DNA from: Trachythela sp. YZ-2020
Taxonomy: Eukaryota > Cnidaria > Anthozoa > Malacalcyonacea > Clavulariidae
Assembly (NCBI GenBank): GCA_016169945.1
Contig: JADLSH010000377.1
Location: 434,001 to 498,000, forward strand
Length of the DNA stretch: 64,000 nt
Direction of reading: 5' to 3'
This document shows positions 1 through 64,000 of this stretch, piece after piece. Made by a program: the position numbers and the translations under genes. The stretch's first letter is position 1, and every line of letters starts with the position of its first letter. The notes under the pieces are model-generated. The model ran no database searches. It had not been told where the DNA came from and was given only the letters and a program-made list of their open reading frames with translations.

Positions 1-835
1 ACAATCAAATGCTTTCTTGAAATCCAAAAATATAACTCCATTCAATAGCCCTTTATCCATGTTTATATACCAACTATTTGTAACTCCTAATAGGATGTTT
101 GTGTTGACTGTTTTTTCCTAAAACCTGCTTGCTGTTTTGTTAGAATGTTGTTGTTTTCTAGATATGCAGAAAGTTGTTGAAATATTAATTTTTCGAAAAC
201 TTTTGTGATTACTGACAAAATGGATATTGGCCGGTAATTATTGCAGTCATTTCTATTTCCTGTTTTATAAATTGGTGAGACTATTGCAATTTTCAAATCA
301 TCTGGAAAAATACCAGTACTGATTGATTTGTTAAAGATTTGAGTCAGAGAAGCAACGATTTCTTCCGCTGCATCTTTTATTAACTTAGGAGGAATCCTAT
401 CGTGTCCAGTGGATTTCGATGCTTTAATACTCTTAAGTATTTTCATCATATCATGTTCATTTACTGTCTCTAATTGAAATTCAGTGTCTTGAACAGATAC
501 GTAGCTATCAGCTGGTTTTGATAAATTAGAAATACTTTTAGCTAAATTAGGCCCAATTTTCGAAAAGTGATCATTGAGGGTGTTTGCTATATCTCGTGCA
601 TCGGTGATAGTTGTATCATTTATGATCAATTCTTTGATGTCTGTCGTCTTAGATTTTTTATTGACTACCTTGTTAATCGTTTTCCACATTTCTTTCGGGT
701 TTTTGGAAGTGTCTTTGAAACATTTCAAGTAATATTTTGTCTTAGTTGATTTAATCTTTCTGGAGAGTGCATTTCTAGCCTGTTTATATGCTTGGTGAAT
801 GCTGGGGGAGCCTGTCTGAACAACATAGCGGAATA
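1..835 (-). pseudogene. LINE reverse transcriptase fragment, copy 1 (CR1/L2- or Jockey-like)
   Basis: Part of the pol protein of a non-LTR retrotransposon, which copies element RNA into the genome. The longest open stretch (728 to 87) holds the region before the RT domain and its first motifs: a SKSTGHDRIPPKLIK box, then IAIVSPIYKTGNRNDCNNYRPIS and QAGFRKKQST. Upstream sequence to about 835 still encodes an arginine/lysine-rich linker in frame. Near 115 the frame breaks, and the next RT motif (LDFKKAFD) lies at positions 1-40 in another frame, where the window ends. The same family recurs at 17697-18955 with similar boxes. The endonuclease domain is absent and the 5' side is cut off near 835. 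I call it a dead copy. Confidence 0.85.
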
Positions 836-2850
836 CAAAGTCGTCCGCCTTTATGCAATGGACGGTTTTCTACGTTAAGCGCATGCCCGAGTTCAGGCCG
901 AGAGAAAACTGGTAACTAGCAACCTCATGATTGGCGAAGAGCCAAATTGGCATCGTTGTCTAGTTGTTGATTGTGAACCCTGATAAATATTTACTTTGAA
1001 GACATTTAATTTGTCAAACTACAGCCGTTGAAACAGACACGAGTCCGCCCATTAGTCTAGGACCTGTAAAGGAGTTTGTATGCATTTCATTTAGGACAGA
1101 TTATCTCAACTGTTTTAGGGTAAAATGACCATGGCGGTCAACATATGTGCCAAAACCCGAATCTGCGGCGAAAGTCCTGAAAAGGACCACGCCCAGAAAT
1201 GGCACTGTCGACATAGCTCTAAATCATGAACCGACAAAGCTACAGCCTTTCTGAATTGCTTATAGTGTTTAGAATGGTCGCTTTTAGGGGTGGTCACTGG
1301 AGGGTGAAATTTGTCTAAGTATCATTTTTTACAAGAAAATGACTATGCACCATCCCAGGTCAACTGCTAATTATGCATCAAATTACTCATTCACCTGGCA
1401 AAATCTATGTTTTCTTATTTCCTAAAAATGTTTGTCATAGCATGAACAAATATGCTTATTTTAATATAATTATTATAAATTTCATAAGGAATGATATTGT
1501 TTTGTTGAGATATAACACATTTCATTTCACTTACCCCCGCCAGAACACGATTTCGGCCATATTTTGCCGATTTGTTTGCTTTTTATCGCCGAACCTCGCA
1601 AGTATCATCCAAATGTTGTACTTTAACACAATGCTAGTTGACTAAAGAATAATTCAACCAAGTTTCGTCGGGTTTTGGAGTAGTGCCATCTATTTTATCT
1701 TCGATTTTGTGTCCTTCGACATTTTCTCAATTATGTCGCCATGGCAATGTCACGCTGCTTCTCTGCCCGATAAATGCCACTTCTTCGTCCACATCTGTAT
1801 TTATATTACAGTATCCAAAAATAATTGATTGTAGAATAGTCCCAATCGAAAAATTGAAAGCATTAGTCCCACTTGGGAGTTAAAAACCTCCCCTCGTTCA
1901 TCAAGAATGAGAATTAAAAAAAAGGTTCAAAATAATTTGACAGTCTCGCGCGATTTTCACGAAAACTCCTCGTGGGCAACATTACAGGGGGGTGAATGTT
2001 TTCACGAATACGTTTGTTCGCGACCACAGCAACCCAAGTAAAGTTCGTGTGTTTAACTGTTTATATGTTTTATGACAAAATAAACACATTTTCGCGTAAT
2101 TTTGTATTTTTCTGGCTCCCTTTAGCTATAAAAAAGAAACCAGAGACTTACGCAATCTTTTTGCACCATCCTTCTGTTCGAAATTTGACTATAGAGGTAA
2201 TTGAAATATTCGGTAAAAGCTCAAAGTAAGAAAAAGTACCCGCTGGTTTAGTCTTTTGAGAAGATTATTTTTTGCGAGAGACGTGTTTCAATATAGATGC
2301 AAAGAGGAAGCTGAAATAAAGTCTGAGGGCTGAAACGTACAGGCGTCTACACCGAATAGCCTTAAAAGGATGGTGCAAAAAGATTGCGTAAGTCTCTGGT
2401 TTCTTTTTTATGGCTAAAGGAAACCAGAAAGATACAAAATTACGCGAACATTTGTTTATTTTGTCATAAAACATATAAACAGTTAAACACTCGGACTTTA
2501 CTTAGTTGCTGTGGTCGCGAACAAACGTATTTGTGAAAATGTTCGCTCCCCCTGTAATGTTGCCCACGAGGAGTTTTTGGGAAGATTGCGCGAGACTTTC
2601 AAATTATTTTGAACCTTTTGTTTTTGATTCTCATTCTTGATGAACGAGGGGAGGTTTTTCACTCCAAAGTGGGACTAATGCTTTCAATTTTTCGATTAAG
2701 ACTATTCTACAATCAATTATTTTTGAATACTGTAATATAAATACAGATGTTGACGAAGAAGTGGCATTTATCGGGCAGAGAAGCGACGAGATATTGCAAT
2801 GGCGACATAATTGAGGAAATGTCGAAGGACACAAAATCGAAGATAAAATA

Positions 2851-3947
2851 CATATATGTTATTTACCGGTTGCGAGGTCCGGATGAGAAAAACTGTGCCC
2901 GAGGTCAAGACCGAGGGCACAGTTTTTCTCATCCGGACCGACGCTGCCGGTAAATAACGTGTTTATTTTTTATCATAGGTAAAATTTAAGAATTTATTAA
3001 AATTGAAAATTCCAGTGTAGCGAAATAATTTGAGATCAGTGCAAGTGTGAATTCAAAGCGAGGCTGACAAAACTTGAACGTTAAAAGAAAACACGAAGAC
3101 GAAAACTCCAGAAAACTGGCAAGAAACTCACAAAAAAACATAGTTTCTGTACAAATGTACACGATATTTTTAAGTATGGCTGTAGAAAAGCATAGGAATG
3201 AAAGGTTTTGGCCTGGTTTTCCGGTATTCCGTGTTTCTTCGACAAGGATATCTTCGTGTTTACTTGCTTTGGCCATAAAAAACTCATAAAGTGAATCGTT
3301 CAGTGAATGCATGTGTTTTGACTTCGATCAACGCTTTCTACTAAAACGGACAATGAACAAGGTATGCTGTAATTTTTTTCTGGTCATTTCACGGTAAAAA
3401 AAACATATAGCCTCAACTTTGTTTGCCAAGGGCCACGGCTTTAATTTTTTTTTGTTTACAATATGTATACGAAAAGTACTTTAACAAATGGGCAGAAAAA
3501 TCATGTTTTCACTACAGTTGGTCCATATTTTTAAGTTTTATGTGTGGAGAAAAGTTTTTTCTTCTATGATATCTGTTTAAACTGTATTTTTTTAACTTTA
3601 ATGTGGACAAATACTGAAATACAGGAGCATTTAAAACAAATGTATTAGTTTTATTAAATATTATTACGAGCATTTAAAACAAATGTATTAGTTTTGTTGA
3701 CGCATCGTGCTTAGTATGAAGCCTTTGGAGTTGATGCAATTCATTTTTGTACTCTAACTATCGTTAGGCTAGCTTTTTGAACTTTTTGGGTAGATTTTTT
3801 AATCTAAAAATTGTTTCACTCCTGTGTTTTGTCGCGTAATCCAGAGCGGGACGGATGAGTTTCAGAGCGGGCCGGATGCAAAATCCGGACCGCTCTGAAA
3901 CGCTTGCTAGCCAATCAGATTGCTTTATTTTCATAGATAAAAAATAA
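2851..3947 (+). mobile_element. Nested element with a GA-punctuated hairpin at one end
   Basis: The boundaries come from comparing the interrupted right arm of the foldback with its intact left arm: arm sequence stops at 2850 and resumes near 3948. The left end is a 101-bp hairpin (2858-2958), followed by TTTATTTTTTATCATAGG at 2962. The right end has a second hairpin (about 3859-3902), the box CCAATCAGATTGC at 3911 and an inverted copy of the terminal AT-rich motif at about 3931-3948. No convincing protein is encoded. The same layout recurs at 38254-38960. Confidence 0.7.
2858..2958 (+). repeat. GA-punctuated hairpin 1
   Basis: A nearly perfect palindrome in modules: an outer stem GTTATTTACCGG, GA, a 25-nt module (2876-2900), GA, a central GGTC-AA-GACC (2903-2912), GA, the exact reverse complement of the 25-nt module (2915-2939), GA, and the outer stem again. 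GA is on the plus strand in both arms, so it does not pair as Watson-Crick but lies opposite GA. Confidence 0.9.
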
Positions 3948-4573
3948 ATGGCACTATTCCAAAACCCGACGGAACTTGGTTGAATTATTCTTTAGTCAAC
4001 TAGCATTGTGTTATAGTACAACATTTGGATGATACTTGTGAGACTCGGCGATAAAAAGCAAACAAATCGGCAAAATATGGCTAAAATCGTGTTCTGGCGG
4101 GGGGTAAGTGAAATGAAATGTGTTATATCTCAACAAAACAATATCATTACTTATTAAATTTATAATAATTATATTAAAATAAGCACATTTTTTCATCCAA
4201 TGACAAAAATTTTTAGGAAATAAGAAAACATAGACTTTGCCAGGTGAATGAGTAATTTGATGCATAATTCGCAGTTGACATGGGGTGGTGCATAGTCATT
4301 TTCTTGAAAAATATGATACCTAGACAAATTTCGCCCTCCAGTGACCACCCCTAAAACCAACCATTCTAAACACTATAAACAATTCAGAAAGGCTGTAGCT
4401 TAGGCCGTTCAGAATTTAGAGCTATGTCGACAGTGCCGTTTCTGGGCGTGGTCGTCGGATTCGGGTTTTGGCACATATGCCATGTTGACCGCCATGGTCA
4501 TTTTACCCTAAAACAGTTGAGATAATCTGTCCTAAATGAAATGCATACAAACTCCTTTACACGTCCTAGACTA

Positions 4574-5981
4574 CACGAATAATGGGAATGGCGAAATTTT
4601 ATCTTCTTTGTTCACACATCTTCTATATTTTCATTACACCATGCCATTGCTGACATTCTGTAATCGGACGCATCTATTGCAAATTTGCATTTGGGGTGTG
4701 GGGGGTGAAGACGAGCCTTAACCGATCCGTATACTCTTTATTTTCAGTCTATCCAATTTTGTGCAAGTGGTTTAGGTAGAAAACTTTACTGTTAACTTTT
4801 TAACTTCTTCAAACGTTCAAGCTATATACTTTCCAGTCGGCGAAGCTAGTCATGGAAGGAGCTGCTCATGCGTCTTATGCAAATAGACATGTTTAATAAG
4901 TCTGAGATAGTCTAAATACAATACGTTTCTAAAGGTTTAAATAATTGCAATGTCTAGTTTCGCCACACAATTAAGTCTAACTATTATATACGGAAATTTT
5001 ATCAAAATATTTAAAAGTAAAATCGCCGCCATAAGTTGAACAGTCCCGTAAATAGAAACAACGGTGTGACTGGGATTCAAATGTACAAGTAGTACACCAG
5101 GTTAACAACACCTCGACGATTCCAGCAAAGACCCGACCTTGAGAAGGGGATTACTAACGAACCACAGAATAAAGAAACCATTTTAAAGGCAGTAAGGCAC
5201 CCTTGTAGTTGAGACTTAAACAACTATTAAAACGTCGTTTCAAAACGGTAGAGTACTCCCATTAACGTGCTATAGCTACTTGAATATACATATAGCTACA
5301 TATTATACTTGAAGAAGGCGAAGAGAAATTGAAACGTTAGAACACATTTCATTTAGGTTTTTACACCTCCGGCCGCTTGTATCAAAGTAAATAATTTGAT
5401 AAATTAACAATAGTTAGTGCAACTGTTAATCAGAACAGAGCGTATTAAACTTAACGCTACATTTTAACTACAAAACGGTAAATAAAAGTAGTTAAAAGTT
5501 TAATACTACCTGCCGCAGACAATTTTAGAGATATATTATTTGAACAAAAAGTTGAGCACAAATCTATATACACTTGTATAGGAATTTATAAACTAAGAAA
5601 CACATACCTAAATTAATCCGCAACTGTTTTCCAAGGTTGTGTTATAATTATATCTTCGCAAATGTGACAACCTCTATATTTCAAAGAAGAGCAACAGCTG
5701 AAACGGTAAAAGGACTTTCAGGTAGCGTTTTATTACTTTTTACCTCAGATTAATGACCCAAGCTGTTGATATAAAACCATATTTGTAAAACACAAATCAA
5801 ACAACATGTTTTTGTGGGAGAAGGGGTTCTGAGGTATGAAGACTCATATTATGACAAACATCATGCCTACTCACGTCACACCCTAAGCTGAAACTGATTG
5901 ACTGAACTGAATGCTCTGACCATAAAGCAGAGCCTTGCCAGGGGTAGCCATTCCCTGACGACCCTGAACCAAGAAACACTT
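4574..5981. other. No gene or element recognised
   Basis: AT-rich sequence. I see no supported coding region, RNA gene or terminal inverted repeats here. Confidence 0.5.
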
Positions 5982-6119
5982 GGACAGTTCTTAACCTGAC
6001 CAAGGGGAATGAAACCCCTATATGGACAGTCCTTAACCTGACCCAGGGCACTAGACCCATATGGGCAGTCCTTAACCTGACCAAGGGCGATAAACCCCTA
6101 TGGACAGTCCTTAATCCCC
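5982..6119 (+). repeat. Short tandem repeat array, about 40-bp unit, four copies
   Basis: The phrase GGACAGTCCTTAACCTGACC and close variants start at about 5982, 6024, 6063 and 6102 (spacing 42, 39, 39). The second half of each unit (CAAGGG...AAACCCCTAT) is more variable and partly self-complementary. A minus-strand reading frame runs through it (MVRLRT repeats), which follows from a period close to a multiple of three. Confidence 0.8.
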
Positions 6120-6145
6120 GAGCCGGGCGATAGCCCGGGCGAGGG
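6117..6145 (+). repeat. Short GA-punctuated hairpin 4
   Basis: CCC, GA (6120-6121), GCCGGGC, loop GATA, GCCCGGGC, GA (6141-6142), GGG. It is followed by GGTTATTTATCACACC near 6160, reminiscent of the AT-rich motif after the hairpins at 2858 and 38254. No matching right end was found. Confidence 0.55.
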
Positions 6146-6180
6146 TACTAATTCCGCTCGGTTATTTATCACACCCGGAA

Positions 6181-8606
6181 AAAGGAAATCCAAGGGAGAT
6201 CTAAAGTTCATCAATAATCGCGGGCGCGTGGTTCAAGGTTGGTGGGTGGTCATCTGACTGATCTCAAAAGTATGGCAGATTGTCAGGAGTGGAGTGAGTG
6301 AGATTATAAAAAAACTTGAGAAAGTCTGAATTAAATGTCGCTTTTGGAACTTTATTGGAAGAGCTGTGTCTGTGGGACGGATCTTATCGCTTTAACTTTA
6401 TCAAAAAAGATAAGAAGAGTCCAAATAGAGGCAGGTTTGTTATATTATTAAAACAATAAAAGTGTTGATGTATTTTTGTTCTAAAAACTCCTGCTTTATA
6501 TATATAGTTTTTCATTTATTTACGGTTAAAGTATCGTATATTTTATACGATGAAAAAGGTCTAAATTAAAAGGAGAACGAAATCATTTTTACGCTTATAT
6601 CTTAAACTGATTTCAATTCAAAAAGGAATTTTTATCGGTAAAATGCAGTTTAGTTTTGTGAACATTTCGAAACGTTATATTTGAACGGAATGTTGAATTT
6701 TACATTAGTTTAAAGCTCATATAACGAATAATACCATACCTACATCATAAATTCGGGAATTCTATAGCTAAAACAACTATTTTTTAGTTATTTTTGGCCG
6801 ATTAGTATCCTGTTTTGTACGCTAAAAAATTGTATTATTTTGTGTCAGTGTTGCTATGACGACAGTGCTTCCACTACTTAAGAAATATTTCCGTTGCGTA
6901 TCTTTCAAGAAACCATGTATATATACTTCCCGGTTTCCTTATTGTTTTCCTTTCAAGCTATTAGAGTATTGTTTTCCTTCAAACTCATTTGAAATGAACG
7001 AAAACACTTATGTCAAGAAGTTCACTTATATGACGCTGTCCTTTGAGTGCGTCATAAATGGAGGGGGGAGGGTAGATAATTCAATTCTGTTTTTAGCGAA
7101 ACACGCGGCCAGTGATTTCCCGAATCCCATTTCCAGCAGAAAAACTGCTGGTGTAACGGCCTTTTTCCTGCGTTTTGCATCGCAGATTTTGCAACAAAAA
7201 AGCTTAGTATAATGTTGGAAACTGTCGTTGTTTAGCTGTGGCGAGGGGTTGTTGCATGCATGTATTTCTAGTTATATGGTATGTGTGACGTATAATGAGT
7301 CTATGGTCAATGAAGTCGACATTTTGGAGACTTCAACCCGAACCACAAATATATTATACAATTGAAATAACAAACTTGACAAAAAGTTAATTAAATATGT
7401 ACATAGTAAAGTGAATTCCATATCTATCAGCAATAATCCTTGCGACTCTTTACACCCGTCCTTCAGGTTTATGGTGTTGACAATGGTAACAATGGTAACA
7501 ATGGCTGCTTCTATTTTTATCATAGTTCTTATTTCCATAATATTATAGATATCAAATAATAGATCTATTATTTTTATAACAATGTGCAGTTTTGAAAAAA
7601 TACACTGAAGGTAAGCCTCTGCAAAGCCAATATCAGGTTAGAAGAGAAGAGGTGGGTGGGTGGGGAAAAAACTTTAAAAGCTTGTACCGCAAGGCGCACA
7701 GTGTAACTGATATAATTTTGCTTAACATCCTGAAAGTTATGCGGTAATTAACTTGTCTCATATTACATCTTATGATTGGTCAATTTGTCAGTGAAAGGTG
7801 TTTTTAAGTATTCTATTGGTTCATTCTGAAATATCATGTGCTGCTCACGTGAAAGCATGCCAAAGTCATGAGACGAATCTTTGACCTATCTGTCAATAGG
7901 TTACAATAAACAATGCTACCTTTGAGACCTGGACGGAAGGAAATCACCTCTTTTGAAACAAGCCGCATATTTGAATGACGCGTTGCTTAGTTTACCTTCA
8001 ATGCGTTGTCTCATTAACTTAAATTTATTAGTAATAAATTTTCTTGATCAATTTAAAACTTTATTTAACAAAAAATTGATAAAGACTCGAAAATACTTAC
8101 CAAACGTCGTGTTTTCTTTATTCCCTAGTTAAAATAATTTAAATTTTGCAGCACGAAGTAACAACCCGTTCTCTGTGAGCTCTCAGCAGATGTCAGAACA
8201 GTCACGTTTGTATTAACTACGGGTCAATAAATGTTGTGTTTGATCGTTGCTAGGCAAATATTCATGCATGATAATGAGCTAATTATAAAGGTACTATTAA
8301 CGCAATTTTAGCTGCTGAAGACATAATAAAGTATTTATGAAAATATATTACTTTTTCGTTCCTAACAGGTGTTTTTAAGTATTTGTATATAGCGGCACTG
8401 CCAAAGCAGATAGGCCAATACTACATGCACTTTTGAGAGGGTTCCTAGCTAATATTAGCTAGGAACAGCTCAAGCTTAATATTACAAATCGAAGCATGAT
8501 ATTTCCATATTGGGCGAATACGATAACGATGCACTATTACCAAAAATAGAAATAATATTTCATTTCAATGAAACGAGGAGAAATTTTATCTTTGCGATAT
8601 CTGTCA
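6181..8606. other. Unassigned stretch
   Basis: No recognisable gene. One open frame (6856-7212, plus, 118 codons) has unremarkable composition and no known motif, and I do not call it a gene. The rest is AT-rich with only short open frames. Confidence 0.5.
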
Positions 8607-9075
8607 CACTGTTAATTTTGGGGTGTCAATTTAACACCAAAAAGTGGTGCTAAAAAATTAGGTAAAAAATGACACCTTTTTTGGGTGCTATTTTAACACC
8701 GCCGTTGATGGTGCTGATTTAACACTAGTTACGGTGCTAAAACAACACCTTTTGTAGTGTTAAAATAGCACTGGTTTTTAGAGTTAATTTAACACTAGTT
8801 GTGTAGCGCTTAATTTTGGGGTGTCAATTTAACACTAAAAAGTGGTGCTAAAAAATTAGGTAAAAAATGACACCTTTTTTGGGTGCTATTTTAACACCGC
8901 CGTTGATGGTGCTGATTTAACACTAGTTACGGTGCTAAAACAACACCTTTTGTATTGTTAAAATAGCACAGGTTTTTAGAGTTAATTTAACACTAGTTGT
9001 GCAGCGCTAAAATAACACTTAAAGTAACACGCCTTCTCGGTGCTAAAGTCACACCAGTTTTTAACTGTTAACCAT
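8607..9075. repeat. Left subterminal palindrome array, including a 198-bp tandem duplication
   Basis: About fourteen imperfect 17-bp palindromes of the form GGTG(C/T)TA-AT-TTAACACC, spaced 23-30 bp centre to centre. Positions 8613-8810 are repeated almost exactly at 8811-9008, with a few substitutions. Confidence 0.9.
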
Positions 9076-9344
9076 GGTAAAAATAACAATTAATTTTGTT
9101 ATTAGTTTACACTGCACTAAAGTGATTTCATGCACCCAAATGGCCCCATAATATTACACACAAACAAGAAAATAGTTTCATGATTATTATTATAAAATTT
9201 GTTTAAAGTTTTTGGGTTCATTTTCCTTAGCTGTTCATAAGTTTAACAATTGTTAAAATTCTTCCACTTGAAATATCCTTTCACAAAACTTTTAACCAAC
9301 AATTATGCATGCATTAAATGAAGTTTAATGTAAATGTAGTATAT

Positions 9345-9672
9345 TTACTATTTCCATTGGAGTCCCAGCTCATTGACAAACTTCTGAACAGAAATTCTTT
9401 TCTTAGCATCAGCGCTCTTGTCGATCAAAACAGGTTCCAGGAAGGCGTAGATATTGGAAACTCCTGGAGTGTACTCCATATTCAGCACATAAAAAGCGTG
9501 GCGATAAGCATGGTCACTGCCATAGCCACTGGAATGTTTTTGCCTGATAAGTTTAAGTAGATTTGTCCCTCAGCAGCGATGTGAAAAGGATCCAAGATTG
9601 CCAGGTCTCCAGAAGCTATAATCCGTGGATAGGTGGATTTTTCGACTTCTTCGTCAAAGGAATCATCATCCT
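9345..9672 (-). pseudogene. Last exon of a transposon-associated multicopy gene, frameshifted
   Basis: Starts after a good acceptor (TTTTCAG at 9673-9679) with an acidic stretch (DDDSFDEEVEK), then YPRIIASGDLAILDPF. About midway (near 9508) the frame shifts by one base; the downstream frame continues with HAFYVLNMEYTPGVSNIYAF and ends FVNELGLQWK-stop. This pattern (a conserved xAFYVLNMEYP-type segment close to the C-terminus) belongs to an unnamed protein family present in many copies in cnidarian and fish genomes, usually inside transposons. Function unknown. Upstream exons lie at 9952-10033 and 11537-11633. Confidence 0.55.
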
Positions 9673-9950
9673 GAAAATATTCATTTTGATTTTAGCTTAT
9701 AAGTTTCAATATCGACTAACCTTAGGCATTTAATCTCACCCCTTAACACAGAGCCTAAGTCACATTGTTGCATATTTAAATAATTGTGTCATAAAAGTGT
9801 TTACTGTATGACGTAATTATCGAAAGGGTCAAGTAATGATTTAACAAGAGGCATATAAATATATAGTATATAGTTAACTTGTCTATGCCCAACACTTTCC
9901 CTCTCATAAAGTGTGTCAAATTTTCTATTAAAATATACTTACTGTGCAAA

Positions 9951-10033
9951 TCATGAAAAAGGGATTTTTTGAAATGGCCTTCTCTTTCAAACGGGATTGG
10001 AGAACCAATGCCGTAACAGTGCTCTCAATTTCT
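9951..10033 (-). pseudogene. Internal exon of the same element-borne gene
   Basis: An 80-90-nt open stretch on the minus strand encoding IESTVTALVLQSRLKEKAIS followed by KNPFFMICT. It is bounded by an acceptor (TTTTTTCCAG) and a strong donor (GTAAGT). Its phase joins that of the exon at 9672. No function recognised. Confidence 0.5.
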
Positions 10034-11535
10034 GGAAAAAAGTAAAGGATAACTATAATTAGTAAAACATAAGTCGAGGGTCATCTTTTATATCATTATT
10101 AAAATAGAAATACATAAACTTGATCACTAGACAATACGTCAGTCCAATCAAGTTAGAGCAAAGCCAATCAGCCTGAGATAGTGTAACTGAAACAACAATG
10201 TCAAGCAAGGGAGCACGCCAGAGTTGTTTGAATCACTAACCTTTTATTCAATTCACAGCGATATCTGTATATTAAATTTCTTTTGTTCGACTGCCATTTG
10301 AAAATAAAATGGTATACAGCATGTATCGCAGGCGCTTGTGACAATGACATAAGAATTCATTTAAAATCTTAATTAATTCTTATGTCATCATCATGAGTAC
10401 AAAATATTGTATTTGCTATAACCTGTACCAAGGTGGGGTTCTTTTGGGTGAAATGCCGCTTAGAGTGTTAAACCCATTATAATATTTTTATTATATGACT
10501 AGACAGTACGAAAGATTCTCACCATAGGATTTGTATACATATGACCCAGAAGTTTCCAATCGTTTCTTCAGCAACTAAGGGCATTTCAGCCCCGGGGATG
10601 AATTTGGCCCCGGGGTTGAAAAATCTCCATGTAATCAGCCCCTTTGTTCTAGCAGGATACCAGACATGGCAAAATTGCTTGCTTGCCATGTATAAAACCC
10701 AACGTGGAAAAATAATGTCATTTACATTTAGAAGCTGAGCCAGTCTAGCTTTCCGAGTTGCCCTATTCACCGGGTCAACTCACAAGTCACCTCATGCAAT
10801 CAGCCCCTCAATACAATCCCACGGCCAAGCCAACTCAGTACATCACTACATGTATACCCGGCCCAGGCTTATTGAGGCCAAGCCTGTTGGAGTGTTGGCT
10901 CTCTCTATAAGCCTGATATTTACAGTACTAAAACAGAACTATTCAAGAGGCCTATACTCTGGTAAATTATATAATAACATTTCATAATACTTTACCATGA
11001 AAACATTTTCAAAATATTTATATTTTTCTGACAGAGATATGGGTGTGGGGCCTGGCATCCATATTTTAAAATAATATTTTATCTAAGTCTTTATACTCAA
11101 TACTATTATAAATTGAAATCTCAAATTATAATTTAATTTTAATTACCTACTTTTTGAGGTTATTTTTGGAGAAATCTAAATCCATGTCGTTTGTATTTTA
11201 ATATATCTGTGATTCAAACATAAATATTACCATGAATTACCAGCATGTTTTGTGGCCTTTGCTAGGACGCAAATATGGAAGAATTTTTTTGACACGAAAT
11301 TTATAGTTTTTATACGACCTACGACATTGTTTTGATCTCGCACTTTATTGAGTTAAAATAAAATGAGTTCGTGAATCATGTTGTGTTATTGTATAAAATA
11401 TGGCCTTCGACTAGCAAATATTCAATGTTTCTTCCCACTGATGAACGCAACTCCATACTTAATATATTTATGATTCAAGCGCTGGCACGGGGATGATCAC
11501 GATATCCTAAATATATTTCAACAATATAAATGGCA

Positions 11536-11636
11536 TAAATACAGTACCTCTTCATCCTCAAGAATAGAGATGGTAATCTCCTTCAAACCCGCATTTATTA
11601 GAGTTTCGCGTAAAGAAGAATCTATCTTCTGAAACG
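11536..11636 (-). pseudogene. Upstream exon of the same element-borne gene
   Basis: Follows a TTTCAG acceptor and encodes KIDSSLRETLINAGLKEITI then SILEDEE before a GT. It looks like a short helical segment. The connection to the exons at 10033 and 9672 is inferred from strand and splice signals only. Confidence 0.4.
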
Positions 11637-12083
11637 AAAGGAAATCACAATTAAATATTAGATGATGTTTGATATAAAAATACTTTGAGAATATCATACA
11701 TAAATCGCGTTTGATCAACTCGTGTGGAACATACCAATTTAACAACAAAGTCGATTCCTTTTTGCTCTTCGTAAGAATGCCAATGTGCAGTTTAACATAC
11801 GAACTAACAGCCGCGACAACACCAGAAAATATAAAAAAACAAACAACTCGAAGCGGAATATATAAACCAAACGATGAAGTCGCCAGCGATGAATGAATAA
11901 TTTCAATCTTGCCGCACGAAATTTGATCTCATGTTATGCCTAATATGGTATTCCATGCCATATAGAGAGTTACCGGAGTTGTTGGAGCGCGTGGGGCCTC
12001 GGAACCCGGCATTGTGCGTCACGTCTCGTATAGCACATCCACTGAGAATATTTTTGTGTTTCTGACAAAAATATGGCCTAATA

Positions 12084-12281
12084 ATGGCTCGCTTTCGTTG
12101 CAGCATTTGCCTCGAATTTGTGTCAGAATCTATTCAAACATTAGTAAAGTATATTGGCAGGATTCATCGAAATGAACCGAATTTCCATGTCGTTTGTGGT
12201 ATCAAGAGGGTTGCGCGAAAATATTCAAACATTTATATTTTCACCACAAGAAACGGAGTTAATTTAGCAATACCAATATAG
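12084..12281 (+). pseudogene. Degraded C2H2-like N-terminal fragment next to the right array
   Basis: The frame opens MARFRCSICLEFVSES and continues through an IHRNEPNFHVVCGI segment. This resembles the N-terminal double zinc finger of transposon-encoded proteins in cnidarians and fish (CxxC...H, then CG...C...H), but the first-finger histidine and the second-finger cysteine are replaced or missing. The frame runs into the palindrome array and stops there. It is on the opposite strand to the other exons in this element. Confidence 0.4.
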
Positions 12282-12282
12282 G

Positions 12283-12619
12283 TGTTACTTTAACACCCAT
12301 GTTCTACATCCAGAAACGGTGCTAATTTAGCACTACGAATAACAAATGTTTAACACCCGTAGAGGTGTTATTTTAAGACCCAAAAATTAGCACCAGAAAC
12401 CGGTGTTATTGTAACACTTGCACTCCTCTTGTAGGTGCTAATTTAACACTTCTAAAGTGGTGTTAAACAAATCGAGTGTTAAATTGACCCTTTGTATTTC
12501 TTTGGTGTTAAATTAGCACTGAATTAGGTGCTAAAATGACACTTTCTATTTAGCACCACCCTTAGGTGTCAATCTAACACCAGTCGAGGTGCTATTTTAA
12601 CACTCTAAAATTAACAGTG
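12283..12619. repeat. Right subterminal palindrome array
   Basis: About a dozen palindromes of the same class as 8607-9075 (for example GGTGTTA...TAGCACC and GGTGCTAATTTAACACT), ending in the terminal repeat AAAATTAACAGTG. The array is not a copy of the left one; only the motif and spacing are shared. Confidence 0.88.
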
Positions 12620-13130
12620 CATTAATCAATTTTCGTAAACTCGCGTTCTTATTGGTCAATTTGTACCACGTGTGTGCATTTTATATAGCAACAACGCACG
12701 GCCCTGCCGTTATAGTTTATATCAGCACGGCAAGATGGCGCCCGAATTCACGAATGGAAAAGTTTATAATCCAAATATATAAGTAAGACAATTCCAAAAC
12801 CACGAAGTGGCCAAATATTAATTTATAAAATAATTATATATTTAAACGTAAACATTTATTGTTTATTTAGTTTACTTTATGAGTGGCGAAGCATGTTGAA
12901 AATATATTTGTAATTCGGCAGACAGATTCAAAACAACAACAAAGTTGTTTCTTATATAAAAGCTATTTGTCGTTTTAAAATATTCTAAAAACACTTTTGA
13001 ATATTATCAAAACTAAACAAGGAACTAGTAAACCGTTAATTCACCAAAGTTTATAGAATGTTTTTGCTCATATTTCATAAATAAAAAAATACTGCCAAAG
13101 CGTTTATTCAAATTGAATATTAAAACGTTT
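12620..13130. other. Possible body of a third hairpin-ended element
   Basis: No gene supported. On the minus strand a GACCAAT...GCGAG motif (about 12640-12659) resembles the CCAATCAGATTGCGAG box at the right end of the element at 38254-38960, and the hairpin at 13131-13298 would be the other end. This is tentative. Confidence 0.3.
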
Positions 13131-13298
13131 AAAGCACTCTTTGTTCGTGCATTATCGTGTTTACAAGCACTCGTTCACGAACAAGGAACTCGACGTTTAA
13201 TACTGCACTCGGCTGCATCTCGTGCAGTATTAAACACTCGTTCCTTGTTCGTGAACTCGTCCTTGTAAATCCCGATAATACACTCACAGAGTGCTTTA
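13131..13298 (-). repeat. GA-punctuated hairpin 3
   Basis: A roughly 80-bp-arm palindrome centred near 13215. On the minus strand every module is preceded by GA (TC on plus at 13171, 13190, 13209, 13220, 13238 and 13257). The 17-nt module 13240-13256 is the exact reverse complement of 13173-13189; the next module pair (13192-13208 and 13222-13237) is nearly perfect. The stem sequence is unrelated to hairpins 1 and 2. Confidence 0.88.
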
Positions 13299-14280
13299 AT
13301 CCTTAATTAACGATTGACAACATTGAGACAGTTTAGTAAAAATATATTTTAGAAAAGAATATAACATCGTTTAGACGGTTAAGACGTTTTCAATAGAACG
13401 TGTATGAAAAATTCAAAATATTGTCAAGTTTCGATTCTTACTGCAGAAGCATCTACTATTTAAGGCTTTTCATTTCGTGTTAATTCAGAATATTTCAAGC
13501 ATTATATAAACAATAAAAATTGCAAACTATGCTAATATATTTTCCAGATGTGCGTTGCTATGCATTTTAAACAGATGGTAATAATTTATGCTTTTTGCCC
13601 ATCATATAAATATTTTTGAAAAGCCGAGACGAATGATTTATATTGACCTGCTAAATTATGAGATGCTTCCTCGTTATTGCATATGTAAATACCCGAGACC
13701 AGGCACGTTTCGCGCCCAGAATAGTACGAATTCAGTAGCCAATATCAGGTTTACAAACCCCTGTGAGACAAGAAGAGCTGATGAAAAGACACAGGCACGT
13801 CCCGATTCATGAGTCGACCTGCACTAGCTACAGAAATATAGTAGAGTCTTAGGAGTGGGGTTAGCGAAAGCAGAGGAGCGAGGAGAGGGGTGGAGGACGT
13901 GTCATCAGGACAATCTCCAGCTCTTGATTGGCGAGTGTTCAGCCAGCACCAACACTGAGAGCACGATGCTGCTTGAAAATTTGTCTGTTGATATGTTGGA
14001 AAAGACAGTCTGTCTATCATAACCTACCAGTCCACTACACCATTGTGCGTGTAAAGTGGACTGGAACACAGGCTATCATATACTTGCTTGACTGCATTGA
14101 TTGCAATTGTAGGACAAGGTACATGTACAAGTTGTGATTGCCAGAATAAAGCAAGTCTAATGAAGATGAGGAAGATTATGATATGACCCATTCGGATGAG
14201 GAAGAAGAAGTGCCAAGTTCTGATGATTTGCGACTCTGGTTGAAAGAGCTTAGTTTAAAATTCTAATTTCCAGATTATTA
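13299..14280. other. Unassigned, with a possible coding scrap
   Basis: Mostly AT-rich. At about 14154-14266 (plus) a short open frame encodes an acidic tail (NEDEEDYDMTHSDEEEEV) ending LRLWLKELSLKF-stop. It could be the last exon of a decayed gene; no upstream exon was found. Confidence 0.3.
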
Positions 14281-14558
14281 CAGTCGATTACAACAATGCA
14301 AACTTTTCACTAAAATATTCCGAACTTCGTTCCGAACTTCGGAAATTCGTCGCGAAGTCCAAAAGTTCATAATGAAATTCCTATGCCAGTTTGTAAGCAA
14401 ACCCTCTGATTGGTTACTAGAGAAAAAGCAGCCAATCAAGTGCTCAATTTAGAAACCCGCTCCGAATTTCATTATGAACTTTTGAACTTCGCAACGAATT
14501 TCAGAAGTTCGAAACGAAGTTCGCAACATTTGAGTGAAAAGTTAGTTGAAATCGACTG
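14281..14558. mobile_element. Palindromic MITE with TA target (Tc1/mariner-type)
   Basis: Terminal repeats CAGTCGATT and AATCGACTG flanked by TA on both sides. The arms (about 110 bp each) are rich in GAACTTCG-type palindromes; the centre contains the box CCAATCAAGTG. No coding capacity. The TA target and CAGT-type end fit a Tc1/mariner-derived MITE. Confidence 0.75.
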
Positions 14559-14938
14559 TAAACGAAGAAACTCATTATCATGAAACAGAATGGAGATATA
14601 AATATGCACCTATCATTGTTTTGATGTGAAACGCAGGGTAGCTGACTAGGTGACCATGTTACATAATTCAAGGAATATTTTTCATTTAACTTTGCCACAG
14701 AAAGGAGTGTCAGGGTCGCCACAACAGTATACAACAATTACTGCAGGCCCTATAACAAATACGATATAAACATACAATTAAATTAAATTTAGAGAACAGT
14801 ACAACTACTAAGAAAAACAAGAGAGTTACTACAAGCAGTATTACATTTTAAACAGGTTCAGGTTCATAGTTTATATTTATGGCAGTAGTGAAATATCCAT
14901 ATTAAAATAGCGAGTCAAATCTAGATAATGCATCAGTT

Positions 14939-15420
14939 AATTCTAGTACTACCCATCCCCCTGGGCATTTGCACTTATTTTTTGTCTAAGTGTACAATTC
15001 CCTGGGGCAGGGCAGAGAAAATGCAACAAAGCCCCATCCCGGGGCAAAAAATTTAGCCAACTGCCGGCCCCGGGGCACACCAACACATAGATTTGTAAGA
15101 ATATCAGGATAAAAGTTTTATATTCTTAAATAAATTATATAATTATGTTTTAGCTTTGTAAAAACGAGCAAGTTTTGCTTTAGAAGTTATATTGCTTGTG
15201 TGTATGGCACAAATGCTTTCATCCATATTCATGATAGTACACGTGTTCGCTGTAGCTGCTGCCGAAGCCAGAATAATTTCTGGAGAGAGAGACAAATGCC
15301 CCGCCGATGAACAAATTCCCGGCCCAGGGGAAATGTTGCAAGTACTAATGCCCGGCCACTGGACAACAAACGTTTGCAAATACCCACGTGTAGCCTTGGG
15401 GGATGGGCGATGCTAGAATT
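14939..15420. mobile_element. Inverted-repeat element (MITE), 0.48 kb
   Basis: Ends AATTCTAG...CCCATCCCCC and GGGGGATGGGCGA...CTAGAATT are inverted relatives. The interior is rich in CCCCGGGG-like strings. Class not assigned. Confidence 0.6.
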
Positions 15421-16078
15421 GATTGAAATATAAGGCTAAATACTGTTGTTTGAGTTCATCAGGAAGAATTAATTATCCATTTTGTTGTTGTTGTTCTGTT
15501 CATCTGTTGATGAATGTGTATGTCACCGTTTTGCATTTTCTATCTATACGGAACAGGATTTGCAACACAGGTTTTGATACCAAACAGTTTTTCATCACAA
15601 AGAAAAGTTATATATTGAATCTACCAAGACCTCTGTCAGTAATAAACAATTAAACAGATTCCACTGTAAATGTTTTCACTAGTATTGTCACTTATATCCC
15701 ACCACATTACCGCGAATAAAACCGAAAATGTCTCCACGGAACATCCCTTTGAAGCCCGTCAAGCGATAGTCATATATTCTGTCAATCCAAACATCTTTCG
15801 GAACGAAACCTCGGTAACATATTGTCATTTTCCCCATCAAAATGACTAAAAAGCAACAATTCTGAAACGCCATATTTACTTTATGTCACCGGATGTTTGA
15901 AAAACTATATGTAAAAATTAATCAATGTGGAACCATGAAATACTCTATATATAATGCATATTACACCAAGTACCCCCAAAAAATACGAAAATATAGATGA
16001 AATGTCGCAAATCGGACTCAGTTAGGTTTTGCAAGTCCAATAGGTTGAGAGTTATAGGCTTATACGATTCCAGGCGTA
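15421..16078. other. No gene recognised
   Basis: Only short frames without recognisable motifs. A 61-codon minus-strand frame (15688-15873) has no family resemblance I can name. Confidence 0.4.
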
Positions 16079-16725
16079 TTGTTAACATTAGCCATGTCAA
16101 TTACAGATCGCTTCTCATCTCACAAAGCTATCCTCGCCGACTTTTCCTTACTTGATCCTGAGATGTTCCAAGATATCAACTCCAGCAAGAGTTTACTGCC
16201 AGATGCTTTTCAAAATGTTGCACAAAATTATGGCTTTAATGATGGAAAGCTGAAGAAAGAGTACATGTTGTTCGCGGGACTTATTCAAAGCTCAAGGAAC
16301 CGGAAAACAACCGTCCTCCTAAAGATACTCCTCCAAGAAGTAATCATGATATCAATTTTAATCGAGAAAATTATATCATGGTTTTGAAAGTACTGTCTAA
16401 GTTTAATCTCCAGAGTGCACTTCCAAAACTGTGCTGTACACCGTGTACAACACAGTGGTAACGTTTCCTATTGGTTCCACACTATGCGAACGTACATTTT
16501 CTAAACTTGTGTTTGTTAAAAAGAACTAGTGCGAGGTCGACCATGGGACAGCAGCGTTTAAATTTATTAATACTTATTAACGTTGAACAAGACTTGACGA
16601 AGACTCTAGATTATGAGGAGGTCATTAATTCATTGCAGACACGTCAAAAATTGTTGCAGTATTAGCTGATTATACAATGGAATCGATCTTTCGTGGTGGA
16701 TCCTCTATAATTTTCAGAATTTACA
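16079..16725 (+). pseudogene. hAT-family transposase, decayed C-terminal part
   Basis: The first open stretch contains SITDRFSSHKAILADFSLLD, as in the region before the dimerisation domain of hAT transposases. After a gap of frame breaks, a second stretch gives a GSTLCERTFSKL segment and then RSTMGQQRLNLLILINVEQD, the typical C-terminal hAT dimerisation motif (serine/arginine-rich strand followed by R-S-T-M and a leucine-rich helix). At least two frame changes separate these pieces, so the copy is dead. The N-terminal BED finger and catalytic part are missing. No terminal repeats were identified. Confidence 0.75.
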
Positions 16726-17696
16726 TTTGGGATACTATCGTAATTTCTACAGTTGTGTTTTTTCTGAAATATATTAAATATTACCCGTTTTGCTGCTTGA
16801 GGACGTGATATCCTTCATTCTAGACTAAATACGCCCGTGGCCATCTTTATGCATATAGAAGCGTATTTGATATCTGAACGAATTATATAAGTTCATCGCC
16901 TTACAAGCCAAGTTAACCGACGTAGTTCCTCATACTGTGGACAAATAATTCGACGAAGTAAAAGTTCACGCCCAAGTATGTCCAAACGAATAATTCGTAT
17001 TAAGAATGGAAGTGCAATTGTATTGTTACTCGCATCACATTTCATGAAAATTTTCCTGTAAAAGGGCCGTTCATTTTTTATCGAGGGGTTGGGCTTGTGG
17101 AATTTATTGTACCCCCTTAAATATTTAGCATGTTCACCCCCTCATACTCCGCATCATTTTCCAAGTGGCCCATCCCTAAATACGTATATATTTCTTATAT
17201 GACGACCCCCACATTCTCTCTTAAAATTTCCAAAGTACATTTAACCTTAAAAACCTCATTGTATAGTTAAATATCTTGCTTAAGATGTGTCACGATTTAT
17301 TTCAGCAGCAGTTGCAAGACTGCAGAAGCCAATTGCGTAGTCATTATATTGGGTCTCCCATATGTGGGGGTGTTCGAGGGCATGCACCCACGAAATTTGG
17401 AATTTTAGTACCCCAGAATGGCCATTTTGTGCGCTTACAGGGTGGCATTCTTGCAAACAGAACAACAAAACGTTGTATCGTTTTCTGCGTGCTCCTCCTC
17501 CTTTGCCAATATTTTTCGTGTGGCCCACCCTTTTAAGGCCATTATTTTGGATGGACCACCCCTAATTCCACCAGTGAGCTAATGCATGGGGCAAATTTTT
17601 CCTCGACCCAGGGTAGCCCGCGCGGTCAGGTCGCAATTTTAGCGACATATTTGGCGTCTTGAAATGTGTGGCTAACATGCCACGCAGGAGCGATGA
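16726..17696. other. Unassigned
   Basis: No supported gene. Several GGCCCACCC/GGGTTGGG-type short strings suggest fragments of a decayed element, without clear ends. Confidence 0.35.
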
Positions 17697-18955
17697 TTAT
17701 TTGTAAACGAAGCAAATTGAGCAAAAATACATCATTTTTCTGTGTCTATAATTAGCGCACTCAGTCTTGTCTCCCGATTTAAATATAGGTGAGATCACTG
17801 CAGTTTTCATATCTTCAGGAAAGATACCAGTTCTAAGAGATTGGTTAAAGATATTAACCAAGGATGGCGCTATGATATCTGCAGAGTCTTTCAACAATTT
17901 CGGTGAAATTTTGTCATGTCCTGTTGCCTTAGAAACTTTTATAGTTGAAAATAGATTAAATACTTTCTCGATTGAAACTGTCCGAATTTCAAAAGAGGAA
18001 TTCACAGAGGTAATATATGATTCTGTTTTTATGTTAGTTGCAGGTAGAGCATCAGCCAATTGAGGTATTAAAGGCATCAGCAATATGTTTAGGCTCAGTA
18101 ACAGAGAGATCACTCTCAACCTGAATCTCAGTAATGTTAGTAGTTTTGGAATGTCTTAATTGTCAGACAATTGTCAATGTCTTAATTGTGTTCCACATTG
18201 TTTTAGGGCTTTGATTATTTTCACTCAAGGCACTCATATAGTATTTAATTTTCGTGTTTTTAACGATCTTGTTAACTTCATTTCTTGCTCTTTTATACGC
18301 TTCGTGCACATTCTTTGAGCCTGATTTTACGGCCCTTTTCTCAAGATAATCTCTATTTTGCATACTTTTCTTGATGTTATCTGTAATCCAAGGAGCATAC
18401 CCACTTCTAACTTTCCGTGTTATTGGTGGCGCATGTAAATCAGCAACCGCCAAGAATTTTGATTTCCATTCTTCCCAAAGAATATTTGGGTTTGTAAGGT
18501 TTGATTGTGTTTGGAAGATTTCATTTAAATCAGTTCTAAAAGCATTAATTTCGAAATATTTATACTGTCTTGTGTTGACAATTTTTGGCTCTTTTCGGGG
18601 GATTGAGACTTTTCGGCAGACGTAAATCATGCTGTGATCGCTTATTCCTATGTGTTCCACGCCCGAGTGAATAATCAGTTCTGGCTTGTTGCTGAATGCC
18701 AAGTCAATTAACGTACTTGAGGTTTCAGTTATTTTCGTTGATTCTTTAATTAATTGTTCGTATTGAAATGTTTGAGCAAGATCAACAATTCATTTTGTCT
18801 GAGGTGAAATCGTACTTTCTCTAAGATTATTCCAGTCACAGTCGAAATCTCCAATTGTGATAGCTTCCTTATTTTCAGAATCTATTTTTGTAATACACTC
18901 CTCATAATCGCTAAACAAATCGAGACTTGTACCCGGGGGTCTATACCACCACAGT
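17697..18955 (-). pseudogene. LINE copy 2: endonuclease end, linker and start of RT
   Basis: Reading on minus from 18955: WYRPPGTSLDLFSDYEE and ITIGDFDCDWNN (endonuclease/exonuclease/phosphatase fold, GDFN-type motif), then an SNKPELIIHSGVEHIGISDHS segment with the SDH catalytic motif, a basic linker (18702-18163), and the pre-RT box KATGHDKISPKLLKDSAD (18119-17697). Two frame breaks, one a small local duplication near 18170, and loss of everything after the first RT motifs make it non-functional. It is the same family as copy 1. The 5' side stops where copy 3 starts. Confidence 0.85.
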
Positions 18956-19108
18956 TAATAGAAGGGAGATGGTTAGGCATCAGGTACACCACACAAACTT
19001 AGACTATGGGCACACGCAAAGCTCTAAACCTCGAAATTTTTTTCCGAAAATTTTTCGAAGGAATTGGCATTGGAGGAAAAAAGCAAAGAAAATAAATTAC
19101 CCCCACGT

Positions 19109-22050
19109 ATGGAGCCGTACCAACCAAAGAATGAACAATTCGAGAATGAACAATTCCTTCCTATTCCGGTCAGAATTACCAATAGAAACTCCGTCTTGGG
19201 ATGCTTTCCGCCATTCCGTCAATCACACTCTGGACCAGTATGGAACTATGGTATAAATAATAAATATATTTTACAACGTCAGGTGCCCGAATGTCTCTCT
19301 TTTCACAATTTAGTTTTTATCAAGAGTTGCAAATCAAACAGTATTAATCAAAATACTATTTCAAAGGAACCAAATGTTATGGGCAAAGTGGCTGCAGTTT
19401 CTATAAGTAAAGAATTCGTGCCTTCTCTGTTGTTGTCCAACACAATGTCTTTGGCACCAAAAATTGACGAAATTGTGGAAACTATATTGGCGTCAGATAT
19501 TGATATTGCCATGTTTACAGAGACTTGGTTAAGGGAAACAATACCTAATGAAGCAATTAGTATACCCAACTATCAATTGCTAAGACGTGATCGGGATCAT
19601 AAATTACATGGAGGTGTCTGCTTATATGTAAAATCATCAATATTTTGTCGACAGTTAATCGATGTACAAAGTGAAAATATGGAAGTGCTATGGGCCCTTT
19701 TACATCCCCGCCGTCTACCTAGAGGATACAACCAACTCATAGTGGGAGTAGTTTATCACCCACCCGGAGAAGACAACGACAGCATGATTTCCTACTTAAG
19801 AAACTCGTTGGAATATTTTGAGTCATCTTTCCCAAACAGTGCGATTATCGTTGCTGGTGATTTTAATAAATTGAAATTGAAACATACTGCAAAACTATTT
19901 CAATTAAAATCAATGATAAAATTCCCAACACGAGGTACTAACATCTTGGATCAGATCTTTTCTAATCTAGAAAAATTTTACAACTCTCCCAGTAGTGCGC
20001 CACCTTTTGGTCTATCAGATCATATTACAATTAAAGTCAAACCCAGAGACCGTGTTTCATCTGGCGGATCTCAAACAAAAGTAATCAAAGTTAGAGACAA
20101 ACGAAAAAGCAAACAAGCAAGCCTTGGCCAGTTTTTGGCTGAAGTTCCATGGTCACGTATGTTGTCCACCGACCTTACATGTGAGCAGAACATGGAAATA
20201 ATGACAGATATTATTAACTATGGATTAAACACTCTCATGCCCCTATATTCTATAAAGGTCCATCAAAATGACCGCCCTTGGGTTACTAGTCATTTTAAAT
20301 CACTGATCTCTCGGAGACAAAAGGCCTTTGCATCTGGAAATTATGCTCTGTTCAAAGTTTTTCGTAATAAAGTTAACAGGGAGAGGAAGCGCATACGTAT
20401 ATCGTATTATAAGTCTAAAGTTGAAAACCTTAAAAATGTGAAACCTAGCAAATGGTGGCAGGAGGTTAAACAACTCTGTGGAAATCATAAATCATACACA
20501 AAGAACATTAAAGACATGTTATCGCCGGAATTAAGTTTTGATGAGGAAATGTTATGTGAAAAAATTAATGAATCTTTCCTTAATGCAATGAATGATTACT
20601 CTCCATTACCAGCCGATGCAGGTGTTAGAAACAATATCAATGAACAAATTACTACAGTCGATGAATTTGAGGTTGCAGCGAAATTAAAGAAAATAAGTCG
20701 CTCAAAATCTGGTGGCCCTGATGGTCTTGAAAACTGGCTATTAAAAGATTACGCAGATATCCTTGCATTACCTATCTCCATAATTTTAAACGTGTCATTT
20801 AAATCCTGTTGTGTTCCAAAACTGTGGAAATTGGCTGATGTGGTACCTCTGCCTAAAGTGTCCGCTATTGAAGATTTTGTTCGGGATTTAAGACCAATAT
20901 CACTCACCTCTAGCCTTTCTAAAATAGCAGAGGAGATTGTTATTGAAAAAGACTTGAGACCAGTCCTGCTAAGATCAATTGACCAAAAACAATTTGGTTT
21001 TATTCCTAATTCATCAACCACCCATGCTCTCATCTCACTGCATTTTTGGATTTCAAAAAGGCTTTTGACTTGATAGACCACAACGTATTGATTGCCAAAC
21101 TTATAAGTCTTGGAGTTAAATCTTCTACTATAAACTGGCTCATTGATTTCCTTCGAGATCGGCAACAAAGAGTTAAGCTTCACAGTCATTGTCTTTCTAG
21201 TTATAAATATGTGCCCGCAGGTGTACCGCAGGGGACTTGCTTAGGGCCTTGGCTCTTTCTGGCCATGATTAATGATCTCGGACTTACTGGCGAAAATGAA
21301 TCATTGATGTGGAAGTTTGCAGATGATACCACTACTTCCGAATTCATCTTACCGGATCAAGAAAGTTCTTTACAACATGAAATCAATCATATTGCTAAAT
21401 GGTCGAAAGACAATAAACTTATGCTAAATCCAAAGAAATGTAAGGAAATGATTATAAGTTTTAGAAAATCTAAACCAACGTTTAATGTGATTCAAATTAA
21501 TGAACAACCTGTTGAAAGAGTTCAAAAAGTGAAAATCCTGGGACTCACGATAAGAAATGACTTGAAATGGAATGACCATATAATTGATATCACTAAAAAA
21601 GCAGCAAAACGTATGTATCTTCTCAAGCAACTCAAGCGGGCTGATGTGGACACAAAATATTTGGTCTGCTTCTATTCCATAATAATAAGATCGATTCTCG
21701 AATATTCCTGCCAAGTATTTCATTCTGCTCTTCCAAATTATCTATCTGAGGAATTAGAGCGTATCCAAAAAAGAGCAATGCGTATCATATTTCCTGGTGT
21801 ACATTATAATGATGCACTTCTCGAAGCTAATATTCCAACATTATATAACAGACGCGAACTTCTCTGTAAGAAGTTCTTTGGAAAAATGGTGCAGGACAAC
21901 GATCACAAACTGGCTTGTTTGTTACCTGATAGGACTGATAGCACATGTAATCATTTGCGATCTCATAGAACTTTTCGTATAACCAAATGTAACACTAATC
22001 GCTACAAAATGTCTTTTATACCAAATTATGTAAATAAGTATGATTCTTAA
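19109..22050 (+). pseudogene. LINE pol: endonuclease plus reverse transcriptase, one internal break
   Basis: Makes the first-strand nick and copies element RNA at the target. The ATG at 19109 is the first plausible start. Endonuclease signs: a DIDIAMFTETWL segment, VVYHPPGED, VAGDFNK and GLSDHITI (SDH). RT signs: a SKSGGPDGL box, RPISLTSSLSKIAE, QFGFIPNSSTTHAL, then DFKKAFDLIDHN, AGVPQGTCLGPWLF, KFADDTTTSE (catalytic FADD) and a KILGLTIRNDLKW box. At about 21037-21060 the frame changes and roughly 20 residues between the STTHALISL and LDFKKAFD motifs are missing, which should inactivate RT. The rest, 334 codons, is open to a TAA at 22048-22050 that is also part of the TTAA target of the nested element. 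Confidence 0.9.
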
Positions 22051-23364
22051 GGTGGCTCCCTACAGTTCTGTAAAACTTTGGGCACTTCAGTAAATTTCGC
22101 TTTCAACTAAATTTATATTGGATATACTTACGACAGGGCAAAATGAGCATTCCAGGAGTGTAAAGAGGTATTGGGCTGTCTCTTTATGGACAAACAGGAA
22201 TAGTGTTAGTGTTGCTATGGCAACCATGCTGTCTTATCTTTTGCGTTTATATTGTCTAATTTCAGATTGAATTGATAATATCTTTTTTCTCCTTCGGTCA
22301 ATTTTTCTGAAATTTTTTTGGAAGATTAATGGTCCACCAAAGGGTAGTCCAATTTGAAGGGTAGTTTATAAGGCTAGTTTCGAGATATTTTGGAATTTCG
22401 ATTGCAGAGAAACCTCCTTGTAGAATTTTTTGAAATTTGGATATGTTTTTCTTCTTGTCTTATTTAACAAGTGTACAAAGTTTTAAAAAATTTCACCGAA
22501 GGAAACACGAGAAAAACAGCTTGAAAACCCATTTGAAGTTGCTGACGTGATTAAATATCGACTCGACAAGATCGCACTTTGCGCATGCGTAGAAATTATA
22601 ATACGTGAACAACACGAAATGAAACCACAACAATCAACGATCTGTGACCACAATAATGAAGCGAAACGCGTCAGTTTAGTTCATGCTTGGTTCTTTCACT
22701 TCTTTGACTTTGTTTATATAATTATATGTATTTTCATTCCTACTTTTGGCTTTGTGCTTTATATTATTTACATGTTTGAGGTGAAAAAGGAAGTTTAACA
22801 AGCAACACATTAATGTGAAAACCTTTCAAAACATTCAAACAACATGTATTTTTCATATAAAGACAACTCGTATAAAACCGTATAAAACTGTCTGTATTGT
22901 AGTTTTATGTGCTAGTTTAGCAGGTCAAACACTAATTGTGAATTGAGTTGAAAGATAGGAGTAACATATTATATTATATTACTTTGGCAGTTCTAGACTT
23001 CCTTGAACACAGTATAAAGTATAATTTCAGAATCTAATAGTAATAGTCAATGCAACCAGTCGAAGATTTTGCACATTATAAAAGAATATACGGAACGTAT
23101 ATAGGTAAAAAAAAAACTAAAAGAAAGCTTAGAAACTGGTTAAAAACATACATACTGTTTAAATTTCAAAGGTTTACGATTATAATGAAAAATTTGTGGT
23201 TTCTTCGCAGATATATTAAAAGTCTCCGAAAATAACTTCCCGCGGCTTGCTTCGAACATTTTTGCCGGGTGCCCGGTCACGAATATTCCACGCGTGGGAC
23301 GCGATCATGACGTCTGATCTATATAGATCGGATTTCAAACTGTACTTAACTGTAGGGAGCCACC
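22051..23364. mobile_element. TTAA-target element A (piggyBac-like, non-autonomous)
   Basis: Terminal repeats GGTGGCTCCCTACAGTT and AACTGTAGGGAGCCACC are flanked by TTAA at 22047-22050 and 23365-23368. The interior has no transposase. Its right half matches the left half of the copy at 60329-61769 in opposite orientation. It contains an X-box-like palindrome GTTGCTATGGCAAC near 22211. TTAA duplication points to piggyBac-type (or Kolobok-type) mobilisation; which one is undecided. Confidence 0.88.
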
Positions 23365-23757
23365 TTAATAGATATATAGTGTTTTAAATGTAATATATAG
23401 TTATATATATTAACTTTAATACTATAATATTAACTTTAACATACAAACATAATTTATATAAATGTATCTTTATCGTATACATGTAATTCAGTCATGTTGA
23501 CTGCAAGATGTATATTTTAATAAACGATTTGATTGATTGATTGATTGATTAGCCGGCAAACTTCAAAGGGAAAAAAGTCACGTGGTGACTTCGCGGCACG
23601 CGTTGTGAAAATGTTGTATAAATTTGCATAGGAGTGAACCACATTTCCGGATAAAGTATCAAATTTCAGGTTGTTTTCAAAGCAAAAGCGATGGGATTCT
23701 TTGAAGTAGTGCCACACAAGTACGTTTAGAAGATATTTAAGCTATTTTTAAAGTGGT

Positions 23758-24880
23758 ATGAGCGATACAGAACGCGAAAATCCAGCCGGCATTGAAGGGG
23801 ATGAGATATCTGGCTATGAGTCGCCTTCTGAAGAAGACTTTGATGATCGTTTCAACCTTTTATGTAGCGTTGCCGTTGTTGAAACTGAGGCAACCGAGAT
23901 CGACAACGAGTTTATAGATGCGGTCACTGAAATCGAAGGCAAAAAATCTTTTCCGTGCGATAAATGCGAGAAAGTATGCAAATCGAAAGGTGGCTTAACC
24001 AGACATACGAACTCGAAGCATGTCATGCAAGAGAACTTAGCACAGGCTTCTGAGGAAAGCTCTAGCGTCGAGCAACTAGACGAAGACACAGTTTGTGGCT
24101 TTGTTGAGGCTATAAAAGCTCGTATAATTGACGAAGACCTTTACAGCAGTGATACGAACAAAGCGTTAGGAACTGTGACATCCACTGAAGCCCTTTTTGA
24201 AGCTCTGCTGCCTATGTATAAAAAATTCGCTAGAAAAAAGAGCCAGGATAAGTTACTGGAATCGTTTTATGGTCTAATCCCCCGATCGTGCGAGCTTCTG
24301 ATGTGCAAAGACTATAAAATAGCGAACTTAGTGATGGCTTTTACAACAGGACACACATGAAAAAGGACGATCAAGCACGAGAGGAAGAGAAAATTGATCC
24401 TGCTGAACGTGGGCCATTGTCATATATAGCAGGGTATATAGTTAGCAGGCTACATCTGAAAAATAGGAAGAAAAAAGAGAAATCGAATGAGGAAATTCAA
24501 GGTTTGTTACAACAATGAGGTCGAGTGAGCCAGCTAGTCAAGGGTTTATTTCTGCACGAAGCAGAGGAGGACTTGTATCACCCTCTGCTGACCTGGTCGG
24601 CTTCCTTGAAATTTCCGAACTTACCTTTCGAACTGAACTTGCCAAGACAAATGAAACATTAAGAAACATACCAACCGGTGTTATATGCGACACAGTGCTC
24701 AATTCTCCTGTAGTTAAGTCTTTGTGGGAGAATATAATTTTGACATCTGGAATTGAACTTTCATCTCCAACTCAAAAGTTGTGTTTGGAGAATGTTGTCA
24801 AACTCTATATAAAAGTAACGTCTTTTTCTTATGCTCGAAACTTTATCACAAAATACAAAATAAAATAAAAACAAAAACAA
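23758..24880 (+). pseudogene. C2H2 zinc-finger transposon-associated protein, frameshifted
   Basis: The ATG at 23758 opens an acidic N-terminus (SDTERENPAGIEGDE), followed by one C2H2 finger (FPCDKCEKVCKSKGGLTRH, ending H-T-N-S-K-H at about residues 65-88) and a helical region. The first frame stops at 24360. Downstream pieces in other frames keep the order: a GPLSYIAGYIVSRL segment (about 24410), then ARSRGGLVSPSADLVGFLE (24515-24868) and a leucine-rich tail ending ARNFITKYKIK. The IAGY...RGGL..PS pattern resembles the C-terminal part of P-element/THAP-type transposases. At least two frame changes argue for a pseudogene, though introns cannot be excluded. It converges with the gene at 25594-26600. 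Exact family not recognised. Confidence 0.6.
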
Positions 24881-25177
24881 ACATGCAAGTACCAAGGCGC
24901 TGAGGAAAGAGCTCAAGAAATCTGAAAAGAAATAGGTACTTTCATACAGCAAATGTTTTAAAAACTGTAATATAGTGCATTTGTTGATTTATAATATTGT
25001 TGGTGTCAATGGTTTAAGTTTCAATTAATCATTAATTATAGTGCAATAATATACATACATTAAACATACAATATAGCATGCAAGTTCTTTGACATGGTAA
25101 ATTTTCAATAAATGTAACTGTTTTCACCTTGTGATACTGATACCACTTAAGTGTTAAAAACCATGAACAGCTGACAA

Positions 25178-25362
25178 TTAAAAAAGTAAAGCAAAAAGCA
25201 AATTCCGAATAGATAAGACATCTTGAGAATACAATATATGATTCAAAACATGATGCATGTCGAGAGTGTAAATTTTCAGTCTCAACCTGCATGTTGTTTT
25301 GAATCATATTGTATTCTCAAGATGTTTTGTCTATTCTTAATTTGTTTTTTTGCTTTATAAGT
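25178..25362. repeat. Inverted repeat with about 85-bp arms
   Basis: GAATAGATAAGACATCTTGA...ATTCAAAACAT on the left is mirrored by the right arm ending ...TTGTCTATTC. It lies between two convergent transposon pseudogenes and may be a terminal or MITE structure. Confidence 0.65.
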
Positions 25363-25380
25363 TGTTAATTAAGGAACACA

Positions 25381-25502
25381 ATATTAACCAAATATTTTTA
25401 TCTGTAAACCCAGATCATAGTCAGTGAGCAACCATCATCTGAAGTAACATTATTTCCAGTGATGAAATCTGGGTTTGTAGATAGAATGATTTGGTTAATT
25501 AA
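25381..25502. repeat. Short palindromic MITE-like repeat
   Basis: TTAACCAAAT...ATCTGTAAACCCAGAT pairs with ATCTGGGTTTGTAGAT...ATTTGGTTAA. TTAA-like ends; no coding capacity. Confidence 0.6.
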
Positions 25503-25593
25503 TTTAATAAGTGTTTTATAAATGCGATCACAGCTAATAGACTATTTATATGAGATTATGAATTATTAAGGTCCCTAATATATCAAGTTCCTT

Positions 25594-26600
25594 ATTTGTC
25601 TTTTTTCGGGCGTTTTTTGACGGGCTCATCACTAACTTTCTGCCATTTCTTCACTTCATAACGCCCACCAACATTGCCTCTAATAACTGGTGCAATGTCT
25701 CTCTGGGTGGTAATAGTGAGGTCATTGTACCCAAACTGTTGAGCAGTGGGATTGTCTGATCTACCACCACCTCTTGCTCTCTGATGACCAAGGTAGTCCT
25801 CCAAAATGTCCTGCATAAATCTTTCAGACAAGACAATCAAATCCCTGTTTTAATAAAAACTGGATAGCTTCCACATGAGACAGGACAGAGATCTGTAGGC
25901 CATTGTGCGTTTGTGGTGACAAGAACATCTTTGCTCTATCATCCGCAGAATACTCACCAGGTCGTGTTAAGGTGCTGGTCTTCCAATCTTGGAGGTACTT
26001 GAGGAAGACATCTGTTAACCAGGCAAAACGCTCATCATCACAAGATCTACATGGCTTCAGGAAATCATTTCTCTTTCTGCTATGCTCGGTTTTTGATCGA
26101 ACATTCGTACAATCAAAGAAACGATTCATCATTTCACAAAACATGGCAGTGCCGAGAACTTCCTCTTTGCCACTCTCTCGTAGTGTAACAGCCACAGAAT
26201 TGCTTAGCACTTGGACTGCCAGCTTTACCTTCATCTTGCTGTAGGATGTGAGGGTGATATGATCCAAGGTAAGCTTGGGGAGGGAGTGTAGAGCAAAATC
26301 TTGATCGCTGTAGAATAAATCGGCTATATGCCGAAACAACAAATAGTTCCCATTGTTCCACATATATCGGCTACCGGAACCATATCCAGAGTTGTAGAGG
26401 CAATTCCTTGAGGTCTTCAAAAGGTGCGGAGAGTCAGCAAAGAAGTAAATAAAGCGTGACATTGCAAAAACATTGAGAGTTTTGTATACAATGTCATGCT
26501 TTATCTCTTTGGCCAGATTGCAATGTAGATTGAAAAATTTTCTATTTGGAGATGCTCCATCATTAACTGCAGCAAATGATTTCGTAAATATGTTACCAAC
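25594..26600 (-). pseudogene. P-element/THAP9-like transposase, 3' part
   Basis: DNA-cutting enzyme of P-type transposons. On minus from about 26600: a FAAVNDGASPNRKFF segment, then MSRFIYFFADSPHLLKTSRN (the DSPHLLK block of the RNase-H-like core of P/THAP9 transposases), YMWNNGNYLLFRHIADLFY, SKMKVKLAVQVLSNSVA, MNRFFDCTNVRS, DERFAWL and TRPGEYSADDRAKMFLSPQT. A frame change near 25830 is followed by LSERFMQDILEDYLGHQRAR and DNPTAQQFGYND, the conserved C-terminal block, then a lysine-rich end at 25594. The N-terminal THAP finger and first catalytic part are absent. One definite frameshift, so probably inactive. Confidence 0.8.
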
Positions 26601-27363
26601 AAGAAAGTAAAGGGCTCAAAACCAAGATCTCGATCTGAAAACGAAAAAGGGTGTATTGTATATACTTACCCTAGCATAATAGTATAAGGTGCACTAGGTC
26701 AACGGTTTTCCGTGGGTGGAAATTCCGGTGCAGCACTCTGATTACTGAACTGCAGAGACAGATGCTGTGCTATGTTCGCAGGGCATAGTTTTTTTTCTAT
26801 CCACGAAAATACTTTAAGATTGTGTTCTTTCAAGTGATATTCCCAAATTTAGAAATACAGTCGAACCTCTCCTTGCGGACACCTCTCGTAAGCGGACAGC
26901 ATTCTTGGGTCCCGGCCAAACATCTATGATTTCACCACATTTGCAACATCCTTTAAGCAGATACCAAAACAAAGTCCCAAATAGCATTATAACCTCCTGT
27001 AAGTGGACAGTTTCTATGCCCCTTTCATTCAAATAGTCTTTCCCAGTTGCTGTGTTGATCCACCCAGGATTAGGATTAAATATCAGTTTGGTTTACATTA
27101 CAAATACTTTAAATATGGCGGAAGCAAAAGATGTATCGTTATTTGTTAAGTAATGTTAACGATAACACAACTAGTGACAATGGAATATTTAATCTACAAT
27201 TACTCATTAAGACATACTTGCGGGCAATTTTGTTAGATCTGATATCAAGTTTAAGATTAACATCAAATCTGACATACGTTTAGTTGTAACTTACATGTGT
27301 TTACGAGTATGCATGGACTGTACTGTAGCTACCTGTGCATTGACTTATTCTATCCTTATGTAG
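26601..27363. other. Intergenic or BAX intron; a pogo/Tc-type end at 26858
   Basis: A TA-flanked CAGTCGAACCTCTCC string at 26858, followed by GCGGACACCTC and AAGCGGACAG repeats, looks like the end of a pogo/Tigger-type element. No second end is visible. The 5' exons of the BAX gene should lie here or further upstream but none is recognisable. Confidence 0.45.
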
Positions 27364-27642
27364 GTTGGAGATGATTTGGAAAACAACCACAGTCTTAACA
27401 ATTTGATTGGTCAGATCAAGGTCACACCACAAACGGCTTTTGATACATTTGCTGACGTGGCTAAACAGATCTTCTCTGATGGTGTGTACAACTGGGGACG
27501 TATAGTGACATTGCTATACTTTGGTTTCAAATTGGCATCGTCTGTCATCAGTCAAGTGCCGTTACTCAAGCTTGTTGTTGATTGGGTGGTGAGGTTTGTC
27601 AAGGAGAGATTGGTTAATTGGATTGCGCAGCAAGGCGGCTGG
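27364..27642 (+). CDS. BAX: BAX-like apoptosis regulator, penultimate exon (BH3 end, BH1, BH2)
   Basis: Pro-apoptotic BCL-2-family protein that permeabilises the outer mitochondrial membrane. The exon starts after an acceptor (CTTATGTAG), in phase 0, with VGDDLENNHSLNNLI, the downstream half of BH3. It continues to the BH1 block NWGRIVTLLYFGFKLAS (about residues 39-55 of the exon) and ends with BH2, VNWIAQQGGW, at a strong donor GTGAGT. FSDG before NWGR and the spacing to WIAQQGGW favour BAX over BAK or BOK. The last exon follows at 29934. The N-terminal exons (BH4-like helix 1 and the first half of BH3) were not found. No damage is visible in this exon. Confidence 0.88.
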
Positions 27643-27890
27643 GTGAGTATTTATTAGGGGTTTCTTTGCTGTCGTAGCGGAATAGACCTCATTCATTTTC
27701 CATTTCAGATCATATGATGTTTTGCAACACTTTTCATGACTCTTTTTCTCTGGACTCGAAAAAAGTAATTTCTTTCTGTGACCTCTGTGACAGAACAAAC
27801 GTTTTCTGCCAATATTCCGACCTGTGGCTTACTAAGCATGAACGCGGAAAACGAAACGTAAAGATGCCATAGTCTATCGAGTCAGTCTAA

Positions 27891-28057
27891 AGGCTCTTTT
27901 CCACTCATCGCAAAACCAACTCGCTGCGAGTTCTTGCATGTAATTAAAATAAACTGTCGAGCATTGTGATTGAAATAAACTGTCGAGCATTGTGATTGGA
28001 TGAAAGTACTCGCAGCGAGCTTGCGAGTTGGTTTTCGCGACGAGTGGAAAAGAGCCT
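27891..28057. mobile_element. MITE in the BAX intron (TAA target, Harbinger-like)
   Basis: Inverted ends AGGCTCTTTTCCACTC and GAGTGGAAAAGAGCCT are flanked by TAA on both sides (27888-27890, 28058-28060). It contains a local duplication of about 28 bp (AAACTGTCGAGCATTGTGAT appears twice). A 3-bp TAA target suggests PIF/Harbinger. Confidence 0.75.
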
Positions 28058-28611
28058 TAAATGGCCTAATTGTTTACACTTGACAATGCACCCTTTCCTA
28101 GCGCCCAATCCCTTGTCAATCTAACCCAATGAACTCTACGTAAACTGGAACGCTAACTCCAATGATCAAGTCCTGTGATTGGATGAAGCCAATTTATGAT
28201 GTTTAAATATTTTACGACTTTTTGTCTCAATGCATTTTGCATTCATATTGAAACGTTTGGCCACATATAGATAAAAACACGGGGCTCGAAATAGCGGCCG
28301 ATCAATGGCGAAAAGCATTCCATATTTGAGAAATGGCAACTTATTTGAACTGCCAAGTCAAAAATAGAATGGCAGGTGAATTCCTACAGATATACGGTTT
28401 TATTTTATTGGTCACAGCAGTTACGTATAACCAAAGTTCTGATTTCGTGCCTTGACTATATGCAAGGTGTATAAGAAAGTAATGGTAGGGTTGCACACGG
28501 CATGGTTCTACAGGGTGTATCCATGCATTGTCAATAGAATACAAGGTTAGAGAGGTGAATGGAAATAGAGGAACTCATTATCTATGTTGGTTTACCTTTT
28601 ACAAAAATTTC

Positions 28612-28774
28612 GTCGTTTCATCGTCAAGTGCATGTGTATTGTATTTTCGCCCAATCCACCAATAGCAATGTTTTGGTTTAATTGCCTATCTGTGATATTA
28701 CACAATGGTCTATTTAAAACATCGCTATTGGATGGTTAGGCGAAATTGCAATACCCACGTGACGATGAAAGGAC
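28612..28774. mobile_element. Short palindromic MITE in the BAX intron
   Basis: TTTCATCGTCAAGTG...TTTCGCCCAAT is mirrored by ATTGGATGGTTAGGCGAAA...CACGTGACGATGAAA. No coding capacity; class undecided. Confidence 0.65.
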
Positions 28775-29217
28775 CATGTTTTGCATACAGTAATCCTAGA
28801 CGAAAACATTGATAATGCGTTCTATTGTATTTCCATCGAGTTTCCAATCCTTGTTCTCTAATAACTATATGGTGTATCAAGAAAGGTTAACTTTTTGTGC
28901 TATATTAATTCAAATTCTTAATACTAAAACCGAAGTGAGAAAATTTTATTATTTGTACACATACAATAGTTTGGCATTGAATTCCCAAAGATGGAACAAT
29001 GCGATTTCGACCGGCCATTTTAAATCGGATCGTATTTGGACATTATTTATCGCAGTGATACAAAAAGGTACCATTAATTAACATCTGTAAAGGCCTGATA
29101 TTTATTGGTACAAAAAATGTGTATCTAAAAACTCATTATCTAACGTAGGGCAAAATGCAAGTGTGTGATTACCTTTGATTCTTCTTATAATTTATACACT
29201 GCATCTTAGCAGTGTAT

Positions 29218-29894
29218 ACAGAGTGTCCCCAAAAAAAATGTCCCCCCATCATATCTTGTGGTATTACTTTGTTAGCTTTAATTGAATATACAAATTTTTG
29301 CACTGGATTGAATAACAAACGTATCATGCCAAGTCATTGGTATTTGTCTGATCAAAATAACTAACCATTTGCCTTCTAGAATCACTTAAGGTGGCGACAC
29401 CAATATTGCAACTTGTCCAAATTATGGAAATTAGGTTAACCATATTTTGAAACTTTTAGAATGGATTTTTAAAGGAAATGGCTGCCTTTCTACTCTGAAA
29501 CTCATAATTTGTTGTCGCTAACATCGAGAATTCATTAACTGTAAAAACTAATGAACAAATTCTAGGCATTTTCCCTACCTTACCAGGGCTTTCGACTCCT
29601 TTTTACTAATTTTTACATGAAACAAAATCTTGATAATAGGGACCACAAATAATCAGTTTTAGAGATGATAGGTAGGTCTTAATGAAATACTTTTAACCAA
29701 ATTTTCATAATTTGGACGGGAGGCAAAATTGGTGTCGCCACCTTGGTGGTTGGTTATTTTGATCAGTCAAATATCAATGTATTGGCATGATATAATAGTT
29801 ATTCCATCCAATATAAGAACCTGAAACATCCATTAACGCTAACATAGTAATTCTACAAAATGTATTGGGGGGCATTTTTTTTGGGACACCCTGT
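29218..29894. mobile_element. Mariner-type MITE in the BAX intron, carrying a nested repeat
   Basis: Ends ACAGAGTGTCCCC and GGGACACCCTGT are flanked by TA (29216-29217, 29895-29896), the standard mariner pattern. The middle (29390-29742) is a separate inverted repeat with ends GGTGGCGACACCAAT and ATTGGTGTCGCCACC, preceded by TTAA. The mariner copy ends only 39 bp before the last BAX exon. Confidence 0.82.
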
Positions 29895-29933
29895 ATAGTC
29901 TATAATCATGTGTTTTACATTTTCCATATATAG

Positions 29934-30047
29934 AGAGCTATTAAAGAGTATGCTGTGGCAACAGCACGACAGGCTTCAACTGTTCAAGTAGCTGGTGTTG
30001 CTCTTGCTGGTTTTGCAGTCTTCTTAATGGTCCTTGGTCGAAATTGA
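29934..30047 (+). CDS. BAX: BAX-like apoptosis regulator, last exon (membrane anchor)
   Basis: Starts in phase 0 after the acceptor ATATATAG and encodes 37 residues. These end in a hydrophobic segment, VAGVALAGFAVFLMVL, followed by GRN-stop. This is the C-terminal helix that anchors BAX-type proteins in the outer mitochondrial membrane. Joined to the exon at 27364-27642 the reading frame is continuous, giving 130 residues of a protein expected to be near 190. The intron between them is 2.3 kb and holds three independent transposon insertions. Confidence 0.85.
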   Translation, partial: RAIKEYAVATARQASTVQVAGVALAGFAVFLMVLGRN

Positions 30048-30626
30048 GACATTACGACTTGAGTATATTACCTAACATGCTGGTTTTCATGATGTGGTCG
30101 TAACGGTCATAGAGGTGGCCACATCTACTTGTAACTTACATTTTTACTGTCGAGTTTGCCTTAGGTCTGCCGCGCACGAAAGCTCTTCTGCTCTTGCTTG
30201 GCTGAGCTCTCCGCCACGAGAGGCCGTAGCTTTGCAAATTACTCTCATATCGAACACGATATAGATCTTTGTCTCGCCGCTCTCACGGCCTCGCGAGGTA
30301 AAATTCTCAGCAAAAACCATGAGCACGCGAATAAATGTTGCTATGCAAATGCCCTGGCGAGGTCCTATAGCTAAGCCAAGAGCTCTCTGTGCGGCAGGCT
30401 TAAGAGTATAGAAATTCTTTTGCACATTTTTGTTGCCGTTGTATTTGCCAAATCCCTAAATATTAGATACACAGTACGTTACCGCAAGCTCGACAACACG
30501 ATGTTAATTAATGCTACAAACAAGCAACATGTAATTTCACGGTATGAAATGGTTGAAACTTGCTTTTAGCAATTTACAACGGCCAAGTTCGTATCATGAT
30601 CGTTTTGCCCACGCGTGACATACATA
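30048..30626. other. BAX downstream region
   Basis: No gene recognised. A minus-strand frame (30144-30425) has no known motif. Confidence 0.4.
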
Positions 30627-31312
30627 GGCCCCAATTACACTATACCGGATTGGGGCTGTTGCCTAAATCACGCCACTGTACGTGCCGCGGAGCAAAAATC
30701 GCTCCGTTTTAAGCCCGTTAAGCTCCGTTTTAAGCCTGTTTTCCACTTCAAACGTATCGTAACGTACCGTAGCATTTTCTTTTGTGTCTAAGTCATTAGT
30801 TCCACGCTACGTTTCGCTACGATACGGTCGAAGTTGAAAACAGGCTTTACCACTTCAACCGTATCGTAGCGAAACGTACCGGTGAGCATGCGTACATTGA
30901 AAATAGGTTAAAACATTCACGTACTTCCGGGTGTATTCGCGTATCAAAATAAAGAGTTCGTCGCAAGTCAACTTTTTGGCGTACGTATTCTTCAACGAAT
31001 ATTCCCTAAATTTTGAAATTTAAAATTTGTTTTGATACGTTACGGTACGGCACGGGCGAAGTGGAAAACGGCCTTTAGAGGTGATATGAAAAGTAATCCG
31101 GTATGTGCCGAAGCAGTGTAAACAGGTCAATCCGGTACGAGTCGGTACAAAATCCACGTTTTGGCGCAAAATTTTTACTCTCTTCCTTGGAAACGGTAAA
31201 ATGGAGTCGATTGATTCGGAGCGGCATAGTGTAAACTTTAAGATACTTTTTTGCCGTCTGGTGTGAAAAGTAATCCGGTGTGGAATGTAATTCGGTTTAG
31301 TGTAACATAGGC
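30627..31312. mobile_element. Cluster of nested palindromic MITEs
   Basis: Outer ends ACACTATACCGGATT and AATTCGGTTTAGTGT are inverted relatives. Inside lie at least two more palindromes: 30732-30847, ends AAGCCTGTTTTCCACTTC and GAAGTTGAAAACAGGCTT; and about 30848-31077, which uses related CGTATCGTAGCGAAACG strings. Confidence 0.65.
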
Positions 31313-31768
31313 AATCAAGCTATGGTCTAGAAACTACGATTTTATGTTTAGACGAAATTTTGCTTATTAAAATTTAATGATGGTACGGTTGAGTGATTCG
31401 ACAAGATGATAGCATTTCATGGATTGCTTCATTTTATGGCAAAAATTCATCTTCTGTTTTCACCGTGCGCAAGTTTGCATACACATGAACAGAAAGACAG
31501 AACAAATACCATATCTTGATTGACTGTACGCGTGACAAGCGACCTATTTAAGGCCCAATCACTGTTTAAGTTCGCTCTGCACGTATACCGTACAACTCAG
31601 GTCTGTTTCAGTCATTGAAGTTTTATGCTAAGCAAACAAAATGTTTAGGTCATTTACATGTGATTCGGCACATGAAATGTTCGAGGTCTGAAACAGGCCT
31701 CTTGTTCAAGTTGGTTGGCTCGCCCGCGGGGACAAAAGTGTCTTAATTGAAAACATAGGATTAAACTG

Positions 31769-32033
31769 CCTGAGAAATATAACAAGAACTTCGACGTTTC
31801 GAGCGAAGGCCCTTCTTCTGGGAGTTAGTAGCCTGCGTGACAGACGATGTGCCCTCGGCCGAACTCAGGAATACATGTTTCTTCCCGAATCACGCTTCTA
31901 ACTAGCCTCCGCCGCAGGCATCGCCTTTAGATTGGCGGTACCCCGGTGACCCATGAGATGCCTACGGAGGAGGCTAGCTTTAACATTCAGACGAATCTTC
32001 GCTCAAAACGCCGAAGTTGTTCTATTTTTCAGG
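31769..32033. mobile_element. MITE with CCTGARAAATA ends
   Basis: CCTGAGAAATATAACAAG followed by AACTTCGACGTTTCGAGCG on the left is mirrored by AACGCCGAAGTTGTT...TATTTTTCAGG on the right. Single ends of the same family occur at 42119 (plus) and near 40043-40090 (minus). A second inverted repeat (GCCTCCGCCGCAGGCATC and its mirror) lies inside. Confidence 0.7.
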
Positions 32034-32880
32034 TAGCTTGATCTTGCAACCCTCAAGTCGTTGAAAACGGCCTTAAAACCGCAACAAACTTTCCCGTTGA
32101 ACAAAATACACGAAATACTTTATAGTTTGATGTTGTGTTAAGAGTCATAACGGTGTTTAGAATTTAAGTTCGTTGTCCCACAAACTATTCATTTTTTGTG
32201 GCATATAGTCAATAATTCCTTTCTTTTCACGGCCCGTTGTAGGACTTCTGTTTCGTAAATCATAAACTTTTATTTAGCTTACCTAAACTAAGAACTGAAA
32301 ATCACGCTACTACTATACTAGAAATTAGAATGGAAATTGTAAATACTACATGTACAAATATCGTGATATTTGTGTTATGCTAACTGAGCTATACTGTAAT
32401 TACGTTCACATTGTAGGGCTAAAGATTGTTTTCATTATACCCAATTCACAGCTTTGGATAGCTCACGTAGGCTGATGCGATATATCGATATTTTCGATAA
32501 ATATCGATATTTAGAAAATTAAAAAAATATCGATATTCGATATTCGAATTTACGCATATCGAAACTATCGAAAATTTCAACGTAACAACTTCATTTCTCT
32601 TTTTCGGCAATTATTTTCTGCTAATGTTGAGAAAATATGTGTATGAAGGCATCCTTTCACAGCATATGTCCGACTGAAGGATTGTTCAACAAAGGCGGAC
32701 AAATAGTAACGATCGACAAAGCGAGTCAGTTTTAGCCGAACAAGACGAACATGTTTGACGTGTTTCTCGTTGAAAATTTGTTTTGGATTCGTTTTACTCT
32801 TTTGATGCTTTTATACAACTGTGCATGCGTGTAGACTATATTTTTTGATTATGTTTTTTCATACTGTTCATAGAGCGTAT
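32034..32880. other. Unassigned; a TATCGATA cluster at 32480-32560
   Basis: No gene. Three perfect TATCGATA palindromes and several TCGATA/ATCGAA relatives occur within about 80 bp. Otherwise AT-rich. Confidence 0.4.
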
Positions 32881-33930
32881 ATAAAAATTTAAAAACGGGT
32901 GAAATTGAACCAAGATTGTTACTCAGAATGGGAATCAGTCACAGCAGGTGTTCCTCAAGGAACAATATTAGGCCCATGGCTATTCATAATAATGATTAAC
33001 GACATAGACATTCCTACATCTGATATGTGGAAGTTCCTTGACGATTCAACCTTATCTGAGTCAATCAAAAAAGGAGATACAAGTTATATCCAAAATGATG
33101 ACGAATTCACTATCCAAGCATTAGGTAATAAATTCCAATTAAATGAGGGAAAGTGTAAAGAACTGCGCATCGGATTTGGCCAAAGCATAATGCAGTTTGA
33201 TCCCATCCAAATTGATGGTAATCCGATCGAAGTGGTTGATAGTGCAAAGATTCGTGGTCTCTATGTGTCTAGTAGCCTCGAGTTTTTATTATTATTAAAT
33301 TATTTAAAAACGGTGGCCCTTCAGCTAATGCTGCTTTTAAAGAGGCCGTTTGTAAACTATTTACATCAATTATATAAAAAAAAAGAACAGTCTATGTACA
33401 ACAATTTAAATCGTTAAGTAACGAAAATATTTAAAAAATATGTATTCCGATAGGACTTATTGCATCAGCATTATCAACCTTCATTTAGTGCACTGAAGTA
33501 GTTCGCAAGTAAGGTCAGTTTAAAATGACTAGTTGATAATTGCTCGTGGTTGTAGACAAGGTCATTGGGATCAGCATGGGAGTAATCATGTTTGCGAAAT
33601 TATAAAGAAAGCACGGAAAATATTGTACTTTTTGAGTCAGTTGAAAAGATCAAGTGTCGGCATGCCCAGTTTTTCATAACAGTCTAAAGAGCAATGAGGA
33701 TTATATTTTCTTGGGTAATTGGGTTCCATATGATGAGGCGCTTAGTATTGCAGGTCTACAGCAATTATATGCGAGAAGACAGGGACTTACCGACGAACTC
33801 TTTCAAGAGATTGTGTCCAATGATGGTAATTTTAACGATTTTAACCGGAGAAACAAACATTAGTTTAATGTCAACTTTCAAACACAACGATATAAAAAGA
33901 GTTTGACTGTACTGTGAGTGCGCCCCCAAC
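32881..33930 (+). pseudogene. LINE copy 4: RT core and C-terminus, interrupted
   Basis: RT motifs TAGVPQGTILGPWLF and WKFLDDSTLSE are clear (the FADD box reads FLDD, so a residue beside the catalytic aspartates is changed). Downstream boxes (FQLNEGKCKELRIGF, VDSAKIRGLYVSS) match copy 3. At about 33280 the frame leaves LINE pol and enters roughly 250 bp of another LINE tail (AAAACGGTG...CCCTTCAG...GGCCGTTTG), then pol resumes at about 33620 with the C-terminal block VPYDEALSIAGLQQLYARR. 5' truncated. Confidence 0.8.
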
Positions 33931-34476
33931 AACCCTGAAAATTGACACTTAAAACCCATTCAATATAGATGTTTTATTGGTTTGAGATTCCTAATTTGCT
34001 GGAGTTGTAATATTTTCTTAGAATAATCCCTGTGAGCTTGTGTCATGGAAAATTGTCAAAACTTGTTTCTGATTTGTTCACAACATTGCCAATTAGAGGA
34101 GAGGGGGTCTTTGTAAATTAACTTCAATATTGCGAGTAAAGGTCTCAAGGATTATGTCAAAGATTGTAGACATTGTAGGTTATACCAAGTAGGTCATTTT
34201 CTTTTGGCTTTGAATATCGCTATCGCGAGTAGAGTAAAGATTAAATTTAAGTGTAAGGATTAGGAAGTATTAGGTTCGTTCATGGGAAAAAGGGAGGGAA
34301 GTGCCTGACTCGTCCCCAGTCGCTCGTGCCGTGTTTTGTGAGCGAGGGCTGTGGAAGAGTCAGGGGAAGTGCTACATCGATAACTGGAAACACATTCCCC
34401 TAATCAGGGGGGAGTTACGATCACTGAGCTATAAAATACCACTGTAAAATACTGGTTACGATATTTAACATTCAAC
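33931..34476 (+). other. Upstream region of the kinase gene
   Basis: No transposon ends recognised. A TATA-like CTATAAAATACC lies near 34429, about 45 bp before the ATG, and an imperfect hairpin with CCCCAGTCGCTCG and CGAGGGCTGTGG arms lies near 34315-34360. Promoter function is possible but unproven. Confidence 0.35.
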
Positions 34477-35092
34477 ATGGCGATTTCTATGAGTTCAAAA
34501 ACAGCAAGTGTACCAATTTTCCCCAGTTTATTTACATATAGTGGCGAAGAGTGGACTACAGTCAAGTTATGCGGGGAAGGAACCTTTTCAAAATGTTTTC
34601 AAATCCATAATAAAAATGTACGAGACCTCGCAGTTAAAGTTTACAAGCCCTGCGAGAAATATGAATGTGCTTTTCAAAATGAAGTTGAAATGTTATCACT
34701 TCTCAATGCTAACTCAAAATCAAGCTTGCTTTCGTATATTGTGAATTACATTGATGTACTCGCCGTTTCTGGGGGAAAATGTATCCTAATGGAGCTTCTA
34801 GGGTGTAATTTGAAAGAGCTTGTAATAAAGCATGATATGAAAGGATTTTCAAATTTTTTGGTAAAGAAAATTCTCCATGATTTGCTCTCTGCTGCTATGT
34901 ACTTGGAGGAAGTGGGTATAGTACATGGTGATATTAAACCTAGCAATGTTTTGTGGAATATGAACACCGAATGTTTTCAGCTTATTGATTTCAGTATCAG
35001 TTTTAAGTCAGGGTTGCCAAGTGTTAGACAGCCATTGCAAAGTCTTGGTTACCAGGCTCCTGAGGTTCTGGAGTGGAACAAGAAGATTAAAG
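34477..35092 (+). CDS. UHMK1: UHMK1/KIS-like protein kinase, exon 1 (N-lobe and catalytic loop)
   Basis: Serine/threonine kinase of the KIS family; in vertebrates it phosphorylates splicing factor SF1 and stathmin-type proteins. The ATG at 34477 (AACATGG context) opens 205 codons. The glycine loop is CGEGTFSKCFQI (about residues 32-43), the ATP lysine lies in LAVKVYKP (about 57) and the hinge side in CILMELLGCNLKEL. The catalytic loop reads VHGDIKPSNVLW (HRD replaced by HGD), the magnesium loop IDFSISF (DFG replaced by DFS), and the APE block is GYQAPEVLEW. The exon ends AAAG at a GTATTT donor and joins in frame to 39390. Together they give about 422 residues, the usual length for this family. 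Confidence 0.88.
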
Positions 35093-35173
35093 GTATTTCA
35101 TGTCTTGCATGAGAATATTACATCATACTAAATTATCTTTTCATTAGCTCTAAATACTGTGGTTTTCATCTAA

Positions 35174-35735
35174 GGATGAACAATCGCAAATAAAACATTG
35201 TCTATTCATGTGAAACATTCATGTTTGTCAGGTATTAATCTGGTCAGCCAATCATGTTCAACTAGCCTCACATTGATTGGTAGCCTGCTCACAGACGTGG
35301 TTTTTCTCACGCCAAACGACGAAAAACAAACGTCTGCTGAACCAAGCGCCAGAACGAGTTCTGCTATTTCACAACGTCTATTTTGATCGTCCAATCAGAA
35401 TCTCTGATCAATATAAAAGCGTGATTATTTTGAAAATGCATAAATTAATTATAACAATTTGCTCACAGCTTCGTCGAACTCCATATTTAATTTAAAATTA
35501 TGCTAATTATGCTGAATATACCGCAAAACGTCACTATCCAGAATTTGGAAGGTAAATTCTGATTGGTTGAGGGAAAAATAGCAGAACTCGTTCTGGTGCT
35601 CGGTTCAGCAGACGTTTGTTTTTAATAACATCTGCGAGCAGGCTAATTCTTTGGCTGAGCGAATTGAAACCTTCAAATGTTTGTTACAGACATTGAAGTT
35701 TCACATGAGAATAAACAATGTTTTTATCCGAAGCT
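35174..35735. mobile_element. Nested MITEs in the kinase intron
   Basis: Outer inverted arms: AAACATTGTCTATTCATGTG on the left and CACATGAGAATAAACAATG on the right. Inside is a second element (35281-35645) with ends TAGCCTGCTCACAGACG and CTGCGAGCAGGCTA; its arms continue through AACGTCTGCTGAACCAAGCG and CCAGAACGAGTTCTGCTATT. Its middle contains CCAATCAGAAT. Confidence 0.75.
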
Positions 35736-36620
35736 GTTCGTTCTTAGTACTAATTAAATGACGGTATTTGCCACTAAAAATGGCAGAACCAAAAAATCAT
35801 GCCACTTTAGTGCACACAAAACAACATTTTGAAATTGAGGCAAACAAATGAATGTAACAAAAGAATGTAATGAATATAAGTTATTGCCAGCTTCAGCCTT
35901 GTACCTGTACCGTTTTCTTGTGATCACTCAGACAAGCAAAGGAAATGCCTATTGTAGAAACTATTTGCCTGGCTAGATTGCTCCAATCTCTGTGTCACCC
36001 CATAAAATTGTACCCAGGGCTTGTATCTTAGGTTTTGAAATGTGCCTAGCAGCACAAGTTTAAAAAGCGCTTGTGAGCAGTCCTCATAAATGAGCAGTAA
36101 AATGAGCAGTAATGAAATGTAACTGCAGGCGATCGTGTATCGAGAATCAATATGTTTTAGAAGTAACGAAAAAATATTGTTTCAATCCTATGCAAATCAA
36201 ACCAATAAAGTGTTTATGCATCTATCAATTTGAGATGAGCTGATACCGGTTGTTCAAGCTGGCCGATACATACCCACCATTGGCCGATAAATCAGGAAAA
36301 CTGATACGATTGCTTTACCTGATGCTCATGTTTTGTCGAATTGTCATTTTAGTGTTTTACTCGCAAATTTTGCAATGAGAGGTTGCTATCAATCAAACTC
36401 TCTATTTTGAACACAACAAAAGTACAATAGTCAATACAAACAGAAAATAGGCAAGTATTACCTAAACTGCGGATGCTTCATCTCGCCCGAAACCTTGGGA
36501 ATTGTGAGATCGATTGGTCTGCGAGAAGTTATGCTGGGACTGACCGATCTAATAATGAATGCCAATCAGCCGATGGCTGATTGTGATAAAAAGTAGCCGT
36601 AAATTGAACTGAAAACCTGT
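35736..36620. other. Kinase intron, nothing recognised
   Basis: AT-rich intronic sequence without clear element ends or coding sequence. Confidence 0.4.
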
Positions 36621-36628
36621 AATGTGTT

Positions 36629-36834
36629 CAGGGCCGTCCTCAGAAAATTTATCAGGGGGGGTGTAAGGTCCTTTCAACCGACTGACTAACGAACTTGTAC
36701 CGACTACATTCCTGTTAGTCATCAAAAATATTTTTATCTGCCGACTAAAATAGCACTTCTGCTGACTGAAACGCCAAATAGAATTTCTGGAGGGGTGTGA
36801 CACCCCCCCAAACCCCCCCGTAGGTCCGGCCCTG
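36629..36834. mobile_element. hAT MITE with exact 8-bp target duplication
   Basis: Ends CAGGGCCGTCC and GGTCCGGCCCTG, flanked by the direct repeat AATGTGTT at 36621-36628 and 36835-36842. An 8-bp duplication with CAGGG-type ends is diagnostic for hAT. 206 bp, non-coding. Confidence 0.9.
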
Positions 36835-36842
36835 AATGTGTT

Positions 36843-37620
36843 GCTCAACTGAATATGTTAACGTGTTTGACAAATATTTTCAGTCCAACAGTGGGGCATT
36901 TGGTTGCATTTGACTGACAATTGCTGCCCCACAGTAGGGCATTTGATAAAATTGCAGTGCCCCACATATGTTGACCCCTCACCCTGGGGCTGAACATTGA
37001 TAGGTGCATCACACTTATGTCAGGCCAACTTCAGGTTTTGACAAGTGTTAATGATAAATTGTTTCAGTTGATGCATGATGTTGTCAAATGATTTTTTCTC
37101 ATGTTTTTCAAGTACAGTAGAGATGTGTGCTTTAAAATTTTTAGTAAGAAGTGCTAGGGAAGCAGTGACAGAAATAATATTTATCTCACATATTCACAAG
37201 GCCACCCAGTGGGGGGGGGGCAAAGGGAGAAACCTGTCTGTGCCCCCAACCTGACAGGGGTGTCGAAAGTGCCTCAGGGAACATTTTGCCTAAGCCTTGC
37301 AAACATCTTGGTGACCCTGATTATTCACATCATACAACTTATCCCCACTGTTCCAGATGCTACAAGTTTAGACTTCATACTATGTGAAATTTAGTAAGTA
37401 GACACAGGGATATTTGGAGCAAGTACTGTAGCTGGCATTGCAAGAACACATAAACATTTCAAATTACAAATGTTTGACTATATACAAATGTTTGACAATG
37501 TATAAAGCGAGCAGCCTGGAAAAATGAGGGTCGGTAGGGAAACCAGAACTACAGGATAGGTTGTTAGGCTGCCTAGCAACTGGTCATGATATGCCAGTTT
37601 TTAGTTTCTTAATTATCCAT
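36843..37620. other. Kinase intron, nothing recognised
   Basis: No coding sequence. Two GTGGGGCATTTG-like strings near 36890-36960 may be a remnant of a short repeat. Confidence 0.35.
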
Positions 37621-38253
37621 CTAAGACCATAGATATAGGAGACATAGATTGCTGACTCGAGGTCACGGCACGCGCCAACATGAAGAATTCAAAATGGCGG
37701 CTGAACCGGTCAAAACATCAAGTGACCTAGTCAACGTACGTCGCTTTCAGCAACGTTCACGAAAAGATACTTCTTTTAATATGTTTATTGCCCTTGTGGA
37801 CGTATAAACACATCAATTTGACAAGGAAAATATTACAAATTACCTTCGATTCATGCTGATTTAAGTTCGGCGAAATCACATATTTAGGCCGCCAGCTCGT
37901 AATACACAAGTTTGTCGCCCTGAATCCACTTTATTTTGTTTATAAATAATCCAGGAATAACTCTTTAAACTTTCTCTTAGACATCGTTGCTCCAAAGGGC
38001 AAAAATATTGCAAAACGTCAATCCGTGAGCTCACTGAAACCAGCCAAATGTTTGTTTAAATTCCAAAGAAAAACCGTCCACAACACTTCTATATTGAATA
38101 CACTCCACGGTAATGTGAAATTAATGCTGTTATTATCTAGCCAAATGCTCCCATTAAGCTTCGTTCATCGAGTCACTTGAGGCGCCATCATACAAAATGG
38201 CTGCTCAACCGGTCAAATTTTGTTTGAATTTTGGCGCATTTGTCAATATTAAC

Positions 38254-38396
38254 TACTTACTAACTGAGCGTGAGGTCTGTACGGTAAAATATCAAGCTGA
38301 GGTCTTGCTGTATTGACCGAGCGATAGCGAGGTCAATACAGCAAGACCGAGGCTTGATATTTTACCGTACAGACCGAACAGTCGAAGTTAGTAAGT
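38254..38396 (+). repeat. GA-punctuated hairpin 2
   Basis: About 70-bp arms centred near 38324. Order on plus: GA (38272), 25-nt module 38274-38298, GA, 18-nt module 38301-38318 (GGTCTTGCTGTATTGACC), GA, GC-GATA-GC, GA, the exact reverse complement of the 18-nt module, GA, the 25-nt module mirrored with one mismatch (38351-38375), GA. An outer stem ACTTACTAACT / AGTTAGTAAGT follows. Confidence 0.92.
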
Positions 38397-38960
38397 TGTT
38401 TATTATATGGCATTTCAGACAACAAAAAACAATTCATTTTGCCAAAAATTGGTCACGCGAGGGCAAAGTACAAAGTCCGAAACTCAAAGTTTCAAATGTC
38501 AAAATAATTTCAATGATACGAATATGTCTTAGTTTTTTACAAATTTATCTAATCTTAGCTTAGTAAAACTACTCTACAGTACCATTTATAGAATAAAATA
38601 TAAAATTAATAGAAAATATAGTGATATTGAGCTATCGGATCAAGGACAAAAACAACTTTGCATGTTCTTGACTGTTTTAGTTAAAAAACATCGTAAAATT
38701 TACCTTAAATTCGACTTGAGCCAACAAAACTTGATTTTATCCCTTGTAGTTATCCCTTTTCCGTATTTTCCGTTTATTTTTCATTGTTTTAAATTATTTT
38801 TAAGGATTTTTTAATGCTTTTATTGGTTTGAAATGTGTTCAAGTCGTCGCAGGGCAATAAGAATACCGTATTGCCCGTGGGCAATACGGGAAAATCCTGC
38901 CTCGTCAGCGACCAATCAGATTGCGAGATTCACCAAAACAAGCACTTGCCATATAATAAA
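38254..38960 (+). mobile_element. Second hairpin-ended element
   Basis: The hairpin at the left is followed by TTTATTATATGGCA (38399-38412), which is exactly mirrored by TGCCATATAATAAA at 38947-38960. Near the right end lie a second hairpin (CCGTATTGCCC-GTGGGCAATACGG, about 38866-38889) and the box CCAATCAGATTGC at 38912, identical to that at 3911 in the element at 2851-3947. No coding sequence recognised. Confidence 0.65.
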
Positions 38961-39009
38961 GTGACGTATTACGAGTCAGCAATCTATGTCTCCTATATCT
39001 ATGTCTAAG

Positions 39010-39389
39010 ACTAAGACTAAGGACAAGTTTTTGCATAAGATGACCAGTTGCCATGGCTAATTAGCTTCGCCAATGCCCTATAATGTTCATATTCAAGTTA
39101 ATAATGATTGCTTATAAAGTCTAAGGGTGATCTTCCTTATTTTACCATCCCTAATGTAGACCCCTCTATCTAATGTAATCCTTGAACAGCTAAGTCAACT
39201 GGAAGAGGGGCATTGAGAGGCATTTACTTACACTTTGAAAATCAGTACACCAATTTCTTAAGGCATCCAATACCCATGTTTTACGCCTCACAGATAATCT
39301 TAATATGCTACTGAGCATGGCAAATTCTGAGCCAACTGGCCATACTGAGGGTATTCAAATAAGTATTAATGCTTTAATTTATGTTTTAG
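39010..39389. other. End of kinase intron
   Basis: Ends in the acceptor ATGTTTTAG at 39381-39389. The reading frame of exon 2 happens to stay open 28 codons upstream, to an ATG at 39305. An internal start is possible but would give a kinase without its N-lobe. Confidence 0.5.
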
Positions 39390-40042
39390 GCAACAGCTTC
39401 AGTAATGAAGAGGATCTTGATACGTCGATAGATATTTGGACCATTGGCTGTGTGCTTGTTTATGTCATCACTGGTCAACCTCTGTACCAAAATGACCGTG
39501 CACCTAACCTCCCTAAAATATGCAAAAACTGTGAACTAAAGTGTGGTTCTTGTGTGCATTCAGTTAGGTCAAGTCATCTTATATCTTCTACAAGAAACGA
39601 ACTATCAGTTGCGGATAATAATAGTCTGACATATATTATATCTGGATTTTTACAATGTTTTCCTGATAGTCGTTTACGGCCAAGCTACATTCTAAAGCAT
39701 CCGTTTTTGGTTGCAAGTCAAACTCCTGAAGCTGGCATAACAGATTTACTATTACTACCAACAAGAGTTCTCCGTTTTCTGAATATGTTTGATGAAACTG
39801 ACCCCGAGTTGATTGAAGATATTATCTTGGATATCCGTGAAGAATGTGAAAAGTTTGGAAAGGTTATTTCAGTGAGAACAAGCAAGAAGAATATCGATGG
39901 ATATAGTGTTTATATTGAGTATAAATATGCTGAAGATTGCTATAAGGCGCAAAGTTCATTGACTGGAAGATATTTTGATAATAGATTTGTTGTCGCCACA
40001 TTCTTTCCATGGCAACAGTTTCAGGAAAATCATTTCTATTAA
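39390..40042 (+). CDS. UHMK1: UHMK1/KIS-like protein kinase, exon 2 (C-lobe and U2AF homology motif)
   Basis: The codon split with exon 1 gives glycine. The C-lobe carries the structural DxW block SIDIWTIGCVLVYVITG, then a cysteine-containing insert (KICKNCELKCGSC) and the terminal RLRPSYILKHPFL block. From LLLLPTRVLRFLNMFDETD on, about 95 residues form the U2AF homology motif: an acidic helix (ELIEDIILDIREECEKFG), beta strands, and the RXF signature as GRYFDNRFVVATFFPW; the protein ends at TAA 40040-40042. Kinase plus UHM is unique to the KIS family, so the identification is firm. The cysteine insert is unusual; I do not know whether it binds metal. Confidence 0.92.
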
Positions 40043-40450
40043 GTTATTTAGACGTTTCGAGAGAAAGCCATCTTTTTCTATATTTCTCAGGTCGTTGCAA
40101 TCCTTCAAGCAAAGTATAACAACTACAATATGCTTCGTATGAGACGCTCGACAACTGCAGCATCACGTCGAACCTATGTACACCATGAGATGCTCATTCG
40201 GAGTGACTAACAACTGAAGTTCTTCGTTATGACCAGTTGAAATTACCGGGTACTGGATCTCGGGAAACACTCATTGGTCGTCTTCACGCTGCTACTAGGG
40301 AATACCAACACACCTGATTTTACGTTCGGCCAGTTCGAGGAACGTGAAATCGTCGTGTGGCCATACAAGTTGTCCCCCCCCCCACACATTACTGTAAGTA
40401 TTGCAGCATTACAAAGTTCCATCTTATAACGATTTATAGAACAACATTTC
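40043..40450 (+). pseudogene. SAP-like fragment of a decayed transposon gene
   Basis: In shifting frames the plus strand gives AASRRTYVHHEMLIR (about 40158) and, after a stop, EVLRYDQLKLPGTGSRETLI then GRLHAATREYQ (about 40214-40305), a SAP-type helix-extension-helix pattern. It directly follows the kinase stop codon. The CTGAGAAATATAG-like string near 40080-40090 is one end of the MITE family seen at 31769. Confidence 0.35.
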
Positions 40451-40479
40451 CGTTTGACAACACTGCACATGTAAAAATC

Positions 40480-40705
40480 TCACATCTTGTTGACAAGTTG
40501 TTGACTATAAACAAGCTTGTCATTTTAACAAGCTTGTTGTCATCAAGCTCGTTACAACTTGCCGGTGTACAGACCTGTAGCAAGTTGTTGCAACCAACTT
40601 GTATATACCAAGCTTGTTGAGAACAAGCCATGTCATGCTTGTTGGAGAAACGTGTTGACAAGTTGATGTGGTCGTCAAGTTGTAACTTGTGTCTTTTTCT
40701 ACGAG
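40480..40705. repeat. Array of degenerate ACAAGCTTGT / CAACTTGT palindromes
   Basis: About ten variants of AACAAGCTTGTT, CAAGTTGTTG and CAACTTGT in both orientations within 225 bp. In concept it resembles the palindrome arrays at 8607 and 12283, with a different motif. No terminal repeats identified. Confidence 0.6.
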
Positions 40706-41565
40706 CTAATTGTAGCAAGGATGTATTTAAAAAGTCTGAAGTTCAAGTTTTGCTTGTTGGATATCAGGGTCCATGCCTTGGTTGAATTGGTTGACAATGA
40801 AAGGATATGGTTAGCTCTGGAAATCTTCTAATTCAAATTACTCTTTCACCTAAAAAAGCCCTGATTGTTCTAAAACATGCGTGTTCAGGTTCTAGTTGCA
40901 TGATCATCTTGTTGCAGTCAGGAAGTTGCAGTAACTTCTGGAAACCAGCAATTGGGGTAATGCACCACAGCACCAGTCAACGTAAGCCCTGCCCACCCCA
41001 GGCCACGGATTGGCAGAGAATGAATTTTGAATGTGGGGTAAAGATCGCAGGCTTCACCCCTCAGCAAAGAAAATCATCAACTTTTTCTGTCAGAGCTCAC
41101 GATGAATTGCACATATATAGGTCTGTGACAAAAGGTATGACCTAAAAGAATGCTGAAGTTATTTCACACACAAAAATTTAAACTGACACGGTAATTGCCT
41201 AATATGAACATGTTTTGTGATTGGTCTTCTGAAACAAAAGTGATCAGTGTTTATGACTCGTTCTTTAGAAAGGCGATTTCTATAGTTTATTGTCTTTTAT
41301 TGTCATGACCAAACAATCACAAAGCCTGTTCATATAGGTGCGTACCGACCCAACTGACATGCAGCTGAAAGCGCCAATGTTGATAAAAGAGCAATCTTAG
41401 TTTCCAGAACGTTTTCAGATCCAAGAACACAGATATGATAAAATGAATTCCAGGAGAGCTTTGTAATTTTGTCATGAAAACATGATTTATTGTGTATTAT
41501 TTAAAATTTGAATGCCTGCATTTAACAAGGCTAGGACAAATGGTGAACTTTACACTATTTATAGT
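40706..41565. other. No gene recognised
   Basis: One 112-codon open frame (40807-41145, plus) has no recognisable domain and ordinary composition. Confidence 0.4.
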
Positions 41566-42665
41566 TATTTATTTATTTACTTACTTAAACTTATATTTAA
41601 AAACGGTGAAAACCCTTCAGTGCATAAGCGACCGATTTACAAAGGGCCGTTTGCATACAACACATTGTAAGACTAGTACATAAATTACATTACAAACATA
41701 AATCTAAATTATCCTAATAGTAAATCTTCTAATGATCAAGCTTTATATTATGAAATATCTAATTACAAAAGTGGCTATCGAAAATGGTCTTAAACTGGCT
41801 CTTTGAAATCTCCCTTTCTTTTGCGCGTCTTGGTAAATCATTCCATAGCATTGCGCCTGAATAGCTTAATTTATGCTTTTTTTAGCAAAATTTGTATTTG
41901 GTTTTGGGAGATCAAAACCTATTTCATTACTTCGGAGGTTATAATTTACGTTGTTGCTTGCGCTAAACATGCTGGTTATAGACTCAGTAAAGTAATTATT
42001 TCTTACTTTATACATAAATATTGCCTTATTTTGTTTCCTGCGGTTCACCAAAGGTTGCCAACCAAGCTCTTTCAATATATATCACTTGAACTGATATCAT
42101 ATGGCTGTTGACTGTTGTGTAAAACTACCTGAAAAATACAATAAGAACTTCGACGTTTCGAGCGAAGGCCCTTCGTATGGATGGATAGATAGATAGATAT
42201 AACGTTTAATTGAATCAATATTTACAGTCTTGAGAACTGACAACTTTATTGTTGAACTTGCAGCTTCCGAATTACAGCCGTCTTTATTCTGGCATACAGA
42301 AGACTTTAGTTTAGACAGCATGTTATTGTCCAGACCATTTAGGGATATAAATTTCTTATTTTTCCACCACGTAATCGAGAAAGAGCCATCAGTAAAAGGG
42401 TTTTTTTCGCCGCCTGGCGAGCTCCACTCGCCTTTCAAACTCAAATAGTCGCTCACGAAGTCTTTTAACGATTCAAGATCGCCAGCCCATGATAATTTTA
42501 GTTTATCCATGGTTTTATATTATCTGCGTACGATGCTGATAATGGTTTGCCAGTTATAACTCTTACAGCTCTGTTCTGCATTTTTTGCAGTTTATCTAAA
42601 AGATAATTACTGCAATTGTCCCAAACAGTTACAGTAATCAAATTGTGACAAAATTATAGCGTTGT
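41566..42665 (-). pseudogene. LINE copy 5: C-terminal end of pol, interrupted
   Basis: On minus from about 42665: a KTFVPIPTLVNVYNAI and LSQFDYCNC block, then in another frame NYLLDKLQKMQNRAVRVITG, the standard post-RT segment of LINE pol. After a 0.4-kb interruption it resumes at about 42100 with PYDISSSDI, LGWQPLVNRRKQNKAIFMYK and NYNLRSN (42075-41866). The 3' untranslated part carries AAAACGGTG...CCCTTCAG (about 41600) and a TTTA-rich tail near 41566, shared with the tail nested inside copy 4. The inserted piece is described separately. Confidence 0.75.
42105..42515 (-). pseudogene. Inserted ORF1-like fragment and MITE end inside LINE copy 5
   Basis: The minus frame 42510-42190 encodes MDKLKLSWAGDLESLKDFV, then YLSLKGEWSSPGGEKNPFTD and ITWWKNKKFISLNG. 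This looks like the small N-terminal domain of ORF1 proteins of some cnidarian LINEs (WSSPGGEKK...W(W)KNKK pattern). It ends next to ACCTGAAAAATACAATAAG (42119), an end of the CCTGARAAATA MITE family. How it came to sit inside the LINE is unclear. Confidence 0.4.
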
Positions 42666-42729
42666 AAACATTAACTAGTGTGGGTATGGGCACGAAGGTT
42701 TTCATACGCCTCATCATACCAATACCCTT

Positions 42730-43861
42730 TAGTCTAGGACCTGTAAAGGAGTTTGTATGCATTTCATTTAGGACAGATTATCTCAACTGTTTTAGGGTAA
42801 AATGACCATGGCGGTCAACATGGCATATGTGCCAAAACCCGAATCCGGGGCGAAAGTCCTGAAAATGACCACGCCCAGAAACGGCACTGTCGGCATAGCT
42901 CTAAATATTGAACCGCCAATGCTACAGCCTTTTTGAATTGCTTATAGTGTTTAGAATGGTTGCTTTTATGGGTGGTCACTGGAGGGTGAAATTTGTCTAG
43001 GCATCATATTTTACAAGAAAATGACTATGCACCATCCCAGGTCAACTGCTAATTATGCATCAAATTACTCATTCACCTGGCAAAGTCTATGTTTTCTTAT
43101 TTCCTAAAATTTTTTGTCATAGGATGAAAAAATATGCTTATTTTAATATAATTATTATAAATTTCATAAGGAATGATATTGTTTTGTTGAGATATAACAC
43201 ATTTCATTTCACCTACCCCCCGCCAGAACACGGTTTCAGCCATATTTTGCCGATTTGTTTGCTTTTTATCGCCGAGCCTCGCAAGTATCATCCAAATGTT
43301 GTACTTTAACACAATGCTAGTTGACTAAAGAATAATTCAACCAAGTTTCGTCGGGTTTTGGAGTAGTGCCATGTATTTTATATTCGATTTTGTGTCCTTC
43401 GACATTTCCTCAATTATGTAGCCATTGAATGTCTCGCCGCTTCTCTGCCCGATAAATGCCACTTCTTCGTACACATCTGTATTTATATTACAGTATCCAA
43501 AAATAATTGATTGTAGAATAGTCCCAATCGAAAAATTGAAAGCATTAGTCCCACTTGGGAGTGAAAAACCTTCCCTCGTTCATCAAGAACGAGAATCTAA
43601 AACAAAAGGTTCAAAATAATTTGAAAGTCTCGCGCAATCTTCACGAAAATTCCTCGTGGGCAACATTACAGGGGGGGTGAACATTTTCACGAATACGTTT
43701 GTTCGCGACCACAGTAACCCAAGTAAAGTTCGTGTGTTTAACTGTTTATATGTTTTATGACAAAATAAACAAATATTCGCGTAATTTTGTATTTTTCTGG
43801 TTTTCTGTAGCTATAAAAAAGAAACCAGAGATTTACGCAATCTTTTTGCACCATCCTTTTA
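42730..43861 (+). mobile_element. Foldback element, copy 2 (left arm only)
   Basis: Starts TAGTCTAGGACCTGTAAAGG and follows the left arm of 1053-2173 to its last base (GCACCATCCTTTT) with scattered substitutions. The right arm is absent, so it is either a solo arm or a truncated copy. Confidence 0.88.
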
Positions 43862-45043
43862 ATGATATTCTATGTAACACGCGCAATATAAATTCTTAAA
43901 TTAAAATTAAATGTGCAAGAAAGCTAGCAATTTATTTTACCGAATTTGAACCTAATTTCTTCTACATTCATCTCAATTTCAGTATCAGAAGATGGTACCA
44001 AATGACAATGGGGAGATTGTCAAAACTGAATTTGTGGTGGAAGGACGAAAGCTGCCCTTGATCGAAATTAGGGAAAGAAGGCGACATCGCTCGGATGATG
44101 ACTATGACTTTTATGTCCTTGACTGAGCGACAACAACTGGTGCTTTCTGGACCCATAGGAAGAAATAGGTATCTGCAAGCCATTCCACATGTTGAAGAAA
44201 GATGAACTAATTCGAGAACTGGATGCCAGAGGAATTTATATAAGGGGGAGACCAAGAAGGAACTCGAGAAGCTTCATGGTGTTCAAAGAATACCAACTTT
44301 ATACCAAGCCGACATCTACCCCTTGATTCCATCAACCGTGGGAAGTATGAACTGCTTAGCTTTGAGCCACTTCATGCACACAAATTGAGAACTTCTTAAC
44401 AGAACTTCCATTGCATCTGCCAGAAAAAGAAGCTACTGCCGCGAAGGATGTCATTAATTGTTCAATTGGTGGCAAGGATACAAAGCGCACATTTCATTAC
44501 AGCTGTGTACTTATTATCCTTGCAAAGCACTCCTCAAAGATCATCTCTTCAAACCTTGTCCAGCAACTACTGACCACCTTTGTAGAAATCCAAAGAATCC
44601 TACAGTCCTAAAACTGATAGGACACCAAAATCAGTCTTACGTCGTCACAACATGACATGGTACCACGGAATCTTGTACAGAGAGATATTTGGCTTTAAGC
44701 TGAATGAATTGACGATCCGAAAGTTATGTGGCAATTATTACCACAACATCACCATGTCATGCTGCTATGCAATACCGACTTATCAACGGCAAATCATGCA
44801 ATGTTGAAGAACAGGAAAGGATCTTTAACACTATCACAAACATCACGAAGTCTACATCCTCTTACCATCCAAGTCATATCATTGGGAACATTTTCATTCG
44901 ATTGCAAGCTGAGAAAGAGATGCAAGCTTTTCAATGGTCATCTGACTCTAAGCAAGAAGCAACTGTTTCTCAACTTGCATCATCACTTCCTGGATATGGA
45001 AATACTGTAATCCCCGGAAAGTTAATTTAGAAGCACATAAGAT

Positions 45044-45377
45044 CAGGGATGGATTTACTGGGGGGTGCAGGGGGGTGCGCACCCCCTAGCCTTGGCTAAG
45101 GGGAGTGCAGGAGGGGTGCCAATTCCCATATCAAATCCAAATTTTGGATTTGACAGGGCATTTATCAAACAAAAATATAATATTGGGCCATTTGATGGGC
45201 CTTTTTGACCATCTAGGCCATCTTATTTTTCAAAAAATTTCTGACAAGATAACCCCGTTGACACTGTAGGGGGTCCTCAGTGGTGATTCACCCTTCCTCT
45301 GTCGCCGACCACGCCCTGCTTCATGACCAAAGCCCGCTTAGCACCCCCCCTATCAAATCAAGCTGGATCCATCCCTG
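45044..45377. mobile_element. hAT MITE with exact 8-bp target duplication
   Basis: Ends CAGGGATGGATTTAC and TGGATCCATCCCTG, flanked by CATAAGAT at 45036-45043 and 45378-45385. 334 bp. Removing it makes the surrounding pseudogene block continuous, which confirms the boundaries. Confidence 0.9.
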
Positions 45378-45499
45378 CATAAGATCATGGCAAGCTCATC
45401 TTGAACAGATTAGTGGTTTCCTTTTGCCTGGCAAAGGGAGTTACGTACAACATACATATTTAACATCCCTTAAAAGGCCTTTCAGCGAAATTTACAAAA

Positions 45500-45880
45500 T
45501 TAATCTAGATTATTTCACACAACGTATATACTACATACATACATACATACATACATACACATACATACACATAGTTACATACATGTTCGACACACAAAAC
45601 ATATCTATAAATTATGACTAATGTATATTTACATGAAGATTGTAGCTTAAATTGTTCCAAAGTTTTTAAAAAGTGTACGTTTGAGAATGAGATTGAACTC
45701 TGTAGTTGTTTCACAGTTTTTTAGTTCGGATTTTAAGGAATTCCAAGCAGATGCCGCTCTATCTCTGAACGGTCGTTGGCCATTCGCTGTTCTGTATAAA
45801 GGGATATTTATCATGTCCGGATTCCTAGTTATGCGGGATTGACGGGGAAAAGACTGCAAGCATACACCCACAAAGTCCTT
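45500..45880 (-). mobile_element. LINE 3' fragment with a (TATG)n tail
   Basis: The minus frame 45871-45647 encodes a typical LINE pol C-terminus (MINIPLYRTANGQRPFRDRA, then AASAWNSLKSEL). After the stop comes a short 3' untranslated part and then a CATA/TATG microsatellite (45533-45575), as expected for a CR1/L2-type tail. 5' truncated. Confidence 0.78.
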
Positions 45881-46276
45881 TACTACATCACTTTCGCTCC
45901 AGTGACTTCAGTGCTGAGAAAAAATACCTTAAAAGGCGTTGGAAGGAATGCATAGAAAATGGTGTTACTCTGCCGATAAATGTTATTCGGGTTGTCGAGT
46001 TGAAGATGAGCATGGTCAGATGAAGATTGTAAGACGGCTATTGACGACACACCACCCAACCACCTCGAGGACCAACCAGCTACAGGCAACCTAGCAGAAG
46101 AGAGACAACAACCAGAAATTGTTGGATTTCCTGTTCATCTCCATGACAGTTCAGATCTACCACCAATTGAGCTTGATGACAGTGAAGCTGGTGGTGAAAT
46201 ACCAAGTAATTCTCCAACACTCGACTCCCCCATTACAACTGAGAATAATCATGAAATCATAGCAGCAATGCCAATA

Positions 46277-46830
46277 GGTAAATACACTAATCGGGTCATC
46301 AGATTAAAAAACGATGGCACAGAATAAAGATGTATACAGAAGGGTCACTCAGCGGTGCAACGTGTCCTCGGTTTTTAATGCAAAAATATGCAGTTTACTG
46401 GCCAGAGAAATGGCGGATCAGCCAGTTCGGCGTGCTTATTGGCCAGAAAAAGCAATTGACTGGCCAGAGAAATGGCGGCCAACATACGTAATGCGATATG
46501 CGCGACCCCCAAAAATTCAAAGGTTCCCAAGAGAGTGAACCCTCTATGTACTATTTACTCTATGACGATGGTTTGGCTATTCATTTATAAATGACTTAAT
46601 TCATTCAATATGCAATAATAGGTCTATGTTTTTTTTCGTCCAAAACTGCATATATCAGTTTACCAATGTCATTTATGAATAAATATATGAACTATCTACA
46701 CATTCATATAGAATTACAATTATAAATAACAGCATACTATATATAAGTTGTGTGCACAGCATTTCCAATAAATATATTGTGATAACAGTCAAGTTTATTT
46801 GTCAACATTATTAGTCTAATTGTTCTTTAT
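46277..46830. other. Intron-like gap inside the multicopy-family pseudogene
   Basis: Starts at a GTAAAT donor and ends at a TTTCTTTATAG acceptor (46820-46830). It contains a CTGGCCAGAGAAATGGCGG phrase repeated with variation, otherwise AT-rich. Confidence 0.45.
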
Positions 46831-47225
46831 AGATTCCACAAATTGTTCAAGAATTGACAATCCAGTTGCATCACACAGTCATCCTACAACAATAGAGGAA
46901 AACAGTGAAACTGGTAACACAAACATCATGTGAGACAAAGTTGGGGAAAGCGATTGAGTTTGTGCTCGGGCAGTCAACTGAAGTGATTGAGTTGGATAAA
47001 GCCAGGCAGCGACACAAGCGGTCACCATCTGACAAGTTTCTCCTTGCCAAGTTTATGAAACTGGTTGCAGTTATGGAGGTACGTGTTTCAAAACAGCAAC
47101 AACAAATTCGCCAAGAGATTAGTCAATGGAAAAAAGAATCTTTCCTGCAATTCCCACATGCAAAACTTCTTAGAGACAAACTAAAGTATGCCAAAGCTAT
47201 CCTGAACAAAATCAGGAATAAATAG

Positions 47226-47512
47226 ATATTATTTATGCATATAATTTGTGATGAATCATAGTTGAATAGATAATTATGCACTGTTTGAGTTCACTTTGCC
47301 ACAGCAAGGGGTAAGGACATTTCATCATGCACGTTTTTTATCTTTTACTGTTATTTAAGTGTGTATAATGGCATGAGATCAAACTAGAGCATTTTTATTG
47401 GTACACAACGGTATTTCAGTTTCACCGAAATATATATATGTATCACTGTTAAATTAATAATACCAATTGTAAAAATTTTAATACACTCACCATAGCTTTT
47501 AACCATATCATT
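47226..47512. other. No gene recognised
   Basis: AT-rich flank with nothing I can name. Confidence 0.4.
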
Positions 47513-47846
47513 ATAGAGCGTTTGCACATGACGTCACAAAATTCATAAATTAAAGCTACAAAGCTGACTGCTTTATATTTTCCGTATGTCGTTACTAAGA
47601 ATGTTCACCAAAAATTTTGGGTTCGTACAATTATATCTCCCTGAGTTCTGGAGTTTTGAAAAATACTATTGCTGATGTCAGCATTATTTTCAAAACTCCG
47701 TAACTCACGGATAAATAATTATATGAACCCAAACATTTTGGTGAGCATTCCTAATAGCGATCTAGAAAACAATTGAGAAAGCCAGCTTTGTAGCTTTCGT
47801 AGTTTAGATTTTAGAATTTGTCACGTGATAAGTGAGAACGCTCTAT
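47513..47846. mobile_element. Palindromic MITE with ATAGAGCG ends
   Basis: ATAGAGCGTTTGCACATGACG on one side, mirrored by CACGTGATAAGTGAG and AACGCTCTAT on the other. Inner arms include TTTTGGTGAGCATTC-type mirror sequence and AAAACTCCGTAACTCACGG. Non-coding, 334 bp. Confidence 0.75.
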
Positions 47847-47937
47847 TGTAAGAAGTACTGTAAGGAAAGTCCGCATGTATGCATAGTAGAACATAAATAC
47901 ACATTGTGTGCACGCATTGTGTGCCAAGGAAATAAAT

Positions 47938-48879
47938 TTTAGGATATTATGGTGTTGAAATAGCACTTTAGTCAAGTGCTATATTAACACCAAGGCGTAA
48001 GTGCTAAAATAACCCTTAAATCCGGGTTATTATGACACCAATGTGCTATTTTAGCACCTCATAAGGTGCTAAATTGACACCTTAAGTGAAAATTGTTTTA
48101 CACCTTAAGTGACACAGTGAAAATTGTTTCCCTACAATTTTCGAAATATGGTAAATTTATGATTTAGATTGAATTTTTTAGAAGAACTGTTACTTGTTAG
48201 AAAAAAAAAATTGTACTACATATATTGAGCAACATTCTAAGAAATTGATCACAAAAATGACGTCATCATCGTTATTATGGTAACAATGACGTTTTGAATA
48301 TGGCCGACATTTTAGCTTGTAACGCACTTTACTCGAAAAACCGCCTGGTTACTTATTTTCGTCTAGTACAATAGATTATCTGAACTAGTTTAAAAAAATT
48401 ATGTAGAGCCAAATTTTTAAGAAATTAATAAACATGAATTTTCGTTATAAATATTTTTTGACTCTCGTTCAGATAATCTAGTTTTCTACAGGAAAACGTT
48501 TCATGAAATAAAAAATGGGGGTAACCAGGCGTTTTTTTAGAGCAAAGTGTGTTAAAAGCCAAAATGTCGGCCATATTGAAACGTCATTGTTACCATGACG
48601 TAATGTAATGACGTCATTTTTTGGAACAATTTTCAGCTCTTAAAATGTTCCTTAAAATTTTCAGCTCTTAAAATATAAGTCATACAATTTTTGTTTTATA
48701 ACAAGTAAAAATTATTCAAAAAGTTTGATCTAAATCGTAAATTTTCCACATTTCAAAATATTGTAGGGAGCCACTACATATTGTAGAGGTGATAAAATAG
48801 CACCCCAAAAGGTGCTATTCTGTACCTTTTTATTTAACACCACTTTTGGTGCTAAATTAACACCGTAAAATTAACAGTG
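47938..48879. mobile_element. Shorter CACTG-type element with palindrome arrays, interrupted by a foldback
   Basis: The right end AAAATTAACAGTG equals that of 8607-12619. Palindromes of the GGTGCTAAATTAACACC class fill 47950-48115 and 48785-48868. The left terminus (about 47938) has decayed to AAATTTTAGGATATTATGGTG. The centre is occupied by the foldback 48128-48775. Confidence 0.65.
48128..48775. mobile_element. Foldback inside the CACTG-type element
   Basis: Arms of about 300 bp: CCCTACAATTTTCGAAATAT...AGATTATCTGAAC on the left and its mirror ending CAAAATATTGTAGGG on the right. The right terminus continues AGCCAC, matching the GTGGCTCCCTACA end of the TTAA elements at 22051 and 60329, so it may be a relative. 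TGACGTCA and GGTAACAATGACG occur in both arms. Confidence 0.7.
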
Positions 48880-49287
48880 TAGGAGATATATAGGCTGGTT
48901 TACACTATCAAAGTTTTTGTTATCTCGGTGGTGCTACGTACCTCTTCTCAAACAAGTAAATTTGTCCTTTGATCAATTCATGAGTTAGTTATACTTTCAC
49001 CGTGATTATCTGTATTAGGGAAACTTTGGTGGTGTAAATTAGCTTAAAAGGCAAGCAGTGAAGGGTCTATTATTATTAAGGAGAATGGCGTATTTCGTTT
49101 TATGTATATTTTCTGTTATCATAGACGTACAGTAGTGTAAATTTAGGTGTTATCTATTTGCGGGGTTTGCCTTGTTGGGACTTCGAGTCCGTTCGTGAAT
49201 CCCTTATCTAACTTGCCTTTTTTTGTTTGTAATATCTTGTTTGTCTTAACGTATTGTTGTAAATTTTTAGCGAGTTTGATTAAAGCT
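48880..49287. other. No gene recognised
   Basis: AT-rich; short frames only. Confidence 0.4.
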
Positions 49288-49727
<440 letters not shown>

Positions 49728-50452
49728 ATGGACACTTTTCTCCGTCCTTTTGGTGTTTGTGTTAGCGACTTGCATGTATTTTGGCAGCCCTACCTGCATG
49801 TAAGAATTTCCAATTCATTAATTAAAATTGTCAAAAAGTCCAATGTGACCAAAATTCTATTTTTTCTTTCTTCTAAATCTTTTATGCATTCTTGTTTATA
49901 ATATTTAACTCAAATATTTTGTAAATTTTATTTTTTATTCAAAAACTATAGAAATTAAAAAATATAAATAAATAAATGAAATCTACAGAATAAAATCTGA
50001 ATTCAATATTTTCTACTCAAGGATTGTGTGATTTAACATATTACTTGGCATTTGACAAGAGGGCTTAATAGACCCTGACGATGGCTGCTGAAGCATGGTT
50101 ATTGGAGTCCTTCACCTGGGTGAATAACATAGGTTAATTTATATAATTGTACATACCTGTAACAGGAAGTGTTTAAAAATACCATGTATTAACTGAACAA
50201 TGTGCTAACTTAAATCATTCATAATATACATATTCACACTTTAAAAGGTAAATTGCTCAATTTAAACTATATTATTGATCTACTATTTACATTGGGGCAG
50301 GTTTATCACAACAAAATGCATGCCAATTACTGTGAGCCTCTACATATTTACATATAAGATTATCAACAATTATGGAATCTTTGCAGTTTCTCAAAACCTC
50401 AATAAATCCCCGCACAATTGAAAATCTGGGTGTTATCTGCACTATTATGTAT
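49728..50452. other. No gene recognised
   Basis: AT-rich sequence without element ends or coding sequence that I recognise. Confidence 0.4.
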
Positions 50453-52249
50453 TAGTCGGCCGGCCAAGCTATCGAACGGTGCAAGTTGATGGCAACTTCG
50501 TGTTAGAAGCTGGCAAAACAAACATATTCATACTCAGATAGATGTAGAGAAAAAGGTTTGAGTTGTTGCCAAGCCGAAAAATGAATTTTTAAGTGAAAAA
50601 TCGAGAGTTTTTAGGCCGCCTTCCCGCAACGTCGCGGCAACTAAACTTCAAACGATTGCCGAAAATCACGTTGCTATGCTACAAGTTTCTTTGTTCTGAT
50701 TGGTCATCAATAACGTTCGCTTAATTAGTCGACCAATGAGCGAACGTAAAAGTGTGTGCACTTCCGGTTTTTGTATCACGACATAAACAAACTGCGAAGA
50801 TCGAGGGAATAACTTGCAAAAGTTTACGATTTCAGCGATATTTAGGTAACGTTTTTCGTGTTAAAGCCATCTACACTCCATAAACATATTGTACTTCATT
50901 CAGCGACACTGACTTGGCCATAGTGTGTCAAATTTATTTTATTGTTGTGCCAATACTTTGACTATTTTGTCAAGTATTTTCCAATGTTTAAATACAGCCA
51001 GAATCAAATTATAATATTGAGTGCTGAAAATTTACAAAAATAAATGCTAAATTATAATATATTTATCGATGCTAGTATGGTCAAACATAAACTAACATTT
51101 GGTAGACATTTGCAGCAATATAATCGGCGTTTCTTTTGCAAAACATTCACATGAAGTCAATGCAATTTATTTGCGAGTTTAGTAGGGTTGAATTCGTTTG
51201 TGACTTTATTCTGTCTAAATTTTGTAATATAAAGATTCCGTCTCTGTCATGTTTAAGAGTTAATAGGTCAACAAAATATCATATTAGTTCCAATCTACTG
51301 TAGCATAATTTACTAGAATAATAATCACTGACACTGTGCATGCTTGCATGGTAATGCCAATGACCTGCTCCTGTCAATTTATATCGTATTCTTTTTTGAC
51401 AGTCTTGTATAGACTTTTATAAAGCCAGCTTTTAGTTCAAATTAGCCTGTAATAGTTGTTTTCCTCAAAATTATAGAGTAACACTGGCCAAGTCTAGTTT
51501 ACTCCAAGTTGCTTTATGGATTTTATATGGCAAATGAAATACATAGCCTTGAATTATGTGCGTTTCTAATATATAATCGCACGAAGTTTACGGCAAAATA
51601 TATCAGTTGTGTATATTTTCTATTAGCTGTAATCCGTGAATTAGATTGTGTTTATTAATCTAGACAACTACGAACACTCAAATGTCCTAGAAAGGCAAGT
51701 ACTATACAAGTAGAATCTAACTAAATATTAAGGTCAGAAGAAGTACGAATTTTGGCACAAGAATAAAATAAATTTGACACACCATGGCCAAATCAGTGTC
51801 ACTGAACAAAGTACAATATGTTTACGGAATATATATAGCTTTAACACGAAAAATCTTACCTAAATATCGCTGAAATCGTAAGATTTTGCAAGTTTCTTTC
51901 TAGTTTGTTTACATCGCGAATACAAAAACCGGAAATGCACACACTTTTACGTTCGCTCATTGGTCGACTAATTAGGCGAGCGTTATTGATGACCAATCAG
52001 AGTAAAGAAACTTGTAGCATAGCAACGTAATTTTCGGCAATCGTTTGAAATTTAGTTGCCGCGACGTTGCGGGAAGGCGGCCTAAAAACTCTCGATTTTC
52101 ACTTAAAAATTCATTTTTCGGCTTGGCAACAACTCAAACCTTTTTCTCCACATCTATCTGAGTATGAATATGTTTGTTGCCAGCTTCTAACACGAAGTTG
52201 CCATCAAACGTTTTTAGAGGCACTTTTTGATATCTTGGCCGGCCGACTA
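50453..52249. mobile_element. 1.8-kb foldback element with TAGTCGGCCGGCC ends
   Basis: Inverted arms of about 510 bp (50453-50965 and about 51745-52249) start TAGTCGGCCGGCCAAG and end CTTGGCCGGCCGACTA. Long stretches are identical between arms, for example CGCCTTCCCGCAACGTCGCG. The middle (50966-51744) is AT-rich and non-coding. It shares TAGTC...GACTA termini with the foldback at 1053-4573. Confidence 0.88.
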
Positions 52250-52965
52250 TATGTTTTTTGAACAATATACGCGTAATCTTGTTCTTTGGGTGAAGTAAAC
52301 ATTGTCTAAAGAAATTAAACATGGAGTATTAACATATTTGTTACGTTGAATATAATGCGACAGCTAAGCACACCTTTGATCTTTTAATGGGTTATCTAAG
52401 GACCTAGTTGATGATAAATAAGCTCTTAGATCTTGCATAATATACATATACTAGTAGTTACTATCGCAAGGAAAGTGCTGCCTAAGCATGTTTTGTAGTA
52501 TTAAACGTACTAAATAATTATGTTATGTTCGCATGGCGCAATAACAAATTTTGGCAATTGCAACGTATATATTATCACTGTATAAATTAGACAAAACTTC
52601 GGCGTGAAAAAATCTAATGAAAAAAATTTCCTGGAATTTTTTCCTAACGGGGAAAAAGATTTAGGTGGAAGTCACGGGAAAAAGACAGTCATATAACAAC
52701 ACAGGGGCCCAACAAAGCCACAAAGGTTTATGTCTGTGAACAGTAAATCATAGCATAGTGATCATAGTTAACTATTAGTGCATGAGTAAATATACTGTAC
52801 GAGAAAGAATAGAAATAATCTTTAATTTATATGAAGTACTTCACACAACCGGAGGGCTAGAATTGTGGCTGCACCCGCAATAATTTTATAGGCATGAGGG
52901 ATGTTGAGGGATATTAGTAATTTGAGCTACTTGCGCCTATCGATCAGCGGCATGTAATTGTCAAA
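52250..52965. other. No gene recognised
   Basis: AT-rich downstream flank of the protease pseudogene; nothing identified. Confidence 0.4.
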
Positions 52966-54130
52966 TTATGCGCGACGATCAGGCATGCCACTAGAGTGTC
53001 GGGCATGCGAGTCAAAGAGAAAGAAATCATTCATTTGCTTTATTAAGGCCATCATATAGCCCTCTAATATTAAAATAGCATGACTGTCATTCAAGAAAAT
53101 ACTCAAAAGTGCTGTATGAATATCATAGTAAGGAAATTCAATTTCCCGATCAGTTATAACAAGCCCTTGAAGCTCCTTTCCATAAGTCATAAACCAAATT
53201 TGGTTTTCATTTTTGCCAATTTGTTCTTCTAACACAATGGGTAGATCAATGTTATTTTGTGCCTCAATGGGCTCCATATTTTGAGCTACCTCCACGGGTA
53301 GATTGTTTATATTTTGAGCTACCTCCACGGGTAGATTGTTTATATTTTGAGCTACCTCCACGGGTAGATTGTTTATATTTTGAGCTACCTCCACGGGTAG
53401 ATTGTTTATATTTTGAGCTACCTCCACGGGTAGATTGTTTATATTTTGTGCTACCTCCACGGGTAGATTGTTTATATTTTGAGCTACCTCCACGGGTAGA
53501 TTGTTTATATTTTGAGCTACCTCCACGGGTAGATTGTTTATATTTTGAGCTACCTCCACGGGTAGATTGTTTATATTTTGAGCTACCTCCACGGGTAGAT
53601 TGTTTATATTTTGTGCTACCTCCACGGGTAGATTGTTTATATTTTGAGCTACCTCCACGGGTAGATTGTTTATATTTTGTGCTACCTCCACGGGTAGATT
53701 TATATACCACTATTTGTCATCGTACTACATGTATTCGTACATGAATTATTAACAGTGACAATTGTTGGTAAGTTATCTATAGACAAAAATTCTACACCAG
53801 TGTCTAGCTAGGACTAATAGGCCATTATTCAGAGCTCTTAAGTACATCTTGTCTCCTTGTATTAAGACACTATTAAATGTTGTAAACGACCATGCGGACA
53901 ATGGGATATTTCGGGCTGTAACAAGCGCCGATAAACTCATAAAAGCACATTGTTTGCCTCTAGAATGAACGCTAAACAGTTCATCGCCTTGGTGGATATT
54001 AGCAGAAATAAATAAAGCCATACTAGCTAACCTGGTTTCTTCGGGAAGTGTTCGTAAAATTCGTATATTTTGCATCAAGTCAGATGCGATAGCTGGAATT
54101 GCCTATTCAATATTTTTATCACTCCCCCCG
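52966..54130 (-). pseudogene. C76-type cysteine protease-like gene, split by frameshift and minisatellite
   Basis: On minus from 54130: an AIPAIASDLMQNIRIL segment, then FSVHSRGKQCAFMSLSALVT, whose QCAFMSL block would hold the catalytic cysteine, and a FNSVLIQGDKMYLRALNNG block. Near 53810 a one-base change shifts the frame; the other frame continues TGVEFLSIDNLPTIV and soon stops. The minisatellite follows (53702-53278), then the second half: YGKELQGL, HTALLSIFLNDSHAILILEG and FFLFDSHARHSSGMPD, in which the DSHAR histidine would be catalytic. A Cys block followed by an FDSHARxxxGxP block is the pattern of papain-fold peptidase C76-like domains in multicopy transposon-encoded animal proteins. 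It ends early at 52966. Substrate unknown; the assignment rests on pattern memory, not a search. Confidence 0.55.
53278..53702 (-). repeat. In-frame 33-bp minisatellite, about 13 copies
   Basis: Each unit encodes VEVAQNINNLP on minus. Units are essentially identical. The only variant seen is T or A in the alanine codon (about 3 of 13 units), which is synonymous in the minus frame but changes E to V in the overlapping plus frame. Confidence 0.97.
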
Positions 54131-54349
54131 GTGCCCCCCCGGAATTCTGACATCTTAAATATGGACGGACAGACGCGAGATCGAAATCTCGACAATATAT
54201 AACTCGGCTCGAAAGACTGGGTCGAGTGAACTCTGGAGCATGTCAAAATTAGGAGTGCTGCCTGCGGCAGCAATAAATTGTATGGCTAGTACAGTAGTAG
54301 CTTAGCAAATGCTAAATAATCAACTTACATAATTGTTATTGATATAGAA
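54131..54349. other. Short unassigned stretch
   Basis: Contains a CGAGATCGAAATCTCG palindrome near 54177. No gene. Confidence 0.35.
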
Positions 54350-54357
54350 ATAATCTA

Positions 54358-54512
54358 GATAGGAGTTCATCCATTTCGCATAGACCTTTGTATAGTTTTA
54401 TAGTTTTATTAATATAAGCATCAATCTACAAATACGGAATGATGAACGAACATAACACAAACTTGGACCCAGGTCCCTATATGTCTATTACTCTTTAATT
54501 ACCTATATGCTC
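54358..54512 (-). repeat. 3' LTR of the Gypsy element
   Basis: Minus-strand start GAGCATATAGG, end GAACTCCTATC. Same length and sequence as 59572-59726. The usual TG...CA termini are not seen. Confidence 0.88.
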
Positions 54513-54583
54513 CATCTCCCCCCAAGTCTTTTGTGTTCGTTTGGGGGCATGAAAGACTGAGTTCAATGTAATAGGTTTATTGT

Positions 54584-56822
54584 TTATTTAACTTGTTCCA
54601 GGAGACCTTTCTTGTTATAATCCATCAGTCGCCTTAGTGCCAGCGGTGGTTTCTTTGTAGCGGGTGTAGGTGGAATGGCATTGGGTGTGGCATGTAGGGC
54701 GGGTGGCGTATCTGGCGTGGATGGCAAATGAGTCTGTGGTGTGGATGGGGTTCTTCTTGTGGCAGAGAGTGGTGTCTTTGGTATAGGACTTGGTGGGATC
54801 AGTGGTGTGCTCAGTTCTGTTGTAACGGGTGATGGTGTGGATGGGGGGCTAGGTAAATTGTTTTTGGGTACGGTTAATTGTTTGCTAAGGAGGGGAAGGT
54901 CGTCATCAACGGTACGTCGAGGTGGAGGCGTTTGTGCAGGGGTGTACTTTCGCAGAAATTTTCGATTCCGAAGGGTGATTCTGCCTGATCCATCAACACG
55001 TACTCTATATTGGTCGTATTGGAGTACCTCGATGACAAGTCCTGTCTTATCCCATTTTGTAGCGTGTGGCCCTGTTTGATTCTGTATCCTTACATGGTTT
55101 CCGACAACTAGGGGTGGTAGCTTTCTGGTGTGTTCGGACCACCGTTCTGCGGCCTTGATATGGCGAGTTCGTAAGGCTTCTTCACGTGCAGCAAGGGTGT
55201 CGCTCCAGGTGGGATGGGGCTTATACAGACCGGGAAAGATGGGTATGAAATCTTTTATAGGTCTACCGAAGACGCATTGTGCGGGTGACAGTTTTGTATC
55301 TGGGTCAGGGGTGTTGCGGTATTGGAGGATGGCTATTTGTAATGCATCTGTGTTGAGGCTGCCGTTTGGACTTGTATTGTTTGTTATGAGACGTTTGACG
55401 GTTTTAACTGCGACCTCTGCCCTGCAGTTGGAGTGGGGGAATGCGACGGATGAGAGTCGGTGGTGTACTCCCCAATCTTTAAGGAATTGGCGTGTTGCGA
55501 GCGCTGTGAATTCGGGGCCACCGTCTGTTGCGCACTCGTCTGGAATGCCAAAGGTCGTGAACGTACGTCGTAGGCTGTTGATGAGTCCTTTGGAGCCTTC
55601 TTTTGCTCGTTCAATGATGGGCCAGTTTGAATACCGGTCTACTACAACCAGGTAGTTGAATCCCTTGTAGTGAAAGAAGTCGGCACAGATGCACTGAAAG
55701 GGGTAGGCTGGCTGTACTGGTGGAATGGGTGGTGCACTGGGTTGGGAGGGGGCCATTCGATTACAGTTGTTGCAGTTGGCACGCATAGCTGTGATGGCAG
55801 GGGTGATGCCCGGCCAGAAGATGGTTGCTTCAGCACGTGCCATCATTGAGGTGACACCTTGGTGTGCTGAGTGTAGTACTATCAGGACATGCTTTCGGAG
55901 GGTGGGTGGTATGACGACGCGATCTTTATAAAGGATGACACCGTCCACTGTGTATAGGTGGTCGCGGAATTGGTGGTATTCTTGGAGTGGCTGTGGTAGT
56001 TCGTGTCGGAACACTGGGAATCCGGATTCGATGATGGACACTAGTTTAGTCATTGTTTCATCGCTTGTAGTTGCGAGTTTAACCCTATCCCATGTAATTG
56101 CGATGGCACTTAGGGCTGAAGAGGCAGAAGAGGCCAGTTCGGTGTCAATGGTGGAGTAGGGTGGCATTGGTGATGTCTCTTTGCAGCGGATGCCGGAGAG
56201 GAATGAGTGCCCAAGTTTGCTTAGTGGAAATGGGATTTCCGAGTCGTATATCGCTGCAACGTCATCTGGGAGTGTTAGTATGTCTGGGTTGGGTGATCCG
56301 GTGGGATGACGGGAGACGGCATCGGCGGCTTTGTGTCGTACTCCTGGGACGTGTACCATCCGGAATTTATAGCGTAGTGTTTTTTCCTTGAGGTTGCGCA
56401 GTCTTGCGTTGGGTATATCTTCGAGTGATCGGTCCCCGAGTATTCTTAGTAGGGGTTTATGGTCCACTGCGATAATCAGGTCGCTGCAGCCTAGGACGAA
56501 GTGTCTGGTTTTATCCAGGGCGTCGGCTACTGCTAAGGCCTCACCTTCGACTGGTGCATAGCGTGATTCCGCTGCGTGAGTGAAGCGGCTTCCTACTAGT
56601 GTTATTCGCCAGCCGGTACGGCAGCAGAAGGGCTCTATTGATGGGCAATGGCAGTGTTTCTGAAGTAGCCAATATCCAATTCCGTTTTTGGACCAGTCCG
56701 TAGCTAGGCAGGTTGGCTTTGATTTGTCGAATATGCGGACTCCCTCATTAATTTCACTTATGATGACCGATTTGGACTCTTCAAAGATTTGGTTGAGCTC
56801 GCTGTCCCATTTAAATGGTTGT
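54584..56822 (-). pseudogene. Gypsy pol, second part: RNase H and integrase
   Basis: The minus frame is open from about 56822 to TAA at 54584. RNase [18 protein letters not shown] (first catalytic aspartate), [18 protein letters not shown] (glutamate), and [12 protein letters not shown] (aspartate). Integrase: the zinc-binding [22 protein letters not shown] with CNNCNR, the core [20 protein letters not shown] (D), [10 protein letters not shown] (D) and [17 protein letters not shown] (E at the expected distance), then a [18 protein letters not shown] domain and a long proline/threonine-rich tail. The domains look complete, but the part is separated from RT by a one-base shift near 56820, so it could not be made from this copy in the usual way. 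Confidence 0.88.
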
Positions 56823-58172
56823 CCTTGAGTAGTTGGCGGAATGGTTGCATGCGGTCGGTGGCTGCGAAGGCGTAGGAGACCTGATTTATCAGTCCAAACC
56901 AGGAGCGAACATCTGTGATATTGGTTGGGGTCGGGAAGTTGCGGATGGCTTCAATATATTTCTGACACGGTCGTACACTGTCTGGGGTGATCTCAAATCC
57001 AGCAAATTCTACCGAGTTTGCGCCAAATCTGAATTTTTCTGGGTTTAGAGTGATGCCATTACGGCCACAGATATCTAGCCAGTCGACGTCTTGGAAGAAG
57101 CTGGCAGTGAGGGCGTCGGCCCAAAGTAGAGTGTCGTCGACGCATTTGGTTTTGTTGGGGACGTCTGCTACGATCTCATCGAATCGGCGCGAGTACCCGT
57201 CGCCTGAAGCGATATAACCCTGGGGCGCCGTCTTGTATCTGTAGCGACCCCACGGTGTAATAAATGTGGTTAGGTGGCGGTCGTCTTCATGTAGGGGTAC
57301 GCTGTGATAGCCGTTCCAGCAGTCGAATACCGTTTTCTTCTTGTTGCTTGGGACGGATCGCGCTTGGTGGAAGGGGCTCTGGGTGTGATGAGTCTCCCTT
57401 GTTGCGTGCAGGTTGAGAGCTTGGAAATCTACGGTGCGTCGGGGCTTGCCATTCTTCTTTGCGCATATTACCATACGATGGCACCATGTTACGGGCTCTC
57501 CGACTGGGACTGGTTCAATGACGCCGGGTGAGACGTCTTGGTCGAGGCCAGCTTTCACTTGATCTTGCCAATGAAGGGGTACTGGGATTGGGGTATGGTG
57601 GGCAGTCGGTTCGGCATTGGGATCCACCATCAGTCGCATGGGGGGTCCTTCCATTAGCGGTAGAGTCTGGTGAGTGCATGTGTTAAACGTGCTGGATTTG
57701 TAGTGGTTGAGGAGCCATGTCTCAAGGCACTCTCTAGTGGCCTCGGTTGCAGGGAAAGGTATTGTGTTTGGCTTTGGTGGTGGATGCTGGCGTCGTGGGC
57801 AGTTGCATGTTGGAGTGGATGTACTTGGGGCAGTTCGTTCTGGTGTTTCAGCAACCGGGGTTGATGCTTCGTCCGTTCTCATGCGGGGGACTTCTCCAAC
57901 TGTGGGAAAGTTTTCAGTGATTATGCCCAAGGCAGTGCATGCCTCGTGGCTGAGGAACAATTTGTCAGAGTCGCTTGTCACGTATACAATCTGGCGACTT
58001 TCCAATGTTTGACCAGTTTTAGATTTGCCAGAGAATCTTAGAATCACTGCGCCAAGGATTGTTATGCCCTTATTGTTGGCAGCGTGCATTTGCATTGTCA
58101 CTGGGATGAGGTCATCTTTACATAAGCCAAGGCGTTTGACGACTTTCATGCTTGCTAGGCAGCTTTGGCATC
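56823..58172 (-). pseudogene. Gypsy pol, first part: protease remainder and reverse transcriptase
   Basis: Continues the Gag frame directly after an in-frame TGA at 58168-58170, with CQSCLASMKVVKRLGL (protease after the active site). RT motifs in order: KKNGKPRRTVDFQALN, KTVFDCWNGYHSVPLHEDD (first aspartate), TAPQGYIASGDGYSRRFDE, and KCVDDTLLWADAL, the catalytic box, CVDD instead of the usual YIDD/YVDD. The connection follows: [20 protein letters not shown] and SWFGLINQV. The frame is lost at about 56820 (LKDNHLNG). CVDD occurs in this cnidarian Gypsy group as I recall it, so it may be natural rather than a mutation. Confidence 0.87.
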
Positions 58173-59124
58173 AGGTGTCAGCCATAGCAGAGAGTTGGGC
58201 CTCTCTTGGGTGGACAGTTTTTAGTTTGAAACCAAGGGCTGCATGGTCGTCTGGTCGGCAAGTGGCTGTGAGGCTGAGTTGTGGCTGAGGCTTGGATGGT
58301 TGTCTGACCCAGCGGTCATTAAGTTCGTTGTAAACATGGTGGTCAAGTGCGATGGCCTGCTTCCGTCCGGTGCGATTAATTGTTGTGCAGAGTGTATCAA
58401 ATGTCGCATCTTCAGTGCCTTGGATGCCGCTTCTTCTGTTTTTAGGTTTGTCCTTGCTACGGCAGACGCTTTCAAAGTGGTTTGTCCGGCCGCATACATC
58501 ACATCTTTTACCGTAGGCGGGGCAGTCGTTCTTCCTGATCCTTGGTGGGGCGTTTTTGCCGTGGCCCTGCTTTCCACAATAAGAGCAAGATTCGTTCTTG
58601 TTATCGTGTTGTCGGTTCTTAGTTTCCTCCTGGCCGCGCAGGCGGGCACCAAAGCTGCGTATTGTCTCGTCTCGGTCCTGGCGCATTTTGTGTAATTGGA
58701 CTCTGGCGACCATTGTGTTCTCTTCTTTTACTGCGAGTTTCTTTATTGCTGCCATGACTTCGTCGATGGGCTTGTTGGTGAGGGTTCCGCCAGCGTTTCG
58801 TGTAAGGTCTTTGCGCAGTGGCTCTTCACAGCACCCTAATAATTGTATCACCTTGTCTTTACCCGTAACCTTGGTAGCTTCGACGTAATCTAGCCATCGA
58901 GTTTGGAAGTATGACCACTCCTCGCTTGAGCCTGCTGCAGATAGCGTTGGACGGCGAACTTTCTCGATTCTAGCCGTTGTGACAGGGTTTGGTGATATGG
59001 CTCCAGCTTGTGTGTTGGTGTGAGCGCCAGAAGAGTGGATTGAGAGCAGTACAGCTGCTAGTTGGTTTTCCACTTCATCAGTTTCATAAGTGCAGTCAGG
59101 GTATGGACATTTGTGTTTGGGCAT
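58171..59124 (-). pseudogene. Gypsy Gag with internal deletion, running into protease
   Basis: The ATG at 59124 starts MPKHKCPYPDCTYETDEVEN, an N-terminal CxxxxC motif, followed by a Gag core (SSEEWSYFQTRWLDYVEATK, LLGCCEEPLRKDLTRNAG, ENTMVARVQLHKMRQDRDE). After FGARLRGQ the text jumps to EETKNRQHDN and the zinc knuckles CSYCGKQGHGKNAPP and CDVCGRTNHFESVC; related elements normally have about 100 more residues in between, so an internal deletion is likely. The frame reaches the protease active site AMADT and stops at TGA exactly where the glycine of the D-T/S-G triad should be. Confidence 0.82.
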
Positions 59125-59571
59125 TCTGATGCTCTATTCCGCTCGTTTATTTGACTTTTGAGTGTTATTAGTTTGTTTAACTTTCTGGGCGATGGGAATT
59201 TGTTATCACATGTGTTCAACGCCTGTTGAGTGATGGGATTTTCTATGGTTATCGTCTAGCGCAAATATTTTCAAAATGGCGCGTAATCCTATACACGAGG
59301 CGGATATTGTAATTCGCCCTTTGTGAGGGTTTTGTCAGCGTTGTGGAGTTAGCCTGTAGCCGTTTCTTCGCTCCGATAGAGATTTACAACGTGTTTCTAT
59401 ATCAATTTGCTGTTCTTACCTCGTTTTATGGGGTGTCTTTCGTCGCTGTTTCGGCCGCAATGTGTGCGCTTCGATTTGGGACTTTGTCAGCTAAACCACG
59501 GTAGAGTTCACTTCGCTGTCGTTCCTTCGTTTCGGCGGGCTTTAAGACGTACAGTACGTTCGTTCATCATA
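59125..59571 (-). other. Gypsy 5' leader
   Basis: Region between the 5' LTR and Gag. A tRNA-complementary primer site starting with TGG is not visible right after the LTR; the sequence reads TATGATGAACGAACG on minus. Confidence 0.6.
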
Positions 59572-59726
59572 GATAGGAGTTCATCCATTTCGCATAGACC
59601 TTTGTATAGTTTTATAGTTTTATTAATATAAGCATCAATCTACAAATACGGAATGATGAACGAACATAACACAAACTTGGACCCAGGTCCCTATATGTCT
59701 ATTACTCTTTAATTACCTATATGCTC
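59572..59726 (-). repeat. 5' LTR of the Gypsy element
   Basis: Identical to 54358-54512. It contains a TTATATTAATAAAACTATAA string on the minus strand that could serve as a polyadenylation signal. Confidence 0.88.
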
Positions 59727-59735
59727 TATAATCTA

Positions 59736-60324
59736 AATAGTTCAATATAGTTGTCTCCATCGCACAGTAAGTCAGGAAATAGATATAAACAACATTTGTA
59801 TATATCACTATCATATGTACAGGAACAACATATATTGTTGTCTTTGGCTTTGTTCACTGTTCAGTTTCTTGTTGTATTAAAAACATTTGCAGAAAGAAAA
59901 TTCTACTCCATGGCTTCCTTTCGCTGCTTAAAAGCAAAACAATTCCTCGTACGATATCTGAGAATGTTGGTGTTATATACAGTCTTTCAATTATTCAAAA
60001 CAGAAAAAAACTTCATTTTTTGTCAACAATAAAGTATTTCATTCCTTCGCCAGCCATGTTTATTCTCAACCCGCGAATGTGCCCGCATCCATCGCCGCCC
60101 GAAGCATTATTTTAAGAACCAATCACAATCAACCGGAGCAACAGTAGGAACCAGGGCTACTGTGCGAAGAGCAACGTGGCGTAGGCCAGCTGGGAACAAG
60201 GATGGAAAATCCCAGCAATCAAAAAAAGAAATGGCCGGGCGTTCGCCCCACTGATTTTGCATCCCCGCCCATATGGCGGAATCTACCTTGAATACTCCTA
60301 TTTTTACGACCTTGAAGTATATAT
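59736..60324. other. No gene recognised
   Basis: A 93-codon plus-strand frame (59751-60032) has no recognisable motif. Confidence 0.4.
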
Positions 60325-60328
60325 TTAA

Positions 60329-61769
60329 GGTGGCTCCCTACAGTTAGTACAGTTTGAAACACGATCTATATAGGTCAGACGTCACCCTCGCGGCTCACGC
60401 GTGGAATCTTCGTGACCAGGTAAAATTTTGAAACAAGCCGTAGGAAGTTATTTTCGAGACTTGTCTGCGAATAAACCACAGCAATTTCCTTATAATCGTA
60501 TATCTTTGAAATTCAAACAGTACGTATGTTCTAAGCTTTCTTTTAGTATGTTTTTACGTATTTACGTTCAGTATTATATTTATTTTATAATGTCCGTGGA
60601 CTTGTTGCAGACTAAAAAATTTAAAATGATAAAATTTAAAATCCTCAAGGCAGTCTAGAACTGTCAAAGTAATATAATAAACTGTTTAAAGCAATCAAAA
60701 TTTTAAAAACTAAAGCATACAACTACAGTACAGACAGTTACGACTTACGTTTGTCTTATGAAATTTAGAACTGTTTGAATGTTTTGAAAAGTTTTCATAC
60801 CGATTTCAACAATAAAAACAAATTGAAGAGACGTTGGATTAATTCAATGCGTAAACCAACAAACAATCTTGGGTCGAACAAGCCAAGGGTAACAAAAACG
60901 AAGAGAATGTTGCTCGCAATTTACTGTCGATGCAATAGAAGTGTTGATAAAATATTGCATCAATTCATTACCTAGAATTGATCAATTCGTTCTTTGAAAA
61001 ATTGTTCAACTTCCTGTGTGTGTGAATGGACCAATGGCTATTCGTTTCAGTGACTGATTGACCAATTGGGAACAAGCATGCCAGAAAACAGGAAGTTGAG
61101 CAATTTTCTATCAAATGTATTTTTCAAATTGATGAACTGAATTCGTGCAATATTTTCTCAATACTTCTATCGCATCGACAGTAATCCATTTAAAATATAT
61201 AGCCTGTTTTACAGCCAGCGAGTGACTCGAACATGCGCCCGCAAACACTATATCGTGACCGGTCAGTATTTTTTAAGCCGTTGCGTGTTTTTCGCGAGCA
61301 GAAAATGGCATTTTGAGGTTCTTTTTTCCGTTCGTTTCTCCGGTGACCATATCTCAAAATTTGACTATGTATTGAACGTACTAAGTTCCATTAAACTCTT
61401 AAATTTAAAAAATTCGCCAGTGTAGTTTTGTGAAAGTAAATTTTGGCTTTTAGAAAAAAACTGCACGGGGGATTTTCAAAACATTTTTTTAGAAATTCAG
61501 AATCTCATAATGATTTACTTTCTGCAAAAAGAGACTAGTTCACAGACCTTATTTTTCCGCTATCATACCTTCTTTGGCTAAAACTGCCAAGATAAATTAT
61601 GACGTCATGTCGCCATGGCAACGTCAAGAGTAAAAAACTTGCATTGAAATTATTGCTTGATATACGAGGAATAAAGTGCTTTTTAAATTTGAGTTTTCTA
61701 AGCTTATAACCGTTCATAGAGCTTTCAATTCAAAACACTGATATCTAATGGAAACTGTAGAGAGCCTCC
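60329..61769. mobile_element. TTAA-target element B, same family as 22051-23364
   Basis: Starts GGTGGCTCCCTACAGTTAG and ends GTAGAGAGCCTCC (mutated), flanked by TTAA at 60325-60328 and 61770-61773. The first 250-300 bp match the reverse complement of the right side of element A (for example GATCTATATAG, GAAGTTATTTTCG, CTAAGCTTTCTTTTAG). Near the right side, GTCGCCATGGCAACGTC is an X-box-like palindrome. A separate palindrome with about 90-bp arms (60913-61188) appears to be nested inside. No transposase. Confidence 0.85.
60913..61188. repeat. Inverted repeat nested in TTAA element B
   Basis: TTTACTGTCGATGCAATAGA on the left pairs with TCTATCGCATCGACAGTAA on the right. AATTGTTCAACTTCCTG and CAGGAAGTTGAGCAATT form the inner arms; the centre has TGACCAATTGG. 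Confidence 0.7.
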
Positions 61770-61773
61770 TTAA

Positions 61774-62397
61774 TTCAAGGTTTTAACACTCTTAACTGTT
61801 TATCTTAAAAATTTTTTAAAGAATTTCCGCCTACTCAATTTACTATGTTTGAAATAATTAGAAATTATAATCTACTAAACCTAAAACAATTAAACTTAAA
61901 TGTAACTTTTGTTACGTATTCGACGCTTACCCGCTGCTTGTGAACCAACAATCGTTCGTTACAGCGCTGACTCAATTTTTCACAATTTTCACAATTTTAT
62001 TAAATTTAAAGAAAAAGAAAACAAATATACACAGTACTACACGCAAAATAGCAAAGCTAATCGAGGCGTGTAGTTACAATATCTCAGCTATGACTTAGCT
62101 GAATAAATCTGTTTATGTACACATCAGTCTATACTAGAGTTCCGTTTAAGTTAATTATCAGTTCAGCAGATCTTGAATTGCATAATAACAAGCAAAGTAT
62201 TTGTGCAACGATTTACCATAGCACCGCCGTGCTTGCGCTGTTACCTATTTAAATATAAAATAAATTTTACACTATAGTATTAACTAATTGATATCAGGCT
62301 CCGTTATCATGACTGCTTCAAACAGTCACAAGGGCACATGATTTTCCTCCTTTCTCTACATTAATGTTATTTCTAAACAATTTGAATTGACTGGCCC
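61774..62397. other. 3' flank of the vWA gene
   Basis: Probably includes the 3' untranslated region of the minus-strand gene. No clear polyadenylation signal was identified. Confidence 0.4.
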
Positions 62398-63569
62398 TTA
62401 TATAACTATGCACACATTTTTTCTGAAGATCATGAGTTCATACAGTTCATCAATTGACATCTTTCTACCCCTTTTCATTTTCATTTCGACGACTGTAATC
62501 ATCGTGTCTTCTTTGCGGGTCAGGTAACATGAATTCCAGCCTCCTTTTTCTTGCCAATGACTTTCCATACTTTCGTTCAAAGGAGTTATAATCGTATGTA
62601 GATTACCTTGTACCATTATGATTAGTTTTGCCAGTTCGTCTCGCATACACATAGAAAGGCTACTGTTCTTTGATACTGATTCCTGAATGTGATTCTCAGC
62701 TTTCCTCAATTGCCTTAATGCACCTTCGCGGTCGACTTTCTCTATATCTTTAATAACGTGATGAAGCTTCTTGGCAACTTGCACCCGATTAAGCTGCTCA
62801 TTCACGTCAGGATTTACCTCGTTCAAGTGACGTGTTCGTGCCACGTAAAGATACTCGTCGCACGTTTCCACGCTCTGCGTGATCACGTTCGTGTACGTCA
62901 TCTCTACGCTAAACAGTTCTTCGTAGTTTGCTTTTTCTTTCGCTGGAAGTACGGTAAGATCGAGTGGAATATGTCGAGATTGCTGGTCCGCCAAAGTCGG
63001 TATTTTAATAATCAACTTATTTCCTTCTTTCGTTTGGTTGAATTTTGTTATTGCTTCGTTGATTTCAATGCGGTCTGATGATGGCGATATAGTTAGTTGG
63101 ATATCTTCAGCAACTTGGTTTATTGCATTAGACACAACATAGACAAAAGCGGTTCCTAGATCTGTACCTTTGTCCACATTATGGTAATTGCCATCGCCAA
63201 CACTTTTAGCGAGGTTAAGAAGAAAACCTTCGAGATCGTGATAGCCAAAAATACCGAAAGCATGTAAATCCACTCGTGATGTCAGTGAACTTGACTTTAG
63301 CGTATTTATCTCCTTCTTAATCTCTCGAACAATCACATCTGGTTTTTGATATTTCCCAGCACTTGGATTGCCGTCGGTAAAGAGCATAATACAGGCCTTT
63401 CTTTTCCCTTCATAAGCCATCTGCAGCCCGGCTAATAAACCCTCGTAAGTATTCGTGTCACCAGATGGTTCAATTGCGTTTATGATATCGCTGGCGAGCT
63501 TTTTCTTTTCCTTAGTTGCTGGCGTCAGTTCAACAAGACGATTCGCTTTTTTATTAAACGATACAACAC
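62398..63569 (-). CDS. von Willebrand factor A domain protein, last exon
   Basis: The exon starts after an acceptor (TTTTTTGCATGTAG, minus) inside a codon and reads VVSFNKKANRLVEL. It contains the second and third MIDAS metal-site elements of a vWA domain, a threonine in SGDTNTYEGL and an aspartate in MLFTDGNPSAG; the first element (DxSxS) must lie in an upstream exon beyond the window. The vWA fold ends near SNAINQVAEDIQL. A beta-rich region follows, then a helical stretch (KKLHHVIKDIEKVDREGALR, LRKAENHIQESV), and the protein ends at TAA 62398. Such architecture suggests an intracellular adhesion-type or ubiquitin-pathway vWA protein, but I cannot name it. No stop or frameshift over 390 codons. 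Confidence 0.78.
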
Positions 63570-64000
63570 CTACATGCAAAAAAGCATTAGTTTCGAAACA
63601 TGCATGCAAGTTAGGAGCGTTTTTCAAATTTAAGTAGATTTTTAGCCTGATTGTTGAGGTATAACAAGGACTGATCCAATTGAACTAAAACATGGAGAGT
63701 ATCTAAAAGCCTACAAGAAATATCGCGCATGATAATATATTGCGAAAGTAATCTAACTTTACACCTTAAAAATGTCGTAGTCACTCGAGTTCTACGGTGT
63801 TCGTTAGTACATGCAATAGTAATAGTAAGGGTGTGCTTATTATCACGGCAGCTTGCAGTGAGAGAATTGCGAGAGACACACGGACACAGCTCAACGCTCG
63901 AAGGCTAGAAGGCTTTCACATATAGCTTCCTTGCCACTTTGCTCTCGCCATCACGGGCAAGGCTGGTGTGGAAAGGGCCAGTTACAACCCAAACCAACTC
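63570..64000 (-). other. Intron of the vWA gene
   Basis: Upstream of the acceptor at 63570. No further exon is visible before the end of the window. A CGAAGGCTAGAAGGC-like short repeat is present near 63900. Confidence 0.45.

Follow-up and report, generated by a model that had tools for sequence, protein, structure and literature searches.

Animal Cryptons (DUF3504; KIAA1958-like) carry a single recombinase gene encoding the residues R-HxxR-H-Y and are accompanied by many non-autonomous copies, as are the elements described here. Short direct repeats of 4 to 6 bp at the ends are a further trait of Cryptons. In its accessible text, a 2011 survey describes animal Cryptons as lacking terminal repeats and proposes a circular intermediate (PMC3212892), so that, on this account, the question of how their ends are marked stood open. 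We searched the literature for Cryptons with a hairpin, a palindrome, or attC and found no such ends in the titles and abstracts listed, subscription papers falling mostly outside the scope of the search. In an integrated integron cassette, the outer box of the attachment site attC is split between the two ends. According to the accessible parts of two reports, attC is a poorly conserved palindrome with unpaired bases that distinguish its strands, the bottom strand being used by the tyrosine recombinase IntI, and in one attC the tip is an unpaired GAA (PMC2727003, PMC3053210). Helitron2 and Helentron transposons are described, in the accessible portions of the published accounts, as ending in asymmetric inverted repeats whose 3' copy adjoins a 3' hairpin (PMC3627910, PMC4067079). 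For Helraiser, the available text states that exchange of the hairpin stem keeps approximately 90% of activity and that a change of the loop acts like a deletion (PMC4778049), which makes this hairpin a useful parallel for the reading of structure.

We analyzed a stretch of 64,000 nucleotides of Trachythela sp. YZ-2020 DNA, hereafter the window, together with related loci of the genome (578 Mb in 396 contigs). Hairpins punctuated by GA probably serve as terminal attachment sites for Crypton-type tyrosine-recombinase transposons and for the numerous short non-autonomous copies that these move. A preliminary description of the window had presented four hairpins as chains of self-complementary modules separated by GA. 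This structure was found at 2858-2958, 13131-13298, and 38254-38396, each with GA opposite GA and on one strand, while the case for the fourth, at 6117-6145, was weak. The hairpin at 38254-38396 (GA on the plus strand) is the terminal hairpin of a non-autonomous element and consists of a 25-bp and an 18-bp module, with GA/GA at 38272-73/38376-77, 38299-300/38349-50, and 38319-20/38329-30 and a C-GATA-G tip whose GATA loop lies at 38323-38326; at the middle GA border, one flanking closing pair is T.G. The hairpin at 2858-2958 (GA on the plus strand) is the terminal hairpin of a second family and has a shortened tip. Its 25-bp module, bounded by GA/GA, recurs in 20 further copies, and in several members of the family (L029 to L048 and the window copy) the tip is lost, altered, or unevenly cut; such losses would be expected from replication slippage in a hairpin. 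The hairpin at 13131-13298 (GA on the minus strand) ends members of a third family. CGAG occurs on the plus and minus strands 3 and 0 times at 2858, 0 and 6 times at 13131, and 3 and 0 times at 38254, and its confinement to one strand of each hairpin agrees with the original observation that GA is on the same strand in both arms (minus for 13131-13298). At 6117-6145 (plus strand) there is a short hairpin with a GATA loop and CGAG nearby, which is unconfirmed as a transposon end; its CGAG sites are not exactly opposed and none of its loops scored as GA/GA, so its listing as a GA-bordered hairpin was not confirmed. The position at transposon ends, the link to a tyrosine recombinase, the frequent GNA/GNNA tips, and the kinship of two of the four hairpins are traits beyond those described at first. 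The window gave no Rfam match at the gathering threshold, and ARAGORN found no tRNA genes in it.

Other features of the window were also recorded. Direct repeats of 160 bp that are 99% identical (54353-54512 and 59566-59726) flank minus-strand gag-pol frames (54584-59133), as a recent LTR retrotransposon. Reading frames stay open through a long TTCT microsatellite (49290-49727) and through a 33-bp minisatellite of 13 copies (53276-53706). The closest of the named matches to the kinase gene of the window was from Dendronephthya (66%).

The composition of the internal loops was determined by folding hairpins of the window and the genome with DNA parameters. In a set of 14 hairpins, 10 of which had been chosen for visible GA (the four of the preliminary description and six from the random-locus scan), 25 of the 31 two-by-two internal loops were GA/GA. 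All but one of these (24/25) had pyrimidine-GA-purine in both arms, the contexts being CGAG/CGAG (14 loops), TGAG/CGAA (6), CGAA/TGAG (3), TGAG/CGAG (1), and CGAT/AGAG (1). The remaining six loops were GA/AA (2), AA/GA, GC/AG, GC/AA, and TT/TT. Among the other four hairpins (L068, L070, L051, and L095), GA/GA made up 8 of 11 loops, with 0 of 2 in L051. Tips of the form C-GNA-G or C-GNNA-G were present in 8 of the 14 hairpins (C-GAA-G in 5, C-GATA-G in 2, and C-GTA-G in 1); one tip each was C-AAA-G and C-CGA-G, and four were larger or misfolded. The orientation of the GA borders, which is the same in both arms, would also be expected if CGAG/TGAG were sites for a sequence-specific protein and the fold were secondary. 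We consider this unlikely, since the flanks vary between C-G and T-A pairs, the spacing varies, the sites lie opposed to each other, and the tips are GAA, GTA, or GATA in 8/14.

The frequency of GA borders was compared with that of other dinucleotides in an ungapped scan of 264 kb, made up of the window plus 20 loci of 10 kb taken at random on 14 contigs, which yielded 102 palindromes. The 31 palindromes with short loops and long arms contained 37 two-by-two loops, of which 8 were GA/GA or TC/TC versus 0 that were AG/AG or CT/CT. Six TT/TT loops were contributed by a pair of A/T arrays within a single locus. The other palindromes of the scan had 27 two-by-two loops, 2 of them GA/GA or TC/TC. 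When the random loci were considered by themselves, a strict GA test was positive for 4 of their 25 short-loop palindromes, and with looser flanks, inspection by eye of the random 200 kb revealed seven GA hairpins (in L009, L010, L018, L021, and L023 and twice in L014), two of which belong to one family. GA borders are thus more frequent than expected by chance. In a further family of palindromes from the scan (L014, 8617-8722; L025, 2749-2854), CGAG and CTCG share one strand and GA/GA is absent; this is apparently a different kind of element.

The extent of the elements that carry these hairpins was examined by comparing copies. The 38254 hairpin belongs to a non-autonomous element of 708 bp (38252-38959, minus strand), in which the hairpin is 3' if the element is read on the minus strand. 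An asymmetric inverted repeat, TTATTATATGGCA, has its inner copy directly inside the hairpin (38400-38412, plus strand) and its outer copy at the far end of the element (38947-38959, minus strand). The genome contains 387 occurrences of a 22-nt word from the stem. Among the first eight copies, six (L002 to L004 and L006 to L008) share roughly 710 bp on the right side of the border, and L001 and L005 represent subfamilies that have only parts of this sequence in common; the left flanks differ, except for those of L006 and L008, which are parts of one duplication. The same border was repeated in 19 more copies, with L089, L090, and L091 changed near it. In the 2858 family, all 21 rows had the identical start GTTATTT(A/G)CC, and for the 13131 family nearly all rows among the 40 scored of 310 candidates (39 besides the window copy) began at query base 8 to 12. 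The stem-base pattern of another family had 620 matches versus 0 for the control. When 20 of its copies were inspected by eye, 11 had kept all inner modules, and modules were partly or wholly lost in L055 to L058, L060 to L062, L069, and L071.

A complete element with a coding capacity was found at L096+L095. It is approximately 1.8 kb long and contains one intact open reading frame of 415 amino acids, which encodes a tyrosine recombinase of the Crypton type (DUF3504 match, 8.8e-11) and is its only enzyme, as in Cryptons, and it has a terminal GA hairpin. Its 5' end is an inverted repeat (81% over 26 nt), and the host reverse-transcriptase frame into which it is inserted runs on across the empty site. 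The border was located with a query made of the L095 gene, its trailer, the hairpin (861-1010), and 140 bases beyond. Among 40 scored candidates of 441, nine other loci matched from the gene through the hairpin at 95 to 100% identity and ended at query base 1013 to 1021, 26 rows matched the hairpin end only, and four rows were partial copies. Beyond query base 1023, which lies shortly after the hairpin, no match was seen in any of the other 39 forward rows. These results demonstrate that the L096+L095 element has its 3' border at the GA hairpin. Among 11 recombinase proteins, R174, R292, and Y324 were invariant and H289 and H315 were present in at least 90%, and we take the R, HxxR, H, and Y of the DUF3504 recombinase to be its catalytic residues. 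Named relatives of the recombinase include several cnidarian ones, which, with the Dendronephthya match of the kinase gene, points to a probable octocoral host. A single-protein query found no relatives in prokaryote and viral contigs; with an alignment as the query, a MAG contig (L101) gave a single match of 32 residues and viral contigs gave none. A PDB sequence search with the recombinase gave no match at E values up to 1.

The geometry of these ends, with asymmetric inverted repeats whose 3' copy lies beside a 3' hairpin, fits the published ends of Helitron2 and Helentron elements and of the related HINEs, and the hairpins were initially read as Helentron ends on this basis; that reading was dropped after inspection of L051, L093, L095, and the nine other gene-plus-hairpin copies. 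The hairpin elements might still be Helentron or Helitron2 derivatives moved by RepHel, with the recombinase genes as passengers, and RepHel genes are indeed abundant in the genome (150 of 525 candidates scored), one of them lying approximately 1.3 kb past the L095 hairpin. That gene lies outside the element, however, because no row passes query base 1023, and the L095 element and its nine copies hold the recombinase between their ends. Five RepHel genes were inspected, four chosen for their long frames and one for its closeness to a hairpin. Near one of the five, at L095, the hairpin follows the tyrosine-recombinase gene. The palindromes listed at L049 (read on one side only) and at L050+L094 were without a GA hairpin, the L051 hairpin near RepHel seems to be part of a short nested element, and the L093 hairpin seems to be an insertion inside a decayed RepHel. 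At L093 the GA hairpin element occupies 302-490, right after the OTU protease motif of the decayed Helitron gene. In addition, in two families it is a recombinase gene that runs into the hairpin, not the RepHel gene of autonomous Helentron copies. HINE palindromes of mites are 5 to 10 bp in the accessible text (PMC4067079). The complete element described here encodes a recombinase and not RepHel. Transposition by RepHel is therefore doubtful, and we favor a recombinase as the enzyme that moves these elements.

The second of these families was found from its gene. Three recombinase loci were chosen by gene alone, from groups with many alike copies among 150 listed of 700 candidates, and two of the three (L098 and L099) had a GA hairpin downstream. 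At the third, L097+L100, no GA hairpin was present within approximately 960 bases after the stop codon. L097+L100 represents a family of 340-amino-acid DUF3504 recombinases with at least several copies among the matches listed, and the ends of this family may be of another type. The hairpin that ends the L098 recombinase element is closely related to that at 2858-2958 and belongs to the same family, with a GAA tip. Among 40 scored candidates of 920, eight other loci ran from the L098 gene into the hairpin and reached query base 687 to 691, which does not define the border because only 7 bases of query follow the hairpin, and six further rows of this family ended before or within the hairpin. 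Four of the eight loci (on C237, C82, C174, and C110) had a DUF3504 match just upstream, and C192:44328-44461 turned up in the 2858 search as well as at the end of a recombinase copy. Taken together, the copies of two recombinase families run from the gene into a GA hairpin. Unlike the animal Cryptons of the 2011 survey, for which no terminal repeats were described, the elements here end in a GA-punctuated hairpin of 100 to 200 nt, and each end bears one part of the outer inverted repeat.

The 38254 hairpin matched the L098 hairpin with 62% identity over 152 nt (E of 1.7e-5 in a search against three loci) and gave no comparable match to those of L095 and L099. The 38254 and L098 hairpins have a common layout of a 25-bp module, GA, a 17- to 18-bp module, GA, and a tip, and their GA borders coincide. 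The earlier statement that the four hairpins have no stem sequence in common was too strong, since the L098 hairpin can be aligned with the one at 38254 and also with the one at 2858. No recombinase copy of the 38254 or 13131 family was seen by eye when 100 of the 387 copies were compared with the 150 of 700 recombinase candidates listed, and it is the similarity of the hairpins that suggests that the 38254 family may be moved by a DUF3504 recombinase.

In DNA, sheared tandem GA mismatches between a pyrimidine and a purine are stable, as are GNA loops. It had been proposed that one strand should fold much better than the other, and the GA strand was predicted to be superior in 15 of 16 hairpins (13 of the 14 above, with L021 as the exception, plus L098 and L099), three of the 16 being second members or relatives of families already counted. 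The advantage may be partly due to the way that the folding parameters treat GA mismatches. Tandem GA and GNNA loops are stable in RNA too, and the structure could thus act as RNA. In all three elements compared, however, the GA strand was antisense to the recombinase gene, so that a sense transcript would bear UC/UC, and a role as RNA is extremely unlikely.

The claim that the arms stay complementary while their sequences diverge was borne out by compensated changes of paired bases, although two hairpins set in register yield such pairs as a matter of course and the closer comparisons are the better evidence. The numbers of fully compensated, unchanged, and broken pairs were 0, 67, and 6 for L068/L014; 2, 67, and 7 for L098/L046; 6, 56, and 0 for two subfamilies of the 38254 element; 7, 47, and 9 for L098/L099; and 12, 27, and 2 for L070/L010. 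They were 15, 29, and 15 for L098/38254 and 17, 22, and 14 for L099/38254, where the broken pairs may reflect misalignment because identity was only 55% and 41%, respectively. Arms could also stay complementary in the absence of selection, through a mutational process (template switching within the hairpin), and single copies in which one GA has become TC, so that the border is now paired (L091, L039, L040, and L059), suggest that one arm is sometimes copied onto its partner, erasing GA/GA. Template switching would thus be expected to remove the GA borders, yet among 28 copies of the 38254 family (which had been recovered through a word containing one of the sites) each of the six GA sites was retained in 25 to 28, and diverged hairpins have GA borders in common. 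This persistence argues for selection, and a purely mutational origin is very unlikely.

The hairpins resemble attC, as described in the accessible reports, in being drifting palindromes with strand-marking unpaired bases and, in some, a GAA tip. By analogy with integrons, the attachment site is most likely used as folded single-stranded DNA. The element would leave as a circle, and on the GA strand, when single stranded, the joined ends would fold into one long hairpin; in the 38254 element, joining of the ends would let the outer copy of TTATTATATGGCA lengthen the stem. Sheared GA/GA pairs and GNA loops would promote folding of the GA strand and mark it as the correct one. When the joined ends were folded, the predicted energies of the GA strand and the other strand were -73.1 and -65.1 kcal/mol for L095 and -76.3 and -73.5 kcal/mol for the 38254 element. 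The recombinase would then exchange strands at an A/T core in the outer stem, ATAATA in the element and ATANTA in the target. L095 has ATACTA at the hairpin side and ATAATA at its other end, an exact ATANTA is present in no more than 17 of the 28 copies from the 38254 family (the free base being T in 7, C in 7, and A in 3), and 11 of 13 readable copies of another family have A-N-TTA at the place of the core. The stem letters would be free to drift because it is structure and punctuation that would be read. Whether animal Cryptons in general integrate through such a folded single-stranded hairpin, a eukaryotic counterpart of attC whose strand is set by sheared GA/GA and GNA loops and whose stem is free, is a broader proposal for which we judge the case to be evenly balanced.

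Differences from integrons are also clear. In the accessible descriptions, attC marks its strand by single extrahelical bases, whereas the coral hairpins would do so by tandem GA and reside in an animal host. Membership in the integrons is unlikely because of this host and the DUF3504 gene. The GA-hairpin elements belong to the Cryptons by their gene, and we make no claim that they are integrons.

Should these hairpins prove to be the ends, tests on animal Cryptons would become feasible, and the integron type of reaction, in which a tyrosine recombinase acts on a folded strand, would gain a likely animal parallel. Some short elements that combine a 3' hairpin with asymmetric inverted repeats, the layout that defines Helentron relatives, may be members of the Cryptons. 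The marking of an end by a hairpin that is foldable on one strand would be new for an animal transposon.
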